From Nitrospirota bacterium (GTDB taxonomy: Bacteria; Nitrospirota; Nitrospiria; Nitrospirales; Nitrospiraceae): DNA of 64,000 nucleotides. The DNA lies in the NCBI GenBank assembly GCA_026387665.1, contig JAPLLG010000009.1, positions 1-64,000 of the forward strand, read 5' to 3'. The position numbers and the translations under genes were made by a program. Of the stretch, positions 1 through 64,000 are shown one piece after another. Every line of letters starts with the position of its first letter. The stretch's first letter is position 1. The notes beneath the pieces were generated by a model. The model saw nothing but the letters and a program-made list of their open reading frames with translations, was not told the DNA's origin and searched no databases.

Positions 1-233
1 CCCTTCACAACACAGGGGGTGGGGCGTCGAAGAAGAAGGCGGGATGGCGCTCTCGCGGGGGACAGGCCTGGAGTGGAAGGGGCCCCTTGGGAAGGCTCCC
101 GGAGGGCCTGGCCGCTGCTCCTCAGCGCCAGCTCGCACCCACTGGGAATGTAGGCTGAACACGACGCCGGCGGACACGCGGGCGCATCTTGGGGGGATGG
201 GGGTGTCGTCAGACTCCCCCGGTTTGGGTGCCT

Positions 234-563
234 ATGCTGTTGACGATCAAAGACCTTTCTGAACAGCTACGAATTAAACCCGCGACCCTCTACGCCTGGG
301 CCGCGCATGGCAAGATCCCCTGCCGAAAGATTCATGGGTTACTCCGGTTTGATCAAAACGACATAGACTGCTGGCTCGCTTCCTTCGCTCCCCCACCGTA
401 CGTACCGCCCCAGATCGGGAACCGGAGGGCTGACAAGTCCGACCTCGACCGGCTCATTGCGAGCGCAAAACGCGAGGTCTATACTTCCGGCCACGGGGAA
501 ACTAGACCGAGATCAAGCCTCATCAGGAAGGAGGAGCATGATGGGGCTCTTGAAGCGGAATAA
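234..563 (+). CDS. Excisionase-like helix-turn-helix protein
   Basis: 109-residue protein whose first 50 residues fit the MerR-like HTH of the excisionase/AlpA type: LTIKDLSEQL, then a YAWAAHGKIPCRKI recognition-helix and wing region, then LRFDQNDIDCWL. The remainder is basic and low in complexity. The ATG at 234 is preferred because the domain starts at once; an upstream in-frame ATG at 189 would add 15 unrelated residues. It lies just upstream of and overlaps the integrase gene by 26 nt, the usual layout of a recombination directionality factor with its integrase. Family known, exact role inferred: control of excision or transcription of the integrated element whose right end is here. Confidence 0.75.
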   Translation: MLLTIKDLSEQLRIKPATLYAWAAHGKIPCRKIHGLLRFDQNDIDCWLASFAPPPYVPPQIGNRRADKSDLDRLIASAKREVYTSGHGETRPRSSLIRKEEHDGALEAE

Positions 564-1635
564 GGTCTGGTGGATGAGTTTTATGTATCAAGGGCGACAA
601 GTTCGACGTACGACGGGTACGACGGACAAACGCACGGCCGAATCGATCCTGTGCAAGGTGAAGGTGCAAATTGCTGAAGGTCGGTTCTTTGAGAGGCGTG
701 AGGAACAGGAACGCACTTTTGGGGAAATGATGGATCGGTATCTCAAAGAGCGGTCGGTTCTGAAAGCGCCAAAGAGCCACCAGCGTGACTGTCAGGTCTT
801 GAACCATCTCCGGCCTGTGTTCGGAGCATCGGTGCTGGCCGAGGTCACGCCGAAGGTGCTGGCGGGCTACAAGACCCAACGGCGACTAGAGAACGCGGCT
901 CCTGCCACGATCAACAAGGAGCTACAGCTCGTCCGTCATGCGTTCAACGTGGCAATGCGCGAATGGGAGTGGTGCCGGGAGAACCCCATGCACCGAGTCT
1001 CGCTAGAGCAAGTGCGGAACGAAGTGGATCGTTGGCTGACGGCCAACGAAGAGGAGAGCCTCATCGCCTCGTCCTCGCCCTGGCTTCGAGAGATTATCGG
1101 TTTCGCGCTGAACACGGGCATGCGTCAAGGAGAGATCCTCAACCTGCAATGGCAGGACGTGGATTTTGCGCGAGGGATCCTCATGGTGATGAAGAGCAAG
1201 AACGGAACTCGCCGCACGATCCCCTTGAATGCGACCGTGTACGAGCTGTTAGCGGCTAAGCAAGCCACGACGGGAGCCTCATCCGGTCCCGTGTTCAGAA
1301 CCCCGCTCGGGCATGAACTCCAAGTACGCTACTTGGTTCGGGAGTTTTGCGAGGCACGCAATCGGGCAGGCATTCCAGACTTCCGCTTCCACGACATGCG
1401 GCACACGTTCGCCACGCGATTAGTACAACGTGGCGTGGATTTGTACAAGGTACAACGTCTGCTGGGTCACAAGACCAGCTTGATGACGCAACGGTATGCG
1501 CATCATTCGCCGGAGAGCTTGCGAGACGGCGTGAATGTCCTGGATCAGCCGCAACCGGAGCGATTTAGCACAAATTTAGCACAAGGACCGATTTTGAGCG
1601 GTCTTGCGAGAGCGAGGACTCTCGCAAGTTACTGA
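538..1635 (+). CDS. Tyrosine recombinase (integrase) of a tRNA-Lys-associated element
   Basis: 365 residues, phage-type integrase. An N-terminal SAM-like core-binding domain (about 60-150) precedes the catalytic domain, in which the full active site is visible: R196 in GMRQGE, K221, H285 and R288 in HDMRH, H311 in LLGH and nucleophile Y320 in QRYAH. The start at 538 has a strong Shine-Dalgarno (GGAAGGAGG) just ahead. The gene ends 7 nt before the encoded CCA of tRNA-Lys, so the element probably integrated into the 3' end of that tRNA and extends left beyond the window. It probably catalyses site-specific integration and excision. The gene appears intact. Confidence 0.93.
   Translation: MMGLLKRNKVWWMSFMYQGRQVRRTTGTTDKRTAESILCKVKVQIAEGRFFERREEQERTFGEMMDRYLKERSVLKAPKSHQRDCQVLNHLRPVFGASVLAEVTPKVLAGYKTQRRLENAAPATINKELQLVRHAFNVAMREWEWCRENPMHRVSLEQVRNEVDRWLTANEEESLIASSSPWLREIIGFALNTGMRQGEILNLQWQDVDFARGILMVMKSKNGTRRTIPLNATVYELLAAKQATTGASSGPVFRTPLGHELQVRYLVREFCEARNRAGIPDFRFHDMRHTFATRLVQRGVDLYKVQRLLGHKTSLMTQRYAHHSPESLRDGVNVLDQPQPERFSTNLAQGPILSGLARARTLASY
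1586..1628. other. Two adjacent hairpins at the integrase/tRNA junction
   Basis: GACCG(1586-1590)/CGGTC(1599-1603) and a perfect 9-bp stem CTTGCGAGA(1603-1611)/TCTCGCAAG(1620-1628) lie over the last codons of the integrase and 14 nt from the tRNA end. They could be a terminator or part of the attachment region. A direct repeat ATTTAGCACAA lies just upstream (about 1562-1585). Confidence 0.5.
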
Positions 1636-1642
1636 TTTTCTG

Positions 1643-1718
1643 TGGTGAGCCGGCTGGGGGTCGAACCCAGGACCCTCGCCTTAAAAGGGCGATGCTCTAC
1701 CAGCTGAGCTACCGGCTC
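1643..1718 (-). tRNA. tRNA-Lys (TTT)
   Basis: A full cloverleaf can be drawn on the minus strand: acceptor stem GAGCCGG/CCGGCTC, D-stem GCTC/GAGC, anticodon stem TCGCC/GGCGA with loop CTTTTAA (anticodon TTT), T-stem CTGGG/CCCAG with TTCGACC, and an encoded 3' CCA. The 3' end faces the integrase, consistent with use as an attachment site. Confidence 0.97.
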
Positions 1719-1783
1719 ACAAAATGGCGGGTGCGAATTCTACCACTGAAGATCGGTCTATGCCTAGAGAGGAAATCAATTTC

Positions 1784-3421
<1,638 letters not shown>

Positions 3422-3497
3422 GGGGCTGTAGCGCAGTTGGGAGCGCGCGTGAATGGCATTCACGAGGTCGCCGGTTCAATCCCGGCCAGCTCCACCA
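3422..3497 (+). tRNA. tRNA-Ala (GGC)
   Basis: Acceptor stem GGGGCTG/CAGCTCC, D-stem GCGC/GCGC, anticodon stem CGTGA/TCACG with loop ATGGCAT (anticodon GGC), T-arm with GGTTCAATCC, and encoded CCA at 3495-3497. Confidence 0.96.
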
Positions 3498-3601
3498 AAA
3501 TAATCACGCAGGCTCAGCAAACCTCGACATCCACCCCTAATCACCGAATGACCATCGGCTCCTCCCGGTAAGCGCGATCCGCCTGGTTCACGAAATTTCT
3601 C

Positions 3602-5446
3602 ATGCTCCAAATCGAATCCGTCTATAAACAATATTCCACGAGAGTGCTGCTTGAGGGCGCCACGGCGCATCTCCGCCCCGGTTCGCGGGTCGGCCTGGTG
3701 GGGCCTAACGGCGCCGGCAAAACGACTCTCTTCCGCATGATCCTCGAGGAGGAGTCGCCGGACAAGGGCACTATCCGCAAACGGCCCAGGCTCCGCATCG
3801 GCTATCTCCCGCAGGAGCTCGAAACCATCACGGGCAAAAACGTGCTGGACGCCACGCACCGCGACATCTATCCCGAGCATGAAGCCGAACGCATCCTCAT
3901 GGGATTGGGATTTTCGGAGCTCGACTTCGGGCGTGAAGTCGAAAAGCTGTCAGGCGGCTATCGGATGCGCGTCGCCTTGGCACATCTGCTGCTGAGCAAG
4001 CCTGACGTGCTGATGCTCGACGAGCCGACCAACCACTTGGACAAACCGACGCAGCGCTGGTTCGAGCAATTCCTCCTGGACTCGGAAATGACGCTGCTAA
4101 TCATCAGCCACGACACGGAATTTCTCAATCGTGTCGTCACCCACATCTGGGACCTCCGGCACCACAAGATCGAAGAATATCGCGGCAACTATACCTCGTT
4201 CCAAAAAATCCGCGCCGAACGGGACGCGCAGCAAGAAGCCGCCGCGGGACGCCAGGCCAAAGAAGTCGCGCGGGTTCAAACCTTCGTGGATCGATTCCGC
4301 TACCAGGCGAACAAAGCCAGCCAGGTCCAATCGCGCATCAAACAGCTTGATAAGGTCAAGATGATTGAGGTGAAGCGCGATCCCAAGCGGGTGAAGTTCA
4401 AATTCCCCATCCCCCCACCGAGCGGCCGGCAGGTGCTAGAGCTCCAGGGCGCGTCCAAACGCTATGGCGAAAAAGTGGTCTACGAGAAAGTCGACTGTTC
4501 GATCGAACGGGGCCAGCGCGTGGCGTTGGTAGGAGAAAACGGGGCGGGCAAAAGCACGCTGCTCAAGATGCTGGCCGGAGTGCTGGAGCCGGACAACGGC
4601 AAACGGTCTATCGGCCATGGTGTCACCCTGCACTACTTCGCCCAACACCAGGCAGAAACGCTGAACCCGGAACATACGATCCTGGAGTCCCTCGCCGAGG
4701 TTTCCAACCAGGCGGAAACGAATTTCCTCCGCGGGATTGCCGGCGCCTTCCTGTTTACCGGCGACGATCAAAAGAAACCGATCAAGGCCCTGAGCGGAGG
4801 CGAACGCAACCGCGTTGCGCTCGCACGGATGCTGGTCGAACCAGCCAATACCCTGCTGCTCGACGAACCGACCAACCACCTCGATCCGGCGTCGGTCGAC
4901 ATGCTCACCGACGCCCTCTCGGACTTTCCCGGCACGATCATCTTCATTTCACACGACCCGACCTTTCTGACCAGAGTCTGCACGCGCGTCATTGAAATCG
5001 AAGAGGGCAAGGCCCGCAGCTTCACCGGCGACTATGAATATTACTTGTGGAAGAAGGCGCAGGAAATCGAATCCATCAAGGAATCGAGCGAGGATCTGAA
5101 GGGGGCGGATCGCGGGAAAACCGTCGGACCGACCAAGGCCATGTTGTCGCAGACTCAGGCCAAACCCTCAGCCGGAGAGCGCCGCGATCTGAGTAAGACC
5201 CAGGCCCGCCTGGAGAAGCAAATCGTCAAAGCTGAAGCCGATATCGCCGAATGCGAGACGAAGATTAAAGCGCGGGACCTCGAGCTAGCCAACCCGGCAC
5301 TCTACAAAGATGAATCCACCAAGTGGAGCGTGCTGCAAACGGAATACGAGGGCTGGAAGAGTGAGCTGGCGCGGCTCACAACCAGGTGGGAAACGCTCTC
5401 AGCCGAACTGGAAGGCGTCAAACAAAAGCTGACGGCTTACGCGTAA
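3602..5446 (+). CDS. ABC-F family ATPase (YheS-like)
   Basis: 614 residues with two tandem ABC domains and no membrane segments. Walker A motifs GPNGAGKTT (about 37) and GENGAGKST (about 318), signature motifs LSGGYRMR and LSGGERNR, and Walker B LMLDEPTNHLD and LLLDEPTNHLD are all intact. A charged linker of about 80 residues joins the domains and the C-terminal 100 residues look like a coiled coil. ABC-F proteins act on the ribosome (translation factors or antibiotic protection), not in transport. Family E. coli YheS is the nearest layout by eye. The start ATG follows a weak ribosome site. A family A repeat begins 9 nt after the stop. Confidence 0.9.
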   Translation: MLQIESVYKQYSTRVLLEGATAHLRPGSRVGLVGPNGAGKTTLFRMILEEESPDKGTIRKRPRLRIGYLPQELETITGKNVLDATHRDIYPEHEAERILMGLGFSELDFGREVEKLSGGYRMRVALAHLLLSKPDVLMLDEPTNHLDKPTQRWFEQFLLDSEMTLLIISHDTEFLNRVVTHIWDLRHHKIEEYRGNYTSFQKIRAERDAQQEAAAGRQAKEVARVQTFVDRFRYQANKASQVQSRIKQLDKVKMIEVKRDPKRVKFKFPIPPPSGRQVLELQGASKRYGEKVVYEKVDCSIERGQRVALVGENGAGKSTLLKMLAGVLEPDNGKRSIGHGVTLHYFAQHQAETLNPEHTILESLAEVSNQAETNFLRGIAGAFLFTGDDQKKPIKALSGGERNRVALARMLVEPANTLLLDEPTNHLDPASVDMLTDALSDFPGTIIFISHDPTFLTRVCTRVIEIEEGKARSFTGDYEYYLWKKAQEIESIKESSEDLKGADRGKTVGPTKAMLSQTQAKPSAGERRDLSKTQARLEKQIVKAEADIAECETKIKARDLELANPALYKDESTKWSVLQTEYEGWKSELARLTTRWETLSAELEGVKQKLTAYA

Positions 5447-5455
5447 CAGACTACG

Positions 5456-5580
5456 GCAGACTGCTCAAAAAGTCCGTCCAGCAAGGCCGCAGCGAGTGAA
5501 GGCCTGAGGCGTACCCCTAGGGTACGTTGAAGGTCTGAACGACGCGAGAACGAAGCTGGCGGACTTTTTCAGCAGTCTGC
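5456..5580. repeat. Palindromic repeat family A, copy 1
   Basis: 125-nt element. Arms GCAGACTGCT and AGCAGTCTGC are exact reverse complements, followed inward by AAAAAGTCCG/CGGACTTTTT. The internal segment carries the small hairpin GCGTACCCC/GGGTACG and GAGAACGAAGCTGGCG. It fills the whole gap between two convergent genes, ending on the stop of the PilZ gene. Confidence 0.92.
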
Positions 5581-5969
5581 TAGGTGGAGGATTTGACCGT
5601 TTCTTCGAGGTAGTAAGACAACCAGCGGTTCTTTTCTTTCGTGACCAGCTCGTCCCAGACGACGCCGATCAGAAACCCCTTCTCCCACGGCTTGACCCAA
5701 GCCACTTTCCCGTCGAGCCGCTCCATCTGCTCTGCACGATCAGAATCCAGAAACGCCAATGACACGGTCACAGGCAGGGCCATCGCCAACTTCTCTTTCG
5801 TGTGCAAGCCTGCGCCGACTCTATTGACGTTATCCAATACGGCCGTCATCGCCTTGGCTCCACTTTTCGGGGAAATCAGCGCTGAGCCAACCAGCGTCGC
5901 CCGAACGAACTTACGCCGTTCATTCGTGGCTGCGATCAATCCACCATTTTTTTGATCCTGCCGCTTCAC
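5580..5969 (-). CDS. PilZ-domain protein
   Basis: 129 residues. Near the N-terminus RRKFVR gives the RxxxR half of the c-di-GMP binding motif. The second half is degenerate (VNRVGAGL where D/NxSxxG is expected), so nucleotide binding is possible but not assured. A beta-rich core ends in WDELV. There is no membrane segment, so it is probably a cytoplasmic effector or adaptor. The only plausible start is GTG at 5969. It converges on the ABC-F gene through repeat A1. What it controls cannot be told from its neighbours. Confidence 0.72.
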   Translation of the reverse strand: MKRQDQKNGGLIAATNERRKFVRATLVGSALISPKSGAKAMTAVLDNVNRVGAGLHTKEKLAMALPVTVSLAFLDSDRAEQMERLDGKVAWVKPWEKGFLIGVVWDELVTKEKNRWLSYYLEETVKSST

Positions 5970-6023
5970 AGGCCTAAGTATAACCGATTAGAAATCTTTG
6001 TCCACCGCCAGATAATACAACAA

Positions 6024-7313
6024 TTACGCGCTCTTAGGCCGATAGTACCGACGGCCCTTGAGCGATTCAGGGAGATGATCCTGCCCCCTGGCCTGGGGAT
6101 CGTCATGGACATAGCGATAGCCTTTCCCGTACCCGAACCCCTTCATCATCGATGTCACGGCATTCCGTAAATGGAGAGGGACTCCCAGATTTCCATGAGA
6201 TTTTGCATCTTCCATGGCTTCAAGTAATCCGACGTAGGAGGCATTATCTTTGGGCCTGGTGGCGAGATAGGTTGTTCCTTGAGCTAAGTTGATCTGTGCC
6301 TCTGGAAGCCCCACAAACTGCACAGCCTGAGCGACTGCGGTCGCCACCACCAACCCCATCGGATCGGCATTCCCTACGTCCTCAGAGGCAAAGATCACCA
6401 GGCGTCTCGCAATGAATTTCGGGTCCTCCCCTCCTTCCAACATCCGGGCAAGCCAATAGAGGGCTCCATCAGGATCGGAATCGCGGAGGCTCTTAATGTA
6501 GGCGGAGATGACGTTGTAATGTTCTTCACCGGACTTGTCGTACCGGATCGACTTCTTCATTAGCGCGGCTTCCAGCGCCGCTCCATCGATCAGGCGAGTC
6601 CCGTCAGGCCCGGCCTGCTGCTGCCGGACCACAAAATCTAGCGCCGTCAGAAGCGCCCTGGCATCGCCGTTGCCATAGGCAATCAATCGTTCCTGGGCCT
6701 CAGGGGACAGGCTGGCCTTCCACTTCCCCAATCCGATCTCAGAATCTGTGAGCGCCCGGTCCAGGATCTGCCCGAGCGCCTCGGGTGAAAGGGACTTGAG
6801 CACGATAACCAAAGAGCGAGACAGAAGGGGTGAAATCACTTCGAAGGAAGGGTTCTCCGTCGTCGCCCCGACCAGGATGATCGTCCCCCGCTCAACATGG
6901 GGAAGAAAGGCGTCCTGCTGCGCCTTATTGAACCGATGGATTTCGTCGACAAAGAGGATGGTTCGTTGACCGTTGATGGCCTGGCGTTGCTCCGCGGTCT
7001 TGATGATGGCCCGCAGTTCCGGCACCCCCCCTGTGACCGCCGAGAAGGGCACGAACTGCGCTTTGGTATGGCGCGCGACGAGATGAGCCAGCGTGGTTTT
7101 GCCGGAGCCAGGCGGCCCCCAGAAGATGACGGAGGACAATTGATCCGCCTCGATGGCCCTCCGCAAGGGCCGATCCGGCGCCGTGATGTCATCCTGCCCG
7201 ACGAAATCCGCGAACTCACGAGGCCTCAAACGCTCGGCCAAGGGAGCCTCAACGGACTTCCCCCCTTCGGGAGTGCCAAATAAATCGGGAGTCTGATCGT
7301 GAGCAGTCATCAT
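6024..7313 (-). CDS. rarA: Replication-associated recombination protein RarA (MgsA)
   Basis: 429 residues, AAA+ clamp-loader-like ATPase that acts at stalled replication forks. Walker A GPPGSGKTT (about 55), Walker B FVDEIHRFNKAQQD, sensor 1 GATTENPSFEV, then the RarA-specific C-terminal tetramerisation region with ASEDVGNADP and the GYGKGYRYVHDDP tail. Two adjacent ATG codons (7313 and 7310) are possible starts and neither has a strong ribosome site. It is the last but one gene of a minus-strand run, 65 nt after folE. Confidence 0.96.
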   Translation of the reverse strand: MMTAHDQTPDLFGTPEGGKSVEAPLAERLRPREFADFVGQDDITAPDRPLRRAIEADQLSSVIFWGPPGSGKTTLAHLVARHTKAQFVPFSAVTGGVPELRAIIKTAEQRQAINGQRTILFVDEIHRFNKAQQDAFLPHVERGTIILVGATTENPSFEVISPLLSRSLVIVLKSLSPEALGQILDRALTDSEIGLGKWKASLSPEAQERLIAYGNGDARALLTALDFVVRQQQAGPDGTRLIDGAALEAALMKKSIRYDKSGEEHYNVISAYIKSLRDSDPDGALYWLARMLEGGEDPKFIARRLVIFASEDVGNADPMGLVVATAVAQAVQFVGLPEAQINLAQGTTYLATRPKDNASYVGLLEAMEDAKSHGNLGVPLHLRNAVTSMMKGFGYGKGYRYVHDDPQARGQDHLPESLKGRRYYRPKSA

Positions 7314-7378
7314 CTCACAGGCTGCAGGAAGACTATGGCGGCACGCCGGCACGTCACTCGTTCACCCAACGTAGGCAA

Positions 7379-8026
7379 CTAATCGGAATCGCCGACGCTG
7401 CCACGGCGGATGAGCTTCAAAAACTCCAGCCTGGTTTGCGGCTGACTGCGGAAGGCGCCGAGCATGGAGCTCGTGACCGCGGTGGTATTCTGTTTTTCGA
7501 CGCCCCGCATCATCATGCAGAGGTGCCGCGCTTCGACGACCACGCCCACTCCATGGGCATTGAGCTTGGATTTGAGCGTTTCGGCGATCTGGACGGTCAA
7601 CCGTTCCTGGACTTGGAGCCGTCTCGCAAAGGTGTCCACGATGCGAGGAATCTTGCTGAGCCCCACCACCTTCTTGTTGGGCAGATACCCCACATGGACC
7701 TTGCCGTAGAAGGGCAGAAGATGATGTTCGCACATGCTGAAGAAATCGATGTCCTTCACGATCACCATCTCGTCGTACTCGATGGGAAAGAGCGCGCCGT
7801 TTAAGAGGTGGTCAATGTCCCGCTGATACCCCTGAGTCATGAAAGCGAGGGCCTTGGCCACTCGCTCAGGAGTCTTCACAAGCCCGTTCCGGCCTGGCTT
7901 TTCGCCGAGCGCGAGCAACATTTCCGTCACCAGGGATTGCAGCACATCCAGATCCACTGGTTTGCCGCTCCCGTTGACGTCTTCAACCTGTCGCTGCCCC
8001 CGCCGCTTGACTGCCTGCTTAGCCAT
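7379..8026 (-). CDS. folE: GTP cyclohydrolase I
   Basis: 215 residues. Converts GTP to 7,8-dihydroneopterin triphosphate, the entry to folate, biopterin and deazapurine synthesis. Zinc ligands are visible in [10 protein letters not shown] and in RHLCMMMRG, and the GLSKIPRIV substrate segment is intact. A 30-residue basic N-terminal extension precedes the catalytic core. The ATG at 8026 has an AGAGAGGG ribosome site. The gene overlaps the upstream queD-like gene by 8 nt, so the two pterin enzymes are co-translated and probably consecutive in one pathway. Confidence 0.96.
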
Positions 8027-8468
8027 GCCGTCCCTCTCTGAGCACCGGGGCCTGACTCGACGACCCCGCATACTCGAAATAATTGTCGCGCGTTTCGATC
8101 AATCCAACTTTTTCCAACTGTCCGGCTGGAAGGTGCTTCACGAGGAGATCCCAGATCAGCAGCACCAGGTTTTCCCCCGTTGTGGTGCAATCGGCAAATT
8201 CAGGATCGAGGTTGAGATCGTGATGGTCGAATCTGGCGACCACCTGCTCGCCGACAACCTGATCCAACCGACCGAGATCGAAGCCCCCCCTTGGCGCTGC
8301 CGACACAGCACTCTGCACCGTCACCAACACGACATAGTTATGGCCATGCCCGTTGGGATTATTGCATTTCCCGAACGCCGCCCAGTTTTCTTCTGGCGAT
8401 AAATGATCCGTGTGCAGCCGATGGGCCGCACAGAACCGATATCGTCTCGTCACGCTTGCCTGGGCCAT
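8019..8468 (-). CDS. 6-pyruvoyl-tetrahydropterin synthase / QueD family protein
   Basis: 149 residues, T-fold enzyme. Zinc-binding His in FCAAHRLH and in the HGHNY motif; the catalytic Cys lies in [13 protein letters not shown], which resembles the biopterin-type PTPS motif as closely as bacterial QueD. The C-terminal ETRDNYFEY holds a conserved Glu. It acts on dihydroneopterin triphosphate made by FolE, giving 6-carboxy- or 6-pyruvoyl-tetrahydropterin. Which product is made cannot be settled from sequence alone. Start ATG at 8468; translationally overlapping with folE. Confidence 0.88.
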
Positions 8469-8586
8469 CGTGGATTCAGCTCACATCCAGCTCAAAAAAG
8501 AAAAGCCAGGGCTGCCCGAGACTCGGACAATCCTGGCTTCCCCTCACAGTCAACCTACCAACTCGCGCCACACCAGCGCCCATGCC

Positions 8587-8907
8587 TTAGGCGCTGAAAG
8601 AGCTGCCGCAGCCACAGGTCGTCTTCGCTTGCGGATTTTTGATCGCAAACCCGGAGCCCTGCAGACTATCGACATAATCGACCTCAGCGCCTTGCAAGAG
8701 CGGGGCGCTCTGCGAATCCATGATGACCTTCACTTCATTCTTTTCGAACACCGTGTCGTCATCGCCCATCTTCGATTCGAAGGCCATGCCGTATTGGTAG
8801 CCATGGCATCCGCCGCCTTTGACGTAGACGCGCAACCCGATGATATCTTTCTCTTCCACCATTAATTCTTTAATCTTTTGTTCCGCAATCGCCGTAATCG
8901 TCAACAT
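8587..8907 (-). CDS. erpA: A-type iron-sulfur cluster carrier (ErpA/IscA-like)
   Basis: 106 residues, the family length. The three cluster-ligating cysteines are in GGCHGYQY and the C-terminal CGCGSSF. It delivers Fe-S clusters to apo-proteins in the cytoplasm. AGGAGG lies upstream of the ATG at 8907. It is followed by the pterin genes and preceded by a 2Fe-2S ferredoxin and NuoF, so Fe-S clients are next door. ErpA is favoured over IscA because no isc genes are nearby; this is a mild preference. Confidence 0.9.
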   Translation of the reverse strand: MLTITAIAEQKIKELMVEEKDIIGLRVYVKGGGCHGYQYGMAFESKMGDDDTVFEKNEVKVIMDSQSAPLLQGAEVDYVDSLQGSGFAIKNPQAKTTCGCGSSFSA

Positions 8908-8976
8908 TAGGATCCTCCTCTTGTGACCAGGCCGTCATTCGAAAACCTGCCTGGAATGACTTAGTGTAACACCTCT

Positions 8977-9324
8977 CTACCGAATTTCAATACCCTGCGA
9001 CTCAGACTGCCCCGTCGTGGGCGCCACCCACTTACCTTCGGGCACTAACACCACCACGTCTCCCAGCACCTTGGCCTGGCACCCGAGGCGGTGCCACGGC
9101 TCGCTGAGGGCTTCCCGATCGAGAAGATCCTGCTCGTCGAAATCAATCTCCGACAGGTTCTCCGTGCCGATCTGCACTTCCACCCGACAGGTCGTGCATG
9201 AGGCATTCCCGCCGCAATCATTATTCAACACAAACCCGAGCAGCTTCGACGCCTCCAGCAGTGACGTATTGAGCTCAACCTCTCCGCTTTTGCCCTGAGG
9301 ATGGAGAAACGTCACGCGCGGCAT
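8977..9324 (-). CDS. 2Fe-2S ferredoxin
   Basis: 115 residues, adrenodoxin/plant-type fold. Cluster cysteines in DCGGNASCTTC and the distal RLGCQAKV. The ATG at 9324 has AGGAGG 8 nt upstream, better placed than the in-frame GTG two codons earlier. The ORF begins 12 nt after the nuoF-like gene stops, so the two are in one operon, and this ferredoxin is the likely redox partner of the NuoF protein. The C-terminal tail after VLVPEGKW is variable. Confidence 0.93.
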   Translation of the reverse strand: MPRVTFLHPQGKSGEVELNTSLLEASKLLGFVLNNDCGGNASCTTCRVEVQIGTENLSEIDFDEQDLLDREALSEPWHRLGCQAKVLGDVVVLVPEGKWVAPTTGQSESQGIEIR

Positions 9325-9336
9325 CGCCACTCCCTC

Positions 9337-10638
9337 CTAATGCGCCGCTGCACCAGCCGCTACCGGCTGATAGGGGCAACGCTGCAAACGGATATGCTCA
9401 TCAAACTCGTGGCGGAACAATTTCACACTGCTCTGGACCAGCACGGCTGCGCCGGTCACCAACGTGCAATAGCCGGTCCCCTTCACAAACCCGCAGAGCT
9501 GGAGGAGGCTATCCATGTCCTTCTGCGTCCCCTCGCCCTGCTCGATCTTGGTCAGCAGCGCGGCAAGATTGATCGTGCCCATCCGACAGGGAGGACACTG
9601 ACCACAACTCTCGCCCTTAAAGAAGTTCGAAAAATGCAGGGTCTTCGCCACCATACAGGTCGCATCATCGACCACGATCATGCCGGCTGACCCCAGCCCT
9701 GTGCCGGCCTTCTTCAAGGAATCGAAATCCATCGTCAGGTCGAGCTGATCGGCTGTAACCATCGAAAAGGCCGGGCCACCGGGAAAGACCGCCTTGATCT
9801 TACGCCCACCCGGCACGCCGCCGCCGCATGTATCAATCAGTTCCCGGATCGTGATCCCCATTGGCCGCTCGTACACGCCTGGCTTGTTGATGGCGCCACT
9901 GAGCGAGAACATCATCGTGCCGGGACACTTTTCCGTACCAACCTGCGTGAACCAGGCCGCACCCTTCTGGAGGATCCTCGGAATGTTGCAGAGGGTTTCA
10001 ACGTTGTTGACCAGCGTCGGTTTTCCGTACAGGCCGAAATCTGTCGGGTAAAACGGCGGCTTCTGTCTCGGCATCGCCGGCCGCCCTTGCATCGATTCAA
10101 GCATCGCGGTCTCTTCACCAGCCACGTAGCTTCCATAGCCGTCGAAGATTTGCAGGTCGAGATCCATCCCGCTGCCCATGGCATTCTTGCCCAGGAAGCC
10201 CCGCTCCTTCGCCTGCGCCAAGGCCTTCTTCAGATTCTCCCGCTCTTCCTCATACTCATGATTCAGATAGATGAAGGCCGCCTTAGCTTGCACCGTATAG
10301 GCCGCGATGAGGCAGCCTTCGATGAGCTGATGGGGCGCCTGCTTGAGCATATAGCGGTCCTTAAACGTGCCGGGCTCATGCTCACCTGCGTTGCAGACGA
10401 AGTAATGTTCTTTGACCCGGTGGTTGAGGACCTTTTCCCACTTGATGCCGGTGGGGAAGCCGGCGCCCCCGCGCCCACGGAGTCCGGCCTTCTTCAGTTC
10501 ATTGACGATATCGGTGGCGCTCAGCTCTTTGACGCACTTCTTCCAGGCCTCGTAGCCCCCGATTTTCAGATAGGCATCGATATCCCAAGGGGGCCCGTCA
10601 AGTGTTTGGAGAACTCGTGCGTCAGTTGCGGTCGTCAT
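9337..10638 (-). CDS. nuoF: NuoF-like NADH-binding flavoprotein subunit
   Basis: 433 residues, homologous to the 51-kDa subunit of complex I. FMN/NADH-binding segments GRGGAGFPTG, AGEHEPGTFKDR and AGEETAMLES are intact. The N3-type 4Fe-4S ligands appear as CGQCPPC plus a distal Cys in GTGYC. It would oxidise NADH or reduce NAD and pass electrons through FMN to its Fe-S cluster. No nuoE or nuoG homologue is adjacent; instead a 2Fe-2S ferredoxin follows by 12 nt. It may therefore serve another NAD-linked complex or pair with subunits encoded elsewhere. Start at 10638 has GAGGAA ahead. Confidence 0.9.
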   Translation of the reverse strand: MTTATDARVLQTLDGPPWDIDAYLKIGGYEAWKKCVKELSATDIVNELKKAGLRGRGGAGFPTGIKWEKVLNHRVKEHYFVCNAGEHEPGTFKDRYMLKQAPHQLIEGCLIAAYTVQAKAAFIYLNHEYEEERENLKKALAQAKERGFLGKNAMGSGMDLDLQIFDGYGSYVAGEETAMLESMQGRPAMPRQKPPFYPTDFGLYGKPTLVNNVETLCNIPRILQKGAAWFTQVGTEKCPGTMMFSLSGAINKPGVYERPMGITIRELIDTCGGGVPGGRKIKAVFPGGPAFSMVTADQLDLTMDFDSLKKAGTGLGSAGMIVVDDATCMVAKTLHFSNFFKGESCGQCPPCRMGTINLAALLTKIEQGEGTQKDMDSLLQLCGFVKGTGYCTLVTGAAVLVQSSVKLFRHEFDEHIRLQRCPYQPVAAGAAAH

Positions 10639-10836
10639 GCGCCATTCCTCACCCATTTGGCTCAAAGTATGGAGCGATACTATAAAGTGCCTCGCCCATC
10701 TTCGTCAAGGCAATGACCCGATAATAGGCCTGAATCTCAACGACTTAGGGCCACTGCCCCATAGGGAACTGGGCATATTGGCCATTTGAGCCGGTTGCGT
10801 GAATGCTGGAGGGTCTCAGCGAGGGGGGAATGAGTT

Positions 10837-10866
10837 GATCGCCGGCGGGCTTTCCCGTCGGCGATC
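10837..10866 (-). terminator. Terminator-like hairpin after the membrane-protein gene
   Basis: A 13-bp stem with one mismatch (GATCGCCGGCGGG/CCCGTCGGCGATC) with a 4-nt loop lies 10 nt downstream of the stop of the 10877-11473 gene. No strong T-run follows on the minus strand. Confidence 0.5.
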
Positions 10867-10876
10867 AGAGAAAATC

Positions 10877-11473
10877 CTACTTGAGGTGGCTGCCGGCAGC
10901 CATAAACAACAGCATGGGAATCGACAACATAAAATTGACCCGCGACGCGAGGAGCGCCGTCCGGCCCCATTGGGCCATTTCCGCCGGCGCCGGGGTTCCC
11001 TGAGCTGCCGCTGCCGCAGTCACCGCCGCGATGATCTTCTTCTGGTTCGGCCAAATGATTGCGTGGACGTTGGCCATCATGATGATACCCAAGACGCCAC
11101 CGATCATGAGCGCGGTCGCGCCTGCGCCGCCCTGCATGCCATAGGTTTTCGCGTACAAGAGGATCCCGGCCAGCACCGTGACCGTGGCGCCATAACGGAA
11201 CCAGTTCAACGCGGCAGGCATCAACTTGGGAATCACGATATTCTTGGTTGGACCGTCCAGACTCTTCAGGAAGGCGGCATTGATGAGGTTGAAGAAATAC
11301 AACAGTCCGATCCAGGTGATCCCGGCTAGAAAGTGAACCCAGCGCAACAACAGACCGGCCCAGTCTGCCTCGCCGACCCCAACACCGGCCATACCGAGAT
11401 ACCCCACCATCAACACTGCGGTCAGCGCAAACCCTGCGCCGATCGTCTGCATCGGATTCTCAAGAAATTTCAT
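10877..11473 (-). CDS. Multi-pass membrane protein, PuuD-like N-terminal domain
   Basis: 198 residues with about five hydrophobic segments (near 12-32, 42-65, 95-115, 120-140 and 175-192). WVHFLAGITWIGLLYFFN and ANVHAIIWPNQKK resemble the membrane region of the urate-hydroxylase PuuD / UPF0093-like family, where the conserved His residues could bind heme. The cytochrome c part of true PuuD is absent. The ATG at 11473 lies after a reasonable ribosome site (AGGAGA). It sits between mdh and nuoF; a role in membrane redox chemistry is only an inference. Confidence 0.65.
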   Translation of the reverse strand: MKFLENPMQTIGAGFALTAVLMVGYLGMAGVGVGEADWAGLLLRWVHFLAGITWIGLLYFFNLINAAFLKSLDGPTKNIVIPKLMPAALNWFRYGATVTVLAGILLYAKTYGMQGGAGATALMIGGVLGIIMMANVHAIIWPNQKKIIAAVTAAAAAQGTPAPAEMAQWGRTALLASRVNFMLSIPMLLFMAAGSHLK

Positions 11474-11529
11474 TATGTCTCCTTAGTTTCAGTGAACTGC
11501 TCCGCGCATTCTGTACTGTAGGCCCGCTT

Positions 11530-11632
11530 CGCTTGTCAAGCGAACGAAGCTCGTCACGCGTCAACCGTCATTCGTCAACCGAGGCACCGCTTCCATTTTC
11601 GCGTCGATTGGCGCATGACGATTGACGGTTTC
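11530..11632. repeat. Imperfect inverted repeat between mdh and the membrane-protein gene
   Basis: CAACCGTCATTCGTCAA near 11568 and CATGACGATTGACGG near 11615 form an imperfect hairpin just after the mdh stop. Probably the mdh transcript end. Confidence 0.45.
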
Positions 11633-11634
11633 CC

Positions 11635-12573
11635 CTATGCCATCAACCGGTCGACGGTCGCGCAGAGTTCGCGCACCGCGCGAGCAGAATTTTCCAGCCC
11701 CGCCTGTTCTTCCGCCGTCAGCTCATATTCGACCACCTGCTCCGCCCCGCCCCGGCCCAGCTTAACCGGCACCCCGACCACGACATCCTTCAATCCATAT
11801 TCGCCCTCGCAGAGCACCGCACAGGGCAACACTCGCTTCTGATCCTTCATGATCGCCTCGACCATGTCGACCGCCGAAGCGGACGGGGCATAGAACGCGC
11901 TGCCGGTCTTTAAGAGGCCGACGATTTCGGCGCCCCCTTCACGAGTCCGCTTCACGATCGCCTCCAACCGCTCCTTCGACATCAACTCGGACACAGGCTT
12001 TCCCTTCACTGTCGTATAGCGCGACAGGGGCACCATCGTATCCCCATGCCCCCCCAGCACCATCGCATCCACATCGGGACCTGGCACACTCAACTCGGCG
12101 GCAATGAAGGAACGCATACGGGCGGAATCGAGCACCCCCGCCATCCCCAGGACCCGTGATTTCGGCAAGCCACTGACGCGGCGCGCCACATGGACCATCG
12201 CATCCAACGGGTTGGTGACGAGAATCAGAATAACGTTCGGCGAGCGGGAGACCAGCTCCGAAACGACCGACTTCACGATCTTGGCATTCGTGGCCAACAA
12301 CTCGTCGCGGCTCATCCCCGGCTTGCGAGGGATGCCCGACGTAATCACCGCCACCGCCGAGCCGGCCGTTTCATCGTAGCCGTTGGTGCCGACAACGCGG
12401 GTGCCATAGCCGCAGACAGGCCCGGCCTGCGTGATATCGAGCGCCTTGCCTTGCGGAACCCCCTCGACGATGTCGACGAGCACGACCTCGTAAGCGTCCT
12501 TCTCCGCCAGCCGCTGCGCCGTCGTGCCGCCGACGTTTCCCGCCCCCACCACCGTAATCTTGGGTCTTCCCAT
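11635..12573 (-). CDS. mdh: Malate dehydrogenase (LDH-like type)
   Basis: 312 residues. Reversible NAD-dependent oxidation of malate to oxaloacetate. Rossmann motif GAGNVGG at the N-terminus, mobile-loop [13 protein letters not shown] with substrate arginines, VTNPLDAMV and the catalytic His in GGHGDTMVP. Two ATG codons are adjacent; the second (12573) is 6 nt from GAGGAG and is preferred. In an autotroph with a reductive TCA cycle it would work in the reducing direction, an inference from the proposed organism. Confidence 0.96.
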
Positions 12574-12591
12574 CATCTACTCCTCGTCAAA

Positions 12592-12657
12592 CGTGAGACG
12601 TGAAACGTAAAACGTGAAACGCAGGCCCCCCTGACGTCTCACCTTTCACCTCTCACG
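12592..12657. repeat. Hairpin repeat family C, extended copy at a stop codon
   Basis: CGTGAGACGTGAAACGT and ACGTCTCACCTTTCACCTCTCACG form an inverted pair. The right arm contains the TGA stop (12653-12655, minus strand) of the next gene. The unit GTGAAACGT/ACGTTTCAC recurs at 48.3, 49.9 and 58.9 kb. Confidence 0.6.
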
Positions 12658-13060
12658 GATGTTCGTGCTCCGTCCAGCCCGCAACTTTGAAATTGATGGT
12701 GCAGACGAAATTTTCACCATCGTAGAAATTGACCTTGATCTTCTTCTTGCCATAAGTCTTGGCCAGAAAGCCATCCGGATCATCGACCAACTCCTGATAC
12801 CCGCCCGCCGGATACTCGCCGAGGTCGTGGAAGACCACGATCATCCCGACTTTGACTTCCTGTAACAGCTTGGCCCAGCAGCGGGGATAGACCTCCCAAA
12901 ACTTGGCCTCGATCATTTCCTTCGTCGGCTCCGGGCGATCCTCCCCCGGCTTGGTCGGCTGCGCGAACTTCGCCAGCCGACGGACATAGGGATACTGATT
13001 CCCCGTAAACAGCTTGTGCAGCCAGGGCGGCACTGCCGGTCGCTCAGTTTCGTTGCTCAT
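12653..13060 (-). CDS. Conserved hypothetical protein in the NorD neighbourhood
   Basis: 135 residues, soluble, no signal peptide. Aromatic and charged (PPWLHKLFTG, PRCWAKLLQEV, VVFHDLGEYPAGG, VNFYDGENFVCTINFK). A family is not recognised. The start at 13060 (MSNETERP) is taken because any extension would run inside the norD-like gene in another frame. It begins 25 nt after norD stops, so it probably belongs to the same transcript and may help the NorD/NorQ machinery. That link rests on position only. Confidence 0.7.
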   Translation of the reverse strand: MSNETERPAVPPWLHKLFTGNQYPYVRRLAKFAQPTKPGEDRPEPTKEMIEAKFWEVYPRCWAKLLQEVKVGMIVVFHDLGEYPAGGYQELVDDPDGFLAKTYGKKKIKVNFYDGENFVCTINFKVAGWTEHEHP

Positions 13061-13085
13061 GTATCTTCTCTGCCCCTTAATTCTG

Positions 13086-16000
13086 TTAGGTCGTGAGCCG
13101 TTGATAGATCTTCGGCAATCGCTTCGGCAAGGCTTCGATGTGATCGATGACCGCGAACTGCACGTCCCCGTACATTCGCCGGACATACCCATCGGCCTCC
13201 CGATCGATCGTGATACAAAACGGATGCACCCCCCGCTGACGCGCCTCGCGCAAGGCCGCCTTCGTGTCTTCCAGCGAATACTCGTCCTTGTAGCCGTCGT
13301 CGAGCGGGCGCCCATCGCTGATGAGGACGAGTAGTCTCGTCCGCGCCTCTCGTTCCAGTAATTTGGCCGTGGCATGGCGAATGGCCGCCCCATCGCGGTT
13401 CTGCTGCATAGGCACCAGGCCGCCCAGCCGCTGCGCAGCCTTCCCGCTCAACCGGTCGTCGAAATCCTTGACCACCAGAAAGTCCACTTGCCCGCGGCCC
13501 TGGCCCGAATAGCCATAGAGCGCATATTGATCTCCGACCGATTCCAGCGCTTCGCACAAAAGGACCAGCCCCTCTTTCTCCAGATCGATCACGCGGCGCC
13601 CACTCTCCAACTGGCGGCTGGTGGACCCGCTCACATCGACCAGAAATGCAGCCGCGACATCCCGCTCTTTCCGTTCACGTCTGACGTAAATCCGGTCCGA
13701 CAGGTCTGCTCCCGCCGCCCGCTCCGCGCACATCCGCACCGCCGCATCCACGTCCAGTTCGTCGCCGTCCGCTTGGCCCGGCACGCGCCGCAACCCCGGC
13801 GGCCGCAACCCTTCGAAGAACCGTCGCAGGGCCGAGACCTCGCTCCGATGCTCGCTCAAAGTGGCGCTCACGATATCCCCGCTCCCCTCCTCCGCGGCAC
13901 GTTCAACGACGCGGCACCAGTTGAGGCGGTAGTCGTCGATCCTCTGGTCCCATTCCGGATAACGTACCGCGCGATCGCCAGGTCCTGCATGATCAACCGG
14001 CGCCGGCTGCTCGACCTTCACGTCCAGGAGCTCTTCCACCTGGGAGGGCAACTGCCGTCCCCCGGTAAGCCGATCACCTTCCGTCTCCGTGCGCGTGCCC
14101 CCTCGATTCTGCTGACCCTGAGACGAGGATTCCTGCGACCCGCCTGCCGCGCTCGCCATACGCTGAATCTCTTCCGACTGTGGTTGATCATCCTGCATCC
14201 GCCCATCCTGTGCATTCTGCCTGATGAACTCGGGATTCATCGCTCCACGATAAACCCAGTTGGTGACGGGACGATAATCCTCGCCACTCTGGTCTGATAC
14301 GGAAGGGCCCACGCCCACCTCCTCCAACGCATCATCGGCTTGCGCTCCCTGGATCATGGCGCCCTTCGGCGCCAACAGCTCTTCCAGCCGCACATACAGC
14401 ACATGAGCCAGGCGCACCGATTCTTCCGCTGTCGCCGTGGGAACCAGAATCGCCTGGCACAGGGGCCAGAGAATGGCGATCTCGTCCTTGATGGCTTCGT
14501 GAATCGCGATGGGCTGCGAAGCCGCGGTCGAAAGCTGGAGCAGTTGATCGACGACGAGTTCCTTGACGGTCAGCCCGTGCGTCAGCGACCTGGTCTCGAT
14601 AGATTCCCGCGCCAATTGCTGGAGATCCCGTTGTAGTCCCGGGTACTCCCGCTGCAACAGAAACTCCACCCTCGCATCCTCCACAAGCATCCATAAATCC
14701 TGGATCAAGCCCGGATGGGGATAGAAACGAAAGAGCGATGCCAAACTGTCCGGCTCGGCCTGTTTCGTACGGCCATACTTCTGCCGCAGAACCACAATCA
14801 AATCGGCGAATGGCGCAAGGGTCAGCCGATAGGTCCCGAACTCCACATGCCCCGCTTCATGAGCTGCCATGACCAGATACAGTCGCGTATTTTCTTCAGC
14901 CGTGGGATAGCGGCGGAGGAGCGATGGCAGCGAAATGGTGCGCCCGTCCTGGCTCACCGTCGCGCGCGCAAGCGTCTCCTGACTCAGCGAGTCGGGAAGC
15001 GCCTGAATCGTCATGTCCATCCCACAGAGCCCCTGCACGAACAGCTTCACGGTCCTGGCCACCTGCCTGAGCGGCACACCGCTCAAGGCTGTTTCCACCG
15101 AGGTCAGGGCCTTCTGCGACTCCAGGGCAAAGTAGGCCCTAGCTCCTTCGACGCTGTAGGCCAGGACTTCCATCCCGGCCGTGAACCAGGCCTCGAAGCG
15201 GGCCTTGGCCTCCGCAGATTCGCCGATCAGGCTTACCAATTCAGGCGCGCGCCGCAAATAGGCCAGCGCCGTCTCCGCATCGCGTTCTGCGAGCAAGGCC
15301 CCATATTGCAAGACCTTGAGCCGCCAGGCCTCATTCGGCACGACGCGCAACAGGCGGGGCGACTCCGACAGCCAGGCAATGCCAGACGCAGGATCGCGCT
15401 CAGCCAGCAACGAACCGACCGTGACGACCTTGGCCCTCACCGATGGGTCTTCGAGATCGCCGAGGATGAGCGGACTGGAGCGGAGAAATTCGATGGTCCC
15501 GAAATAGTCCGTCTTGCCGAAACTGTTCTGAGAAATCAGTTTCAGCCCGAACGTCGCCCAGGCCCTGGCCTCCTGAAGAGGCAACACGCGGGCGACCGCA
15601 GGAATTTGACGGATGTACTCCAGCGCCACGACAAAATCGACCTGGGTCAATTCGAACCCGACCTCCAGCCAGGCTCCCAATTGATCCGGCGCGATGACCG
15701 TCACCACCTCCGGCGAGACACGGAGGAATTCCAGCGCGACGTTCGCATCCTGCTCGGCCAGCTCCAGGGCAGTTTTCAGCACCAGCGACCGAGCTGATGG
15801 TGAATCGATCAGACCCAGGACCAGCGGGCTCTCTTTAAAATACTTCAACCCGATCGCACCGGAGGATCCGGCTAACGCAATCCCCAAATCCAGCCAGGCC
15901 ACCGCATCGCTCAACCGATCCCGCCATTGCAAATCCGGGAACGACTCGATGGCGGCACGAGTAACTTTCGAAGAAATCTCCTCCAGCTCGTCGAACAGCA

Positions 16001-16127
16001 GCAACACGCCCTCCACCTGATTCGGTTTCGCGGAAGCCCCGGCGAGATCAGCGACCAGCTGCTGAGCCGGAACAGCCCCCAGCTCCTCGGCCAGTTTCGC
16101 GATCAATTGTTGATGAGTATCCGACAT
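13086..16127 (-). CDS. NorD/CbbO-like VWA-domain protein
   Basis: 1013 residues. The N-terminal 350 residues contain helical repeats of about 35 residues (LLAERDPASGIAWLSESP, LLAERDAETALAYLRRAP). The middle has an HExxH-type motif (H423-E424-x-x-H427) followed by LVEDARVEF. A low-complexity Gln/Gly/Arg linker leads to a C-terminal VWA domain (about 825-1013) with intact MIDAS residues DVSGS, NRDG and SDG. NorD/CbbO proteins pair with MoxR ATPases (NorQ/CbbQ) to insert metal or remodel an enzyme complex. The norQ-like gene is 1.2 kb upstream on the same strand. No norB, norC or Rubisco gene is in the window, so the client is unknown. Confidence 0.88.
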   Translation of the reverse strand: MSDTHQQLIAKLAEELGAVPAQQLVADLAGASAKPNQVEGVLLLFDELEEISSKVTRAAIESFPDLQWRDRLSDAVAWLDLGIALAGSSGAIGLKYFKESPLVLGLIDSPSARSLVLKTALELAEQDANVALEFLRVSPEVVTVIAPDQLGAWLEVGFELTQVDFVVALEYIRQIPAVARVLPLQEARAWATFGLKLISQNSFGKTDYFGTIEFLRSSPLILGDLEDPSVRAKVVTVGSLLAERDPASGIAWLSESPRLLRVVPNEAWRLKVLQYGALLAERDAETALAYLRRAPELVSLIGESAEAKARFEAWFTAGMEVLAYSVEGARAYFALESQKALTSVETALSGVPLRQVARTVKLFVQGLCGMDMTIQALPDSLSQETLARATVSQDGRTISLPSLLRRYPTAEENTRLYLVMAAHEAGHVEFGTYRLTLAPFADLIVVLRQKYGRTKQAEPDSLASLFRFYPHPGLIQDLWMLVEDARVEFLLQREYPGLQRDLQQLARESIETRSLTHGLTVKELVVDQLLQLSTAASQPIAIHEAIKDEIAILWPLCQAILVPTATAEESVRLAHVLYVRLEELLAPKGAMIQGAQADDALEEVGVGPSVSDQSGEDYRPVTNWVYRGAMNPEFIRQNAQDGRMQDDQPQSEEIQRMASAAGGSQESSSQGQQNRGGTRTETEGDRLTGGRQLPSQVEELLDVKVEQPAPVDHAGPGDRAVRYPEWDQRIDDYRLNWCRVVERAAEEGSGDIVSATLSEHRSEVSALRRFFEGLRPPGLRRVPGQADGDELDVDAAVRMCAERAAGADLSDRIYVRRERKERDVAAAFLVDVSGSTSRQLESGRRVIDLEKEGLVLLCEALESVGDQYALYGYSGQGRGQVDFLVVKDFDDRLSGKAAQRLGGLVPMQQNRDGAAIRHATAKLLEREARTRLLVLISDGRPLDDGYKDEYSLEDTKAALREARQRGVHPFCITIDREADGYVRRMYGDVQFAVIDHIEALPKRLPKIYQRLTT

Positions 16128-16320
16128 CTCGGTTCTCGGTCCATTCAGACAAATGTACAGGAAGTAATGGGAAGTACCGGATTGTAAAGGACGCCCTGGC
16201 GCTTGTAAACTACGCGCTTGCGCGCAGACATGGGGCAAAAGGCCCGAGGCTAGAGGGTGGGAATCGGGTTTGCCTCTCGCCCCTGGCCCTTCGCCTCTAG
16301 CCTATCGAAAGGATTTCGGA

Positions 16321-16746
16321 ATGGCCGAGCCCAAGCCAGAGAGTATCGAGAAAATATTGAAGTTCGTGAAGGGATTCGCGGAGAAAAGCGGAACCTCTAT
16401 GCACCCGACTCCCGCCGTCACCGAAGCCGTCGTCAAAGGCCTCGCGATGCATATCGATGAGCTGGGAAAACCCCTCTGCCCCTGCAACTTCTACAAGGAT
16501 AAACAGGCAGAAGCCAAACTCCGCCGGTGGATGTGCGCCTGCGACGAAATGCAGATCTACAAATATTGCCACTGCCTGTTATTCGTGAAGGACGACGGCA
16601 TGCCGATTACGGAATATCTTCCGGAAGGCCACGAAGGGCGGGAAATCTACGGCCTCGTCACAGACCCAACCCCCGACAAGGGCCGAGCCCTGAAACACAA
16701 AGCCGCGCAGACCTCTCCTCTCCCCTCCGACACAGACTCGAAATAA
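16321..16746 (+). CDS. Ferredoxin-thioredoxin reductase catalytic-domain-like protein
   Basis: 141 residues. The three Cys pairs of the FTR beta subunit are present in order: CPC (CPCNFYKD), CAC (MCACDEMQ) and CHC (KYCHCLLF), the signature of a 4Fe-4S cluster beside a redox disulfide. FTR uses reduced ferredoxin to reduce thioredoxin-like proteins. No variable subunit or thioredoxin gene is adjacent. It is the only plus-strand gene in this long minus-strand run, divergent from norD with 193 nt between them. The ATG at 16321 has AAAGGA ahead. A C-terminal tail of about 30 residues is unstructured. Confidence 0.85.
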   Translation: MAEPKPESIEKILKFVKGFAEKSGTSMHPTPAVTEAVVKGLAMHIDELGKPLCPCNFYKDKQAEAKLRRWMCACDEMQIYKYCHCLLFVKDDGMPITEYLPEGHEGREIYGLVTDPTPDKGRALKHKAAQTSPLPSDTDSK

Positions 16747-16826
16747 ACACCCGCGCAGCCCTTCTTCCCCGCTTTTTCACTCACCCCGTGGCGGGGCGGA
16801 GGGAGCGACCTCCACCCCTCACCCCC

Positions 16827-17135
16827 TCACGACTTCTGCGGCCCCAGGTTCAAGCGAGCCAGCACCAGCTGCGAGGTGACTCCTTTAAGCAGGACACGTT
16901 TGTGCCGACCGCTCGCACCGGATTGGATCTGCACCGAACTGGAAGGGATCGAGAGTTGGCTGGCTAAGAACCGGATCAATTCGTCGTTGGCTGCGCCCTC
17001 GACCGGAGGCGCGGCCACGCGGATCTTGATCGCGTCGCCATGGAAGCCCACACATTCGGTGCGGGAAGCTTTCGGCTGGATATGAACGGAAAGGACCGCC
17101 CCGGCTTTGCTGTCCTGCACAATGAGCGCATTCAT
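16827..17135 (-). CDS. DUF167 / YggU family protein
   Basis: 102 residues. Typical YggU pattern: LSVHIQPKASRTECVG, IKIRVAAPPVEGAANDELIRFLA and IQSGASGRHKRVLL. The small alpha/beta fold is known structurally but its function is not established. ATG at 17135 chosen; an in-frame TTG five codons earlier is less likely. It lies between the norQ-like gene and the norD-like gene, separated from the first by composite repeat A7. Confidence 0.88.
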   Translation of the reverse strand: MNALIVQDSKAGAVLSVHIQPKASRTECVGFHGDAIKIRVAAPPVEGAANDELIRFLASQLSIPSSSVQIQSGASGRHKRVLLKGVTSQLVLARLNLGPQKS

Positions 17136-17183
17136 CTGTGATAGAGCCAACAGCCTAACAAAGCTTGCTCATTTACGTTGTCC

Positions 17184-17349
17184 CAGGATGCTCAAAAAGA
17201 CCGTCCAACAAGGCCGCAGCGAGCGACCCTTCACTTGGGCGGTTGGGACGACCCCAACTGCGCGCGTCCAACGAGGGTCTTCTGAGACCGCGCGTTGCGC
17301 GAGCACAGGGATCACCCCAGCCGCCCCACTCCGTTTTTCAGCATCCTGG
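17184..17349. repeat. Palindromic repeat family A, copy 7, carrying a family B repeat inside
   Basis: The A ends are present: CAGGATGCTCAAAAAGACCG and its counterpart TTTTTCAGCATCCTG, plus GTCCAACAAGGCCGCAGCGAGC. From about 17222 to 17334 the usual A centre is replaced by a B element: arms GGCGGTTGGG/CCCCAGCCGCC and core TGCGCGCGTCCAACGAGG ... GCGTTGCGCGAGCAC. It ends 6 nt before the stop of the norQ-like gene. Confidence 0.88.
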
Positions 17350-17355
17350 AATGGA

Positions 17356-18174
17356 TTAGAAAATGGCCTTCACCAACTCCAGAATGCTGCGCTGCATATC
17401 GGGATCGTCGGTGATCGGACGAGCAATCGCGACATCGCAGGCCCGGTCGGTAGCTACACCCTGCCGGATGAGGGTTCCGGCATAGATCAGCAATCTAGTG
17501 CTGACCCCTTCTTCCAACCCATGGTTTTTGAGGTTCCGCACCTTGCCCGCCAGCTTGACCAACTTGGCCGCCAGGTCGCGATCGACCCCCGCTTCCCGCT
17601 CGACCACGGTGGTTTCAATGTCGGGCGCCGGATAGTCGAACTGAATCGCCATGAAACGCTGCTTCGTGCTTTGCTTCAAATCCTTGAGCACGCTCTGGTA
17701 CCCGGGGTTGTAGGAAATGACGAGGAGGAAATTGTCAGCCGCTTCGATCACCTGCCCTTTTTTTTCGATCGGCAACAGACGGCGATCGTCGCTCAGGGGA
17801 TGGATGATGACCGTCGTGTCCTTCCGCGCCTCGACGATTTCGTCCAGATAGACGATCGCGCCATGTTTCACGCCGAGCGTCAGGGGCCCATCGACCCAGA
17901 CCGTCTCTTGGCCCTTGAGCAGATACCGACCCACGAGATCTGAGGCGGTAAGGTCTTCATGGCAGGCTACCGTGATCAAGGGGCGACCAAGCCGGTAGGC
18001 CATATGCTGGACGAAGCGAGTCTTGCCGCAGCCGGTCGGCCCCTTGAGCATGACCGGCATCTTGCTGTTCGCCGCAATCGTAAACAGACCGATCTCGCCA
18101 TGGACCTCCGCGTAGAAGGGCTCCCGCTCGATCCGATATTGCTCAACGTCAACTTCGCGTGACTGCTGACTCAT
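17356..18174 (-). CDS. NorQ/CbbQ-like MoxR AAA+ ATPase
   Basis: 272 residues. Walker [11 protein letters not shown] (about 45), Walker [12 protein letters not shown], sensor VISYNPGYQ and the C-terminal NorQ-type region with [13 protein letters not shown]. The ATPase works with a VWA partner to activate a metalloenzyme; the NorD-like gene downstream is the obvious partner. Start at 18174 (MSQQSREVD) is favoured over a 16-residue extension. Bounded by repeats A2 (upstream) and A7 (downstream). Confidence 0.92.
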
Positions 18175-18260
18175 GGTTTCTGCCCTTGTTGGTTGACACG
18201 ATGTTGCACTGTGGTACGGCACGATAAACGGAACCGAGGATGAAGATCAAGCAATCAGGC

Positions 18261-18383
18261 AGGATGCTGAAAATGGCCGTCCAGCAAGGCCGCAGGTGAG
18301 TCGAAACCGGAGGCGTACCCTTCAGGGGTACGTTGAGGATTTCGATGAGCCGAGAACGAAGCTGGCGGCCATTTTCAGCATCC
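18261..18383. repeat. Palindromic repeat family A, copy 2
   Basis: Arms AGGATGCTGAAAATGGCCG and CGGCCATTTTCAGCATCCT are perfect complements. The centre has GGCGTACCCTTCAGGGGTACG and GAGAACGAAGCTGGCGG. It ends 2 nt before the stop of the histidine kinase gene. Confidence 0.92.
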
Positions 18384-18385
18384 TA

Positions 18386-21300
18386 TTAAGAGACCGTCAC
18401 GTCGTCCAAGATCTCTCGCACCTTTTTTGCCAACACGTTGGGCGAGAAGGGCTTCGCCAGAAACGACGTCTCTCGACTCACACCGCCTTGGTCGAACACC
18501 GGATGGTCTGGATAACCGGACATGTACAGCACTTTAATCCCAGGCCGAACGGTGAGGAGCTTTTCCGCCACTTCCGGCCCGCTCATCTGCGGCATAACGA
18601 CATCCGTCAACAACAGATGAATAGCCCCCCCGTACCGTGCACCGGTCAGGAGGGCTTCGATGCCATGGCGCGCCTCCAGCACAGTGTACCCATGGAGTCG
18701 TAAGGTCTCGTGCACGAGCCCCCGCACGCTCGGCTCATCTTCGACCAGCAAGATGGTTTCGCGGCCATGTACCGACTCAATGGTATCGATAGCCACCGTC
18801 GGCTCCGACGCCTCTTGTGCGACGCGCGGGAAATAAATCCTGAAAGTCGTCCCCTTGCCAGGAGCGCTCTCCACGGTAATACTGCCCCCGCTTTGCTTGA
18901 CGATGCCATAGACGGTCGAGAGTCCCAAGCCCGTCCCCTTCCCTTGTTCCTTCGTCGTGAAGAAGGGCTCGAACAAATGCGACTTAGTCTCCGCATCCAT
19001 GCCATGGCCGGTATCCCGAACAGCCAGCAACACGTACGGTCCCGGGGTCACTCCCACGGCATCCCAACGCGGGTTTTTTCCAATCGTCATATTCTTGGTT
19101 TCGATCGTCAGGCTCCCGCCCTTGGGCATGGCATCCCGCGCATTGACCACCAGATTCATAATGACCTGCTCGACCTGTCCGGGATCCGCCTTGATGGCGC
19201 CAGCATGGGGATCCAATTCGGCGCAGAACTCGACGATGTCCTCCCCGAGGAGACGCCGCAACATACCGTCCATATTAGAGACCAGGGCATTGAGGTCGAG
19301 GACTTTCGCCGCAATGAACTGTCGGCGGCTGAAGGCCAACAATTGACGCGTCAGGCCGGTCGCCCGGTCCGCCGCTTTCTTGACCTCCTCCATATCTTTC
19401 CGCATGGGATCGGTCGGGAGCAGGCGGCTCAGGAGCAGCTCGCTATACCCTCGAATCACCGTAAGAAGATTATTGAAGTCATGGGCGACACCGCCGGCCA
19501 ATCGCCCGACCGCTTCCATTTTCTGGGCCTGGCGCAATTGCGCTTCGGTCTCTCGGAGCACCCCTTCCGTTCTGGCCCGCTCGCCGAATTGGCCGATCTT
19601 GAGGCCGATATCTTCGACCATCTTCAACAATTCGTCATCAGGCTGCTGCACCTGGCGGCTAAAGAGTTCGATGACTCCCTCGATTTCACCCCCGACCCGA
19701 ACAGGAAATCCAAACGCGCCGTGGAACCCCACCTCCTCCGCCACGGCCCTCCGGGGGGACGTACTATCCAACGAGACGTCCGTCACCCAGGCGGACTTGC
19801 CGCTGGACCAAATACGTCCTGGTAACCCCTCGTCTCGGCCAAACACTTGTTGCCAGTTGGCCGCAAGGAATGACTCAGCCTGGAGGGACGGCATCTGCCA
19901 CTGGTCGAGACAGCGCAACAAGCCGGCAGCCTTATCCACTCGCCAGAACACGCCCAACTCCCATTCCAAACTCTCCCCAACTGCCTGAATGATCTTCGGA
20001 ACGGCCTCTTCCAACGTCGCCGACTCGGCCAGGACTCTGGTCACCGCATACTGGGAGGCCAGACGCCGTTCAGTCCTCCGGCGCTCGGTGATATCCCGAA
20101 TGAAGGCGCTGAAAATGTAGGCATCGCCGATTTTCGCCGGCGACACCGCCAACTCAACGGGAAGCTCCCTCCCGCTTCGATGTTGCGCGATAATCTCAAT
20201 CCGGCGATTCAGAATCGCGCCAGTTCCTGTCCGAAGAAATTCATGAACACCCTGTTCATACGCCGGACGATCCCGCGCAGGAATGATCGTCTCGACCAGG
20301 GACCGACCCAGCGCTTCCTCACGGGACCATCCGAAAATCACAGAAGCCTGCGCATTCCAATCGGTCACGATCCCGCTCGAGTCGATCGTGATCACGCCGT
20401 CCAGCGCGGTATCGACGATAGCCCGGTTTCGCTCCTGACTTTGGAGCAACGCGGTCTCTGCCGCTTTCGCCCAGGCACTTTCCTGTTGCGCCTGCCGATG
20501 TTCCGTGCGCAAGCGCGCCGTGGACCAGAACAACAGCACCAACATGGGACCCCAGACCACTCCGCCAATAATCCCGATTTTCCACAGGAAGGTGTGAATC
20601 GGCGCCAGGATGTCCTGCCGATCCATGCGCACCAAGACCGACCAGCCCAGCCCGACAAATTCTCCAAACCCCTTGGTCTGCGCATAACCAGTCACCACGG
20701 GGACATGCCGGCTCAAATGCTCCTCTTCGATAAACCCCGGCAGGCCCGTCTCACTCAGCAACACCGACGGGAGCCCCATTTTTTTGAGATTCATGCCCAC
20801 CTGAGGGGCGACATTCGAGCTGATAAACACGTGGCCATGCCGCGTCAATATTTGATACTCGACCCGCCCCCGCCCGGCTTCTCCTTGTCGATCTTCAAGC
20901 GCGCGAATGGTCCGCGTCGTCACTTCCTCCAGAAATGAGATCGACACCCGCGTGGTCACGACGCCCAGGAACAGGCCTCGCGTATCGAGAATCGGAGCGG
21001 TAAACGCGATGGTATCGACGCCATTATCCGACTCATGCACCGCCACATCGGCGACATCGAGTCGTTTCGTATCACGGGCCGATGTAAACCATGAAGTGTG
21101 GCTATGGTCCTGCCCCAGCAGCGAAGACTCGGTCGCCGCGATAATCGTGCCCTGACGATCCGTAACCGCGAGCCACAGATAGACTGGGGAATAGGCGGCC
21201 TTCATCCACGTCACATACTCGGAGAGATATTTCGGATCGGAACTTCGCGCGGAAAAGGCTCGGGCCATCATGAGGGCGTCGCCTTGGCGTTCGAACAACA

Positions 21301-21496
21301 TCCGGTCGGTTTTCTCGGCCACTTCTGCCGCGGCCAGCGTGAGTTCTTCTCCGGTCGCCACCACCAGGCGCAATTCGACGAACTGCACCAGCCTAGCGCC
21401 AGCCGCAAGGGCGAACAGGGTCATCGCCGCAATGAGATAGGGCAGCCACCGATAGCGGTGAAAACTAAGAAACGACAAGGCCGTTGAGGTCTTCAT
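18386..21496 (-). CDS. Membrane hybrid histidine kinase (Cache-PAS-GAF-HisKA-HATPase-REC)
   Basis: 1036 residues. Two membrane segments (about 18-40 and 305-330) enclose a periplasmic dCache-like sensor. Then come a PAS domain (about 360-475, DGVITIDSSGIVTDWN), a GAF domain (about 490-640), HisKA with phospho-acceptor His in GVAHDFNNLL, HATPase with NARDAMP, DTGHGMD and GKGTGLGLS, and a C-terminal receiver with Asp in LLTDVVMP and Lys in FLAKPF. It probably senses an extracytoplasmic ligand and relays phosphate internally. Its ATG overlaps the TGA of the upstream YkgJ-DUF2156 gene (ATGA), so translation is coupled. No output regulator is adjacent. Confidence 0.93.
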   Translation of the reverse strand: MKTSTALSFLSFHRYRWLPYLIAAMTLFALAAGARLVQFVELRLVVATGEELTLAAAEVAEKTDRMLFERQGDALMMARAFSARSSDPKYLSEYVTWMKAAYSPVYLWLAVTDRQGTIIAATESSLLGQDHSHTSWFTSARDTKRLDVADVAVHESDNGVDTIAFTAPILDTRGLFLGVVTTRVSISFLEEVTTRTIRALEDRQGEAGRGRVEYQILTRHGHVFISSNVAPQVGMNLKKMGLPSVLLSETGLPGFIEEEHLSRHVPVVTGYAQTKGFGEFVGLGWSVLVRMDRQDILAPIHTFLWKIGIIGGVVWGPMLVLLFWSTARLRTEHRQAQQESAWAKAAETALLQSQERNRAIVDTALDGVITIDSSGIVTDWNAQASVIFGWSREEALGRSLVETIIPARDRPAYEQGVHEFLRTGTGAILNRRIEIIAQHRSGRELPVELAVSPAKIGDAYIFSAFIRDITERRRTERRLASQYAVTRVLAESATLEEAVPKIIQAVGESLEWELGVFWRVDKAAGLLRCLDQWQMPSLQAESFLAANWQQVFGRDEGLPGRIWSSGKSAWVTDVSLDSTSPRRAVAEEVGFHGAFGFPVRVGGEIEGVIELFSRQVQQPDDELLKMVEDIGLKIGQFGERARTEGVLRETEAQLRQAQKMEAVGRLAGGVAHDFNNLLTVIRGYSELLLSRLLPTDPMRKDMEEVKKAADRATGLTRQLLAFSRRQFIAAKVLDLNALVSNMDGMLRRLLGEDIVEFCAELDPHAGAIKADPGQVEQVIMNLVVNARDAMPKGGSLTIETKNMTIGKNPRWDAVGVTPGPYVLLAVRDTGHGMDAETKSHLFEPFFTTKEQGKGTGLGLSTVYGIVKQSGGSITVESAPGKGTTFRIYFPRVAQEASEPTVAIDTIESVHGRETILLVEDEPSVRGLVHETLRLHGYTVLEARHGIEALLTGARYGGAIHLLLTDVVMPQMSGPEVAEKLLTVRPGIKVLYMSGYPDHPVFDQGGVSRETSFLAKPFSPNVLAKKVREILDDVTVS

Positions 21497-22962
21497 GCTT
21501 CGCACACGCGGGACGCAATGAAATTGGAGATCAGCATAGCAGGGTGATAGGCCTGTTTGGACGCGCGCAACCCCGGAAGACCTGCGTCATCCATCGTACT
21601 AATATAGTCCGCCCCTTCCGCCATGGCAGTCCGACAGATCTCCCGAAATAAATATTGAGCCAGACCAGGAAAAGTCCGATCCGTAATCTCTACTAGGACA
21701 CAGAATGTCTTGTTCGTCAACCAATAGCCGAATGTATAGGCGCAGATCCGACCATGAATCCTGACCACCGTCCCCCTGACCGGCAGGACCGACGCCTGCG
21801 ACCATAGAATTTCATGCGCCGATTCCGCATCGGCCAGCAACATCACCCCGAACGGTTCCAGTCCTTCCGCCTGCTTCTGGCGTGACCATTCTCTCAACAA
21901 TGCGCGGCAGCCCTGCTGGTCGCCAGCCTGATAGGAAGCCACCTCACAAGACTGCTCCCGCTCGAATCGGTTGCACAGAGCCCGTTGAGACTTATATCGA
22001 TCGCCAGCCAAGGCCGCAAGGTCTGCCGCGCGATAGAGATAGTCCGGCTCCTTGGGCGTGAGGCGGTACCCCAGCCGCTCCAACTCCGGCGCCAACTGGG
22101 ATGGCACGTTTTCCACCCGGCTGACCGGCGAGTCTCCGTTCCAACGATACAACAGCTCCATCGCATCGGACAGGGGAGCCTCAATCGAGCCGGATCCGAT
22201 CGGAGGGAGGGGCAGAAACCAGCCGTCCGGCGATTGCGCGAAGAGGCACAAGGCTCCCTGCAGCTCCACCCACCAATAGGCCAGGACTCCCGTCCAGATG
22301 TAATGGTAGACCGGCGAATAGGCCGCAAGCGATTGAGGCCCGCAGAAGCCGGAACGATCCAGGGCCGTCGTCAGATGCGGGATATCATCCAGCATGAGCC
22401 GATGCAGCGGCGCAGGCCCCCACTGAACCGCGACGGCCTCGGTAAGGCGCGGAAGGCGAGCCAGCACGATCACGTCCTCTTGAAACCGCCCGATGAGGCG
22501 TGGATGCAAGACGAGTTGCTCATGAACGCCCGGTCGATCGAGCAAGGCCATCACCCGGTCTGCATGGCGCTGGATCTCCGCCGGAATCTCTTCCCGCAGA
22601 AAGGGACATTTCGTATCCCACCCCAATGCTATGTGGCTATGTGTGTCGTCCCACATCAGAGCCAGAGGATAGAGCTGACAGTCGAACGGACGCTGTGCAT
22701 ACACGCGGCAAGTTGAAGTCGCTGAATCGAAGGCCGGGCAGAGATAACCCTCTCCAGCCTGGTCGGGAACCAGGACCACCTGCGACCCTCGCCGATTAGG
22801 GAAGGCCGCCCCCTCAAGGCCCCCGGCCAAGGCCCCGGTAATTTCTTGCTCGGTGAAATAGGGACGAAGAGCGCTATCCGGGTCCGGGAACCGGCAACAG
22901 ACATCGCACTGGAGGCAGGTGCGACTCGGCACAAATTGTGGAAGCGCAATCGATAACGTCAC
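21493..22962 (-). CDS. Fusion of YkgJ Cys-cluster domain and DUF2156 (aminoacyl-transferase-like) domain
   Basis: 489 residues. Residues 10-130 match the YkgJ/UPF0153 zinc- or iron-chelating cluster: RTCLQCDVCCRFP, LCPAFDSATSTCRVYAQRPFDCQLYP and TKCPF. Residues 200-485 match DUF2156, the GNAT-like catalytic part found in phosphatidylglycerol lysyltransferases (PVYHYIWTGVLAYWW, GVMLLADAES, CAYTFGYWLTNKTFCVLVEITDR, NFIASRVCEA). The GTG at 22962 is the only good start. It might transfer an aminoacyl group in a metal- or redox-dependent manner, but no substrate can be named. Translationally coupled to the hybrid kinase that follows. Confidence 0.8.
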   Translation of the reverse strand: MTLSIALPQFVPSRTCLQCDVCCRFPDPDSALRPYFTEQEITGALAGGLEGAAFPNRRGSQVVLVPDQAGEGYLCPAFDSATSTCRVYAQRPFDCQLYPLALMWDDTHSHIALGWDTKCPFLREEIPAEIQRHADRVMALLDRPGVHEQLVLHPRLIGRFQEDVIVLARLPRLTEAVAVQWGPAPLHRLMLDDIPHLTTALDRSGFCGPQSLAAYSPVYHYIWTGVLAYWWVELQGALCLFAQSPDGWFLPLPPIGSGSIEAPLSDAMELLYRWNGDSPVSRVENVPSQLAPELERLGYRLTPKEPDYLYRAADLAALAGDRYKSQRALCNRFEREQSCEVASYQAGDQQGCRALLREWSRQKQAEGLEPFGVMLLADAESAHEILWSQASVLPVRGTVVRIHGRICAYTFGYWLTNKTFCVLVEITDRTFPGLAQYLFREICRTAMAEGADYISTMDDAGLPGLRASKQAYHPAMLISNFIASRVCEA

Positions 22963-23119
22963 GGAAGCATCCAGCCGCCCGGTGGCCTATACGAATAGAA
23001 AAGGATTCCAATCAACCGGGGTTATCTTAGCACCGTTCACCAGTGCGCCCAAGGGGTCCCTGCTCACTGGCCCTTCGCCCCTTGTGCCAGTCTAAAGCCC
23101 ATGTTACAGTCGCGATGCC

Positions 23120-24613
23120 TTGCATGAAGAGCTTTCATTGACACGGATACTGCCTCTGCCTGACTTGTCTACCTCCGACCTCCTCCACCGCTGCACGATC
23201 ATCCGTGACCAGCTCAGCCAGGCTGGGCTCTTTCCTGCTCTGCCCGGCCAGGATGTCGCTCCCGGAACGGTGTCCACGACGACCACCTGGCGTATTGCGA
23301 CCACACCGCTCCTGCTCACGCAAGACCAATTAGATTTCTTCCAGCAGTTGGGGCCGCAGCTCTTCTCATTTTATCGGGCGCTGAACCGCCTCTATGCCGA
23401 CAGCCTGCGCGGCCTCCAGCCGGCCTGGGTCGCGGGATACCTCGACCAAGGCAAACCGGAAGGGCTGCTCACCTACAGCCACATGAAACGGTTTCGCGAC
23501 CACGTGCCCGCAGTCATTCGACCGGACATCATCCCCACCCAGGACGGCATGGTCATCACCGAGCTCGACTCAGTCCCGGGCGGCATCGGCATGACCGCCT
23601 GCCTCTCAGGCCTCTACGCCGAAAGCGAGGCGGCAGGCCTCTCACTCGTGGGAGGCCCCGAGGGAATGGTGCATGGATTTGCCGCCATGCTGAAAGCCCA
23701 GCTCGGCCAACGGACCGGCTGTATCGCGATTCTGCTGTCGGAGGAAGCCAAAGACTATCGGCCGGAAATGACCTGGATCGCCACCAAACTGCGAGCCATC
23801 GGTCTCGACGCCTATTGCGTGGAACCCCGTCACATTCGATTCACCGAAGAAGGCCTCCGGCTCACTAGCGAGGGCATGGACCAGCCGATCGCATTAATCT
23901 ATCGCTTCTATGAGTTATTCGACCTCCCGAACATTCCCAAGTCCGAACTCGTCCAATATGCGGCCAAGAAGGACCGGGTGGCCGTCACGCCTCCGTACAA
24001 ACCGGCGCTGGAAGAGAAGCTGGCCTTCGCCCTGCTCCATCACCCGGTCTTGCATCCCTATTGGGAAGAGGCCTTGGGCCGGGAGGTCTTTCTGCACCTG
24101 ACCACCATCATGCCGCGCACCTGGGTGCTCGATCCTGCGCCGGTCCCTCCCTCCGCCACGATTCCCGGATTGGCGATCGGTGGACGGGCCGTGTCGAACT
24201 GGCGCGATCTGGCCACGGCCACCCAGAAAGAACGGCACCTCGTCATCAAACCATCGGGATTCTCCGAACTCGCCTGGGGCAGCCGGGGCGTATCGGTCGG
24301 ACACGACATGCCACAGCACGAATGGGCCGGCGCCCTCGACAAGGCCCTGGCCTCATTCCCCCAAACCCCCTATATCCTGCAGGAGTTCCACAAGGGCCGC
24401 CTGTACGAGCTCGACTATTTCGATCCGGTCACCGGCGAGATGAAACACATGTCCGGCCGCGCCAGGCTCTCACCCTATTATTTCGTGACTGGCGAAACGG
24501 TCGAACTGGCTGGTATCCTGGCAACCGTCTGCTCGGCAGAGAAGAAGGTGATCCACGGAATGAAGGACGCAATCATGGTTCCATGCGGGACAATGATGAA
24601 GGCAGAACGCTAA
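23120..24613 (+). CDS. ATP-grasp-like protein of unknown substrate
   Basis: About 497 residues, soluble. Features suggest a circularly permuted ATP-grasp or glutathionylspermidine-synthase-like fold: DGMVITELDSVPGGIG in the first third, then IALIYRFYELFDL, and later HLVIKPSGFSELAWGSRGV, YILQEFHKGRLYELDYF and MSGRARLSPYYF. Such enzymes join a carboxylate to an amine or thiol with ATP. The start is uncertain: there is no in-frame ATG near the 5' end, and TTG at 23120 is the most upstream candidate. Downstream lie a glutaredoxin-fold protein, KamA and a deaminase-like gene on the same strand. Confidence 0.72.
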   Translation: MHEELSLTRILPLPDLSTSDLLHRCTIIRDQLSQAGLFPALPGQDVAPGTVSTTTTWRIATTPLLLTQDQLDFFQQLGPQLFSFYRALNRLYADSLRGLQPAWVAGYLDQGKPEGLLTYSHMKRFRDHVPAVIRPDIIPTQDGMVITELDSVPGGIGMTACLSGLYAESEAAGLSLVGGPEGMVHGFAAMLKAQLGQRTGCIAILLSEEAKDYRPEMTWIATKLRAIGLDAYCVEPRHIRFTEEGLRLTSEGMDQPIALIYRFYELFDLPNIPKSELVQYAAKKDRVAVTPPYKPALEEKLAFALLHHPVLHPYWEEALGREVFLHLTTIMPRTWVLDPAPVPPSATIPGLAIGGRAVSNWRDLATATQKERHLVIKPSGFSELAWGSRGVSVGHDMPQHEWAGALDKALASFPQTPYILQEFHKGRLYELDYFDPVTGEMKHMSGRARLSPYYFVTGETVELAGILATVCSAEKKVIHGMKDAIMVPCGTMMKAER

Positions 24614-24668
24614 ACGATGAACATCCGAAATGTTCCCGCTCAGCATTCATCGTTCATAGTTCAGCGTT
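24606..24668. repeat. Imperfect hairpin overlapping the ATP-grasp gene stop
   Basis: Arms AACGCTAAACGATGAAC (24606-24622) and GTTCATAGTTCAGCGTT (24652-24668) pair at 15 of 17 positions. The left arm includes the TAA stop. Likely a transcript end or processing site, and the only sequence between the two genes. Confidence 0.6.
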
Positions 24669-24674
24669 AACGAT

Positions 24675-24929
24675 ATGCCCTTAACTCTCTATCATGTGTC
24701 CTGGTGTCCCGACTGCGATGTGGTGCGCCAGAAACTGGCAGACCTCCAGATCGAATACGAGCAGATCATCGTGCCCGATATCCGTCCGCTGCGAAAAATC
24801 GTCCACGAGGTCTCAGGTCAATACTATGTTCCAGTCCTCAAAGCTGGAGATCGGGTGTTGACGGAAACCGAGGACATCCTCGATTATCTGGACAAGACCT
24901 ACGGTCAGGAACGGATCGCCGACAGCTAA
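24675..24929 (+). CDS. Glutaredoxin-fold / GST N-terminal-like protein
   Basis: 84 residues, a bare thioredoxin fold. The active site reads WCPDC (CxxC) at residues 10-14, the cis-Pro region is YYVPVLKAG and the helix after it TETEDILDYLDK. Probably a dithiol redox protein or adaptor in the cytoplasm. The ribosome site is weak because the upstream hairpin runs to within 6 nt of the ATG. Set between the ATP-grasp-like gene and kamA. Confidence 0.85.
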   Translation: MPLTLYHVSWCPDCDVVRQKLADLQIEYEQIIVPDIRPLRKIVHEVSGQYYVPVLKAGDRVLTETEDILDYLDKTYGQERIADS

Positions 24930-24983
24930 GTGCCCCAGCAAGATTGCTGCTGCTGATTCACTCGACCAGCAAAGGAGACCGGC

Positions 24984-26108
24984 ATGGAAGCATGGAGACG
25001 CATACTCGCCGACAGTATCGTAAAACCGAAAGACCTGGCGGAGCGGCTCGGTGTCGACGCGAAAGAAATCGAAGCCATCGTGGGCGACTACCCGATGCGC
25101 ATCACCCCCACGGTGATGGCGACGATTAAAGAAAAAGGCGACGCCATCTGGAAGCAGGTGGTCCCGGACATCGCCGAGATGGACGACTTCGACGCGGAAG
25201 ACGATCCGCTCGAAGAAGACCTCATGAGTCCGGTCCCGCATCTCGTCCATCGCTATCCGGATCGCGTCCTGCTCATGGTGACGAACCAGTGCCCGATCTA
25301 TTGCCGCTTCTGCACGAGAAAACGGCTGGTCGGGAAACCGGGCTTCCTCAAAAAAGGCGAACTCGACCAGGCCATCGCCTACTTGCGCGCACATACCGAA
25401 GTGCGCGACGTCATCCTCTCCGGCGGCGACCCCCTGCTCCTGCCGGACCATCTGCTGGAGCGGATCCTCAAGGCTCTGCGCACGATCCCGCATCTAGAAT
25501 TGGTTCGCCTCGGCTCCCGGGTGCCCGGCACCCTGCCGGAACGGATCACTCCGGAACTCTGCGCCATCGTGAAGAAGTACCACCCGATTTATATGAACCT
25601 GCATTTCAATCACCCGGACGAACTGACGCCGGCCGTCAAAGCCGCCTGCGGCATGTTGGCCGATGCCGGGGTGCCGCTCGGGGCGCAAACCGTACTGCTC
25701 AAAGGCGTCAACGACGACCCGGAGATCATGAAACGGTTGATGCATCAGCTCCTGCTCGCCCGCATCAAACCTTACTATCTCTACCAGGCGGACCTGACCA
25801 AGGGCACCAATCACTTCCGCACCACGGTCGAAACGGGCCTGAACATCATCAAGTCGCTGCAGGGCCACACCAGCGGCATGGCGATCCCCCACTTCGTCAT
25901 CGACGCGCCGGGCGGCGGCGGCAAGATTCCCTTGCTTCCCGGCGACTATATGGTGCACATGGATGCCGATGGGGTCCTCTTGAAAAACTATGAGGGCAAG
26001 GCCTTCCACTATCCTCAGCCGAAACAGGGAGCCTCGCGCGAGCTGCCGATGGTCAGCGCAGGGCCTTCACTGAACGCTTGTAGCAATGGAGAACACGACG
26101 ACCTGTGA
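24984..26108 (+). CDS. kamA: Lysine 2,3-aminomutase family radical SAM enzyme
   Basis: 374 residues. The radical-SAM cysteines C103, C107 and C110 lie in CPIYCRFC. GGDPLLLPD and HFNHPDELTP follow. Both lysine-contacting aspartates of true KamA are in place, in YQADLTKG and in VIDAPGGGGK; these are missing from the EpmB branch, so lysine to beta-lysine conversion is the favoured reaction. PLP is expected to bind the Lys of GGGGK. About 40 residues shorter at the N-terminus than clostridial KamA. AAGGAG precedes the ATG. It overlaps the downstream gene by 4 nt. Confidence 0.92.
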   Translation: MEAWRRILADSIVKPKDLAERLGVDAKEIEAIVGDYPMRITPTVMATIKEKGDAIWKQVVPDIAEMDDFDAEDDPLEEDLMSPVPHLVHRYPDRVLLMVTNQCPIYCRFCTRKRLVGKPGFLKKGELDQAIAYLRAHTEVRDVILSGGDPLLLPDHLLERILKALRTIPHLELVRLGSRVPGTLPERITPELCAIVKKYHPIYMNLHFNHPDELTPAVKAACGMLADAGVPLGAQTVLLKGVNDDPEIMKRLMHQLLLARIKPYYLYQADLTKGTNHFRTTVETGLNIIKSLQGHTSGMAIPHFVIDAPGGGGKIPLLPGDYMVHMDADGVLLKNYEGKAFHYPQPKQGASRELPMVSAGPSLNACSNGEHDDL

Positions 26109-27256
26109 GCACGCCATCCACTCAGGGCATTTTGCCCTACCAACAGATTAAGCAGCTGATCGCGAGCGGCGCCATCCATGTCGACGTGCCGATCGAAGAC
26201 CGGCAAATCCAGCCGGCCAGTCTCGATCTGCGGCTCGGCCGCAAGGCCTACCGGTTGATCAGCAGCTTCCTGCCGGAACTGTCCGAGATCACCAGCCGCC
26301 TCAACGTCCTGGACTTCTACCAATCGGACCTCGTGATGTATGAGATGGACCTGACCGAGGGGGCCATTCTCGAAAAGGGCCATGTCTATCTGGTGCCGCT
26401 GCTGGAGCGAGTCACCTTACCCAAGACCATTCGGGCGCGGACCAATCCCAAGAGCACGACAGGGCGGCTGGACGTCTTTACCCGCGTCGTGACGGATCTC
26501 AACACCGGGTTCGATGAAATCAGAGCCGGCTATTCCGGCCCCCTCTATCTGGAAATCGTTCCCCGCTCGTTCACGATCAAAGTGAAGACCGGCTACGCGC
26601 TCAATCAAATCCGCTTCGTGCGCGGCGACGCCACCGTGCCGGACCGGTCGCTCCAGACGCTCCACAAGCGGGAACCCCTGCTCTATCACAATCTCCCCAC
26701 GAAACAGGCGCTGGCTCCCCGTGACTTCCGAACGGATCGTGGCCTGTTCCTCCGCATCGATCTGAAGGGAGACGATCGGAGCGCCTCGCCGATCATCGGC
26801 TATCGCGCGAAGAAAAACAGTCACGTCATCGATCTGTCGAAGATCGGCCACTATGCGGCGCTCGACTTCTGGGAGCCTCTCTACCGCCACCGCCAGGACA
26901 GCCTCCTCCTGGAGCCGGAAGAGTTTTACATTCTCGCGTCGAAAGAACGGATTCGCGTGCCGGCCGGCTATGCGGCGGAAATGGTTGCCTTCGAAGCAGC
27001 CTGTGGCGAGTTGCGCACCCACTACGCAGGATTTTTCGATCCGGGATTCGGATATGGCCACGGCGAGTTGCACGGCACCCAGGTGGTGCTGGAAGTCCGC
27101 CCCCACGACGTGCCCTTCCTGATCCATGATGGACAAACCTTCTTCAAGGTTGTATACGACAGGATGCTCGCGCGGCCCAGCCAGCTCTATGGCGCATCCC
27201 TCGGGTCCTCCTATCAGCGCCAAGGGTTGACCCTGAGCAAACATTTCAAGGTATAG
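26105..27256 (+). CDS. 2'-deoxycytidine 5'-triphosphate deaminase family protein (double-domain type)
   Basis: 383 residues, about twice the length of Dcd, as in the long dCTP-deaminase family with two dUTPase-like halves. The first half has IQPASLDLRLG, RARTNPKSTTGRLDVFTRVVTD and GYSGPLYLEIVPRS; the second has GYRAKKNSHVIDLSKIG, EFYILASKERIRVP and YAGFFDPGFGYG. These match the conserved nucleotide-binding strands. It would deaminate dCTP or a related nucleotide. The start is GTG at 26105, overlapping the TGA of kamA by 4 nt, so the two are translationally coupled. Why a nucleotide enzyme follows KamA is not evident. Confidence 0.85.
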   Translation: MSTPSTQGILPYQQIKQLIASGAIHVDVPIEDRQIQPASLDLRLGRKAYRLISSFLPELSEITSRLNVLDFYQSDLVMYEMDLTEGAILEKGHVYLVPLLERVTLPKTIRARTNPKSTTGRLDVFTRVVTDLNTGFDEIRAGYSGPLYLEIVPRSFTIKVKTGYALNQIRFVRGDATVPDRSLQTLHKREPLLYHNLPTKQALAPRDFRTDRGLFLRIDLKGDDRSASPIIGYRAKKNSHVIDLSKIGHYAALDFWEPLYRHRQDSLLLEPEEFYILASKERIRVPAGYAAEMVAFEAACGELRTHYAGFFDPGFGYGHGELHGTQVVLEVRPHDVPFLIHDGQTFFKVVYDRMLARPSQLYGASLGSSYQRQGLTLSKHFKV

Positions 27257-27380
27257 CCGGATGCTGAAACAGTCCGTCAGCTTCGTTCTCGCTTCGTTCA
27301 GCCCCTCAACGTACCCCCAGGGGTACGCTTCGGGCCTTCACTCGCTGCGGCCTTGCTGGACGGCCTGTTTGAGCATCCGG
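27257..27380. repeat. Palindromic repeat family A, copy 3 (inverted)
   Basis: Starts on the nucleotide after the TAG stop of the deaminase gene. Arms CCGGATGCTGAAACAGTCCG and CGGCCTGTTTGAGCATCCGG; the centre is in inverted orientation (CAGCTTCGTTCTCGC ... CAACGTACCCCCAGGGGTACG). Confidence 0.92.
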
Positions 27381-27447
27381 CAAAACGCGCATCGAGCTCC
27401 GCATTCGGACGTTTTACATTTCACGAACAGCTAGGAACCAGCGAACC

Positions 27448-27831
27448 ATGCAGCCAGAACCAACCAACAAGCCGGTGCGCCCAGAATCAGAGGACGACTC
27501 CGGCAGCGATAACCAGATGCGTGTCGCCGGGATGATCGTGGGCACCGCCCTCATTTTCCTAGGCTTCCTGGACGTATTTCTCTCGATCAGCGGGGGATTC
27601 GAGATCGACGTCATCCCCCTCTTGATTTACTTCGGAGGCGTCGCGGTGTGGGCCAATGCGGTCGTCGAAAACATGACGCTCCGCTACAGTGTCATCGGGG
27701 CCTCCCTTCTGCTTGCCGCCGTCTTCTTCCATTATGGGGAAGTCCTCTTCTGGCACAAGCAAGTGGTGTTTTGGGTCACGGTCGTCGTGGTCATGTATTT
27801 TATGTTTAACGAACCAAAGAAGCCTGCCTAA
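27448..27831 (+). CDS. Small integral membrane protein
   Basis: 127 residues. A hydrophilic N-terminus (PESEDDSGSDNQM) is followed by four hydrophobic stretches at about 26-48, 52-72, 78-97 and 100-120, ending in NEPKKPA. No family recognised and no catalytic motif. The start ATG lies 6 nt before the next-gene intergenic pattern changes, with AGGAACC upstream. Six nt separate it from the glycosyltransferase gene, so the genes are probably co-transcribed. Confidence 0.7.
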   Translation: MQPEPTNKPVRPESEDDSGSDNQMRVAGMIVGTALIFLGFLDVFLSISGGFEIDVIPLLIYFGGVAVWANAVVENMTLRYSVIGASLLLAAVFFHYGEVLFWHKQVVFWVTVVVVMYFMFNEPKKPA

Positions 27832-27836
27832 CCTCC

Positions 27837-28550
27837 ATGGCGATGACGATTTCCGTCATCATCCCCACGCTGAACGAAGAGCAGACGGTCATGGCCACCG
27901 TGGCGCGCACCGCTATCCTCGGCTTCGATGAACTCATCGTGGTGGATGGAGGGAGCACTGACGCAACTCCCGCACTCGTCGAATCATACCGGCTGAGCGC
28001 TCAGTCCTCAGCACTCAGTCCCGTACAATGGCTGACCGCTCCCCGCGGGCGGGCCAGCCAGATGAACGAAGGCGCAAGGGCCAGTAGCGGTGAGATCCTC
28101 CTCTTTCTCCATGCGGACACCCAGCTCCCAGACAACGCCAAAGCGATGATCGAAACGGTACTGACCGATCAAGAAATGGCAGGAGGGCGGTTCGATGTCC
28201 GTTTCGATCACCCATCGATGTGGGGAACCATCATCAGCGGAATGATGAACTGGCGATCGAGACTGAGCGGCATCGCCACCGGTGATCAGGCCCTGTTCGT
28301 ACGTCGTCCCATCTTCGAACGGATGGGAGGCTTCGCCAACCTGCCCTTGATGGAAGATATCGATTTCTCCCGCAGACTCAAACGAGTGGGAACGACCGCA
28401 GCCCTGACCTCAACCGTCACCACCTCCTTCCGTCGTTGGGAACAGCAAGGACCGTTACGGACAATTCTCTTGATGTGGAGACTGCGATTCCTGTACTGGA
28501 TAGGCGTATGTCCTCACACACTTCACCGATGGTATAGATTGGTTCGATAA
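27837..28550 (+). CDS. Family 2 glycosyltransferase, rSAM/selenodomain-associated type (TIGR04283)
   Basis: 237 residues. GT-A fold: ISVIIPTLNEEQTV, LIVVDGGSTDATP, the hallmark GRASQMNEGA, LLFLHADTQLP with the DxD-like metal site, and GGFANLPLMEDIDFSRRLKR. Its usual partner (TIGR04282) follows directly. Residues near 50-60 (SAQSSALS) look like a short in-frame insertion encoded by a repeat found elsewhere in this window. Product unknown; the pair is tied to selenium/arsenic-related sugar chemistry by name only. Confidence 0.88.
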   Translation: MAMTISVIIPTLNEEQTVMATVARTAILGFDELIVVDGGSTDATPALVESYRLSAQSSALSPVQWLTAPRGRASQMNEGARASSGEILLFLHADTQLPDNAKAMIETVLTDQEMAGGRFDVRFDHPSMWGTIISGMMNWRSRLSGIATGDQALFVRRPIFERMGGFANLPLMEDIDFSRRLKRVGTTAALTSTVTTSFRRWEQQGPLRTILLMWRLRFLYWIGVCPHTLHRWYRLVR

Positions 28551-29300
28551 ATGATGAAACAGCCTTCCTCTCCGTTATCTGACGCCACTCGCACGGCCTT
28601 AGTCATCTTCGCCAAGGCTCCAACCCCTGGCGAGGTGAAAACACGCCTCTGTCCGCCGCTGACGCCTGACGAGGCAGCCACCCTGCACGGTAGCTTCGTC
28701 CTCGACATGCTGGAACGGACCAAACTCGCCGTCGTGAAACTTCAGATCCCGTTCCATCGGTACCTGGCCTGCACGCCGTCCTCTGAGCTGGTCTTCTTCA
28801 AAATTATGGAGGAACGACAGGGCGTCCGCCTGTTAGATCAAGTAGGAGAAGACCTGGGCCAACGAATGCATCACACCTTTGCCGAACTCTTCGCCAAAGG
28901 CTACCAGCAAGTGATCATCGTGGGAACCGATGTCCCAACCTTGCCTCTGTCTGTGTATCAAGAGGCGCTCACGATGCTGGGACGCTCGGATGTGGTTTTG
29001 GGACCGTCCCTGGATGGCGGCTACTACCTCATCGGCCTCACGCAGCCGGCAGAACAACTCTTTGCCGGAGTGCCTTGGTCCACTGATCAAGTACTCGCCG
29101 TCACACAACAAAAGGCCAAGGCCCTGGGTTTGTCGGTCGGACTCACCACCGCCTGGCGCGACGTGGATACGATCGCGGACTTGCAGGCACTCATCACAGA
29201 ATGCCAAGAGGACGACAAGAAACCCAAGCAAGACCGAATCTTCTCCATGCGAACAGCCGGCACCTTGCAGCTGCTCGCGACCAGACTCAAGACTCGCTAA
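28551..29300 (+). CDS. DUF2064 nucleotidyl/glycosyl-transferase-like protein (TIGR04282)
   Basis: 249 residues. Characteristic start ALVIFAKAPTPGEVKTRL, then YLACTP, GQRMHHTFAELFAKG, VIIVGTDVPTLP, LGPSLDGGYYLIGL and WRDVDTIADLQAL. The fold is nucleotide-diphospho-sugar transferase-like. The ATG follows directly on the TAA of the preceding glycosyltransferase, so the pair is co-translated. Substrate not known. Confidence 0.9.
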   Translation: MMKQPSSPLSDATRTALVIFAKAPTPGEVKTRLCPPLTPDEAATLHGSFVLDMLERTKLAVVKLQIPFHRYLACTPSSELVFFKIMEERQGVRLLDQVGEDLGQRMHHTFAELFAKGYQQVIIVGTDVPTLPLSVYQEALTMLGRSDVVLGPSLDGGYYLIGLTQPAEQLFAGVPWSTDQVLAVTQQKAKALGLSVGLTTAWRDVDTIADLQALITECQEDDKKPKQDRIFSMRTAGTLQLLATRLKTR

Positions 29301-29340
29301 GCGAAACAATCGGCAGCACCGACCACGTAAGGGATCACCG

Positions 29341-30075
29341 ATGGCAGAACGAGTGGCACTCATCACAGGCGGGGCCAAAGGCATCGGACGAGGGATGGCG
29401 CTCGACCTGGCGGCGCAACAATGGTCGGTTGCCATCTGCTATCGCACCAGCGAAGCAGAGGCCACGGACACAGCCGAGGCCATCACCAAACTCGGCGGTC
29501 GCGCCCTCTCGATTCGCTGTAACGTGTCGGACCCCCAAGCGGCCAAAAGTCTCGTGGCGCAAGTCGAACAGCAGTGGGGACGGATCGATGCGCTGATCAA
29601 CGGCGCAGGCCCCTACCATCGCGTGAACCTCTTCGACGAAACGGTCGAAGGCTGGAACGAAATGTTCGACGGCAATCTCCATCCCATTTTCTATCTCGCG
29701 CAAGCCGTCGCTCCTGGCATGAGAGCCCGCAAGGCTGGTCGCATCATCAACTTCAGCATGGCCAACGCAGACCAGATGATTTCCCAGCCGGACGTCACGG
29801 CACACTACATCGCGAAAGCCGGCGTACTGATTCTGACTCGCACGCTAGCCAAGCTCCTGGCGCCGCACAACATTACCGTCAATGCGATTTCCCCCGGCTT
29901 CATCGATTCCGGCAGTGCGCCGCTGGAAGAACTCGCCGCCATGACCAAACGCATCCCAGCCGGATACATTGGAACGGTAGACGACACAGTTGCGGCAGTG
30001 CGCTATCTCCTCAGCGACGAAGCGCGCTACGTAAATGGAGCCAACATACAAATTAGCGGGGCATGGGGAATATGA
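29341..30075 (+). CDS. Short-chain dehydrogenase/reductase
   Basis: 244 residues, classical SDR. Cofactor motif TGGAKGIGRG, NGAG in INGAGPYH, and the catalytic YxxxK as YIAKA, with the Ser in FSMANA. Arginine and serine near CYRTS suggest NADP preference. C-terminal GANIQISGAWGI is FabG-like. The ATG at 29341 has AAGGGA. The substrate is uncertain: 3-oxoacyl-ACP or a small carbonyl or pteridine. Follows the two transferases by 40 nt. A family B repeat starts on the nucleotide after the stop. Confidence 0.9.
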   Translation: MAERVALITGGAKGIGRGMALDLAAQQWSVAICYRTSEAEATDTAEAITKLGGRALSIRCNVSDPQAAKSLVAQVEQQWGRIDALINGAGPYHRVNLFDETVEGWNEMFDGNLHPIFYLAQAVAPGMRARKAGRIINFSMANADQMISQPDVTAHYIAKAGVLILTRTLAKLLAPHNITVNAISPGFIDSGSAPLEELAAMTKRIPAGYIGTVDDTVAAVRYLLSDEARYVNGANIQISGAWGI

Positions 30076-30169
30076 CGGGTAGCCTGAGTGCCCTTCTTGC
30101 TCGCAGAACGCGCACATGCAGAAAGTGCTCGCTCGATGCGCGCAGTCAAAGGGCACATCAGGCCACCCG
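30076..30169. repeat. Palindromic repeat family B, copy in inverted orientation
   Basis: Arms CGGGTAGCCTGAGTGCCCTT and AAGGGCACATCAGGCCACCCG pair with few mismatches. The core reads TTGCTCGCAGAACGCGCA ... TCGATGCGCGCA, the reverse of other copies. Begins directly after the SDR stop. Confidence 0.85.
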
Positions 30170-30199
30170 CTAAGAAGAGTAAGGAGGAATAGGGAAGCT

Positions 30200-30604
30200 A
30201 TGAAAACAGAGCAAGAACTGACAGCACATAGTCGATTCATTCAGGCACTGCAACACGAGCATCTCACCTGTCCCAAGCCTGGATGCGACGGAGCGATGCA
30301 CAGCAGGGATCTGTCCCAACATACAGATAAGATCAAGACCTATGAAGCCGAATGCGAACGGTGCGGCTTGAAAGAACGGATTGCAGGGAACGAACAAGCC
30401 ACGCCACCCTGGGACAACGCCTCACTGGAACTGATGGCAGACGAGCACCTGATGCATCAGCAACCGGTCTGCCCCTTTGACGACACCCCGGTCGTCTTCA
30501 TCTCCCTGCCCAACCCACGACGGCGCGCACGCTACCGGCTCTGCTGCTTCTACTGCGGCCGCCAAACCGAAATGGACTGGCCACCGGCAGAAACCAAGCG
30601 GTAA
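30200..30604 (+). CDS. Cysteine-rich hypothetical protein with zinc-ribbon-like motifs
   Basis: 134 residues. CPKPGC and CERCG could make one zinc site; CPFDD and CCFYCG near the C-terminus a second. The C-terminal segment RARYRLCCFYCGRQTEMDW is basic and aromatic. Start at 30200 with AAGGAGG/GGGAAG upstream. No family recognised; it could bind nucleic acid or protein. It converges with grxD across repeat B3. Confidence 0.65.
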   Translation: MKTEQELTAHSRFIQALQHEHLTCPKPGCDGAMHSRDLSQHTDKIKTYEAECERCGLKERIAGNEQATPPWDNASLELMADEHLMHQQPVCPFDDTPVVFISLPNPRRRARYRLCCFYCGRQTEMDWPPAETKR

Positions 30605-30667
30605 CTGGAAGGGATGACCGGACCGCCCTCTTCTTTCCTCCTCCCCATCCGCTGCCTGAACTAAACA

Positions 30668-30764
30668 GGAAGGGCGCCTGCCTCACTCTCGATTGCGCGC
30701 GTCCAACGAGGGCCTTCGGAGGCCGCGCGTTGCGCGAGCAGGAGAGTGTGGCAGGCGCCCTTCC
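30668..30764. repeat. Palindromic repeat family B at a convergent gene junction
   Basis: Perfect outer arms GGAAGGGCGCCTGCC and GGCAGGCGCCCTTCC around the B core (TTGCGCGCGTCCAACGAGGG ... GCGCGTTGCGCGAGCA). Lies between the ends of converging genes, suitable as a bidirectional terminator. Confidence 0.9.
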
Positions 30765-30784
30765 CGATCTTCTCTTCGACTCTG

Positions 30785-31108
30785 CTATTTCCCGAACGCT
30801 TTTTTCAGCAGCGGCTCCATCTCGCCTTTGGCTGCCATCGGGTCCAGGATATCCGTATCGCCGTAGAACTGTCCGTCGATGAACACCTTAGGGAGGGTCG
30901 GCCAGTTAGTCATTTTCGAAAGCGCCTCCCGCTTGGCCGGTTGAGACAACACGTCGATAAGCTCAAACGGATACCCGTACTTATCGAAAAACTGTATCGT
31001 CTCTCGCGTGAACCCGCACATCGGCATCTGTTTAGTGCCCTTGCCGTAGATCAAAATCTTGTGTGCGGCGACTTCCTTATTAATTTCTTCTTGAATGGGC
31101 TCTGCCAT
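30785..31108 (-). CDS. grxD: Monothiol glutaredoxin (Grx4 type)
   Basis: 107 residues. CGFT active site in MPMCGFTRE, GSH-binding WPTLPKVFIDG and GDTDIL. Binds a glutathione-ligated 2Fe-2S cluster, often with BolA. The bolA-like gene is 11 nt upstream on the same strand, the classical pairing, supporting Fe-S transfer or iron sensing as the role. Confidence 0.96.
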   Translation of the reverse strand: MAEPIQEEINKEVAAHKILIYGKGTKQMPMCGFTRETIQFFDKYGYPFELIDVLSQPAKREALSKMTNWPTLPKVFIDGQFYGDTDILDPMAAKGEMEPLLKKAFGK

Positions 31109-31119
31109 AGGTCGGCCTC

Positions 31120-31359
31120 CTAGACTTCTTCTGTTGTTTTAGCTGTGAGCTCGAGCGCATGAATCCGCCCGTCTTTCAGGGGGACATCCAGCGCCTGATA
31201 GATCATGCGGTGCCGATCTAGCAGGTTCTTCCCTGCAAAGGCTGTCGAGACCACCACTACCTTGAGGTGATCCATCGTGCCGGTCCGGTCTGATACCGTA
31301 ACTGCGGCATCCGGCATCATCCGGCGCACATACTCTGTCAGGACATCTGGCGTAATCAT
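31120..31359 (-). CDS. bolA: BolA family protein
   Basis: 79 residues. Conserved BolA core: VTVSDRTGTMDHLKVVVVS, FAGKNLLDRHRMIYQAL and the C-terminal IHALELTAKT, with the His used for cluster binding with Grx. The ATG at 31359 gives the family length. Forms an operon with grxD. Confidence 0.93.
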   Translation of the reverse strand: MITPDVLTEYVRRMMPDAAVTVSDRTGTMDHLKVVVVSTAFAGKNLLDRHRMIYQALDVPLKDGRIHALELTAKTTEEV

Positions 31360-31449
31360 GGCCGCTCCAATCTCATTTTGGTCAGAATACCTTAGCATCG
31401 GGAGGAAAGGCAATTCGAGGCGCCCAGAGCTGGCAGGCGGTGGTTTGTC

Positions 31450-31523
31450 TGGTCGATCTCGTCTGTCTGGTCTTTCCGGTCTGACGAAACCAACCAGATG
31501 AACCAGACAGACCAGATCGACCA
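31450..31523. repeat. Hairpin repeat family D, copy 1
   Basis: Arms of 22 nt (31450-31471, beginning TGGTCGATCTCG; 31502-31523, ending GATCGACCA) pair at about 20 positions around a 30-nt loop. A related copy is at 42862-42944. It lies in the bolA/response-regulator gap, which otherwise shows no gene. Confidence 0.7.
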
Positions 31524-31750
31524 TCCATTTTTTTGCTCCACAGCCCATGATGCCGGTGGTGGACTTCAGCACATGCTGGTGGATAACCACCACGCCTGCC
31601 GACGTCGCATCACGATACCTTCCTCTTTTCCTGTAAATCTGAGCCATTTCTATGTAACTCTGCTGGCATGCGGATTGCGATTCACCTAAAACAGGAGCAC
31701 GGACATAAACCAGACGACAGCACATCTCACCATCAACCAAGGAGGGCGCC

Positions 31751-32185
31751 ATGAGTGAGTTCAAATCCGGGTTCTTCATCTCGGGAGAAGCGTGCAACGG
31801 GCGGGTCCTCATAGTGGACGACGAGCCGGACATTCGCAAAGTCGTGAAGATGACCTTGCAGAAGGCCGGCTACGAAGTCTTGGAGGCGGAAAACGGAGAG
31901 AAGGCCATCGAGACCATCAATTCCGGAGAAAACCGGCTGCTCCTCGACGTCGTCATCTGCGACATTCGCATGCCGAAGATCAATGGAGTCGAGGCGATTG
32001 CCTACTTCCGAAGCAACTACCCCCACGTCCCGCTCATCGTGCTGACCGGCTTCCCGGACACAGATATGGCGGCCTCTTTTCTCCGGCAGGGCGTGGTAGA
32101 TTATCTCGTCAAGCCAGTCGAGGGAGAGAAACTGCGATCAGCCGTTGCGCGGGCCATGGAACAACGGGAACTTGCACGGCTGTAA
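31751..32185 (+). CDS. Stand-alone response regulator receiver
   Basis: 144 residues, one CheY-like domain with no output. Acidic pair VDDEPD, phospho-acceptor Asp in VVICDIRMP, Thr/Ser switch region VLTGFP and Lys in YLVKPVEG. A 20-residue N-terminal extension precedes it. AAGGAGG ribosome site. Followed at 87 nt by a Rossmann-histidine kinase, so it is the likely phosphate acceptor for one or both kinases of this cluster. Confidence 0.93.
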   Translation: MSEFKSGFFISGEACNGRVLIVDDEPDIRKVVKMTLQKAGYEVLEAENGEKAIETINSGENRLLLDVVICDIRMPKINGVEAIAYFRSNYPHVPLIVLTGFPDTDMAASFLRQGVVDYLVKPVEGEKLRSAVARAMEQRELARL

Positions 32186-32272
32186 CGATGAGTCCCCGTC
32201 CCCCTATGCCGAGGAGGGCTGTGGCCCTCCTCGGCAAGAGTGCCACAACCCTCCTACAGGGAAGAGGTCTGG

Positions 32273-33325
32273 ATGGACAGCTTCGACCGGACAAAGGTCG
32301 CCATTCTTGGAGCGGGGCGAGGCGGCCGCGCGCTGCTGGATCTGCTGCACCAAATCCCGTCAATCGAGATCGTCGGCATTGCAGACCGTGACCCTGACGC
32401 ACCAGGGCTGCAGCGAGCGCGGGAGTTTCACGTTCCTGTCACCACCGATGTGCCAACCCTCATCCGCGCCCAGGGCGTGAGCCTGATCATGGATGTCACG
32501 GGCGATCCAGCGATGGAAACGTACCTGCGCGCCCACAAACCTCCGACTGCAGACATCCTCAGTGGATCGGCCTCCCGGCTGCTGTGGGAACTGGTGCAGC
32601 ACGAATCCAAACTCGAAGCTGAACTCCTCCAGGCAGAAAAGCTCGCGGGCATCGGCTCATTCGCTGCGGGAATCGCGCATGACATCAATAATCCCCTGCA
32701 GCTCATTATGGGCCTGGCGGAAAACTTGGCTGAGGAACGCGACCTGGCTTCCGTCCACGAACAAGCCCAGGAGATTATCGAGGCGGTCAAACGGACGAGC
32801 GCCATCTGCCGGGACCTCACCCGTTACTCACGGCGCGCCTCTCCCCATGAGGACGTGCTCATTTCTCTCAACGGGAAGCTGGACGAGGCACTGAAAATCG
32901 CGCGCTATGCCTCCAGCTTCCACGATATCGAGATGATCAAAAACTACGAGCCAGGCGCCGCCGTCAAAGGCAACCCGGATGAGCTCCTGCACGTCTTCGT
33001 CAACCTGATTACGAACGCGGTCCATGCCATGGAGCAGGTGGGCGGCACCTTGACGCTGGGAACCCAGATCCTTGACGGTCAAGTCAATATTCGAATCTCC
33101 GATACGGGATACGGCATTGCCCAGGACAAAATCCCCGAGATTTTCGAGCCGTTTTTCACGACGAAGGCCCCGGGCAAGGGCACGGGGCTGGGACTCTATA
33201 ATGTCAAAACCATCGTCAATAAAATGCAGGGCATGATTACAGTCGAGAGCATGCTCGATAAGGGCACCACCTTTACCGTGACCTTCCCCAGGGCCGTGTC
33301 GGCAGAACAAGGATGTCCGTCATGA
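32273..33325 (+). CDS. Soluble histidine kinase with N-terminal Rossmann (NAD-binding-like) domain
   Basis: 350 residues. Residues 1-100 form a dinucleotide-binding Rossmann unit like those of GFO/IDH/MocA or homoserine-dehydrogenase enzymes: [17 protein letters not shown] (GxGxxG), [14 protein letters not shown] (acidic end of beta 2) and [12 protein letters not shown] short coiled linker leads to HisKA with His in [10 protein letters not shown] (about 150) and HATPase with [14 protein letters not shown] and [10 protein letters not shown]. No membrane segment. It may sense NAD(H) or a nucleotide, an inference from the fold. ATGA overlap with the next kinase gene. Confidence 0.9.
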
Positions 33326-35841
33326 GTCCCACGCGCCCCCCGTCTCACGCTGCAACGAGGTGGGGGCTCCAGCTCAAACTGATTCTGGCCATGTTGCTGG
33401 TGGGAGTCGTGCCCCTCATCGTGGGTCTCGGTCTCGCATTTTGGCAAGGCTCGCGCGAAATCCAGACCGTCAACGGCGAAAACTTCAAGGCCCTGGCCGA
33501 AGAGACGGCGCGAAAAGTCGACCTCCTGATGTCGGATGAAGTCGCACGAACCTCACGGATTGCGGCAGACCCTGCCATCATCCGTGAGCTGGAGCAACGG
33601 CGCGATGCCCTGCTAAACATGACGGAGGATGAACGCCGCCGCGCAATGGACGGGCTCAAGAAAGGCTGGGAAGCCAAAAATCCCGCAACAGTCCAGGCCA
33701 TTACGGGCAGCCACATGGCCGGCCTCATTCAGGAATATTTCTCGGGAGCCAAGAGCGAAGCCGACCAACTGATTCCGCAAGTCGTCCGGTCTGCCACCAA
33801 ACTGTTGTATATCACCGACATGGAGGGCCACCTGGTCGCGTCATTGACCACCCTGCCTCCCATTGCCAACAAAGACCAGGCCTGGTGGACCGGCGCCTTC
33901 CATCGCGGGGTCGGCCAGCTCTTCATCGAAGACGTGCACTTCGACGAACGCGTCCAGACCTATGTCATCAGCATCTCGCTGCCCATTATGGATCGCATCC
34001 GGTATGAAGCCATCGGCGTGATCCATCGCGTGATCGACGCCAAGGAATTTTTCTCGCCCTCGCTCGCGCCCATTCGCTTCGGCAAGACCGGGCATGTGAT
34101 GCTGATCGACCATCGCGGCATCGTCATCAGCTGCCCCATTCTGCCGACCGGCCTCCCGCTCTCCGATGCACAGCTCATTCCCCTCGTCACGCCCCTGCAC
34201 CCAGGCTGGATCAGTGCGCCAAGCGATGGCCACGGGGGGACCTCCACCTCGATTATCGGATTCGCCCCCGTGCCGGAAACCAGCCGCGCCACCAACGGCG
34301 CGCTGGACAAAGGCTCCTGGCACAGCTTCGTCTGGCAAGCCTCCGACGAACTCTTTGCCCCGATCCATCACTTCCTCACCTGGATGGCCCTATTCAGTCT
34401 GGTCTCCGTCGGATTGATGGCGGCCCTCGGCTACCTGGCGGCCAATCGGATCGTCACGCCGGTGCGCCGATTACAGGCTGCGGCGCAATTGGTCGGGCGC
34501 GGTGAACTGCATGAGCCCATCGACATTCGGACCGGCGATGAGATCCAGGACCTGGCCGATGAATTCAACCGCATGAATCACCAATTGGAAGCGGCCTTTG
34601 CGGGCCTGACCGATCAAGTGACCATCAAAACCCAACAAGTGGAGTCCCTGCTCCATTCAACGGACCAGATCCTGGATGCCGTTCCAACCCCGATCGTCAT
34701 GGTCGATCACAACGAGCAGGTGCGGTACATCAATCGAGTCGGACGAGGCTCCTTTGAAACCATCCTGAATGGGAGCCACGACGTCCCCTTGTTTGATCTG
34801 TTCCCCGTCGATACCGCAACACGAGAGCGGCTCCGAACAGAATTCACACGTGTACGGAATGGAGAGAATGCCGCGGTCGCCGCGGTGACTGAAGAGGCCG
34901 CCGTCCGCAGCACGATCCGTGACCCGTTACGCCCGACGGCGGACGGGGCAGAAGCCGGCAGCCAGCAAGAAATTCAGATTGGGCCCCGGCGGTATCACTA
35001 TCAATGGTTCCACCTGGCGGGAGGGAATCAGGAGGAAGACCGGATCGGCCTGATCTTCAGGGACACGACGGACGCCAGCCGGCTCCAAGAGCAACTGATC
35101 CAGTCCGAAAAATCCGGCAGCCTCGGGACCCTCACAGCCGGGATCGGACATGAATTGAACAATCCGCTCTTCGGCATTCTCGGACTGGGAGAAGCCATTG
35201 GAGAAGAAGCCAATCTCGATCGCGCCAAATCCTACGCCCGCGACATCGTCCAGCATGGCCGCCGCATGGCCGCGACCATTCGAGACTTTACCGGAGTCAC
35301 GAGCCGCGAGTCATCGGACCAGCGGCAACCGGTGCACCTCGAACAGGAACTCGACCAGGCCCTCGATACCCTCACGGGCAACCTCAATCCTTCAGAATTC
35401 ACGATCGAGAAAACCTATGCGGGGGACAGCTGTGTGCTGGCGCTCCCAGACCAACTCAGACAGGCCTTCACGAACGTGTTGATGAATGCCATCCAGGCGA
35501 TGAAGGGCCGAGGGACCTTACGTCTCTCGACCTCCCGCACCGATAGCTCTATCGTCATCACCATCGCCGATTCCGGCCCCGGCATTCCGAAACAATACTT
35601 ATCAAAACTGTTCGATCCGTTCTTTACCACCAAGGAGCAAGGCGAGGGATCAGGGCTCGGCCTGACCGTGGCGCACCGCATCATCAAGAGATTTGGAGGG
35701 GAGATCAGGATTGAGAGCCAGGAAGGGAGCGGCACCACCTGCAGCATCACCCTTCCGGCGATCCCTCTTCTGCTACCCCCACAGGAGGCTTCATGTACCG
35801 AATCAACGGCTCGCTCTACGCAACAGCCCTCATCCTCCTAG
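33322..35841 (+). CDS. Membrane histidine kinase (Cache-HAMP-PAS-HisKA-HATPase)
   Basis: 839 residues. Membrane segments at about 18-40 and 350-372 bracket a periplasmic dCache sensor; HAMP follows (NRIVTPVRRLQAAAQ), then PAS (AVPTPIVMVDHNEQVRYIN), HisKA with His in GIGHELNNPL and HATPase with NAIQAMKG, DSGPGIP and GEGSGLGL. The ATG at 33322 overlaps the stop of the Rossmann kinase (ATGA); an ATG at 33313 is also in frame. The last 16 codons overlap the start of the DUF3365 gene. No receiver domain; the adjacent stand-alone receiver is the likely target. Confidence 0.92.
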   Translation: MSPTRPPSHAATRWGLQLKLILAMLLVGVVPLIVGLGLAFWQGSREIQTVNGENFKALAEETARKVDLLMSDEVARTSRIAADPAIIRELEQRRDALLNMTEDERRRAMDGLKKGWEAKNPATVQAITGSHMAGLIQEYFSGAKSEADQLIPQVVRSATKLLYITDMEGHLVASLTTLPPIANKDQAWWTGAFHRGVGQLFIEDVHFDERVQTYVISISLPIMDRIRYEAIGVIHRVIDAKEFFSPSLAPIRFGKTGHVMLIDHRGIVISCPILPTGLPLSDAQLIPLVTPLHPGWISAPSDGHGGTSTSIIGFAPVPETSRATNGALDKGSWHSFVWQASDELFAPIHHFLTWMALFSLVSVGLMAALGYLAANRIVTPVRRLQAAAQLVGRGELHEPIDIRTGDEIQDLADEFNRMNHQLEAAFAGLTDQVTIKTQQVESLLHSTDQILDAVPTPIVMVDHNEQVRYINRVGRGSFETILNGSHDVPLFDLFPVDTATRERLRTEFTRVRNGENAAVAAVTEEAAVRSTIRDPLRPTADGAEAGSQQEIQIGPRRYHYQWFHLAGGNQEEDRIGLIFRDTTDASRLQEQLIQSEKSGSLGTLTAGIGHELNNPLFGILGLGEAIGEEANLDRAKSYARDIVQHGRRMAATIRDFTGVTSRESSDQRQPVHLEQELDQALDTLTGNLNPSEFTIEKTYAGDSCVLALPDQLRQAFTNVLMNAIQAMKGRGTLRLSTSRTDSSIVITIADSGPGIPKQYLSKLFDPFFTTKEQGEGSGLGLTVAHRIIKRFGGEIRIESQEGSGTTCSITLPAIPLLLPPQEASCTESTARSTQQPSSS

Positions 35842-36386
35842 TGTGTGGGCTATGGTGGGGGCCTGACATACTGTCCGCCAAGGAACGCCCCGCATCGGCC
35901 GGCATCCCGCCGGAGAAAGTGGCGGCGTATGTCTATGCCGTCATCAAGGCCGACCGCACAGTCTACACAACGGAGATCGTCAATCGGCTTCAAGAAAAAG
36001 GTGTCATCATGGCGTCTGAACATTGGGAGCAGGAGAACGCGCTCATGTTGCCAGCCCAGTTTCTCCATCATTCGAGCAAACTGGCAGCCGAGAGCGGAAG
36101 CGGGATCCGCTATCGGCTGATCAGTCTCTGGCCGATTTATCGGCGCAACGCTCCGGCGAGCGACCTGGAACGGAGCGCGTTGGAGTCTCTCAGCAAGAAT
36201 CCCGACTGGCCGGTCACGGGGATCGTGACCAGTGGGCGCAAGCAGTACTTTCAAGCCATCTATCCAGACCTCGCGATCTCACCGGTCTGCGTCAGCTGTC
36301 ACAACAACCATCGGCTCAGCCCGAAGCGGGACTTCAAGCTCAACGATGTCATGGGTGGAATCACGATCACCATTCCGCTGGAATAA
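35793..36386 (+). CDS. Periplasmic single-heme DUF3365 (Tll0287-like) protein
   Basis: 197 residues. Hydrophobic N-terminal signal (about 8-28) followed by a soluble domain with LPAQFLHHSS, YRLISLWPIYRRNAP and the heme c site CVSCHNNH near 165, ending DVMGGITITIPL. DUF3365 is known as a single-heme sensor-like fold that resembles a PAS/Cache domain. AGGAGG precedes the ATG. The gene overlaps the histidine kinase gene by 49 nt in another frame, so this heme protein is likely the redox or gas sensor partner of that kinase (inference). Confidence 0.9.
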   Translation: MYRINGSLYATALILLVCGLWWGPDILSAKERPASAGIPPEKVAAYVYAVIKADRTVYTTEIVNRLQEKGVIMASEHWEQENALMLPAQFLHHSSKLAAESGSGIRYRLISLWPIYRRNAPASDLERSALESLSKNPDWPVTGIVTSGRKQYFQAIYPDLAISPVCVSCHNNHRLSPKRDFKLNDVMGGITITIPLE

Positions 36387-36515
36387 CACATTTAGGCAAG
36401 AGGCATAGGGCCCAGGGGCAAGAGGACGGACAGCGGTTCTGAGGGCGAGGCCTATAGCCTCTCGCCACTCGCCTGGATATTCGGTTTAAGTGGAAGCCTT
36501 CGTGAAAGCCGAGAG

Positions 36516-37613
36516 CTACGAGGGTGTAGCAGGCCCAGCCGGTGGAGGAGTTTCAGCCTGCTGATACTCCTCACGGTAGATGGCAATCACTGTCATCAGG
36601 ATGCTCATGAGGATCGGCCCGACGAAGAGCCCGATCAGGCCATAGAGAGCCAACCCGCCGAGAATGCTGAACACGAGAAAGAGCGCGGGCATTTGGATGT
36701 CCTGGCCGATGAGCCACGGACGGAGGATCTGATCGACGGTCGAGACCACGCCAACTCCCCACGCCAACATCACCAGCGCCTTGCTTACTGACCCGACCAT
36801 CAACAAATACAGGACGACCGGCCCCCACACGAGCGCCGTACCGCCGACCGGAAGCGCCGCAAAGAGGATCGTGAGCGCGGTGAGTACCGCCGCAAAAGGC
36901 ACTCCCAGCACCGCATAGGCTGCGCCGGCCAGCAAGCCCTGGACGATGGCGGTCAAGAGTACGCCCTTCACGACGGCGCGGACCGTGATATCCAGCCGCG
37001 CGAAAATCTTCTGCTTCTGCGCGTCGTTGAGCGGAACGAGCTCATAGAGGAACCAGAGCCAGCGGCGGCCATCCTTGTACAGAAACCAGAGGGTAAAGAG
37101 AATGATGAAAAAGTCGCTGACCAGAACAAAGGCGTTCTTCAGCAGGCTGCTCAATTGATCGACGAAAAAACCAGAGACCACTTGCGCGCTCGACCGGACC
37201 AATTCTTCCAGCGCGTTAGGATTCAGGAGATAGCGCCCGAGCACATCCTGCAACAGGCCTCCGACCACCGGCACCGTCGAGAGCTGCGCCGGCAGACGCT
37301 GAATACCGCCGGCATCGATCCATGCCCGCACCGCCAGCTCTGCGCCGACGGCTTCTTGCACTAGCAACACCGCCATCAGCAACACCGGCGCAACCACCAT
37401 CACCAAGCCCCCCAGGGTCAGGCACGAGGCGGAGAGGGCGTCGCGCCCCCCCAAGCGGGCGGTCAACCGCACGTGAACCGGATAGGTCATGTGCGCGAGA
37501 ATCACCGCCCACAGCATCGGGAAGAGAAACGGCTGAAACATCAGCGCGATCTGGTAGAGAAGCAGCAGAAGGAGAGCGAAAAATACGGCGGTAAAAATCT
37601 GCGGCTGTGTCAT
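36516..37613 (-). CDS. AI-2E family transporter (YdiK/PerM-like)
   Basis: 365 residues with about eight membrane segments; family pattern PFLFPMLWAVILAHMTYPVH, FFIILFTLWFLYKDGRRW, GALLAGAAYAVLG-like and PVGGTALVWGPVVLYLL, followed by GLIGLFVGPILMSI. Proteins of this family export small molecules or ions; autoinducer-2 is only one documented case. No lux or lsr gene nearby. It stands alone, converging on the DUF3365 gene over a 130-nt gap with an imperfect inverted repeat. Confidence 0.9.
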   Translation of the reverse strand: MTQPQIFTAVFFALLLLLLYQIALMFQPFLFPMLWAVILAHMTYPVHVRLTARLGGRDALSASCLTLGGLVMVVAPVLLMAVLLVQEAVGAELAVRAWIDAGGIQRLPAQLSTVPVVGGLLQDVLGRYLLNPNALEELVRSSAQVVSGFFVDQLSSLLKNAFVLVSDFFIILFTLWFLYKDGRRWLWFLYELVPLNDAQKQKIFARLDITVRAVVKGVLLTAIVQGLLAGAAYAVLGVPFAAVLTALTILFAALPVGGTALVWGPVVLYLLMVGSVSKALVMLAWGVGVVSTVDQILRPWLIGQDIQMPALFLVFSILGGLALYGLIGLFVGPILMSILMTVIAIYREEYQQAETPPPAGPATPS

Positions 37614-37646
37614 GAGTTCGGCAGGAACAGAAAAAATACGAGGAGC

Positions 37647-38105
37647 CTATCGGTACCCTTCACCGCGGGAATCTTTATTGTCCAGCACCACGACCTGCTT
37701 GGCCCTGTGCGCGGACAGATCACGGACGCCACCCGGCAACTTCGGCAGCTCCTCAGACCAGGAGGTCACCCCCATGTCCGTCATACCTTGGAGCTTGGCG
37801 CCCATTTCCATCATGAGCGCCGGCGTATGGACCTCCCCGATCAACGTCGCCGTCTTCATCAGCTGCACGGACTCCGTCGCCATCACCTTCGCCTTGATGC
37901 GCCCGCTGCTGATCAGCGTACCGGCCGTAATCGTGCCCTGCACCAGTCCATCCTCGCCGACAATGACCTGTCCCTTGGTCTCAATATCGCCGTCAAGACG
38001 GCCATCGATCCGCACCGTCCCCTCGACATGGATCTCGCCTTTTAAGATGACCCCTTTAGCCAACAGGGTAATGTTGTCATCTCCTGAAAAGTCACTCTTC
38101 TTCAT
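37647..38105 (-). CDS. Bactofilin
   Basis: 152 residues. Central beta-helix (DUF583) of repeated six-residue strands: ITLLAKGVILKGEIHVEGTV, IDGRLDGDIETKGQVIVG, GLVQGTITAGTLISSGRIKA. It polymerises without nucleotide into filaments linked to cell shape or peptidoglycan enzymes. GGGGGAG precedes the ATG at 38105. It follows a penicillin-binding protein gene by 64 nt on the same strand, fitting a wall-related role. Confidence 0.93.
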   Translation of the reverse strand: MKKSDFSGDDNITLLAKGVILKGEIHVEGTVRIDGRLDGDIETKGQVIVGEDGLVQGTITAGTLISSGRIKAKVMATESVQLMKTATLIGEVHTPALMMEMGAKLQGMTDMGVTSWSEELPKLPGGVRDLSAHRAKQVVVLDNKDSRGEGYR

Positions 38106-38169
38106 GCGGCACTCCCCCTTCACACCTGAATTATTACCGCCAAGCTTACACTATTCGGCTCAGCGAGGC

Positions 38170-40473
38170 CTAGGAGAATCCAAAAGTATGCCGGAGCCGC
38201 TCCCATATTCCCCCTCCATGCACCTCGCAATAGATGGTGGGCTCCGTCCCCTCGATAAACACCTCCGACACCTGTTCAGGGCAGCGAAATGTCGCCAGCT
38301 GCCCGGTCTTGGGGTCGATGTTGCGAGTCACCACACCGGGCGGCATCGCGAACGAAGGGACGTTGGGCGGGATCACCCGCCGCGCGAGATCCATCCAGAT
38401 CGGCAAGGCCGCCTGCGATCCTGTCAGCCGCAACGGCCGTTCATCGTCGTACCCGACCCAGACCCCGATCACCAGATCGGACGTATAGCCAACGAACCAG
38501 GCGTCCCGATAGCCGTCGGTGGTGCCGGTTTTCCCTGCCACCGCGCCCTGTAGTCCCAGCACGTTGGCCTTGTTCGCAGTCCCCCGCTGGATCACCCCTT
38601 CGAGCAGGGAGGTCAAGACGTAGGCCCCTTGAGGCGAAGTCGCCAACAATCGATCCGGCACAGGATTCCAGACGAGGGCTCCCTGCCGGTCTCTCGTCGA
38701 ACGCACCAGGGTCGGCTTTACCGCAATCCCTCCGTTGGCGATCGTGCCATAGGCGGACGTGATCTCCAGCAACGACACAGACGAACTCCCCAAGGCCACC
38801 GACGAAAGGTCCTGGCCGATGGGACTCGTCACACCCAGACGATGCAGCAGCTGCACGATCGGCTTGGTCCCTACGGCCTTGGCCACCCACACGGCCGGCA
38901 CATTGAATGACTGTTCCAGCGCGGTCCGCACCGTGACCTGCCCGTGAAACTGCTTGTCGTAATTTTGCGGCGACCAGGAACCGGCCTCGGACTTAAAGGT
39001 CATCGGGTCGTCCGCCAACAGACTCGAAACGGTCAGATGGCCGGCCTGCCCTTCACGCGCCGCTTCCAGCGCTGCAAGGTAGACGAAGGGTTTGAAGAGG
39101 GAGCCCGGTTGCCGTCGCGCCTGCACGGCGCGATTGAATTGACTCAGCCGGTAGTTCCTCCCTCCGGCCAACGCCAGCACGGACCCGGTCTTGGGATCGA
39201 GCACCACCACCGCCCCCTGCACCGGCTCCGTCGAACCCTTGAGATGGGGATGCGTGGCCTCTAACGTCGCCAGCCCCTTTGCCAACGATTCGGTCGCCGC
39301 CTGCTGGATCATCGGATCGAGCGTGCTCTCGATCCGCAACCCCTCCGGCAACGGCACCACCCCGACCTCTTCCACCTCCCGAAGCAGGGCATCGACGAAG
39401 TAGGGTGCATCGGTCAGGACCTCTTCCGACGGAGCCACGCGCAGCGGCGCCTGGGCCGCGCGAGCCCAGGCCTCCTCCGTCAGGAGACCGGTCTCTCTCA
39501 AGCGCCGCAACACGACATCGCGCCGCTGCTTCGCCAGCTCCGGATGTTTCGTCGGCGCATAGCTATTGGGTCCCTTGATCAGACCTGTGATCATCGCGAT
39601 CTCTTCGACCGTCAATTCCTGCAGCGTTTTACCGAAATACCGATGGGCCGCCTCGCGCACCCCATAGAGCGACACGAATCCCGCCTGCCCCAGATAGATT
39701 TCGTTCAGATAGCTTTCCAGGATCTCCTGTTTTGTATACTTCACTTCCAGGACCAGCGCCGCCATCGCCTCCTTGACCTTTCGCCCCATCGTCCGCTGCG
39801 GCGAATAAAACAAATTCTTCGCCAGCTGCTGCGTGATCGTGCTGCCGCCCTGCACCACCCCACCCTTGGTAACATTGATCCAGAGCGCCCGCCCAACGGC
39901 AACCGGATCGATGCCGAAATGGGAATAGAACCGGCTGTCTTCGATGGCCAGGACCGCCTCGATGATCTGCGGGGGGATCTGCGCCAAGGGAATCCATTCG
40001 CGCACTTGGCGCGACTCGCCCCGGACGCCGCTGAGCAGCTCCGGCTCCAGATAGATGGGAAAGAGCGACGTACCATCCAACGGAGACAGGACCGCCGTCA
40101 CACGCCCCTGCTCCAGCGGCAACCGCACCATCGTCGCCCCGACCTGATTCTCAGGCTGTTCGTGGAGATAGATCGTGAGGGCCTGACCGGTCAGCTGATA
40201 GTCGCCGGGGGACTGCACCGGCCCTGTCACCTGCCGATAGCCCAGCCGTTGCAACCGCTCCAGCAAGCGGCTGTGCGTCAGCGAAAGATCCGGCTTCAGG
40301 AGAAAGGGACCACTGTAGAGACGCAGAGGCGGATGGGCATCGCTCTTGGGCAGTTCGAGAAAGGTCGCGAGATAGGCGCCATACAGCAGGAGGGCAAAAC
40401 ACAATGTAGCGGCGAGGCCTCCCAAGGCCAGGCTCGCATAGGTCACCCATCGCACAGGTTTTTGATCAGCCAT
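38170..40473 (-). CDS. Bifunctional class A penicillin-binding protein (PBP1b-like)
   Basis: 767 residues. One N-terminal membrane anchor (about 12-35), a UB2H-like segment, GT51 glycosyltransferase with EDSRFYSHFGIDP and GGSTITQQLAKN, and a transpeptidase with SxxK in PGSLFKPF, SFN, and KTG in GKTGTTDGYRD. It polymerises and cross-links peptidoglycan in the periplasm. GGAG sits 4 nt before the ATG, within the end of the upstream symporter gene (8-nt overlap). Bactofilin follows. Confidence 0.95.
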   Translation of the reverse strand: MADQKPVRWVTYASLALGGLAATLCFALLLYGAYLATFLELPKSDAHPPLRLYSGPFLLKPDLSLTHSRLLERLQRLGYRQVTGPVQSPGDYQLTGQALTIYLHEQPENQVGATMVRLPLEQGRVTAVLSPLDGTSLFPIYLEPELLSGVRGESRQVREWIPLAQIPPQIIEAVLAIEDSRFYSHFGIDPVAVGRALWINVTKGGVVQGGSTITQQLAKNLFYSPQRTMGRKVKEAMAALVLEVKYTKQEILESYLNEIYLGQAGFVSLYGVREAAHRYFGKTLQELTVEEIAMITGLIKGPNSYAPTKHPELAKQRRDVVLRRLRETGLLTEEAWARAAQAPLRVAPSEEVLTDAPYFVDALLREVEEVGVVPLPEGLRIESTLDPMIQQAATESLAKGLATLEATHPHLKGSTEPVQGAVVVLDPKTGSVLALAGGRNYRLSQFNRAVQARRQPGSLFKPFVYLAALEAAREGQAGHLTVSSLLADDPMTFKSEAGSWSPQNYDKQFHGQVTVRTALEQSFNVPAVWVAKAVGTKPIVQLLHRLGVTSPIGQDLSSVALGSSSVSLLEITSAYGTIANGGIAVKPTLVRSTRDRQGALVWNPVPDRLLATSPQGAYVLTSLLEGVIQRGTANKANVLGLQGAVAGKTGTTDGYRDAWFVGYTSDLVIGVWVGYDDERPLRLTGSQAALPIWMDLARRVIPPNVPSFAMPPGVVTRNIDPKTGQLATFRCPEQVSEVFIEGTEPTIYCEVHGGGIWERLRHTFGFS

Positions 40474-41881
40474 GCACTCCGATCTTCTGAGGCAGAAGCG
40501 AACCGACCACCATCCCAGCCGCAGCCGCGAGAAGCCCGGCCAGTTGCGGAGGCCAGATCGAATCGGACGGACCGAATAGTTCCAGCCCCAGCCAAGTCAT
40601 CAAGCCGGCCGCGAGGGCGCACAAAGCTCCCTGCGTCGTCGCGCGGGGCCAAAAGAGCCCGGCGCAGAGAGGCACGAAGGCCGCCACCAGCGTCACCTTA
40701 TAGGTGTTCACCACGAGTTGATAGATGCTGGCACTGGAACTCAGAGCGATGATGAGGACCAGGGCAGCAAAGGCCACCACCACCAGCCGCATGACCCGCA
40801 GCAACTCCCAGTCGCTCAGCTGAGGCAGCAGCCCCTTGATCACATTCTCGCTCAACATCACAGAGGGCGCCAATAACGTCGCGCTCGCGCAGCTCATCAC
40901 CGCCGAAAGGACCGCCCCGAAAAACACGATCTGCGCAAAGACCGGCGTATGACGCAGGATCAAGGTCGGCAGCACCAGCTGAGAATCCTCGGCCAAAAGA
41001 CTAGTGAACGTCGTCGGATCGACCAGCGTGGCCGCATAAGCCAGAAACATCGGCACGAAACAAAAACAAAAATAGAGCACCCCGCCCAGGATCGAGCCCC
41101 GCACCGCCGTTCGTTCATCCTTCGCCGAAGTGATGCGCTGAAACACGTCCTGTTGGGGAATCGATCCGAGCATCATGGTGATCCAGGCGCCGATAAAGGG
41201 AATCCAGGCCGCAGCCGTGGCACTGGGGAAGAACTCCAGCTTGCCTGCCTGAGCCGCATGGCTGATCACCGCCTCCACCCCTCCGGCCAAACCGCTGACG
41301 ACCGACGTAATATAGAGCAGGCCTCCCATGATCACGGAGATTTGCACGAAGTCCAAAATCGCGACGGAGAACATGCCCCCGAAGGTCGTATAGGTCAGGA
41401 CGATCAGCGCGCCGATCACCATCCCGACCGGCTGGCTCACGGCCCCCTCCGTCACCACGTTCAGGACCAAGCCCAACACCTTAAACTGCGCCGCCACCCA
41501 CCCGAGATAAGACACCACGATACAGAGGGCACAGAGCACCTCGACCGTGCGGTTGTACTTCAACCGATAGAAGTCGCCGACGGTCAGGAGATTCATCCGG
41601 TAGAAGCGGGGGGCAAAGAACAACCCGGCCAGGATCAGGCAAAGGCTCGACCCGAAGGGATCGGCCACCACGCCGCGCAACCCGTCCTTCACAAAGGTGG
41701 CAGAGATTCCGAGCACCGCCTCTGCCCCGAACCAGGTCGCAAAGACCGTGGCGATCACGACCGGCAAAGGCAAGCTCCGGCCGGCCAACGCAAAATCCTT
41801 CGTGTTATGGACCCGCCTGGCGGCAGCCAGACCGATCCCCACAGACAGGAGCAGATAGAGAATGACGAATCCAAGAATCAT
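40466..41881 (-). CDS. Sodium:solute symporter (SSS family)
   Basis: 471 residues, about 13 membrane segments. SSS hallmarks: LAGRSLPLPVVIATVFATWFGAE, VGDFYRLKYNR, GMFSVAILDFVQ and ACASATLLAPSVM-like helix. Substrate unknown; layout is closest to PutP/PanF-type carriers. The ATG at 41881 begins directly at the first helix. It overlaps the PBP gene by 8 nt. Confidence 0.9.
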   Translation of the reverse strand: MILGFVILYLLLSVGIGLAAARRVHNTKDFALAGRSLPLPVVIATVFATWFGAEAVLGISATFVKDGLRGVVADPFGSSLCLILAGLFFAPRFYRMNLLTVGDFYRLKYNRTVEVLCALCIVVSYLGWVAAQFKVLGLVLNVVTEGAVSQPVGMVIGALIVLTYTTFGGMFSVAILDFVQISVIMGGLLYITSVVSGLAGGVEAVISHAAQAGKLEFFPSATAAAWIPFIGAWITMMLGSIPQQDVFQRITSAKDERTAVRGSILGGVLYFCFCFVPMFLAYAATLVDPTTFTSLLAEDSQLVLPTLILRHTPVFAQIVFFGAVLSAVMSCASATLLAPSVMLSENVIKGLLPQLSDWELLRVMRLVVVAFAALVLIIALSSSASIYQLVVNTYKVTLVAAFVPLCAGLFWPRATTQGALCALAAGLMTWLGLELFGPSDSIWPPQLAGLLAAAAGMVVGSLLPQKIGVHG

Positions 41882-42096
41882 GACATAGCTCAGATGGAGG
41901 TGTGGCCGGATTCTAGCGAGGCTGCTGCATTGGCGCAACGTCCGAAAGGATAAGACGCAGCCACCGATCCACGTTCATGTGTTTAGCCGGTTACGGAAAA
42001 ACTATTGTGCCGCGCAGTGACATCGCGCTACCCTACAGCACTCCAGGGCTTGCGATATCAGGTCCATCGCCGTCACACATAAAGAAAGGACAGCTC

Positions 42097-42777
42097 ATGC
42101 GCTTCGTTGTCTCCTGTTTAGTTGCCGTGCTCAGCCTGGGAACCTCTGCGGCCTTTGCCGCCACCCCAGAGCCCGCGAACGATGAACAAAAAACCCTCTA
42201 CGCCCTGGGCTTAGCCATCAGCCAATCGCTCGGCGTCTTCAACCTGAACGAGTCCGAGCTTGAGCTCGTGAAGTCCGGCATCACCGACGGCGTTTTCAAA
42301 AAGACCCCGAAAGTGGAGCTCCAGACCTTCGGCCCGAAGATTCAACTCCTGCAGCAGGCCCGCGCCTCAGTCGTTGCAGACGCGGAGAAGAAAGCCGGAG
42401 CCGCCTTCCTCGCGAAAGCCGCAGCAGAGCATGGCGCCAAGAAAACCGAGTCCGGCGCGATCCTCACGATGATCAAAGAAGGCAAAGGCGCAACCCCGAA
42501 AGCCACGGATACGGTCAAGGTGCATTACCACGGGACCCTGACCGACGGGACCGTGTTCGATAGTTCCGTCAAACGCGGCGAGCCCGCCACGTTCGGCTTG
42601 AACCAAGTGATCAAGTGCTGGACCGAGGGGGTGCAGCTGATGAAGGTCGGCAGCAAGGGTAAGCTGACCTGCCCCTCGAATCTGGCCTATGGCGACAAGG
42701 GCGCGCCCCCGACGATCAAGCCGGGCTCGACCCTGGTGTTCGAAGTCGAACTCCTCGAAATCGTCGCAGCCAAGTAG
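42097..42777 (+). CDS. FKBP-type peptidyl-prolyl isomerase, exported
   Basis: 226 residues. Cleavable signal peptide ([21 protein letters not shown]). FKBP N-terminal dimerisation helix region (about 30-115), then the FKBP catalytic domain with [42 protein letters not shown] and [12 protein letters not shown]. It catalyses prolyl isomerisation and chaperones periplasmic proteins, like FkpA/FklB. Clear terminator 18 nt after the stop. Confidence 0.95.
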
Positions 42778-42794
42778 TTCCGCACGATAGTGCT

Positions 42795-42838
42795 CACGAG
42801 GCCGAGCGGGACAACCTCCCGCTCGGCCTCGTGTTTTT
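42795..42838 (+). terminator. Rho-independent terminator of the FKBP gene
   Basis: A perfect 16-bp stem CACGAGGCCGAGCGGG/CCCGCTCGGCCTCGTG with a 7-nt loop is followed by TTTTT. Confidence 0.95.
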
Positions 42839-42840
42839 CA

Positions 42841-42970
42841 CTGCGCACACCCAACGAAGGTTGGTTCATCTCGTCTATCTGGTTTGGCAGATCTGAAATT
42901 CATCCGGAAGGACCAGAAAGACCATCCACCCAGACAGACGAACCTCTGCGCACGTCCAACGAGGGCCTTC
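42841..42970. repeat. Family D hairpin set inside a split family B core
   Basis: CTGCGCACACCCAACGAAGG (42841-42860) and CTGCGCACGTCCAACGAGGG (42947-42966) are two copies of the left half of the B core. Between them lies a D-type hairpin (GGTTCATCTCGTCTATCTGG ... CCAGACAGACGAACC). This looks like a D element inserted into a B element, with duplication of target sequence. Confidence 0.6.
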
Positions 42971-42992
42971 CGATCTTCCACACCTCTCTTTA

Positions 42993-43090
42993 GGGGAGTG
43001 GCCGAGGCTGCCCTTCACTGCGCGCATCGAACGAGCACATTCTGATCGTGCGCGTTCTGCGCGAGCAGTGAAGGGCACCTGGCCGCTCCC
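42993..43090. repeat. Palindromic repeat family B upstream of uup
   Basis: Arms GGGAGTGGCCGAGGCTGCCC and GGGCACCTGGCCGCTCCC around GCGCGCATCGAACGAGCACATTC and CGTTCTGCGCGAGCAGTG. The core variant with GAGCACATTCTGATCGTGCG is shared with the copy at 59.8 kb. Confidence 0.85.
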
Positions 43091-43222
43091 TGCCAGCCCC
43101 CCCTTGTAGTTCGGCCCCCCAACCCGTACACTGTACTCTTCGCGATCCAGCCTGGCCTGAATAGTCCTGCCCGATCGTTCACTAGCAGATTCGGTTAATT
43201 TATCCATTCGGACACTAGAGCT

Positions 43223-45073
43223 ATGCCACCTACAATTCTCTTGAGCTGCGAGTCCATCACCAAAACCTACGGCGTGAAACCGTTGTTTTCGGATCTATCG
43301 GTCGGGTTAGCCGAAGGCGATCATGTCGGGTTGGTGGGACCCAACGGCTCCGGCAAGTCAACCTTGCTGAAGATCATGGCAGGGCTCGAAGAACCGGATG
43401 AGGGCACCAGATCGATGCGTCGGCAGCTCCGCGTCGGCTACGTGCCGCAAGAACCGTTATTCGACGGAGCCCATACGATTGAAGAAGTCCTCGCGCAGGT
43501 CCTCATCGACGAAGGTCTGGACCCCCATGAACATAGCGGCCGCACTGCCGCAGCCCTCAGCCTGGGCGAGTTCCCCGCAGCAGACCAGTCCACGGCCTCG
43601 CTTTCGGGAGGCTGGAAGAAACGTCTGGCCATCGTCCGCTCACTGATGCTGGAGCCGGACGTCCTGCTAATGGACGAACCGACCAACCACTTAGACGTCG
43701 AAGGCATCCTCTGGCTGGAACGATTACTTCGAGCCGAAGCCCGCGCCTTTCTCGTCGTCAGCCACGACCGGCGTTTTCTGGAAGCCGTCACGTCGCGGAT
43801 GATCGAGATCAATCGCAGCTATCCGAACGGCGCATTCGAAGCCAAAGGCAACTACAGCGACTTCCTGGAACAGCGGGATGCAGCCCTGCATGCGCAAGCC
43901 AACTATGAAGCCTCCTTGGCCAACCGGGTCCGCCGCGAAGTGGAATGGCTCAGACGCGGCCCCAAGGCCCGCACGACCAAAGCCAAATCGAGAATCGATT
44001 CAGCGGGCCGCTTGATCGAGGAATTGAGCAGCGCCGAATCCAGGAAAGACCCTGGCACGGCCGGCATCAATTTCACCTCATCGGGACGCCGATCCAAACA
44101 GTTGGTCGAAGCCACGCAACTTTCCAAATCGCTCGGCGGTCGTCCGATCGTCACGAACCTCGATCTGCTGCTCGGACCGGGCCAGCGAATCGGCTTGCTG
44201 GGACCGAACGGCAGCGGCAAGAGCACGCTGCTCAAGCTCATCGCTGGAACCCTCAAGCCGGATTCAGGCACCGTCACCCGCGCGGACAAACTGCGCGTGG
44301 TCACCTTCGAACAGCACCGCGAATCGCTGGACCAATCCATCTCGCTCCGCCGGGCCCTCGCCCCCTATGGCGATTCGGTCGTCTATCAAGACCGCGAAGT
44401 GCATCTCGTCTCCTGGGCGAAACGATTTCTCTTCCGGTCGGAGCAGTTGGATCTCCCCGTCTCCCGTCTCTCTGGAGGCGAACAGGCCCGGCTCCTCATC
44501 GCCAGACTAATGCTGCAGCCAGCCGACCTCCTAATCCTGGACGAACCGACGAACGACTTGGATATTCCGACGCTCGACGTATTGGAAGACAGTCTGGTGG
44601 AGTTCCCCGGCGCCTTGATGCTAGTCACGCACGACCGATGGCTCCTGGACCGCGTCTCCACCATGTTGCTCGCGCTGGACGGTACAGGCCAGACCGAATG
44701 GTTCGCCGACTATGCGCAATGGGAATCAGCACAAGAACGAAAAGCGGCAGAAGAGAACCGCGCGGCGAGCTCACGCCCCTCCAAGGCCTCACGCTCCGAG
44801 TCGGACTCGACTCCGAAAGCGAAAAAGACAGGCCTCTCCTATCGGGAGCAAAAGGAATGGGCAAAGATGGAACAGCGCATCCTCCAGGCCGAAGAGACCA
44901 TCGCGACCTGTCAGGCCGCCGTGGAAGATCCGGCCATCGCCTCCAATGCCACAGCATTGCAAGAACGATCCGCCGCGCTGGATGCAGCCAAGACAGCCGC
45001 TGAACGGCTCTATGCACGCTGGACCGAACTCGAAGGCAAACAGACGGAGGCCGCCGGACAACCGCAGGCCTAG
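43223..45073 (+). CDS. uup: ABC-F family ATPase (Uup-like)
   Basis: 616 residues. Two ABC domains: GPNGSGKST (Walker A, twice), LSGGWKKR and LSGGEQAR signatures, LLMDEPTNHLD and LILDEPTNDLD Walker B. The C-terminal 110 residues are a charged coiled coil (REQKEWAKMEQRILQAEE) as in Uup, which binds branched DNA and ribosomes. The NDLD variant in the second Walker B also fits Uup. A second ABC-F gene (3602-5446) in this window belongs to another branch. Start ATG with AGAG upstream. Confidence 0.9.
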   Translation: MPPTILLSCESITKTYGVKPLFSDLSVGLAEGDHVGLVGPNGSGKSTLLKIMAGLEEPDEGTRSMRRQLRVGYVPQEPLFDGAHTIEEVLAQVLIDEGLDPHEHSGRTAAALSLGEFPAADQSTASLSGGWKKRLAIVRSLMLEPDVLLMDEPTNHLDVEGILWLERLLRAEARAFLVVSHDRRFLEAVTSRMIEINRSYPNGAFEAKGNYSDFLEQRDAALHAQANYEASLANRVRREVEWLRRGPKARTTKAKSRIDSAGRLIEELSSAESRKDPGTAGINFTSSGRRSKQLVEATQLSKSLGGRPIVTNLDLLLGPGQRIGLLGPNGSGKSTLLKLIAGTLKPDSGTVTRADKLRVVTFEQHRESLDQSISLRRALAPYGDSVVYQDREVHLVSWAKRFLFRSEQLDLPVSRLSGGEQARLLIARLMLQPADLLILDEPTNDLDIPTLDVLEDSLVEFPGALMLVTHDRWLLDRVSTMLLALDGTGQTEWFADYAQWESAQERKAAEENRAASSRPSKASRSESDSTPKAKKTGLSYREQKEWAKMEQRILQAEETIATCQAAVEDPAIASNATALQERSAALDAAKTAAERLYARWTELEGKQTEAAGQPQA

Positions 45074-45081
45074 CCCCTCCC

Positions 45082-45208
45082 GCAGGATGCTCAAACAGTT
45101 CGTCCAGCAAGGCCGCAGGCGAGTCGAAACCGGAAGCGTACCCTCAGGGGTACGTTGAGGATTTCGATGAGCCGAGAACGAAACTGGCGGACTGCTTCAG
45201 CATCCTGC
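45082..45208. repeat. Palindromic repeat family A, copy 4
   Basis: Arms GCAGGATGCTCAAACAGTTCG and TGCTTCAGCATCCTGC; centre GGCGAGTCGAAACCGGAAGCG, TACCCTCAGGGGTACG. Begins 8 nt after the uup stop. Confidence 0.92.
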
Positions 45209-45252
45209 ACCCGTCGCCTTGCAGGCCGCACTAAATTCTGTACAATGCAGCC

Positions 45253-46503
45253 ATGCGCATGACTGCTTCTCTCTCCTCACTATTGATCGTCACCCTCGCC
45301 TTGACCGCATCCGGCTGTGAGTCGACCGACCAAACCCTCGGTGCCGCAAAACGAATCGCCACGGGCCAAACCGGCCAGACCATCATCGATCTCGCTCAGG
45401 GAAAAGATCCGGCACAGATCGCCAAGAAGCGTCTTGAGCAATATGCGCGCAATCCCAATGCGTTGCTCAAAGACCTACAGGAGGCCAAGAAAGACCTAGA
45501 GGCCATCCTGACCGCCCTCGGAGTGAATGTCGGAAAGACCTGGGGCAAGGAAGAGGTCAAACTCCCCGAGCAGAAAAAATATGTGAAGTACACGCAGAAC
45601 TATAAGAGTCGGGCCATCGTCGACTTCGATGCGGGCGAGATCCTGATCGAGACGCTGGACGAGCAAGACCCTCAGCGCAGTCTCAAGAATGCCGTGGTCA
45701 CGACGATCCTGACCCCGGAAGATCCCCGAGCGGTCGATTTATTTTCCGACAAAGAAATCGTCCTCACCGGCGACAAGGCCCCCTACCTCTTCGACCTCGT
45801 CCACGATCAGCAGAATAAACCGGTGCGCACGCCGACAGAAGCGGAGTCCTTCGCGACCTATCTCCTTGAAAAGAAATCTGCCACCAGGGCGATCGACCAG
45901 GAGGGGACCAAGAAGACGGCCCACTTCGTCAAAATTGCGATGGTGCCCAATCTTGCGGTGAAGCAGGCGGACAAATACCGGACGCTGGTTCACCAGTTCG
46001 CGCAGCAATATCACATCAGCCCCAGCCTGGTCTTCGCCATCATCCGCACCGAGAGCAACTTCAATCCCTTTGCCGTCAGCTCGGCTCCGGCCTATGGGCT
46101 CATGCAACTGGTCCCCACCAGCGGAGGACGCGAAGCCTACCGCAAAGCGAAAGGCCAGGACGTGTCCCCCTCGCGGGATTACCTCTTCAACCCGGCCAAC
46201 AACGTCGAGCTGGGCGCCGCCTATTTGAATGTCTTGATGTTCAATCAGCTGGAGCCAGTCACACACAACGTGTCGCGCGAATACTGCGTGATCGCCGCCT
46301 ACAACACCGGTCCGAGCAACGTGTTCCGCACCTTCTCACGCGACCGCACGGCTGCCGTCAACCAGATCAACAGCCTTCAGCCATCCGGCGTCTACGCCCA
46401 ATTACACCAGCACCTGCCCTACGAAGAAACCCGCCATTACCTGGAGAAGGTGACCGGCTACCGCAAATACTTCGTCAGCTCGTCCGAGATTTCTGCTCAG
46501 TAG
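45253..46503 (+). CDS. mltC: Membrane-bound lytic murein transglycosylase C-like lipoprotein
   Basis: 416 residues. Lipobox LTASGC gives an outer-membrane lipoprotein signal. Residues 35-200 match the MltC-specific N-terminal domain (DUF3393). The SLT catalytic domain (about 230-400) has the Glu in IIRTESNFNPFA, YGLMQLVP, NPANNVELGAAYL and AAYNTGP. It cleaves glycan strands to anhydromuropeptides. ATG at 45253 or, two codons on, 45259. Confidence 0.95.
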   Translation: MRMTASLSSLLIVTLALTASGCESTDQTLGAAKRIATGQTGQTIIDLAQGKDPAQIAKKRLEQYARNPNALLKDLQEAKKDLEAILTALGVNVGKTWGKEEVKLPEQKKYVKYTQNYKSRAIVDFDAGEILIETLDEQDPQRSLKNAVVTTILTPEDPRAVDLFSDKEIVLTGDKAPYLFDLVHDQQNKPVRTPTEAESFATYLLEKKSATRAIDQEGTKKTAHFVKIAMVPNLAVKQADKYRTLVHQFAQQYHISPSLVFAIIRTESNFNPFAVSSAPAYGLMQLVPTSGGREAYRKAKGQDVSPSRDYLFNPANNVELGAAYLNVLMFNQLEPVTHNVSREYCVIAAYNTGPSNVFRTFSRDRTAAVNQINSLQPSGVYAQLHQHLPYEETRHYLEKVTGYRKYFVSSSEISAQ

Positions 46504-46607
46504 GGACGACCCACCTCGCCCCTCTCGCGACACAGGCATGGCTCCACTTCATGTTCATAACTGAGTCAGGTACACTGCAGGCGCAGACCCAACAGATAAC
46601 TGCATAT

Positions 46608-46730
46608 AGGATGCTCAAAAAGGCCGACAGCAAGGCCGCAGGCGAGTCGAAACCGGAGGCGTACCCTCAGGGGTACGTTGAGGATTTCGATGAGCCGAGA
46701 ACGAAGCTGCCGGCTTTTTTCAGCAGCCTG
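46608..46730. repeat. Palindromic repeat family A, copy 5
   Basis: Arms AGGATGCTCAAAAAGGCCG and CCGGCTTTTTTCAGCAGCCTG around the standard centre. It lies 104 nt after the mltC stop and ends 10 nt before the start codon of the next gene, so it also forms that gene's leader. Confidence 0.9.
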
Positions 46731-46740
46731 GTGAGTGAGC

Positions 46741-48360
46741 ATGAGAGAGAAGAACTACGACGCGATCATCGTTGGTGCCGGTCACAACGGACTCGTGACT
46801 GCCTGCTACCTGGCCAAGGCTGGCTGGAAGGTGCTGATGCTGGAGCGACGCTATATCGTCGGCGGCGCTTGCGTGACGGAAGAAACCTTCCCCGGCTTCA
46901 AGGTCTCCACTGCGTCGTATGTGAACAGCCTCTTCCGCAAGGAGATCATCAAGGATCTCGGCCTTGAATCCTACGGGCTGAAAATTCTGGAACGTAATCC
47001 CTCCTCCTTCACGCCCTTCCCCGATGGCCGCCATCTCTTGCTCGGTCCCGATCCGGCACTGAACCATCGACAGATTGCCAAGTTCAGCCTCAAGGACGCG
47101 AACGCCTATCCGGCGTACGAGGCCATGCTCGAACGGATGGCCACGGTCCTCGAACCGCTGCTGACCATGAGCCCGCCCAATCTGGCAAATCCAGGACTGC
47201 GAGACCTCTGGACGCTCTATCAAGCGGGCAAGCCGTTTCAAGCCATGGGGCCAGCCATGAGCGAAGCTTTTGAAATTCTCACCGCCCCGGCCAGGCAGAT
47301 TCTGGATCGCTGGTTTGAATCGGAGGAGCTCAAGGCGACGCTCGCGACCGATGCCATCATCGGCGCGATGGCTTCTCCCTCGACGCCTGGCACCGCCTAC
47401 GTCCTCTTCCACCATGTGATGGGTGAGACAAACGGAAAGCGAGGAGTCTGGGGCTATGTGCAGGGAGGCATGGGAAGAATCACGCAATCATTAGCGGCAG
47501 CAGCCCGTGATCTGAAGGTCGAGATCCGTTGCGAATCTGAGGTGGCAAAGATCCTCGTCAAGGACGGCAGGGTCCTGGGCGTTTCCCTCGCCAACGGAGA
47601 GGACTGTCACGCGCCGGTCGTGGCCAGCAATGCCGATGCGCAGGTGACCTTTACCCGTTTGCTGGACGCGCAGCAGCTTCCAGCAGAATTCTCCGAGGCC
47701 GTCAGCCGCATCAATTACGAAAGCGCGTCGCTGAAAATCAATGTGGCCCTGAGTGAGTTGCCGAACTTTCTGGCCTGCCCTGGCCTGGAGCCAGGCCCAC
47801 AGCATCGCGGCACCATCCACATCAGCCCGGACCTGGATTACATCGAGCGGGCCTTCGACGAGGCGAAATATGGGCAGCCGTCGCAACGGCCCATTCTGGA
47901 ATGCACGATCCCCTCGGTCGTCGATCCCACCGTGGCCCCGCCCGGCCAACATCTCATGTCGATGTTCGTGCAGTACGCCCCTTACAAATTGCGTGGCGCG
48001 ACCTGGGACGATCTGCGTGAAAGTTTCGCCGATCGCTGCTTCGCCGTCCTGAACGACTATGCGCCGAACTTTCAGCGCTCCGTCCTCGCCAGGCAAGTGT
48101 TGACGCCGCTCGATCTCGAACGGACCTTCAATCTGACCGGCGGGAATATCTTTCAAGGAGCCATGACGCTCAATCAGCTCTTTGCCTGCCGGCCTGTGCC
48201 GGGATTCGCCAACTACCGCACCCCGATCACAGGGCTCTACCTCTGTGGAGCCGCAGCCCATCCAGGCGGAGGAGTCATGGGCATCGCCGGCGCAAATGCC
48301 GCAAGAGAAATTCTCTCATCCACCTCGTCGCTTTCGAGACTCGTGAAGCGTATCTCGTGA
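46741..48360 (+). CDS. CrtI-like FAD-dependent oxidoreductase (phytoene desaturase superfamily)
   Basis: 539 residues. FAD-binding GAGHNGLVTACYLAKAGWKVLMLERR followed by IVGGACVTEE at the N-terminus, and the C-terminal CrtI signature NYRTPITGLYLCGAAAHPGGGVMGIAGANAA. Similar to the pyridine nucleotide-disulfide/NAD(P)-FAD oxidoreductases of the CrtI/CrtN/retinol saturase group; no crtB or crtE lies nearby, so a carotenoid role is not shown. ATG at 46741. The last five codons and the stop (GTGAAGCGTATCTCGTGA) coincide with the left arm of a family C repeat. Confidence 0.88.
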   Translation: MREKNYDAIIVGAGHNGLVTACYLAKAGWKVLMLERRYIVGGACVTEETFPGFKVSTASYVNSLFRKEIIKDLGLESYGLKILERNPSSFTPFPDGRHLLLGPDPALNHRQIAKFSLKDANAYPAYEAMLERMATVLEPLLTMSPPNLANPGLRDLWTLYQAGKPFQAMGPAMSEAFEILTAPARQILDRWFESEELKATLATDAIIGAMASPSTPGTAYVLFHHVMGETNGKRGVWGYVQGGMGRITQSLAAAARDLKVEIRCESEVAKILVKDGRVLGVSLANGEDCHAPVVASNADAQVTFTRLLDAQQLPAEFSEAVSRINYESASLKINVALSELPNFLACPGLEPGPQHRGTIHISPDLDYIERAFDEAKYGQPSQRPILECTIPSVVDPTVAPPGQHLMSMFVQYAPYKLRGATWDDLRESFADRCFAVLNDYAPNFQRSVLARQVLTPLDLERTFNLTGGNIFQGAMTLNQLFACRPVPGFANYRTPITGLYLCGAAAHPGGGVMGIAGANAAREILSSTSSLSRLVKRIS

Positions 48361-48393
48361 CGCGTCGTTCGTTTTCCGATTCGGACGTTTCAC
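48343..48393. repeat. Family C hairpin over the CrtI-like gene stop
   Basis: GTGAAGCGT (48343-48351) pairs with ACGTTTCAC (48385-48393), one G-T pair. The unit GTGAAGCGTATCTCG...TTCGGACG is shared with the copy at 58858-58894. Confidence 0.75.
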
Positions 48394-48813
48394 GTCTCAC
48401 CTCTCACGAACGCCACGGCCTCTGCCAGCCTGCCACCAGCCTCACCTTTTCCCCTCTTGACGGGGTTATGGCCCAAGCGTAACGTAAAGGTGTCCTGTCG
48501 AACCGCCTCATGGTAGTAGGTGGTAGCCATGGTCCTCCTTGGGAAACAGATCCAACGGTGCGACCCTGCCAGTTGTAACCTTCGTACTAATCGCGCACTT
48601 TCCAACGATATAGCCCGCTTGTCTCGCGAGGGAACTCCTGCGCGCACGCTCCGTCACGCGCTCACAGCATCCCCGTCTCTCGCACCCTCATTCAACAGAA
48701 CGGACCGAACAAGTCCGCCGTCACTCACTCAACGCGGTATTACGTCACTCGAGCTGGACGACCCGCGGAAATTGACCGCTCGCCGAATGGCCCGAGACAA
48801 CCAGGAGGTCGTT
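48394..48813. other. Intergenic leader region without recognised gene
   Basis: About 420 nt between the CrtI-like gene and the 317-residue membrane protein. In-frame codons run into the next gene from 48520, but that stretch has no protein-like character and a strong ribosome site (AGGAGG) sits just before 48814, so it is treated as untranslated leader. Confidence 0.55.
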
Positions 48814-49767
48814 ATGTCCTACAAATACACCACCATCGATGTCATCGTGGGTGTGGGCATGTGCGCCATCGTCTTCGGCGCACTCCTGTTTTTTGTCGCA
48901 GCCACGGGAACATTCCAGGTCGCCCCGATCTCGTATACGCCGATTGAGCAATCGACGGAGATGCTGGCCGGCATGGCCATGCTCCAACCAGCGCTCGGGC
49001 AAGCCATCGTCGAGCGTGAACTCCTGGAGCGCCGAACCAGCCAGGGCATGGCAGGTGCCATCGCCCTGTGGAACAAGGCGACCCTGGCCCAGCAGAATCT
49101 GGAATCCCTCCCCGGCGGACCGTTCGGAGCGGTCCGCCGCGACGCAATCACCGTCCCGGACGATCATGCAGCCCGCATCCAGACCGTCATGGGCCGGGAG
49201 ATCGTGAATTTCACAAAACGTGGCATTCAGAGTGGGCTGTTGTCTGCCGATCGATACCGCTCCCGATACAACAGCCTCATGATTCACAGAAGCGACGCCA
49301 GAGCGCAGCGGCGCGATATCGAGTTTGCCTCGACCTGGCAGGCGACGCTTGGGCGCGGGATTGTCGAAGCGGCCCAGAACTACAGACGCCTGAGCGCGTC
49401 GATCCAGGAGCAGCTGGGTAGCGCGATTCTGCAGATGACGCATCTGCAAGCCACGCGCGAAGAAAGCCGGGCCGCGAACCAATATCAACTGGCCAGCTTA
49501 ATCACCGCAGCCGTTCGCACCGGGGCCCTGGCGGATCGGATCGAGCTGCTCGCCGCAGCAGAGCCCAAGGCCAAACCGGCAGTGGTGGCCTCTCAGGACA
49601 CAGCCTCCCTGCCGCAGGTCCCGATGGGCGTCCTGATTGCAGCCGCGCTCGGATTAGCCGCGGTATTTTTCGGAGGACTCACGATGGCCGGATCGCTGCG
49701 GGAGCGGAAAGCGATGGCAGAGATGAACCGTAACAATGCCCGGTGGGTCTATCGCACCGCGGCGTAA
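48814..49767 (+). CDS. Membrane-anchored helical protein of unknown function
   Basis: 317 residues. A hydrophobic segment near 9-32 (TIDVIVGVGMCAIVFGALLF) and another near 270-292 (VPMGVLIAAALGLAAVFFGG) bracket a long, Gln/Arg/Ala-rich helical region that would be periplasmic. The C-terminal RERKAMAEMNRNNARWVYR is cytoplasmic. AGGAGG lies 6 nt before the ATG and a terminator follows the stop. No family recognised. The layout is like a two-membrane-span spacer or chemoreceptor-like stalk without signalling domain. Confidence 0.75.
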   Translation: MSYKYTTIDVIVGVGMCAIVFGALLFFVAATGTFQVAPISYTPIEQSTEMLAGMAMLQPALGQAIVERELLERRTSQGMAGAIALWNKATLAQQNLESLPGGPFGAVRRDAITVPDDHAARIQTVMGREIVNFTKRGIQSGLLSADRYRSRYNSLMIHRSDARAQRRDIEFASTWQATLGRGIVEAAQNYRRLSASIQEQLGSAILQMTHLQATREESRAANQYQLASLITAAVRTGALADRIELLAAAEPKAKPAVVASQDTASLPQVPMGVLIAAALGLAAVFFGGLTMAGSLRERKAMAEMNRNNARWVYRTAA

Positions 49768-49806
49768 CACAGGAGGAGAAGCAGAGAAGGGAGGCCGGTC
49801 CCTCAC

Positions 49807-49845
49807 AGGGGCGTGCCGGAGATCAAACCCCGGCACGCCCCTTTG
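49807..49845 (+). terminator. Rho-independent-like terminator
   Basis: Perfect 13-bp stem AGGGGCGTGCCGG/CCGGCACGCCCCT (49807-49819, 49830-49842) followed by TTG TTC after the membrane protein gene. Confidence 0.85.
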
Positions 49846-49848
49846 TTC

Positions 49849-49917
49849 GTGAAACGTGAAACGTAAAGCGTGAAACGTTTCGGAAGAAGAGCGCTCGGCA
49901 GTCCTACGTTTCACACA
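49849..49917. repeat. Family C repeat with tandem arms over the tag stop codon
   Basis: GTGAAACGT occurs in near-tandem (49849, 49856, 49870 approximately) and its complement ACGTTTCAC at about 49907-49915. The right arm contains the TGA stop of the minus-strand tag gene (49911-49913). Confidence 0.65.
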
Positions 49918-50504
49918 GATGGCGCGCGCAGAAAACAATCGCTCGCATGATCGTTCACCAGACCTGCCGCTTGCAGATAGGCATAGATGATCGTGCTGCC
50001 GACGAAACGAAACCCGCGCTTCTTGAGATCCTTCGAAAGTGTATCGCTGACTGCGTTCGTGGCGGGCACCTCTGCCATCCTGGTCCAGCGATTGACGATC
50101 GGCTCACCGCCGACGAATGACCAGACATAGACATCGAATGAACCGAATTCCTCCTGGACCGCAAGAAAGGCCTGCGCATTGGTCACAGCCGAATCGATCT
50201 TGAGCCGGTTGCGGATGATCCCGGGATTCTTGAGCAACAGGGCTTTCCTCTTCGCCGTGAATCGCGCCACCTTCTTCGGGTCGAACTTCGCAAATGCCTT
50301 CCGATAACCTTCCCGCCGCAGCAAGATCGTTTCCCAAGTAAGGCCGGCCTGCGCGCCTTCCAGAATCAGCATCTCGAAATGTTTCCGGTCATCGTGAATC
50401 GGCATGCCCCACTCTTGGTCATGATAGATAATGAAATGAGGCTTGGCCCCAACCCACCCACAGCGAGTTTTATTGTCGACAATCGGACGAACAGGTTTGG
50501 GCAT
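49911..50504 (-). CDS. tag: DNA-3-methyladenine glycosylase I
   Basis: 197 residues. Tag pattern RCGWVGAKPHFIIYHDQEWGMP, FEMLILEGAQAGLTWETIL, then FRFVGSTIIYAYLQAAGLVNDH and the zinc-snap ligands in HASDCF. It removes 3-methyladenine from alkylated DNA. Start ATG at 50504 preferred; another ATG lies four codons upstream and neither has a clear ribosome site. Confidence 0.96.
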   Translation of the reverse strand: MPKPVRPIVDNKTRCGWVGAKPHFIIYHDQEWGMPIHDDRKHFEMLILEGAQAGLTWETILLRREGYRKAFAKFDPKKVARFTAKRKALLLKNPGIIRNRLKIDSAVTNAQAFLAVQEEFGSFDVYVWSFVGGEPIVNRWTRMAEVPATNAVSDTLSKDLKKRGFRFVGSTIIYAYLQAAGLVNDHASDCFLRAPSV

Positions 50505-50624
50505 CAATACAACCATCGGCTCAGAACACAGCCGCCTTCTACTTCAGATGAACGGGAATAAACCATTTCAGTCTCATGCGACCGAAGTCGGTCCGCGCAT
50601 GGGAAACAGCAGGAGCCCGCTCCC

Positions 50625-50834
50625 GCAGGCTGCTCAAAATGTTCGTCCAGCAAGGCCGCAGGCGAGCAATCAACGATGGTCCTTCCAAGCTTGCTCGTTA
50701 CGTTATCCTAGGATGGCCCGGATGAGTCCCCCACTGCGCGCGTCCAACGAGGGTCTTCTGAGACCGCGCGTTGCGCGAGCACAGGGGACTCACCGGGCCA
50801 TCCCCCCCTGCTGGCGGGCATTTTCAGCAGCCTG
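50625..50834. repeat. Palindromic repeat family A, copy 8, with family B and another unit inside
   Basis: A-type ends GCAGGCTGCTCAAAATG and CATTTTCAGCAGCCTG with TTCGTCCAGCAAGGCCGCAG. Inside lies AGCTTGCTCGTTACGTTATCC (also found just outside A7 at 17164) and a complete B element with arms GGATGGCCCGG/CCGGGCCATCC and core GCGCGCGTCCAACGAGGGTC. It ends exactly at the stop of the hydrolase gene. Confidence 0.88.
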
Positions 50835-51365
50835 TTAGGCCCTGAATTGTTGCAGCAGCGCATAGCCCTCAGCCCATGCCCCATGCCCGCTGTCTGCGTT
50901 GATGTGTCCTGCCTGGCCGATATCGACGAACGCGCTCCCCCAGGCATCCGCACAGTCTTTAGCATGGGCCAGCGAGCCGAACGAATCGTTCGTGCTGGCG
51001 ACCACCAGGCTCCGAAAGGCGAAGGGCTCCATCGGCACAGACTCAAATCCACGAGCCGTAGCAGGAAAGCACTCGCTCTGCGGATCCGGCACCGCCACGA
51101 GAAACGCGCCCTTCAGAACGAGCGTCGAGCGCTGCGCCCAATGGGCCACCAGGAGACAGGCGAGGCTATGGGCCACGAGTACGGGAGGAGCAGGACAGGC
51201 CTTCACGGCAGCATCCAGCGTGCGGACCCAATCGTCACAGACGGGATTGTCCCAATGGCCCAGATCCACGCGCTGCCAATCGGGATGGCGCAAGCCCCAA
51301 AGCGTTTGCCAATGTTGCGGCCCGGAGTTACCGAAGCCGGGCAGGATGAGCACAGGCGGTATCAT
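50835..51365 (-). CDS. RBBP9/YdeN family serine hydrolase
   Basis: 176 residues, compact alpha/beta hydrolase. Nucleophile Ser in VAHSLAC, the Asp in STNDSFGS and catalytic His in GHINADSGHGAW, with the family start VLILPGFGNSGPQHWQ. Substrate unknown for nearly all members. ATG at 51365 with a weak ribosome site. Codes on the same strand as the DUF3365 protein, 38 nt downstream of it. Confidence 0.92.
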   Translation of the reverse strand: MIPPVLILPGFGNSGPQHWQTLWGLRHPDWQRVDLGHWDNPVCDDWVRTLDAAVKACPAPPVLVAHSLACLLVAHWAQRSTLVLKGAFLVAVPDPQSECFPATARGFESVPMEPFAFRSLVVASTNDSFGSLAHAKDCADAWGSAFVDIGQAGHINADSGHGAWAEGYALLQQFRA

Positions 51366-51403
51366 AGGATCACGGTGATGATGAAGCGCGATAGGCGGAA
51401 TTG

Positions 51404-52051
51404 TTAGCGAACCCAGGGAGCAGGCACCGTCGGATTCGGGATCGCCCGCTCGATCGGTCCCACTGGCCGTCTGGACGGCTCCGGTCCCAGAGGGAGCCCT
51501 TCCGGCGAGGCATTCCGATTGAGACGGACGATGATGCCGCCCATCACATCCCAGCGGCGAAAATTCTGGCGTGGCGCCTGCGGGTGCTGATTATGGCAAT
51601 CCACGCAGGACTGAACGATCGCGAGATCCGCCGAGATGGCTTTGAACTGATCACCGTCCACGAAACTGAGCACGCGCACATCGCGATTCTTCTCCAACTG
51701 AACGAGCGCATCGCTTTCGGCAAGAGTCCTGGGACGATTCGCAGGATTGAGCGGGCTCAGGCCGATCAAGCCCATTTCAAACCCGTTCACTTGCGCGGCA
51801 GCCGATTTCACAAATTGAGCCGGAAGCGGCATGAAGTGCGAATCCTTCTGCCAGTCTTCCTTCGGCACGACCCCGCTTTCCCTCAGATGCTCGACCACGT
51901 CCAGCACATAGGCCGTGCGAAACGCCTTGACGATTTCCAGGATGTACCGGGCCGTCTGATCGAACGTAGGATCAGCCGCCTTGGCGGACCAGGCGAAGAG
52001 GGTGAGACCGACAGACAGGACAAGGATGAGAACCGGGCGACCGAAGTTCAA
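51404..52051 (-). CDS. Periplasmic single-heme DUF3365 protein, second copy
   Basis: 215 residues. Signal peptide (VLILVLSVGLTLFAWSAKA), then the DUF3365 domain with LPAQFVKSAA, GLIGLSPLNPANRP and heme site CVDCHNQH near 165, ending WDVMGGIIVRL. A Pro-rich tail of 35 residues is unique to this copy. The start is probably TTG at 52051, which has AGGAGG five nt upstream; no ATG fits. A paralogue (35793-36386) lies in a kinase cluster. This one has no kinase neighbour. Confidence 0.88.
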   Translation of the reverse strand: MNFGRPVLILVLSVGLTLFAWSAKAADPTFDQTARYILEIVKAFRTAYVLDVVEHLRESGVVPKEDWQKDSHFMPLPAQFVKSAAAQVNGFEMGLIGLSPLNPANRPRTLAESDALVQLEKNRDVRVLSFVDGDQFKAISADLAIVQSCVDCHNQHPQAPRQNFRRWDVMGGIIVRLNRNASPEGLPLGPEPSRRPVGPIERAIPNPTVPAPWVR

Positions 52052-52236
52052 TCGAACCTCCTACAGCAACAGCCAAACCAGCAGAATGCGAAGCCTCACG
52101 AGGACGGGCACAACCTAGCCGATTCGACTTTAGCCGTCAACCATGCAGGCCAGAAGCCAATTCAACGTGTCCCTACTTTTTGTTTACGCGAAGAATTTGA
52201 TAGTGCCACACGTGTGGCCGACAGGAAAATACTCCC

Positions 52237-52362
52237 GCAGGCTGCTCAAACAGTTCGTCCAGCAAGGCCGCAGGCGAATCGAAACCGGAGGCGTACCCTT
52301 GGGGTACGTTGAGGATTTCGATGAGCCGAGAACGACGCTGGCGGGCTGTTTCAGCAGCCTGC
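52237..52362. repeat. Palindromic repeat family A, copy 6
   Basis: Arms GCAGGCTGCTCAAACAG and CTGTTTCAGCAGCCTGC around the standard centre (GGCGTACCCTTGGGGTACG). Ends 2 nt before the stop of the next minus-strand gene. The 185 nt between it and the DUF3365 start show no gene. Confidence 0.92.
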
Positions 52363-52364
52363 CT

Positions 52365-52745
52365 CTAGCAGGGGATGTTGACGGCCGGATCGCATAACAC
52401 CGGCGGAATCACTGGCGGGCGCATGTACTTGCCTGATGGATCCTGGGAGCCCATCGATCCCTTGATCGGCGGGCCGCCTGGCATTCCTGGGAGTCCCTGC
52501 CCGGCAGAACCAAACCGCTTCCCGACACTTGAACTCGCCGAGGAGCCAACTCCGGGAACCGGCACCGATGTCGGCCCGCCTGTGGAAACTCCGACGCCGG
52601 ACGTAACCGGTGGCAGAGCAGCTTGCGGAGTCTGACCCGCCTGATTTTGAACAGTAGGAGGAGTCGGCGTTTGCGGCGGCGCCTGCGCCCCACAAGGAAC
52701 AGCGAGCAGGACCAACAAAGCAGCCAACGCGAGAGAGTGCTTCAT
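52365..52745 (-). CDS. Small exported proline-rich protein
   Basis: 126 residues. Signal peptide MKHSLALAALLVLLAVPCGA, then PQTPTPPTVQNQAGQTPQ and a low-complexity Pro/Gly/Ser mature part ending in MRPPVIPPVLCDPAVNIPC with two cysteines that could form a disulfide. No family recognised. An in-frame ATG 11 codons upstream is less likely since the signal peptide starts at 52745. Confidence 0.65.
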   Translation of the reverse strand: MKHSLALAALLVLLAVPCGAQAPPQTPTPPTVQNQAGQTPQAALPPVTSGVGVSTGGPTSVPVPGVGSSASSSVGKRFGSAGQGLPGMPGGPPIKGSMGSQDPSGKYMRPPVIPPVLCDPAVNIPC

Positions 52746-52812
52746 GGGACCAAACATTCTCGAAAAAAAGATCGACATGGAAGGATTCTAACGAGACAGG
52801 CGCAACCAAGCA

Positions 52813-52820
52813 ATCCCGCA
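52813..52820. repeat. Target-site duplication, left copy
   Basis: ATCCCGCA directly left of the transposon; identical octamer at 55253-55260. Confidence 0.93.
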
Positions 52821-52839
52821 GGTAGTGGGTCAGTTTGAA
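52821..52839 (+). repeat. Terminal inverted repeat, left
   Basis: GGTAGTGGGTCAGTTTGAA, 19 of 19 identical to the complement of the right end. Confidence 0.93.
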
Positions 52840-52850
52840 AAGCCATGATC

Positions 52851-52885
52851 TTGAGAATGCTTAAGCGGTCAGGTATGATGGCCGA
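52851..52885 (+). promoter_or_regulatory. Left-end promoter with operator-like sequence in the spacer
   Basis: -35 TTGAGA (52851-52856), 17-nt spacer, -10 TATGAT (52874-52879). The 20 nt from 52857 to 52876 match the palindrome of the transposase promoter at 16 positions. Predicted transcription start falls on the ATG of the 86-residue gene. Confidence 0.75.
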
Positions 52886-53146
52886 ATGAAAAAGAAACCA
52901 TCTAAAGATGTCAACGTCACAGCATTTGAGATTTTACAGGCTGTGACTGGCGAGCCTGCCGATTCGTCCCATAATGGGAAACCTGCCAAGAAGAAAGACC
53001 TGCAGGATAAGAACCCTGCCGCTGTCGCTTTGGGTCGTTTAGGTGGACTCAAGGGCGGCAAAGCAAGAGCCAGCAAGCTTTCCCCAAATAAACGCAAACA
53101 GATAGCTAAAAAGGCTGCAAATGCACGATGGTCAAAGGATCGTTAA
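52886..53146 (+). CDS. Small basic passenger protein with GRLGGLKGGKARA motif
   Basis: 86 residues, strongly basic (Lys-rich N- and C-termini). The C-terminal half has the pattern NPAAVALGRLGGLKGGKARA, LSPNKRKQIAKKAANARW, a motif seen in many small bacterial proteins of unknown function, probably nucleic-acid binding. There is no ribosome binding site: the -10 box ends 6 nt before the ATG, so the mRNA is likely leaderless. Its stop codon lies within the operator array of the next gene. Confidence 0.72.
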   Translation: MKKKPSKDVNVTAFEILQAVTGEPADSSHNGKPAKKKDLQDKNPAAVALGRLGGLKGGKARASKLSPNKRKQIAKKAANARWSKDR

Positions 53147-53193
53147 TCGTAACGATAATATCGTTTGACTACTAACGATAAATGCGCTACTAT
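53139..53193 (+). promoter_or_regulatory. Promoter with four operator half-sites upstream of the HTH-P63C gene
   Basis: -35 TTGACT (53165-53170), 17-nt spacer, -10 TACTAT (53188-53193). Half-sites ATCGTTA (53139), TAACGAT (53150), ATCGTTT (53160) and TAACGAT (53173) alternate in orientation, forming two inverted pairs that cover the -35 box. Likely bound by a dimeric HTH repressor, perhaps the gene's own product. Confidence 0.78.
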
Positions 53194-53225
53194 TCCTCCT
53201 GGCGGTTCACCTAGGAGGGGTAAAT

Positions 53226-54323
53226 ATGGCGGCCTCAAGTGCGATCATTGATCGATTCGGTGGGCAATCAGCACTCGCAAAGCTGTTAGGCAAACGACAA
53301 AGCACCATCCAGCATTGGTACGCCAACGGGATTCCCTCTAAATGGCAAAAACCCCTCCTTGAATTAGCCAAAAAACAAGCGATTAGCCTGCAGCCCCATG
53401 ATTTCTTTGACGATGCGCCTACCGAGAAAAGCAATCCGTCAAAGATTCCGCATGCAACCCACTGGGGAGAGTTGCAAATAGGAGAGGATCACTTGCCCTG
53501 CTATGTATTAGAGACAGGGGAGCGAGTCTTCAGTTTGAAAGGAATGGTAGTAGGGCTGATCGGCACCGAAGGGGGACAGCTCTCCGAGTACATCAAAGTC
53601 CAGAGCCTAAGGCCATTCTTACCTTTGGAATTAGTCCCTGGAGAAGGGGATCAAATTCCCGCTCTCATCAAGTTCGATACCGGCAACAAATCCTTCGCAA
53701 AATACTCATGGGGTCTGCCTGTCGAAAAGTTCATGGATCTGTGCGTTGCCTACTCTACGGCTTTAGAGAAAGCGGAGCTGACCGAGCGCCAGAGATCAAC
53801 TGCAGCTAAAGCCAATTCTTTTCTTAGGGCATGCGCTAAAGTTGGTGTTGTTGCCTTGGTCGATGAGGTCACGGGTTATCAATATGAGCGTGCTCAAGAT
53901 GCCCTGCAATTCAAGTTAAAGTTATATCTTGAAGACGAAATGAGGAAATGGGAGAAGACATTTCCTGACCAATTATGGGTTGAGTTTGGTCGTCTTACAA
54001 AATGGCAAGGATCTGTGACGCAACGCCCAAAATATTGGGGCAAGCTGGTTATGGAATTGGTTTATGGGTATCTAGACAAAGATGTGGCGGATTGGTTGAG
54101 GGCGCATGCACCGAAACCCAGCCATGGACAGAACTATCACCAATGGCTGAGCAATCAATATGGTCTAAAGCGGCTTACAGAACATGTTTGGATGCTGATA
54201 GGAATGGCAACGGCATGCGAATCAATGCCAGAGCTGAGACAGAAAATGGCCGAAAGATTTGGGCGCCATCCCGTACAAATCATGCTCTATCTTCCACCGT
54301 CAGAGGAATCTAGGTCAGCGTAA
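53226..54323 (+). CDS. HTH (YdaS/Cro-like) and P63C-domain passenger protein
   Basis: 365 residues. Residues 4-60 are a Cro/YdaS-like HTH (DRFGGQSALAKLLGKRQSTI, HWYANGIPSKWQ, LQPHDFF). A middle region (80-230, GLIGTEGGQLSEYIKVQSLR) leads to the phage-associated P63C domain (about 235-350: TFPDQLWVEFGRLTKW, RPKYWGKLVMELVYGYL, HQWLSNQYGLKRLTEHVWML, KMAERFG). P63C is of unknown function. AGGAGGGG ribosome site. AT-richer than flanking genes. A role as transposon regulator is inferred from the HTH and operators. Confidence 0.85.
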   Translation: MAASSAIIDRFGGQSALAKLLGKRQSTIQHWYANGIPSKWQKPLLELAKKQAISLQPHDFFDDAPTEKSNPSKIPHATHWGELQIGEDHLPCYVLETGERVFSLKGMVVGLIGTEGGQLSEYIKVQSLRPFLPLELVPGEGDQIPALIKFDTGNKSFAKYSWGLPVEKFMDLCVAYSTALEKAELTERQRSTAAKANSFLRACAKVGVVALVDEVTGYQYERAQDALQFKLKLYLEDEMRKWEKTFPDQLWVEFGRLTKWQGSVTQRPKYWGKLVMELVYGYLDKDVADWLRAHAPKPSHGQNYHQWLSNQYGLKRLTEHVWMLIGMATACESMPELRQKMAERFGRHPVQIMLYLPPSEESRSA

Positions 54324-54356
54324 GTTGCTGAAATAATGATGTCTGCAGGCAGCCTA

Positions 54357-54385
54357 TTGACAATGCTTGATCGGTCAAGCATAGT
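54357..54385 (+). promoter_or_regulatory. Transposase promoter with perfect palindrome in the spacer
   Basis: -35 TTGACA (54357-54362), 17-nt spacer, -10 CATAGT (54380-54385). ATGCTTGA-TCGG-TCAAGCAT (54363-54382) is a perfect 8+8 inverted repeat, well placed for repression. GGAGG follows before the ATG. Confidence 0.8.
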
Positions 54386-54409
54386 GCCTCTGTCACCACG
54401 GAGGAAGCT

Positions 54410-55243
54410 ATGAACAAGCTGACGCAGGCCAAACGAGTTCAGATCATCGCCGCCTTGGTTGAGGGCAACAGCATCCGCGCTACTTGCCGCATGACTGGCG
54501 CAGCGAAGGGCACTATCCTGAAACTCTTGGCTGACCTCGGTACGGCCTGCGCTGCCTATCAGGATCGCGCTCTTCGCAATCTTCCCTGTAAGAAAATTCA
54601 GTGCGATGAAATCTGGTCGTTTTGCTACGCGAAAGAAAAGAACGTCCCTGAAGAGATGAAGGGCAAGCTCGGCTTTGGTGATGTGTGGACCTGGACGGCC
54701 ATCGACGCAGACAGCAAGTTGATCGTGTCATATCTGGTCGGTGGACGGAGCGCAGAGTACGCGAAAAAGTTTATCGACGATCTGGCCTCACGCTTGGCCC
54801 ATCGCGTGCAACTGACTACGGATGGGCACAAAGCCTATCTCAGGGCCATTGAAGGCGCGTTCGGTGCGGATGTGGACTACGCCATGCTGGAAAAGATTTA
54901 TGCGGCTCCGCCACGCGACGGACAGGCACGGTATAGCCCTGCGGATTGTTGCGGAGCGAGGAAGATTAAGGTGTCAGGCAATCCAGATTTGGCCAAGGCA
55001 TCAACGAGCTTTGTGGAACGACAAAACATGACCATGCGTATGGGCATGCGACGAATGACCCGCCTGACCAATGCCTTTAGCAAGAAGATTGAGAACCAAG
55101 CCCATGCCGTGGCCCTGCATTTCATGCACTACAACTTCGCCAGGATTCACCAAACGCTCCGAGTCACGCCAGCGATGGAGGCTGGAATTGCGAGTCATGT
55201 GTGGAGCTTGGGGGAAATCGCAGGATTGCTCGATTCAAACTGA
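54410..55243 (+). CDS. IS1-family DDE transposase
   Basis: 277 residues. N-terminal HTH (VQIIAALVEGNSIRATCRMTG), then catalytic residues Asp in IQCDEIW, Asp in TTDGHKAY and Glu in SFVERQN, with MRRMTRLTNAFSKK and FMHYNFARIHQTLR. A single unshifted frame, unlike classical IS1 InsAB, as in the larger IS1-type branch. The coding end reaches into the right inverted repeat. Acts in trans on the 19-bp ends described here. Confidence 0.93.
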   Translation: MNKLTQAKRVQIIAALVEGNSIRATCRMTGAAKGTILKLLADLGTACAAYQDRALRNLPCKKIQCDEIWSFCYAKEKNVPEEMKGKLGFGDVWTWTAIDADSKLIVSYLVGGRSAEYAKKFIDDLASRLAHRVQLTTDGHKAYLRAIEGAFGADVDYAMLEKIYAAPPRDGQARYSPADCCGARKIKVSGNPDLAKASTSFVERQNMTMRMGMRRMTRLTNAFSKKIENQAHAVALHFMHYNFARIHQTLRVTPAMEAGIASHVWSLGEIAGLLDSN

Positions 55244-55252
55244 CCCACTACC
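55234..55252 (-). repeat. Terminal inverted repeat, right
   Basis: TTCAAACTGACCCACTACC, complement of the left end; overlaps the last codons and stop of the transposase. Confidence 0.93.
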
Positions 55253-55260
55253 ATCCCGCA
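55253..55260. repeat. Target-site duplication, right copy
   Basis: ATCCCGCA, identical to 52813-52820. Confidence 0.93.
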
Positions 55261-55290
55261 CGCGGACGAGGCGCTCCGACAAAGACTCCC
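55258..55290. repeat. Short repeat family E, copy 1
   Basis: GCACGCGGACGAGGCGCTCC followed by GACAAAGACTCCC. Variants at 55841-55874 and 56826-56859. The transposon target duplication touches its left edge. The rest of the gap to 55503 shows no gene. Confidence 0.6.
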
Positions 55291-55502
55291 GGCCATTTTC
55301 TTCACCTCACAGCTTCGTGATCAGCCGATCCTGAAAGTTGCGAAAAAGCCGTTTTGCAGGGCCCTTGGCCTACAACGAACAACAATGGATCTTGACCACC
55401 TTTCCTATTTCCCCGTCGCCTTGCGATCCTGAGAACAAATGCTACAGTTCGACATAAGACTTTTCATTGCGATTCAGACAACACAGGAAGGAAACAGCCA
55501 TC

Positions 55503-55694
55503 ATGTCTAAAAAACAAAAAGGACCCGGACCATCCTCCCATACGGGCGAATCGATGGAAGAGGAGATTCGTGCTCTTGCCTATCAGCTGTACTGCGAAGG
55601 CGGCAATCAGGACGGTCGTGATTGCGAGTACTGGCTGGAGGCCGAGCGACAAGTGATCGCTCGCAGCAAGGCGCACGTGCGCCGAGTCGCCTGA
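55503..55694 (+). CDS. DUF2934 protein
   Basis: 63 residues. The DUF2934 pattern IRALAYQLYCEGGNQDGRDCEYWLEAERQ fills the centre; the N-terminus is Lys/Pro-rich. Such small proteins are common in Nitrospira and soil bacteria and have no known function. AGGAAA before the ATG at 55503. Confidence 0.85.
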   Translation: MSKKQKGPGPSSHTGESMEEEIRALAYQLYCEGGNQDGRDCEYWLEAERQVIARSKAHVRRVA

Positions 55695-55840
55695 TCACGG
55701 AGAGACCAGCGTATAGTTGTCGCTTCTCGATGGCTCAATCCGCCCTGAAGCAGGTGCGTAGTAGCGCTGTGCCCTGACCAGCCCTATTGCCTTCAAGACA
55801 AACAGCCGCCTCTTTCACTCTTCAGCGCGCAGCACCAGCC

Positions 55841-55874
55841 GCACAAGGACGAGGCACACCAACAAAGACGCCCC
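55841..55874. repeat. Short repeat family E, copy 2
   Basis: GCACAAGGACGAGGCACACC followed by AACAAAGACGCCCC, in the gap between the DUF2934 gene and the reductase. Confidence 0.55.
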
Positions 55875-55921
55875 ACCCTTTTCCCTCTACCTGTCCTAGC
55901 GGACGGTGGCAGCACTGGTGG

Positions 55922-56653
55922 CTATGGAAGGATGATGGCCTGCTCGGAATGGCCGATCGCTTTGAGCGCCGTTTCCAGCGCGTCGACCATCGACGGAGGG
56001 CCGCAAAGAAAGATCACGGTATCGGGACCGGGCGGCGGCAGATGTTCGCGCAGCACCGCCTCGGTGATGCGGCCCGTGCCTTGCGACCAGCCTGCAGGCG
56101 GCTCGCTCAACACATGGTAGCAATGGAAGCTCGCGTGATCGCGGACATCCTCCTCCCACTCCTCACGGAAAATGATGTCGGCCTCGGTCTTGTTGGCATA
56201 GAGCAAAAACAACTCGACTGGGAGGCTCTTGGCGAGAATCCAGCGAATAATGGCAATCATCGGGGTGATGCCAGAACCACCGGCCACAAACCCCACCTGC
56301 TTCGCCATACCGTCCACCCAATGGCCACCGGGATTCGGCCCGCTCATCAGCACCCTGTCTCCGATCTCCCGATCATGGAGATACCGCGACATCGCGCCGG
56401 TCTCGTACCGCTTCACCGTCAAGTCGAAGTACCCAGTGGCGCCGGGCATCGACGACGGCGTGTAGGGCCGTTTCACCAGTTTGTCGTCGATCGTGGCATG
56501 GACATAGAGATGATCGCCTGGCAACAGATCCAACGTGGCGTCGTCAGGCAGGGCAAAGCAGAGGGTCTTCGTGTCGTGGGTATCGCGATGAACCGCCGTG
56601 AGCTCGTACGGCACGGGCAACTTCGACATGATGCGCGTGACAGGTCCCGACAT
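55922..56653 (-). CDS. Ferredoxin/cytochrome b5 reductase-type flavoprotein
   Basis: 243 residues. FAD site RPYTPSS and the following GYFDLTVKRYETGAMSRYL; NAD(P) site GGSGITPMIA, LLYANKTEADI and C-terminal CGPPSMVDAL. No Fe-S domain. It would pass electrons from NAD(P)H to a one-electron carrier such as a ferredoxin, cytochrome or globin not encoded alongside. The ATG at 56653 has GGAG 5 nt upstream. Confidence 0.9.
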   Translation of the reverse strand: MSGPVTRIMSKLPVPYELTAVHRDTHDTKTLCFALPDDATLDLLPGDHLYVHATIDDKLVKRPYTPSSMPGATGYFDLTVKRYETGAMSRYLHDREIGDRVLMSGPNPGGHWVDGMAKQVGFVAGGSGITPMIAIIRWILAKSLPVELFLLYANKTEADIIFREEWEEDVRDHASFHCYHVLSEPPAGWSQGTGRITEAVLREHLPPPGPDTVIFLCGPPSMVDALETALKAIGHSEQAIILP

Positions 56654-56825
56654 CATGGCTCCATCATACGAGCCTGAGAGATCGGTCGCAACTGAGGCAG
56701 TGGCGGGCAAGCCCGCCAAGAGCTGATGGCCGATAGCGTATGGCGGATAGCAGAAACAAGAACCGCATCTAGGAAGATTGATCGCGCTTCACGCTTCATA
56801 AATGACGAGAGACGGAATCACGTAG

Positions 56826-56859
56826 CGCACGCAGACAAGGCACTTCAACAAAGACTCCC
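56826..56859. repeat. Short repeat family E, copy 3
   Basis: GCGCACGCAGACAAGGCACT followed by TCAACAAAGACTCCC, about 1 kb from copy 2. Confidence 0.55.
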
Positions 56860-56921
56860 ATTTCTTCGCCCCGGTGCTCTCGGAAAGAAGCAAGGGCGGG
56901 GCAGAATCCCCCCACTACCCA

Positions 56922-57317
56922 CTAGCCTCGTCTCATTGCCAAGCAAGTAACTCCAATTCCCACTGTTACGAGGACAGCTGTGACAAGTTGCTCGCTGTGC
57001 GGTTGCTCCCCCCAAGCCCACGAGGCAAAGTGTTCGCAATTGAAATCGAACAGATGATAGGGCGTACCAAGACAACTTTGTGATCTTCGCAGAATTTGAC
57101 TGCAATGAATCGAATTCGAGGGAGCCCTTACTATCTCGACAGGCTTGCCACAAGAAAACGCACCGAGCGGGGCTCGCACGACACCATGCCCCTTGCGAGC
57201 ATGAATCACCTCACCGTTCCCTACATAGATACCGTGATGATAGACATGATCTGTCCATACTCTGATCCACGCGCCTTGCCGTAGCAATTGAACCCACTCA
57301 CCAACCGAAGCATACAT
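56922..57317 (-). CDS. LRAT/NlpC-P60 superfamily protein with C-terminal membrane anchor
   Basis: 131 residues. Lecithin:retinol acyltransferase-like fold: VYHHGIYVGNGEVIHAR with the catalytic His, and NCEHFASWAWG with the nucleophile Cys, the circular permutation of the NlpC/P60 papain-like core. The C-terminal LVTAVLVTVGIGVTCLAMRRG is a membrane anchor. Bacterial members may act as thiol acyltransferases or hydrolases; the substrate is unknown. AGGGAG before the ATG. AT-richer than the core genes. Confidence 0.85.
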   Translation of the reverse strand: MYASVGEWVQLLRQGAWIRVWTDHVYHHGIYVGNGEVIHARKGHGVVRAPLGAFSCGKPVEIVRAPSNSIHCSQILRRSQSCLGTPYHLFDFNCEHFASWAWGEQPHSEQLVTAVLVTVGIGVTCLAMRRG

Positions 57318-57458
57318 AGAAACTCCCTACTAAGTACACGACTTACCCGTACAGACTATTCTGCTCTCAGAAAAAAGTCAACGCGCCAAAAGTAAAGACG
57401 TGTCAGTTCAGCCAACACGCATGCCGAAAGTAAACCAATCCCAGCAACCTATCTCAGG

Positions 57459-58289
57459 CTAACGGACGCAGGGACCAGAATAATATGGCCTGCTCTTCAT
57501 TGGCATCGGTACGCCCAAGTTACCTTTCCAGAAATGTGAATCTCCGAGGAGCCAATGATATAAGTTTGCATATTCATAGTCGGGATGAATTTTAAGGCCC
57601 ACGCCTCCAACTCTTGATGTGTCTCTTACCAACATCTTCTTTATGGCCTCGAATACAGGAAGTGTATATTTAGCTTCTCCCCCAATCCTGGCTATAGAGC
57701 ATGAGGCAACTACGTCGGCAAGCTGAAGAAGGCGGACAAGCTTCGGCTGCGAGGAGAGGACATTAAGCGCAAGCCTATCAGGCTTTACGTAGATAGTCCC
57801 AGACTCTACCGTTTCAAGGCAGTCTGCGAAAAACCGGTCCTCATCCGACCGATCCCCGCTGGGCCGTGCAGCGACGACCACACCATGTTTATCCCGGCGG
57901 GCCAGTTCGTTGTGCACACGTTCAATAAACAGACGAGTCACATCCGCTTCAGGATTTGGCGCTCCCGCTACAGCCCGTTTAAATCGTGTATCTTCCGCGA
58001 TCACTAAAGCTTTCACGCCTGCTGCATCAGCAATTGCCAGAGATTGCAGAAAAAAATCCTCCCGCTTGGGATGGATTAGGTTGCGCCACATCCAGAGCTC
58101 ACGGCCAGGCGACCACTTGAAGCATTCTCGGTCTGGAAATCCAAAATTCTTGCACACATCACTAAGCTTTCTTTCCAAATCCGCAACTTGCCCATCGGGT
58201 ACACATATGCCTCCGATTCCAACAATAGGGCCCATGTTCGGCCTAGATGGGCTGTCTTGTCGAGCATCGTCAGCAAAAACAAATTCCAT
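57459..58289 (-). CDS. DUF3800 protein
   Basis: 276 residues. Begins EFVFADDARQD, the first acidic strand of the DUF3800 RNase-H-like fold (where DDS/DES is usual, here DDA). Later acidic strands ALVIAEDTRF and VVVAARPSGDRSDEDRFF and a C-terminal LLQLADVVASCSIARI complete the fold. Often found on mobile DNA; nuclease activity is suspected but unproven. The Ser to Ala change may matter. Base composition is AT-richer than neighbours, suggesting transfer. Confidence 0.8.
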   Translation of the reverse strand: MEFVFADDARQDSPSRPNMGPIVGIGGICVPDGQVADLERKLSDVCKNFGFPDRECFKWSPGRELWMWRNLIHPKREDFFLQSLAIADAAGVKALVIAEDTRFKRAVAGAPNPEADVTRLFIERVHNELARRDKHGVVVAARPSGDRSDEDRFFADCLETVESGTIYVKPDRLALNVLSSQPKLVRLLQLADVVASCSIARIGGEAKYTLPVFEAIKKMLVRDTSRVGGVGLKIHPDYEYANLYHWLLGDSHFWKGNLGVPMPMKSRPYYSGPCVR

Positions 58290-58348
58290 ACGTCAAATCT
58301 ACGCTTTAATTTTATACGGCCATGATTCACTGATAGCGAGAATGCGCT

Positions 58349-58681
58349 TTAAACGAGGTCTGCTTGTCTTTGAGCGGCAATTGAGATTGCAAGCTGCGGA
58401 TAGCCCTCGACTTGTCCAGACAGAGTGAATCCAGAATCACTAGCCTTGCCTGACAGTATCAAGTCGAAATTACTGATAGCGCCTAATATGGAATTGAGCT
58501 GGCCACGATAGTGCGACACATGAATCTTCGCGTTTACTGATTGGCCATCAGCCTGATAGGTACCACGGTATAAATACGTGAGGTCACCTCCATGAATTTT
58601 TCCGTTATCTACGACTACCAAACCGACACCAGCACTCCCGCCTGGTGCCGAAAAAACTACTGAGTACAACCCTGGAAGCAT
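58349..58681 (-). CDS. GrlR-like regulatory protein
   Basis: 110 residues. Pattern GLYSVVFSAPGGSAGVGLVVVDNGKIHGGDLTYLYRGTY split over the N-terminal half is that of the GrlR family (beta-barrel, calycin-like), named for a negative regulator of type III secretion. No secretion genes are near, so it is an orphan. GAGG precedes the ATG. Low-GC like the DUF3800 gene 59 nt downstream. Confidence 0.8.
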   Translation of the reverse strand: MLPGLYSVVFSAPGGSAGVGLVVVDNGKIHGGDLTYLYRGTYQADGQSVNAKIHVSHYRGQLNSILGAISNFDLILSGKASDSGFTLSGQVEGYPQLAISIAAQRQADLV

Positions 58682-59169
58682 TGGTCCTCTTATTTTGAGT
58701 GAAAGAATAGCACCAGGCTACTTTCCGTCAGCGATTGTGTCAACCCATTAAATAGGGGAAGCGAACTAGGAGGATATGGGGACTTCCTCCTAGTTCTATG
58801 AACTCTCTCCGCACGAACATCCCGCATGCCCCCACTGCGCGCGTCGCATTGACTCTTGTGAAGCGTATCTCGTTCCAGAGTTCGGACGCTTCACGGTCGA
58901 CGAACGACGCTGGAACCATACGCGTTGCGCGAGCACAGAAGATCATCAGCCTCCACCCCCTCCTCTGTTCCGCGAGCAAGAGGACGGCCAGGCTACCCGC
59001 TCAGCGCCTCGAACCATCGTTCCGGCAGGCTTCGGTGCGCTGGTGAGAATTGAGTGCTGAGTCCTGAGATTGAATGACAAGAGCTTACGGTCTATGGCAC
59101 CAGGGGAATGAGGGGCGCGCATGATTCACGAAATACGAACAGCATGCCGTTTCTGTCGTTGTACAGTCC
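58682..59169. other. Intergenic repeat-rich region
   Basis: About 490 nt without a gene. It contains a perfect 12-bp hairpin GAACTAGGAGGA/TCCTCCTAGTTC (58763-58774, 58785-58796), a family B core split by a family C hairpin, and the unit TTGAGTGCTGAGTCCTGAG near 59047. Confidence 0.65.
58833..58939. repeat. Family B core interrupted by family C hairpin
   Basis: ACTGCGCGCGTC (58833) and GCGTTGCGCGAGCACAG (58923-58939) are the two halves of the B core. Between them lies the C hairpin GTGAAGCGT (58858-58866) / ACGCTTCAC (58886-58894). Confidence 0.75.
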
Positions 59170-59466
59170 TTAGGCCGCAGTGCGGACCTTCACTGTGAGA
59201 CGCACCTGCGCGCCGAGCCGGGCCAGCATGTCAATCAACGCATCCGTGCTGAACAAATCGATACGGCCCCGAAGGAGATCGCTGACGCGGGGCTGAGTCA
59301 CGCCGAGTATCTTGGCTGCCGATTTCTGCTTGTGACCGCGAGCCGCAATGAGCTTCTGCACCTGGATCATGAGGTCTGCCCGGACCAGCAAATGCTCCGC
59401 CTCGTCGTGGCGAAACCCGAGGTCACGGAATACATTCCCGCTAGACGATGAGATCTTCAGTTTCAT
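59170..59466 (-). CDS. XRE-family antitoxin-like protein (HigA2 type)
   Basis: 98 residues. HTH at about 50-80: KQKSAAKILGVTQPRVSDLLRG, followed by IDLFSTDALIDMLARLGAQV. This is the HigA2/XRE antitoxin layout usually paired with a RelE/HigB toxin. No toxin gene is found on either side. Its ATG overlaps the TGA of the AbrB-like gene (ATGA), with GGGGGGAG ahead. Confidence 0.88.
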   Translation of the reverse strand: MKLKISSSSGNVFRDLGFRHDEAEHLLVRADLMIQVQKLIAARGHKQKSAAKILGVTQPRVSDLLRGRIDLFSTDALIDMLARLGAQVRLTVKVRTAA

Positions 59467-59681
59467 CCTGCTCCCCCCTCTCGCTTCAGGTAGTCGGAAG
59501 AATACGTGCCCTTGGCCAGCCCCTGCAAGGTTCCCACATACCGCTTAGACTTCGACCTCACGATCATCAGATCGCCCTTCACGACAACCAGCAATTCATC
59601 GCCGCTTTTGACGCCCATCGCCTTCCGAGCTTCCCTCGGAATGACAAGCTGATTCTTACTGCTGAGCTTATGAATGGCCAT
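59463..59681 (-). CDS. AbrB/MazE-type swapped-hairpin protein
   Basis: 72 residues. N-terminal AbrB domain: HKLSSKNQLVIPREARKAMG, GDELLVVVKGDLMIVRSK, with a C-terminal tail (GTLQGLAKGTYSSDYLKREGG) like those of AbrB antitoxins. GGGAGG before the ATG. Co-translated with the XRE gene. No PIN or MazF toxin follows. Confidence 0.88.
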   Translation of the reverse strand: MAIHKLSSKNQLVIPREARKAMGVKSGDELLVVVKGDLMIVRSKSKRYVGTLQGLAKGTYSSDYLKREGGAG

Positions 59682-59798
59682 AATATCCTCCCGACAAGGC
59701 GTTACATTACCGTAGAAATATAACGCCGCTCAATCGCACGCTCTTTTGCGCTCACGCACACCGTCCGACAGAAATCTCCCCCACTTCTCTCTAAGCGG

Positions 59799-59894
59799 GG
59801 AGGAGCAGCCGAGCTGTCCTTCACTGCGCGCGTCGAACGAGCACATTCTGATCGTGCGCGTTCCGCGAGCAAGAAGGATGGTCCGGCTGCTCCC
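59799..59894. repeat. Palindromic repeat family B near the peroxidase gene end
   Basis: Arms GGAGGAGCAGCCGAGC and GTCCGGCTGCTCCC around TGCGCGCGTCGAACGAGCAC and GCGCGTTCCGCGAGCA. Ends 12 nt before the stop of the peroxidase gene. Confidence 0.87.
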
Positions 59895-59906
59895 TTCCCC
59901 TCACAC

Positions 59907-62738
59907 TCATTTAAACGCCTCATCTTTTTCCGCCCCTCCCCGCGCCTTCCACTCCAAGTCGTAATATTCCCCCCGATCCCTCGCCCAGGGATCGAACACA
60001 TTCACCACCCCCTGCAGCTCGCCTGCCAGTTCCGGCATCGTTCGCATGAGCACGCGTTTCATGGGGGAGTCGGGTCTCTCAGGCCCAGGCCCATTGTTCG
60101 TGACCCACTCGACGCCGAGCTTGCTGTAAAACTCCGGGCGGAAACTGGAAGTGAAGAACCGGTCGCTGAAGAGGCGGCGCGAGGCGTTGAGAATGAACAC
60201 GACAAACTGGGTTTCCGAAATGGCGAAGCCATCCGGCCGCCGGAACTCCGCCAGCCAGCCCACCACCGTATCGACGTCCTCGATATTGTCAATCAAACTG
60301 CCGTTCGGATGGCCCAGGCAATCGTTAATGTCCGATCTATCGTCGTTCTTCTGCGCCTTGGTGATTTCCTTAGAATCATCACACTGGTGCTGCCCATAGA
60401 CTTCCCGCAAGGTCTTCACGAACTGCTCCTGCTCGTTCCGAGTCGGTGAGTTCTTGGGTAACCGTACATCGATGAAGTCATCGAAGCTGGTCAATTGCTT
60501 CAACCCATACTGGCGGCGGAATTCGTTGTAGCGGGGAATGCCCCGCTCCCGGTCCCGGATGAGATCGAGCGCCGCCACGTCGATCTGCTGCGTGGAGGAT
60601 TGCAGGCGAGGCAGCTTGAGGTTCTGCAAAAACTGCGGATGGTTCTGGAGCGTCAGCAACCCCAGCCTCTGGCGACCCAGGCTGAGCGCCCAATTGGCCA
60701 GCCCATTTTGATGCATGGCCTCGGTGGCCTTGCCCCGGAAGGTCTCGATCACCGGCACCTTGCTCCGAATGACGTTCGGCTCCTTGTTCCACTCACGATA
60801 TTCCAGCAGGTCCGGCAATAAGGGATGCAGCCGGTAGACCGAGATGAACTCCTCAGGAAAATTGAAGGGGGAGCCGAAATGGTTGACGCCGCCGTTGATG
60901 TCCTCGTCGTTTGCGAGAGACCAGAGATCCTTTCTATTCCGATCGAACAGGGCATGGATCGGCGCCCCCTCATACCGATGGTTGCCCAGCCCGAAGATGC
61001 CAGGCCCTCCGGCCAGTGCTGCGTAGCGGCTATTCGCTTTCCTGGCATCCTCCGAATCTTCAAGGCGGCGCACGACTTCCTTCAGCGCATCCGCCACCGC
61101 CTCATGCTCGTGGAAGACGCCCTGCCAGTTGGCGTTCATGCCCCGGTTCAAGGGCTCGTTGTAGAGCAGTTGCGTGGTCCATTCGATCGTGTGGATCTTG
61201 GCGATCTCTGCCGCGACGACCAGCCGGGCGATCTCGAACAATTCCTGCGGCGTGACCTCTCTGTAGCGGATGACGTGAGCCGGGTCGGCAGGATTTCTCA
61301 AGCCGCTGTCCGCCTCGGGGGTTTGGGCTGCCTGCTTCCGGAATTCCTCGACGAAACCATTGTGCTCTCGCGCGAAGACGTTGTGATAGAAGCTCAGCCC
61401 GATGGACCAGTTGTCGGGAAAGGCCGTGGCTTCCTGGCCGGACCATTGCGGATTGATCGGATCGCCTGCTTCGAAGACCGGCAGGTAGCCCAGCTTGTCG
61501 CCCGCCCCCTCCCGGACCGACAGCAGCAATAATTTGGCCGGATCGTTAGGGTCGCGCTTCACTCGCTTGCCGGACCGTTCGTCGTAGCCATAGAGCTGCG
61601 AGGCGTCCCACCAGGCCGTGACATGGTTGCGGGTCGTCTTCTGCGCCCTCGTCAGATAGGTCTTGCCTCCCTGCGTGAAGGTCTCAGGCTTCGTGCCCTC
61701 GGCAATGAGTGCCGCGTCGATCTTGTCGCCGGGGCGGCAGCCCAGTTTCTGGATCTCCGCTCCTGTCAGAGGCTGCTCGACGTTCTTGACCAGTTGCGTG
61801 GCGCAGCCGACGGACTTCCACTCAGGCTGGTTATGTCCCTCCTCCAGATGCGTGAACCAGTCATGGATCATGAACTGGATCCAGAAGGCCGCCAGCACAT
61901 TGAAGAAGGGCGCGGGCCTATACTCGCAGTGCGCCTCTTTCGAGTCGCCCGGCAGGCCGTAGCCCTCGCGGCATGTGGCCTGCGACGATTGCTGCCGCGT
62001 GAAGAGCTTGCGGCTGATCACTTGCGGGTCCGGTTTCAAGAGCCCGATGCGATCTCCATGGCGATTCTTCGTCACCTCAGTCAGCCCCAGATCGGGGAAG
62101 GTGCTGTCGAACTCCACGTTCCGCGCAAAGAGCTGATAGGTCGAGCCCATCAGCGGGTTGAAGATGTCGTTGCATATGCCCGTCTGCGTGCGGAAACGGA
62201 TCAGCTCGCCCCGGCAGACCTGTTTCGTGCCGACATCCTGGAAATTGGGATGGGTCTGGGGCAGCTGCATGTCCGGCCAGATTTTCAACACTGGGCCGGC
62301 CTTGCCGTCGCGGCCTGTGACGTAGGATTTATAGGTCCCGTTGTTGTCGAAAAGGTTGAACTTGATGAGTTCGATCCGCTGCAGCTCTAACTCATAGAGC
62401 GCGCCGTTGATCCCATGCGCATTGGGACCGATGTACTTGGCATCGGACAGAACATGGAGTGGAACTTTTGACGTGACGTCACCCGCGCCCCAGAAGTTCG
62501 GCCAATCCAGCCAAGGCCCCTGACTGAATGCCACGGCACGGTCTCCTCCGAGACAACGAGCCCGCTCCTCGGGAACCTTTCCAAGGAAGCGCTCCTCCCT
62601 GGTTTTTGCGACTCGCTGGATGTCGCCATGTGCCAGCACTTTCAGGCAGGCGATCCCGGACTCCACAACATCGCATCCGCTGAGCAGGCACAGCCCCGTC
62701 ATGACTGCGAACATTGATGGGCGACGTATCTGTCTCAT
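59907..62738 (-). CDS. Animal heme-peroxidase/cyclooxygenase-like lipoprotein
   Basis: 943 residues. Signal with lipobox LLSGC near residue 22, so an exported lipoprotein. The catalytic region (about 270-760) has the distal His in QFMIHDWFTH, ASQLYGYDE, NVFAREHNGF, and proximal His in EIAKIHTIEWTTQLLY, followed by LFDRNRKDLWSLANDEDINGG-type loops. This is the peroxidase-cyclooxygenase superfamily, close in pattern to alpha-dioxygenase/linoleate diol synthase enzymes that oxygenate fatty acids. The first 250 residues are not recognised. GAGGAGGG before the ATG at 62738. Confidence 0.9.
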   Translation of the reverse strand: MRQIRRPSMFAVMTGLCLLSGCDVVESGIACLKVLAHGDIQRVAKTREERFLGKVPEERARCLGGDRAVAFSQGPWLDWPNFWGAGDVTSKVPLHVLSDAKYIGPNAHGINGALYELELQRIELIKFNLFDNNGTYKSYVTGRDGKAGPVLKIWPDMQLPQTHPNFQDVGTKQVCRGELIRFRTQTGICNDIFNPLMGSTYQLFARNVEFDSTFPDLGLTEVTKNRHGDRIGLLKPDPQVISRKLFTRQQSSQATCREGYGLPGDSKEAHCEYRPAPFFNVLAAFWIQFMIHDWFTHLEEGHNQPEWKSVGCATQLVKNVEQPLTGAEIQKLGCRPGDKIDAALIAEGTKPETFTQGGKTYLTRAQKTTRNHVTAWWDASQLYGYDERSGKRVKRDPNDPAKLLLLSVREGAGDKLGYLPVFEAGDPINPQWSGQEATAFPDNWSIGLSFYHNVFAREHNGFVEEFRKQAAQTPEADSGLRNPADPAHVIRYREVTPQELFEIARLVVAAEIAKIHTIEWTTQLLYNEPLNRGMNANWQGVFHEHEAVADALKEVVRRLEDSEDARKANSRYAALAGGPGIFGLGNHRYEGAPIHALFDRNRKDLWSLANDEDINGGVNHFGSPFNFPEEFISVYRLHPLLPDLLEYREWNKEPNVIRSKVPVIETFRGKATEAMHQNGLANWALSLGRQRLGLLTLQNHPQFLQNLKLPRLQSSTQQIDVAALDLIRDRERGIPRYNEFRRQYGLKQLTSFDDFIDVRLPKNSPTRNEQEQFVKTLREVYGQHQCDDSKEITKAQKNDDRSDINDCLGHPNGSLIDNIEDVDTVVGWLAEFRRPDGFAISETQFVVFILNASRRLFSDRFFTSSFRPEFYSKLGVEWVTNNGPGPERPDSPMKRVLMRTMPELAGELQGVVNVFDPWARDRGEYYDLEWKARGGAEKDEAFK

Positions 62739-63245
62739 ATGCAGCCCTCCTCAAGATTGGGAAGTATTGCACGCGACATCACCGGCCCCAGGCTACGACT
62801 CGGGCAACATAGAGTCAATATTCCCTAAGTGTGAATACATGCATTATCAAGTGACGGTGCTCCAGAGGGAGGGAAAGATCAGGGCTGATTCCTGTTGTGC
62901 TGCGCAGCCGGCAAACAGCAGTGCGAAAACATTTGGAGGAGAAGAAGGACCTACGTTCGTGTGGTCGCTCGACCTAGCAGGCATCTTGGCGAACGGAACA
63001 TCCGCTGCCATTCTTTCGATCTTGGAAGGCGCCGACTCAACGTTGTGCCTTGCAGAGAAGCGAGAACAACATTCGAGACATTTTCCGGACTCACGATTCT
63101 CGCGTGACACCGGTCACTGGCCGATCTAGGGACCAAGAAGCTACACCTGCCTGCTATCGACGATTGAGGCCTCTGGAGTGTAAAGAGTTCAGCCGCATGT
63201 TGGCCACGGGTGCGAGCATAGGACAGTGACCAGGCAGCGCCCCTC
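62739..63245. other. Intergenic region without recognised gene
   Basis: About 500 nt. An open frame of about 97 codons starts at 62838 on the plus strand, and the minus strand has an open frame with a lipobox-like FALLFAGC, but neither has a ribosome site or recognised family. No repeats of families A to D seen. Confidence 0.5.
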
Positions 63246-63605
63246 TTACGTTTCCATCATTTCCAATCGCGCATCGAATTCATGCCCGCAGGCCGTACAA
63301 CGGATACAATCCGACTCGACCGTCAACTCGTCCGCCCGGATCCCCATGCCCCCACAATCGAGACACCGAGCGAGGTGGACCCTCTGATGGTCCACGGTTT
63401 CGTATTGCGTGCCACGGAGACAATACACCGGACTCCCGTCAAGCAGCCACGAGTTCCCCGCGTTGTCGACCACCGGCAAGGTCAAATAATGATGGTTCAC
63501 GTAGTCTTCAAGCTCCTGCCGGCTGGCGAACCCGTCCTTAATCAGCTTTCCCCCCACCACCTCGTAGAGCCGGTTCTCTTTCACGATCACCTTGGTTGGA
63601 CCCAT
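63246..63605 (-). CDS. Hypothetical protein with C-terminal zinc ribbon
   Basis: 119 residues. Basic N-terminus (TKVIVKENRLYEVVGGKLI), a middle region with PVVDNAGNSWLLDGSPVYC, and a C-terminal zinc-ribbon-like module CLDCGG...CIRCTACGHEF. GGGAGG is best spaced for the second of two ATG codons (63605). No family recognised. Followed 1 gene downstream by a CBS protein. Confidence 0.68.
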   Translation of the reverse strand: MGPTKVIVKENRLYEVVGGKLIKDGFASRQELEDYVNHHYLTLPVVDNAGNSWLLDGSPVYCLRGTQYETVDHQRVHLARCLDCGGMGIRADELTVESDCIRCTACGHEFDARLEMMET

Positions 63606-63707
63606 CATGCACCTCCCGTTCTGATAGGAGCGTATGGCTAGAAAGCAGATGGCATGAACAAGAAACGTATCTCGCCAGACGAACGGCACTTCACGAGCGA
63701 CGTGTTG

Positions 63708-64000
63708 TCAAACGACACCCGAGTAGTATCGGAGAATGTTGCTCACGGAAATGACCCCGATGATCGCCCCATCTTGCGTCACGGCCAGATGGCGGGTGGC
63801 CTGCTCCTTCATCATGCGCACGGCGTCGATAATCGGCCGATCACCTTCTATCGCCACCACCGGCGTCCGCATGCAGATTTTGACAAGGGTCGTATTGGGA
63901 TCCAGCCCCTTGGCCACCACCTCGCGGGCCAGGATAGAGTCTGTGATGAAGCCCACGTAGGACTGGCTATCCGTCACGAGGAGCGAACCCAGCTTCCATT
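63708..64000 (-). CDS. CBS-domain protein, truncated by the window edge
   Basis: The last about 96 codons are seen: the end of one CBS motif (GSLLVTDSQSYVGFITDSIL) and a complete second (MRTPVVAIEGDRPIIDAVRMM, TRHLAVTQDGAIIGVISVSNIL). CBS pairs bind adenine nucleotides. The 5' end lies beyond 64000, so no start can be given; the GTG at 63977 is within the domain. Confidence 0.9.
   Translation of the reverse strand, partial: WKLGSLLVTDSQSYVGFITDSILAREVVAKGLDPNTTLVKICMRTPVVAIEGDRPIIDAVRMMKEQATRHLAVTQDGAIIGVISVSNILRYYSGVV

Follow-up and report, generated by a model that had tools for sequence, protein, structure and literature searches.

The window analysed here, the first 64,000 nucleotides of contig JAPLLG010000009.1 from a Nitrospirota bacterium, carries at positions 32273-33325 of the plus strand a gene for a histidine kinase of 350 amino acids (P0001), recognized by translation and Pfam. 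The frame begins with ATG, has no internal stop and is preceded by a purine-rich GGAAGAGG just 5' of the start. Its product consists, in this order, of a Rossmann domain (about residues 6-98), a single linking helix, a HisKA domain (PF00512; residues 129-189, positions 32657-32839, plus strand) and a HATPase_c domain (PF02518; residues 233-340, positions 32969-33292, plus strand), the latter two scoring 43.9 bits against a Pfam cut-off of 26.9 and 92.4 bits against 26.4, respectively. The phospho-acceptor H136, within an AHDINNP motif, and the N, G1, F and G2 boxes, which together characterize a HisKA sensor kinase, were all located. An earlier note on this DNA had described a direct fusion to HisKA-HATPase without PAS, GAF or membrane parts, and indeed no such domain or segment was found in P0001, which is a soluble, cytoplasmic sensor histidine kinase.

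Directly upstream, at 31751-32185 on the plus strand, lies the gene of a single-domain response regulator (Pfam Response_reg). Such a regulator adjoins the Rossmann kinase in all orthologous loci whose sequence extends far enough upstream (38 distinct loci), and the one in the window is the likely partner of P0001. Downstream follow a second histidine kinase (33313-35841, plus strand), in which Pfam recognizes dCache, HAMP, weak PAS, HisKA and HATPase domains and whose start overlaps the end of the P0001 gene by a few bases, and a Tll0287-like protein (35793-36386, plus strand; PF11845) with a CxxCH haem-binding motif; these two genes are conserved neighbours in 10 and 9 long loci, respectively. 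The order of regulator, Rossmann kinase, dCache/HAMP kinase and Tll0287-like gene is kept in the window's own family and in some others. A signalling operon beside a haem-type protein is in keeping with a redox theme and is no proof of one.

Several other frames of the window were noted in passing. Near the operon, also in several relatives, a 162-residue protein (30116-30604, plus strand) has several CxxC pairs and the look of a zinc ribbon, and matches no Pfam family above the cut-off. By eye, a second Tll0287-like protein, again with CxxCH, appears to be encoded at 51404-52051 (minus strand), a transposase-like frame lies at 54410-55243 (plus strand), and a frame of 943 amino acids at 59907-62738 (minus strand) resembles an animal-type haem peroxidase.

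The N-terminal domain of P0001 (32288-32566, plus strand) is confidently predicted to be a classical Rossmann fold, as the earlier note had proposed. An AlphaFold2 model of residues 1-128, for which 47 relatives served as alignment, reached a pLDDT of 86.3 and a pTM of 0.76, and its strands (residues 7-12, 31-37, 71-74 and 94-97), with helices between them, follow the beta-alpha Rossmann order. Among solved structures, the best Foldseek matches were the acylating acetaldehyde dehydrogenases 1nvm (E 3.7e-5) and 7z3s and the NAD complex of GenD2, 6nor; VIA-align gave Z scores of 12.6 for 6nor and 12.4 for 1nvm over 95-97 residues. The motifs of dinucleotide binding reported earlier could be placed precisely: GxGxxG reads G13-A-G15-R-G17-G18 (GAGRGG, 32309-32326, plus strand), and the acidic residue that ends beta 2 is D38 (32384-32386, plus strand). 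After beta 4 comes a DVTG motif (residues 74-77; 32492-32503, plus strand), at which D/N/E, then S/T and G, are conserved. In the modelled secondary structure, one long helix (residues 99-125; 32567-32647, plus strand) leads from the Rossmann domain towards the kinase and carries a family W-x-L motif, the W of which is kept in 210 of 228 relatives.

The closest kin of the domain were sought with profiles as well. In solved structures, profile matches were to an acetaldehyde dehydrogenase (E 1.3e-5) and to Rex 5zz5 (E 6e-5), the acidic position of the domain aligning opposite a Rex Asp. The NCBIfam acetaldehyde dehydrogenase model is matched by 19 of 20 domain members, and Rex models by several. 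P0001 itself stays far below the curated cut-offs of both families, with 28.4 bits against 282.25 for TIGR03215 (acylating acetaldehyde dehydrogenase) and 17.1 bits against 126 for the Rex model NF003995, and no N-terminal HTH of the kind that forms the Rex winged helix was matched by Pfam. Three Pfam families were likewise approached from below the gathering score: DapB_N (22.6 bits against 25.6), GFO_IDH_MocA (PF01408; 21.9 against 24) and NAD_binding_3 (PF03447, the homoserine dehydrogenase family; 16.3 against 24). The kinship suggested in the earlier note is upheld in part, Gfo/Idh proteins being among the nearest relatives; homoserine dehydrogenase was rejected as the nearest, since acylating acetaldehyde dehydrogenase, Gfo/Idh and Rex are all closer.

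Conservation was assessed in 233 distinct copies of the Rossmann domain gathered by profile. Asp or Glu occupies the acidic position after beta 2 in 232 of these 233, GxG is kept in 226 of 230 and the complete GxGxxG in 207 of 230, with an invariant first glycine and exceptions that mostly replace the last one by Cys. Loss of the glycine motif or of the acid in homologues, which would have spoken against the earlier note, was thus not seen. Among 68 representatives less than 60% identical, the acid is kept in 67 and is the sole charged position in the most conserved columns; a profile-based collection is biased to conserved members, a bias that cannot by itself explain a single column held at 99% when others vary. 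Two divergent Rossmann-like kinases, encoded at L077:2898-4025 and L078:3015-4103, have weakened glycine motifs (GAGTNG and GAGPEG) and possibly form a separate or decaying subfamily.

These figures bear on whether the domain still works as an enzyme or as a binding site at all. Its fold is common to Gfo/Idh and related enzymes, so that one might imagine a kinase with a working dehydrogenase attached, which would detect a metabolite by converting it. However, the substrate-binding and catalytic half of the dehydrogenases is absent from P0001, in which the kinase comes directly after the Rossmann domain and only about 100 residues precede the kinase helix, and EKP, the catalytic motif of Gfo/Idh enzymes, occurs in none of the 233 domain relatives; judged from the sequence, this reading is largely excluded and we consider it extremely improbable. 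The same loss of the catalytic half, together with the missing last glycine of some divergent members, could indicate a relic that serves, ligand-free, for dimerization or protein docking, and the conserved surface could instead contact another protein. A pure scaffold would not be expected to hold its nucleotide-contact positions near-invariant in members less than 60% identical, and we regard the relic as improbable. With the beta-2 acid and GxGxxG conserved and EKP lost, the nucleotide site looks selectively kept and the enzyme gone.

The reading that we favour, with some confidence, is that P0001 is a soluble kinase with a dinucleotide-binding Rossmann input, most likely for NAD(H), set by binding or by redox change. 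The choice of NAD(H) draws on the motif and the kin of the domain, NADP(H), CoA or a ligand-free scaffold being the possible alternatives. Against it stand the facts that GxGxxG Rossmann folds also hold NADP, CoA or SAM and that the third glycine is wanting in some divergent relatives, where it is mostly Cys. The fourth place of the glycine motif, R16 in P0001, has a basic side chain (Arg or Lys) in 194 of 232 relatives. NADP-users can have Arg or Lys there too, and R16 therefore cautions against claiming a preference for NAD. A module that binds NADP(H) would report the reductive-biosynthetic state, and a further point for it is that an engineered A12K/D35S inositol dehydrogenase with NADP (4l8v) is among the structural matches. 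In that protein, however, Asp had been replaced by Ser, according to the entry title, at a position presumably equivalent to D38, whereas all but one of the domain relatives have the beta-2 acid, a residue that usually keeps the 2'-phosphate away; NADP(H) thus appears rather unlikely. A different ligand with an adenine moiety, such as CoA or acyl-CoA, is suggested by the closest relatives, CoA-acylating acetaldehyde dehydrogenases, enzymes that also handle CoA, and by weak matches to Pfam CoA_binding in 9 of 20 members. However, the Pfam CoA_binding domain also includes the NAD domain of Rex, and the beta-2 acid suits a ribose diol; we hold this ligand to be unlikely.

Under the favoured reading, with a dinucleotide-binding input that is most likely specific for NAD(H), the C-terminal helix of the Rossmann domain, which runs towards the DHp helix of the kinase, would shift upon binding or with the switch between NAD+ and NADH. 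This movement would set the autophosphorylation of H136, from which the phosphate would pass to the adjacent single-domain response regulator. Coupling through the helix is suggested by its prediction in the model and by the short link to the output in most architectures; the full-length AlphaFold2 model of P0001 is poor (pLDDT 64) and unusable on this point, probably because its alignment had only HisKA_3-type relatives. The domain itself would belong to a family of mobile input modules of the cytoplasm that serve many outputs.

The survey of the architecture called for by the earlier note revealed a widespread module instead of one odd fusion. At least one domain relative is present in 60 of 61 related genomes of the same order, and HisKA and HisKA_3 forms both occur throughout the order; the source genome has a second copy (L009:6444-8211, plus strand) on a HisKA_3 kinase, after which comes a NarL-type regulator. 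Within Nitrospirota, matches at E<=1e-5 were found in 254 of 395 sampled genomes and 99 of 169 genera, and in a second phylum, represented by MAGs deposited as Deltaproteobacteria, in 77 of 198 genomes at E<=1e-5 and 32 of 99 at 1e-10, genome counts that are inflated by the weakest matches (E about 1e-5 to 1e-8, frames of 300-350 amino acids), which are probably real dehydrogenases. Two additional phylum searches led back to this second phylum. A contig scan with a narrower alignment yielded as named members Nitrospira moscoviensis, N. defluvii, Candidatus Manganitrophus and MAGs deposited as Deltaproteobacteria; they are mostly Nitrospirota because the only pattern used in the scan (AKFMW..) is biased towards the HisKA_3 and sigma-54 subfamilies. 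In the clostridium Acetoanaerobium noterae the domain sits on an MCP signalling domain (L304:3998-4780, plus strand; E 2.5e-25), and it therefore occurs in at least three bacterial groups: Nitrospirota, the second phylum and one Clostridia record. That record is labelled plasmid, yet has chromosome-like genes, among them one resembling tyrosyl-tRNA synthetase. A plasmid search with the Deltaproteobacteria-type domain gave no match; another plasmid match (E 8e-4), from Rhodococcus jostii RHA1, is possibly just a conventional dehydrogenase.

The outputs are equally varied. DNA and Pfam together revealed the architectures Rossmann-sigma54-Fis, Rossmann-GGDEF-EAL and Rossmann-GAF-GGDEF, the hybrids Rossmann-GAF-PAS-HK-REC-REC-GGDEF and Rossmann-PAS-HK-REC-GGDEF, and stand-alone Rossmann domains of 130-150 amino acids. 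Forms of the second phylum include a LuxR-type HTH before Rossmann-GAF-GGDEF, Rossmann-PAS-HK and Rossmann-Rossmann-PAS-PAS-HK, with tandem Rossmann domains ahead of PAS and histidine kinase in L289, L290, L281 and L278. On a tree of 172 domains, built from 116 columns and weakly resolved, output type, as labelled, must have changed at least 7 times, where five types would require no fewer than four changes. The domain is most likely a mobile module joined to many signalling outputs and not the product of a single fusion.

A different arrangement was found in L043, L044, L049, L094, L098, L100 and L102, where the Rossmann domain and its helix are inserted in frame inside a receiver, between the Thr-containing and the Lys-containing strands. 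These forms come from seven genomes of at least four genera, and the gene is the counterpart of the response regulator upstream of the Rossmann kinase; a neighbouring Rossmann kinase was not seen in L043, L044 or L049. Once the insert is removed, the two halves align to the regulator of the window, and the acidic pair, the phospho-acceptor Asp, the Thr and the Lys are kept in the six of the seven that were checked, L049 being left out because its 3' end is masked.

An uncatalogued domain found on many kinds of signalling proteins in at least three bacterial groups is probably a general sensor of redox or nucleotide state. Tentatively, and with somewhat less conviction than for P0001 itself, we propose an undescribed promiscuous sensory domain, used like PAS or GAF, that would feed the NAD(H) state into two-component, c-di-GMP, sigma-54 and chemotaxis outputs and, inserted at beta4-alpha4 of a receiver, would make a ligand-gated response regulator. 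To our knowledge, direct bacterial protein sensors of the NADH/NAD+ ratio are few, Rex being the standard one. A search by its DNA-binding domain found no Rex above the cut-off in the 61 related genomes and matched the control genomes, so the NADH-sensing role may be vacant there. Nitrite oxidisers such as Nitrospira make NADH by reverse electron flow; if the module reads NAD(H), the redox state of their nucleotides would act directly on several regulatory outputs. With a named domain model, moreover, many signalling proteins in which the sensor region is still blank would be reannotated. We found no Pfam or NCBIfam model specific to the module. The open literature searched yielded neither a description of it nor a histidine kinase whose sensor domain binds NAD. 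Neither a census of c-di-GMP sensory domains (PMC8846402) nor a paper on the signalling helix (PMC1592074) mentions a Rossmann or Gfo sensor.

Among known systems, cytoplasmic kinases with PAS or GAF domains share with P0001 a HisKA-HATPase core under an N-terminal cytoplasmic sensor, which in P0001 is a Rossmann domain instead. KdpD-type histidine kinases likewise contain a nucleotide-binding domain that is soluble, but KdpD is a membrane kinase and its USP domain belongs to a different family from the Rossmann domain described here. This USP domain is reported to bind c-di-AMP (PMC8214093). The NAD half of acylating acetaldehyde dehydrogenase is the best match in both sequence and structure, whereas P0001 has no catalytic half and lies far under the family cut-off. 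With the NAD domain of Gfo/Idh/MocA proteins P0001 shares the fold, GxGxxG and the beta-2 acid, but it has neither EKP nor the C-terminal substrate domain and scores below the gathering threshold. Rex likewise uses a Rossmann domain for sensing and not for catalysis, and its NAD domain aligns with the profile, acidic position included; in Rex, however, an N-terminal winged helix binds DNA, whereas the output of P0001 is a kinase and that of its relatives many other modules. A Rex-like Rossmann redox sensor and modular cytoplasmic inputs are known parts; their joining, its breadth and the insertion into receivers look new.

Follow-up and report, generated by a model that had tools for sequence, protein, structure and literature searches.

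Introduction

Insertion sequences (IS) that carry passenger genes are an already known concept, set out in passages of PMC3129680 and PMC7986276, and transporter IS (tIS) of the IS1/IS1595 group offer a described system with which the element reported here can be compared, as it is likewise an IS with a passenger gene. A second described system comes from temperate phages: passages of PMC8585504 call the slot that holds the abortive-infection gene bstA in prophage BTP1 a hotspot, likening it to rexAB. In Lederbergviruses this slot lies between cI and N, and it is taken by bstA in BTP1 and by a gene for a P63C-domain protein in SPN9CC and SI8. The P63C domain is common in phages and has no known role. 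The phrase "P63C domain" occurs in PMC6536676, PMC10868621 and PMC13414232, passages of the first two giving no function for it, and our searches of the literature (open papers only) found no function for any P63C protein. Here we analyse a P63C gene in a window of 64,000 nucleotides, by which we mean the whole stretch of DNA that was studied.

Results

The P63C Gene Lies in a Complete IS1-Type Element

The first-pass annotation had placed the gene in a transposon. We find a complete element, 2,432 bp long, that holds three genes in one direction, ends in perfect 19-bp inverted repeats and is flanked by an 8-bp target duplication. The small first gene is named KGG after the GGLKGGKAR stretch of its 86-aa product.

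52813-52820, unstranded: left copy of the 8-bp target duplication, ATCCCGCA, in the window sequence
52821-52839, + strand: left terminal inverted repeat, GGTAGTGGGTCAGTTTGAA (pair I1, 100% over 19 nt)
52886-53146, + strand: small KGG gene, 86 aa, with a C-terminal GGLKGGKAR..RW motif and a match to the phrog_2384 N-terminus
53226-54323, + strand: HTH-P63C gene, ATG start, 365 aa
54410-55243, + strand: IS1-type transposase, 277 aa in a single frame, by its DDE_Tnp_IS1 and transpos_IS1 scores
55234-55252, - strand: right terminal inverted repeat (pair I1), 19 bp identical to the left one
55253-55260, unstranded: right copy of the target duplication, ATCCCGCA, in the window sequence

The transposase scored 30 bits against DDE_Tnp_IS1, above the cut-off of 24.1, and the element has both the terminal inverted repeats and the 8-9 bp target duplication of IS1. 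Its score against NCBIfam transpos_IS1 was 60.6 bits, below the equivalog cut-off of 100, and because of this divergence we file the element as IS1-type rather than as a classical IS1. The window's genome contains one full copy of the element and one diverged IS1 copy elsewhere. Joined through a single target copy, the flanks aligned with two related genomes and showed no break where they meet (82% over 837 bp in one genome, 81% over 619 bp in the other), and ATCCCGCA is single-copy at the empty sites of these relatives (G010 and G015). The empty sites show that the element was inserted in the past and, as the joined flanks align to them unbroken, that its three genes arrived together by transposition; with the repeats, the duplication and the IS1-type transposase, they establish the transposon setting as real.

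Elsewhere in the window, a dispersed intergenic repeat (strings QFVQQGRRR and GYVEDFDEPRT) was noticed at about 44712-45158, 46551-46967 and 52143-52397. A DUF3800 gene lies close to the element (57459-58289, - strand), and another adjoins P63C in locus L079.

P63C Is a Recurrent Cargo of IS1 and IS1595 Elements

P63C proved to be a recurrent IS cargo, an association that is new here. An IS1 or IS1595 transposase adjoins 23 of 38 P63C genes, compared with none of 26 control genes (Fisher p 1.2e-7), the controls being HTH_3 loci that have similar flanks and come from the same genomes, taken as the best-scoring match per genome and not as random genes. Two of the 23 (L119 and L120) are weak IS1595 matches with E about 1e-7. 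Within the 38, L083 and L084 are near-identical, and L111, cut by a contig end, and L115, a fragment, were both counted as lacking a transposase; head-only matches, the fragment L105 and the HTH-only L012 were excluded beforehand. Without the five centre genomes the count is 19 of 33. Only IS1 and IS1595 transposases served as queries, so the count may overlook other IS families next to P63C. A sample of 100 relatives held eight P63C genes besides that of the window, seven of them adjoining such a transposase, and five phylum samples of 396, 294, 297, 301 and 292 genomes gave 10, 4, 6, 5 and 5 P63C-domain matches, with a transposase beside 7, 1, 4, 2 and 2 of them, respectively.

The genome scan yielded 21 loci, 10 of which have an IS1 or IS1595 transposase or a fragment of one, while four further loci (L016, L017, L019 and L031) have one IS1 end. 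Thirteen P63C-carrying elements possess both inverted repeats and an exact duplication, of 8 bp in 12 cases and 9 bp in one (L124). Nine are of the IS1 type (window, L013, L014, L018, L029, L126, L124, L128 and L129) and four of the IS1595 type (L020, L032, L008 and L114); L022 and L127 have ends and no duplication. We also observed a stretch of 407 bp between two IS1-like ends (L105:1484-1890) that contains a C-terminal P63C fragment and looks like a small non-autonomous derivative, and a viral contig in which the window's exact 19-bp IS end stands just behind a P63C gene (L220:3451-3469).

Could P63C be a neutral hitchhiker, mobile through past capture by some IS1 and IS1595 elements and of no benefit to element or host? 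Fragments and single-ended elements do exist (L105, L115 and L017). Against this, the core is strongly conserved across phyla, with 64 invariant columns among 22 aligned relatives (the sequence of one, L031, is cut), and P63C is present repeatedly in two IS families, in phages and in plasmids, so that we regard mere hitchhiking as very unlikely.

The P63C Gene Has Been Exchanged between Carriers

A core tree of 71 rows, aligned on the A1 profile, has poorly supported deep branches; a first tree, many of whose rows covered less than half of the alignment, was discarded. The labels IS1 and IS1595 interleave on it with at least six changes, and those of IS, phage and plasmid with at least 11, while L078 (IS1) and L032 (IS1595) are sisters at 100/99. 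Such repeated changes of label are what would be expected of a gene exchanged as cargo, and the tree shows that P63C has moved between IS1 and IS1595. The survey of relatives and their neighbours supports the first-pass placing of the protein on mobile DNA, with a DNA-binding domain and operators of its own, and finds P63C genes in general to reside on mobile DNA, namely phages, plasmids and IS elements.

A Three-Part Protein with an Exchangeable Head

The window protein divides into the following parts:

53241-53393, + strand: HTH, carph-isopro NF046037, residues 6-56 (NCBIfam 55.2 bits, cut-off 38)
53457-53882, + strand: BRO-N-like module, about residues 78-219, by predicted-structure match (4ye7, DdrC, Ski-like)
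53919-54176, + strand: P63C domain PF10546, residues 232-317 (Pfam 86.5 bits, cut-off 26.1, E 1.9e-24)

Both sequence domains score above their curated cut-offs, so the described fusion of P63C to an HTH is correct. The HTH is Cro-like (carph-isopro), with a weak match to the Cro protein Xfaso 1 in the PDB (3bd1); over the same stretch YdaS_toxin (PF15943) reached 20.2 bits against a cut-off of 30 and P22_Cro (PF14549) 22 bits against 30.2. The HTH alone is shared with L012 in the same genome (G000:C13:193430-193612; 48% over residues 4-63).

phrog_2384 spans residues 69-357 of the window protein, and the temperate-phage P63C proteins (PF10546, phrog_2384) belong to the same family over the whole core. 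The closest of them comes from Erwinia phage Midgardsormr38, with 42% identity over 84%. Unlike the window protein, the phage members read mostly have a KGG-type or short head; one viral contig (L185) also encodes the HTH head. Among the 22 aligned relatives the HTH occurs only in the window, L013-L017 and L019, the rest having a KGG-type or short head. In HTH-type loci the KGG stretch can be a separate upstream gene (window, L013, L017, L019 and, weakly, L016). L018 and L032 fall inside the window's nine-member clade on the core tree and are 57% and 56% identical to the window protein over the whole length, 65% and 63% over the core, yet in place of the HTH they have a different head rich in glycine and lysine. 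The HTH is therefore not general among P63C proteins. The first-pass annotation had named loss of the HTH in close relatives, together with an unrelated catalytic role, as evidence against its reading; the former is seen in these two loci, and no catalytic role was found.

The annotation had also proposed residues 80-350 for structure prediction; these do not form a single P63C domain, and about residues 78-219 look like a separate BRO-N-like module. Our core structure model, built from 52 sequences (pLDDT 85.7, pTM 0.67), replaced a first model with a pTM of 0.46. Its top match in a second look was 4ye7, the N-terminal domain of granulovirus Orf22 (Z 8.0, 97 aligned residues, rmsd 3.0), which exceeds the other rows yet stays within the tool's middling range, followed by DdrC (Z 5.4), a Ski-like domain (Z 5.2) and Dachshund domains. 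We take 4ye7 and DdrC to be of the BRO-N type. The domains of viral regulators are reportedly the subject of work by Iyer and colleagues in 2002. BRO proteins were also listed, with weak E-values, by Foldseek against viral models. The likeness to BRO-N and Ski-Dachshund domains (4ye7, DdrC, 3eq5 and 1l8r) is one of fold, at Z 8.0-4.9 with sequence identities of 3-17%, and Pfam gave no match on residues 68-225; the C-terminal P63C part produced weak KIX-like helical-domain matches only (Z 4.5). In the model, then, the middle of the protein resembles BRO-N-type folds, and it may bind DNA. No solved P63C structure was found by PDB sequence searches, including those with the A1 and A3 queries. An enzymatic fold for P63C found no support: Foldseek against the PDB gave no hit below 0.001 with either the first or the core model, and the PDB sequence searches were unconvincing.

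Candidate Operators Overlap the Promoter of the P63C Gene

Control-type sites were found upstream of all three genes:

52851-52879, + strand: promoter-like site of the KGG gene, TTGAGA-17-TATGAT (repeat pair D1)
53139-53180, + strand: candidate operator array, three inverted repeats with TAACGA/TCGTTA sites at 53140, 53150 and 53173
53165-53193, + strand: promoter-like site of the P63C gene, TTGACT-17-TACTAT, sigma-70-like and overlapped by the operator array
54357-54385, + strand: promoter-like site of the transposase gene, TTGACA-17-CATAGT, with a palindrome in the spacer

The operator array that had been proposed for the gene is real, in that three inverted repeats with 7-bp arms (53139-53156, 53151-53165 and 53159-53180) lie over the sigma-70-like promoter site. 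The promoter hexamers alone prove little, because five such sites occur in the stretch compared with 2.3 in shuffles, and the window palindromes alone are only moderately surprising, as 25 of 1000 dinucleotide shuffles of the 110 bp upstream of the P63C gene reach an arm of at least 7. Stronger support comes from L110, from another phylum sample, in which the identical 15-bp palindrome AACGATAATATCGTT stands between the promoter hexamers. The phage HTH-P63C gene of L185 has AACGAAAATTTTCGTT upstream, with palindromes as long in 10 of 1000 shuffles. Where the recognition region of the head reads KGQ instead of KRQ, KKQ or VKQ, the palindromes are different (two cases, L015 and L019). The operator claim is weakened by four of the nine upstream regions (L013, L014, L016 and L017), in which palindromes were no better than in shuffles; half-sites are nevertheless present in L013, L014 and L017.

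The whole window element contains three copies of TAACGA or its reverse, against 1.1 expected by shuffling, and all three are at the P63C promoter. Mapping over six HTH-type loci placed within 110 bp upstream of P63C three of three sites in the window, three of four in L013, two of four in L110, one of one in L014, one of two in L017 and one of two in L185; in L013 one of the four sites is near the transposase promoter. The element of the window has no TAACGA at the transposase promoter, the small-gene promoter or the IS ends. Because the three sites overlap the P63C promoter and none that of the transposase, autoregulation rather than control of transposition is suggested, and the HTH-P63C gene would be autoregulated with an operator specificity set by its head.

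These observations bear on the reading in which P63C is a transposition regulator, an accessory DNA-binding protein by which IS1 and IS1595 elements repress or license their transposase. IS-linked P63C genes do stand directly beside the transposase, whether divergent from it, downstream of it or in one operon with it; the carrier families found, two in number, are related to each other, and DNA-binding heads on the P63C protein would suit such a role. The site distribution in the window argues against it and leaves control of the transposase by the HTH unsupported there, so that the earlier suggestion of P63C proteins as regulators of mobile DNA is not supported as regards this transposon; in addition, IS1 copies of the same subgroup manage without P63C, which is absent from L125, L136, L149 and L141, and P63C is common in phages and plasmids that have no IS1 or IS1595 transposases. 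We consider transposition control unlikely, although worth keeping in mind.

The Transposase-Promoter Palindrome and the KGG Gene

The palindrome in the transposase-promoter spacer, ATGCTTGA-TCGG-TCAAGCAT (54363-54382), differs from TAACGA and also occurs in IS1 elements without P63C (L125 and L139). The KGG-gene and transposase promoters share a 26-bp stretch (81%), and residues 54-84 of the KGG protein match positions 8-38 of the phrog_2384 profile (E 5e-6). We further noticed that the KGG gene is present in IS1 copies without P63C (L125, L134, L136, L137, L139 and L149), so that it looks like an accessory of this IS1 subgroup and not a partner of P63C, and that a palindrome near GCTTGAGCGCTCAAGC between the transposase-promoter hexamers is common to many KGG-bearing IS1 elements (window 54357-54385, L013:5147, L110:2709, L017:4317, L005:1265, L113:2501, L125:1448 and L139:1465). 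It is possible that this palindrome is an operator of the KGG protein. All nine motif-bearing IS1 elements have KGG, seven have KGG without the motif and six have neither (p 0.046, leaving out L124 and L128, repeat entries for L005 and L113); as the consensus behind this p value was chosen after the fact, the link stays a lead.

P63C in Phage Slots and beside Defence-Type Genes

P63C matched 45 phage records, and of 600 pattern stretches in IMG/VR at least 554 code for relatives; the neighbours of 31 representative viral loci, read by eye, were too mixed to count. Twelve hand-picked, non-random phage loci were read (11 phage records and one prophage on a plasmid). In five of them P63C follows the repressor immediately and runs in the same direction, a slot that in BTP1 is taken by bstA; in the other seven it is beside Arc/Ant-type regions, near integrases, or isolated.

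The position of P63C in phage immunity regions, together with the BRO-N-like middle domain and the identical operators in distant elements, fits a relative of phage-type repressors or antirepressors, a selfish regulator giving immunity against elements with like operators. We judge this improbable, since the promoter of the gene itself is the one place in the window where operators were found and many relatives have another head instead of the HTH.

Defence-type genes recur around P63C. From 14 plasmid records, five were read, hand-picked like the phage loci, one of them the prophage counted above. In the remaining four it neighbours an LlaMI-type restriction enzyme, lies near an Abi/PD-T4-5 (AbiD-type) protein, or stands beside both a PDC-S06 ATPase and a type IIG restriction enzyme, while pDFI4 has no defence-type gene annotated by P63C. 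Some of the 13 verified elements carry a second, defence-like gene, which the window element does not. L029 also carries a DNA methylase-Mrr gene (N6_N4_Mtase-Mrr), L013 an NYN/HEC-09 gene and L114 a Clp-like protease; a Panacea antitoxin is carried in L128 and in L007, which has ends and no exact duplication. Near these genomes, IS1 copies without P63C carry or adjoin PD-Lambda-2_B-type genes (L147, in the window's genome, and L133, with a HigB-like toxin), an RmrA-type gene (L148), DUF4258 (L139) and further genes, the borders of these four named elements not being established. L147 is a second IS1 transposase in that genome (G000:C8, 13194-14024), beside its PD-Lambda-2_B gene. Two other IS1 elements with target duplications (L136:811-3308 and L149:753-3569) hold a gene of about 350 aa whose product by eye resembles an Ntn/proteasome-type protein; that of L136 had no Pfam or PADLOC match.

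With E values of up to 1 allowed, no PADLOC 2.0.0 model matched the window protein, and the P63C proteins scanned gave no defence-model match besides a weak one to mad1, over 29 residues of the L185 head. Related genes occur in many similar IS elements, in prophages and on plasmids across bacteria, often at anti-phage or toxin-antitoxin sites, which makes P63C a good candidate for a defence or exclusion protein of an uncharacterised kind.

Discussion

The best explanation that we can offer, tentatively and with slightly less than even confidence, is that the HTH-P63C gene is the cargo of an IS1-type insertion sequence and encodes an autoregulated DNA-binding protein that acts against competing mobile DNA. 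Its product has three parts, beginning with an interchangeable N-terminal head (here the Cro-like HTH), continuing with a BRO-N-like middle and ending in the conserved P63C domain. Judging from the sites, the HTH would bind TAACGA over its own promoter and so keep expression low or constant, while the conserved middle and the P63C end would carry out the real work of the protein, most likely exclusion or abortive infection directed at incoming phage DNA. We infer this anti-phage or exclusion role. Against it count the lack of a match to known defence systems among the P63C proteins scanned (the weak mad1 match apart), the restriction of a second, defence-like gene to some of the verified elements, the seven phage loci that are not directly behind a repressor and the non-random choice of phage and plasmid loci; DNA-binding modules, moreover, would suit a regulator just as well as an effector.

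A broader proposal, which we hold with more doubt, is that P63C proteins form a widespread, uncharacterised family of anti-phage or exclusion proteins whose DNA-binding heads can be swapped, and that single IS1 and IS1595 elements carry them as autonomous cargo, as prophages and plasmids do too. If so, small IS1 and IS1595 elements would serve in many phyla as dedicated vehicles for defence genes and, if confirmed, a single IS would give exclusion genes a way to pass between phyla and among phages, plasmids and chromosomes. The IS elements are compact and self-contained, so P63C can be tested in them by itself, and its position behind a phage repressor and the defence-type neighbours make "unknown function" a concrete plating question.

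Compared with known systems, the P63C passenger differs from reported tIS in recurring in both families, with exchange between them. Our literature searches, which covered open papers only, turned up neither this situation nor any mention of P63C as a passenger of an IS. As regards BstA, we rejected membership of that family: hhalign gave a probability of 1.3%, without any sequence relation, and the PADLOC BstA model hits BstA and none of the scanned P63C proteins. BstA nevertheless shares its slot with the P63C proteins of SPN9CC and SI8, and, going by passages of PMC8585504 for BstA, each protein combines a DNA-binding-type N-terminal part with a second domain. On our reading, expression of P63C would take place in the resident state, as with BstA or Rex, but the family is an unrelated one.
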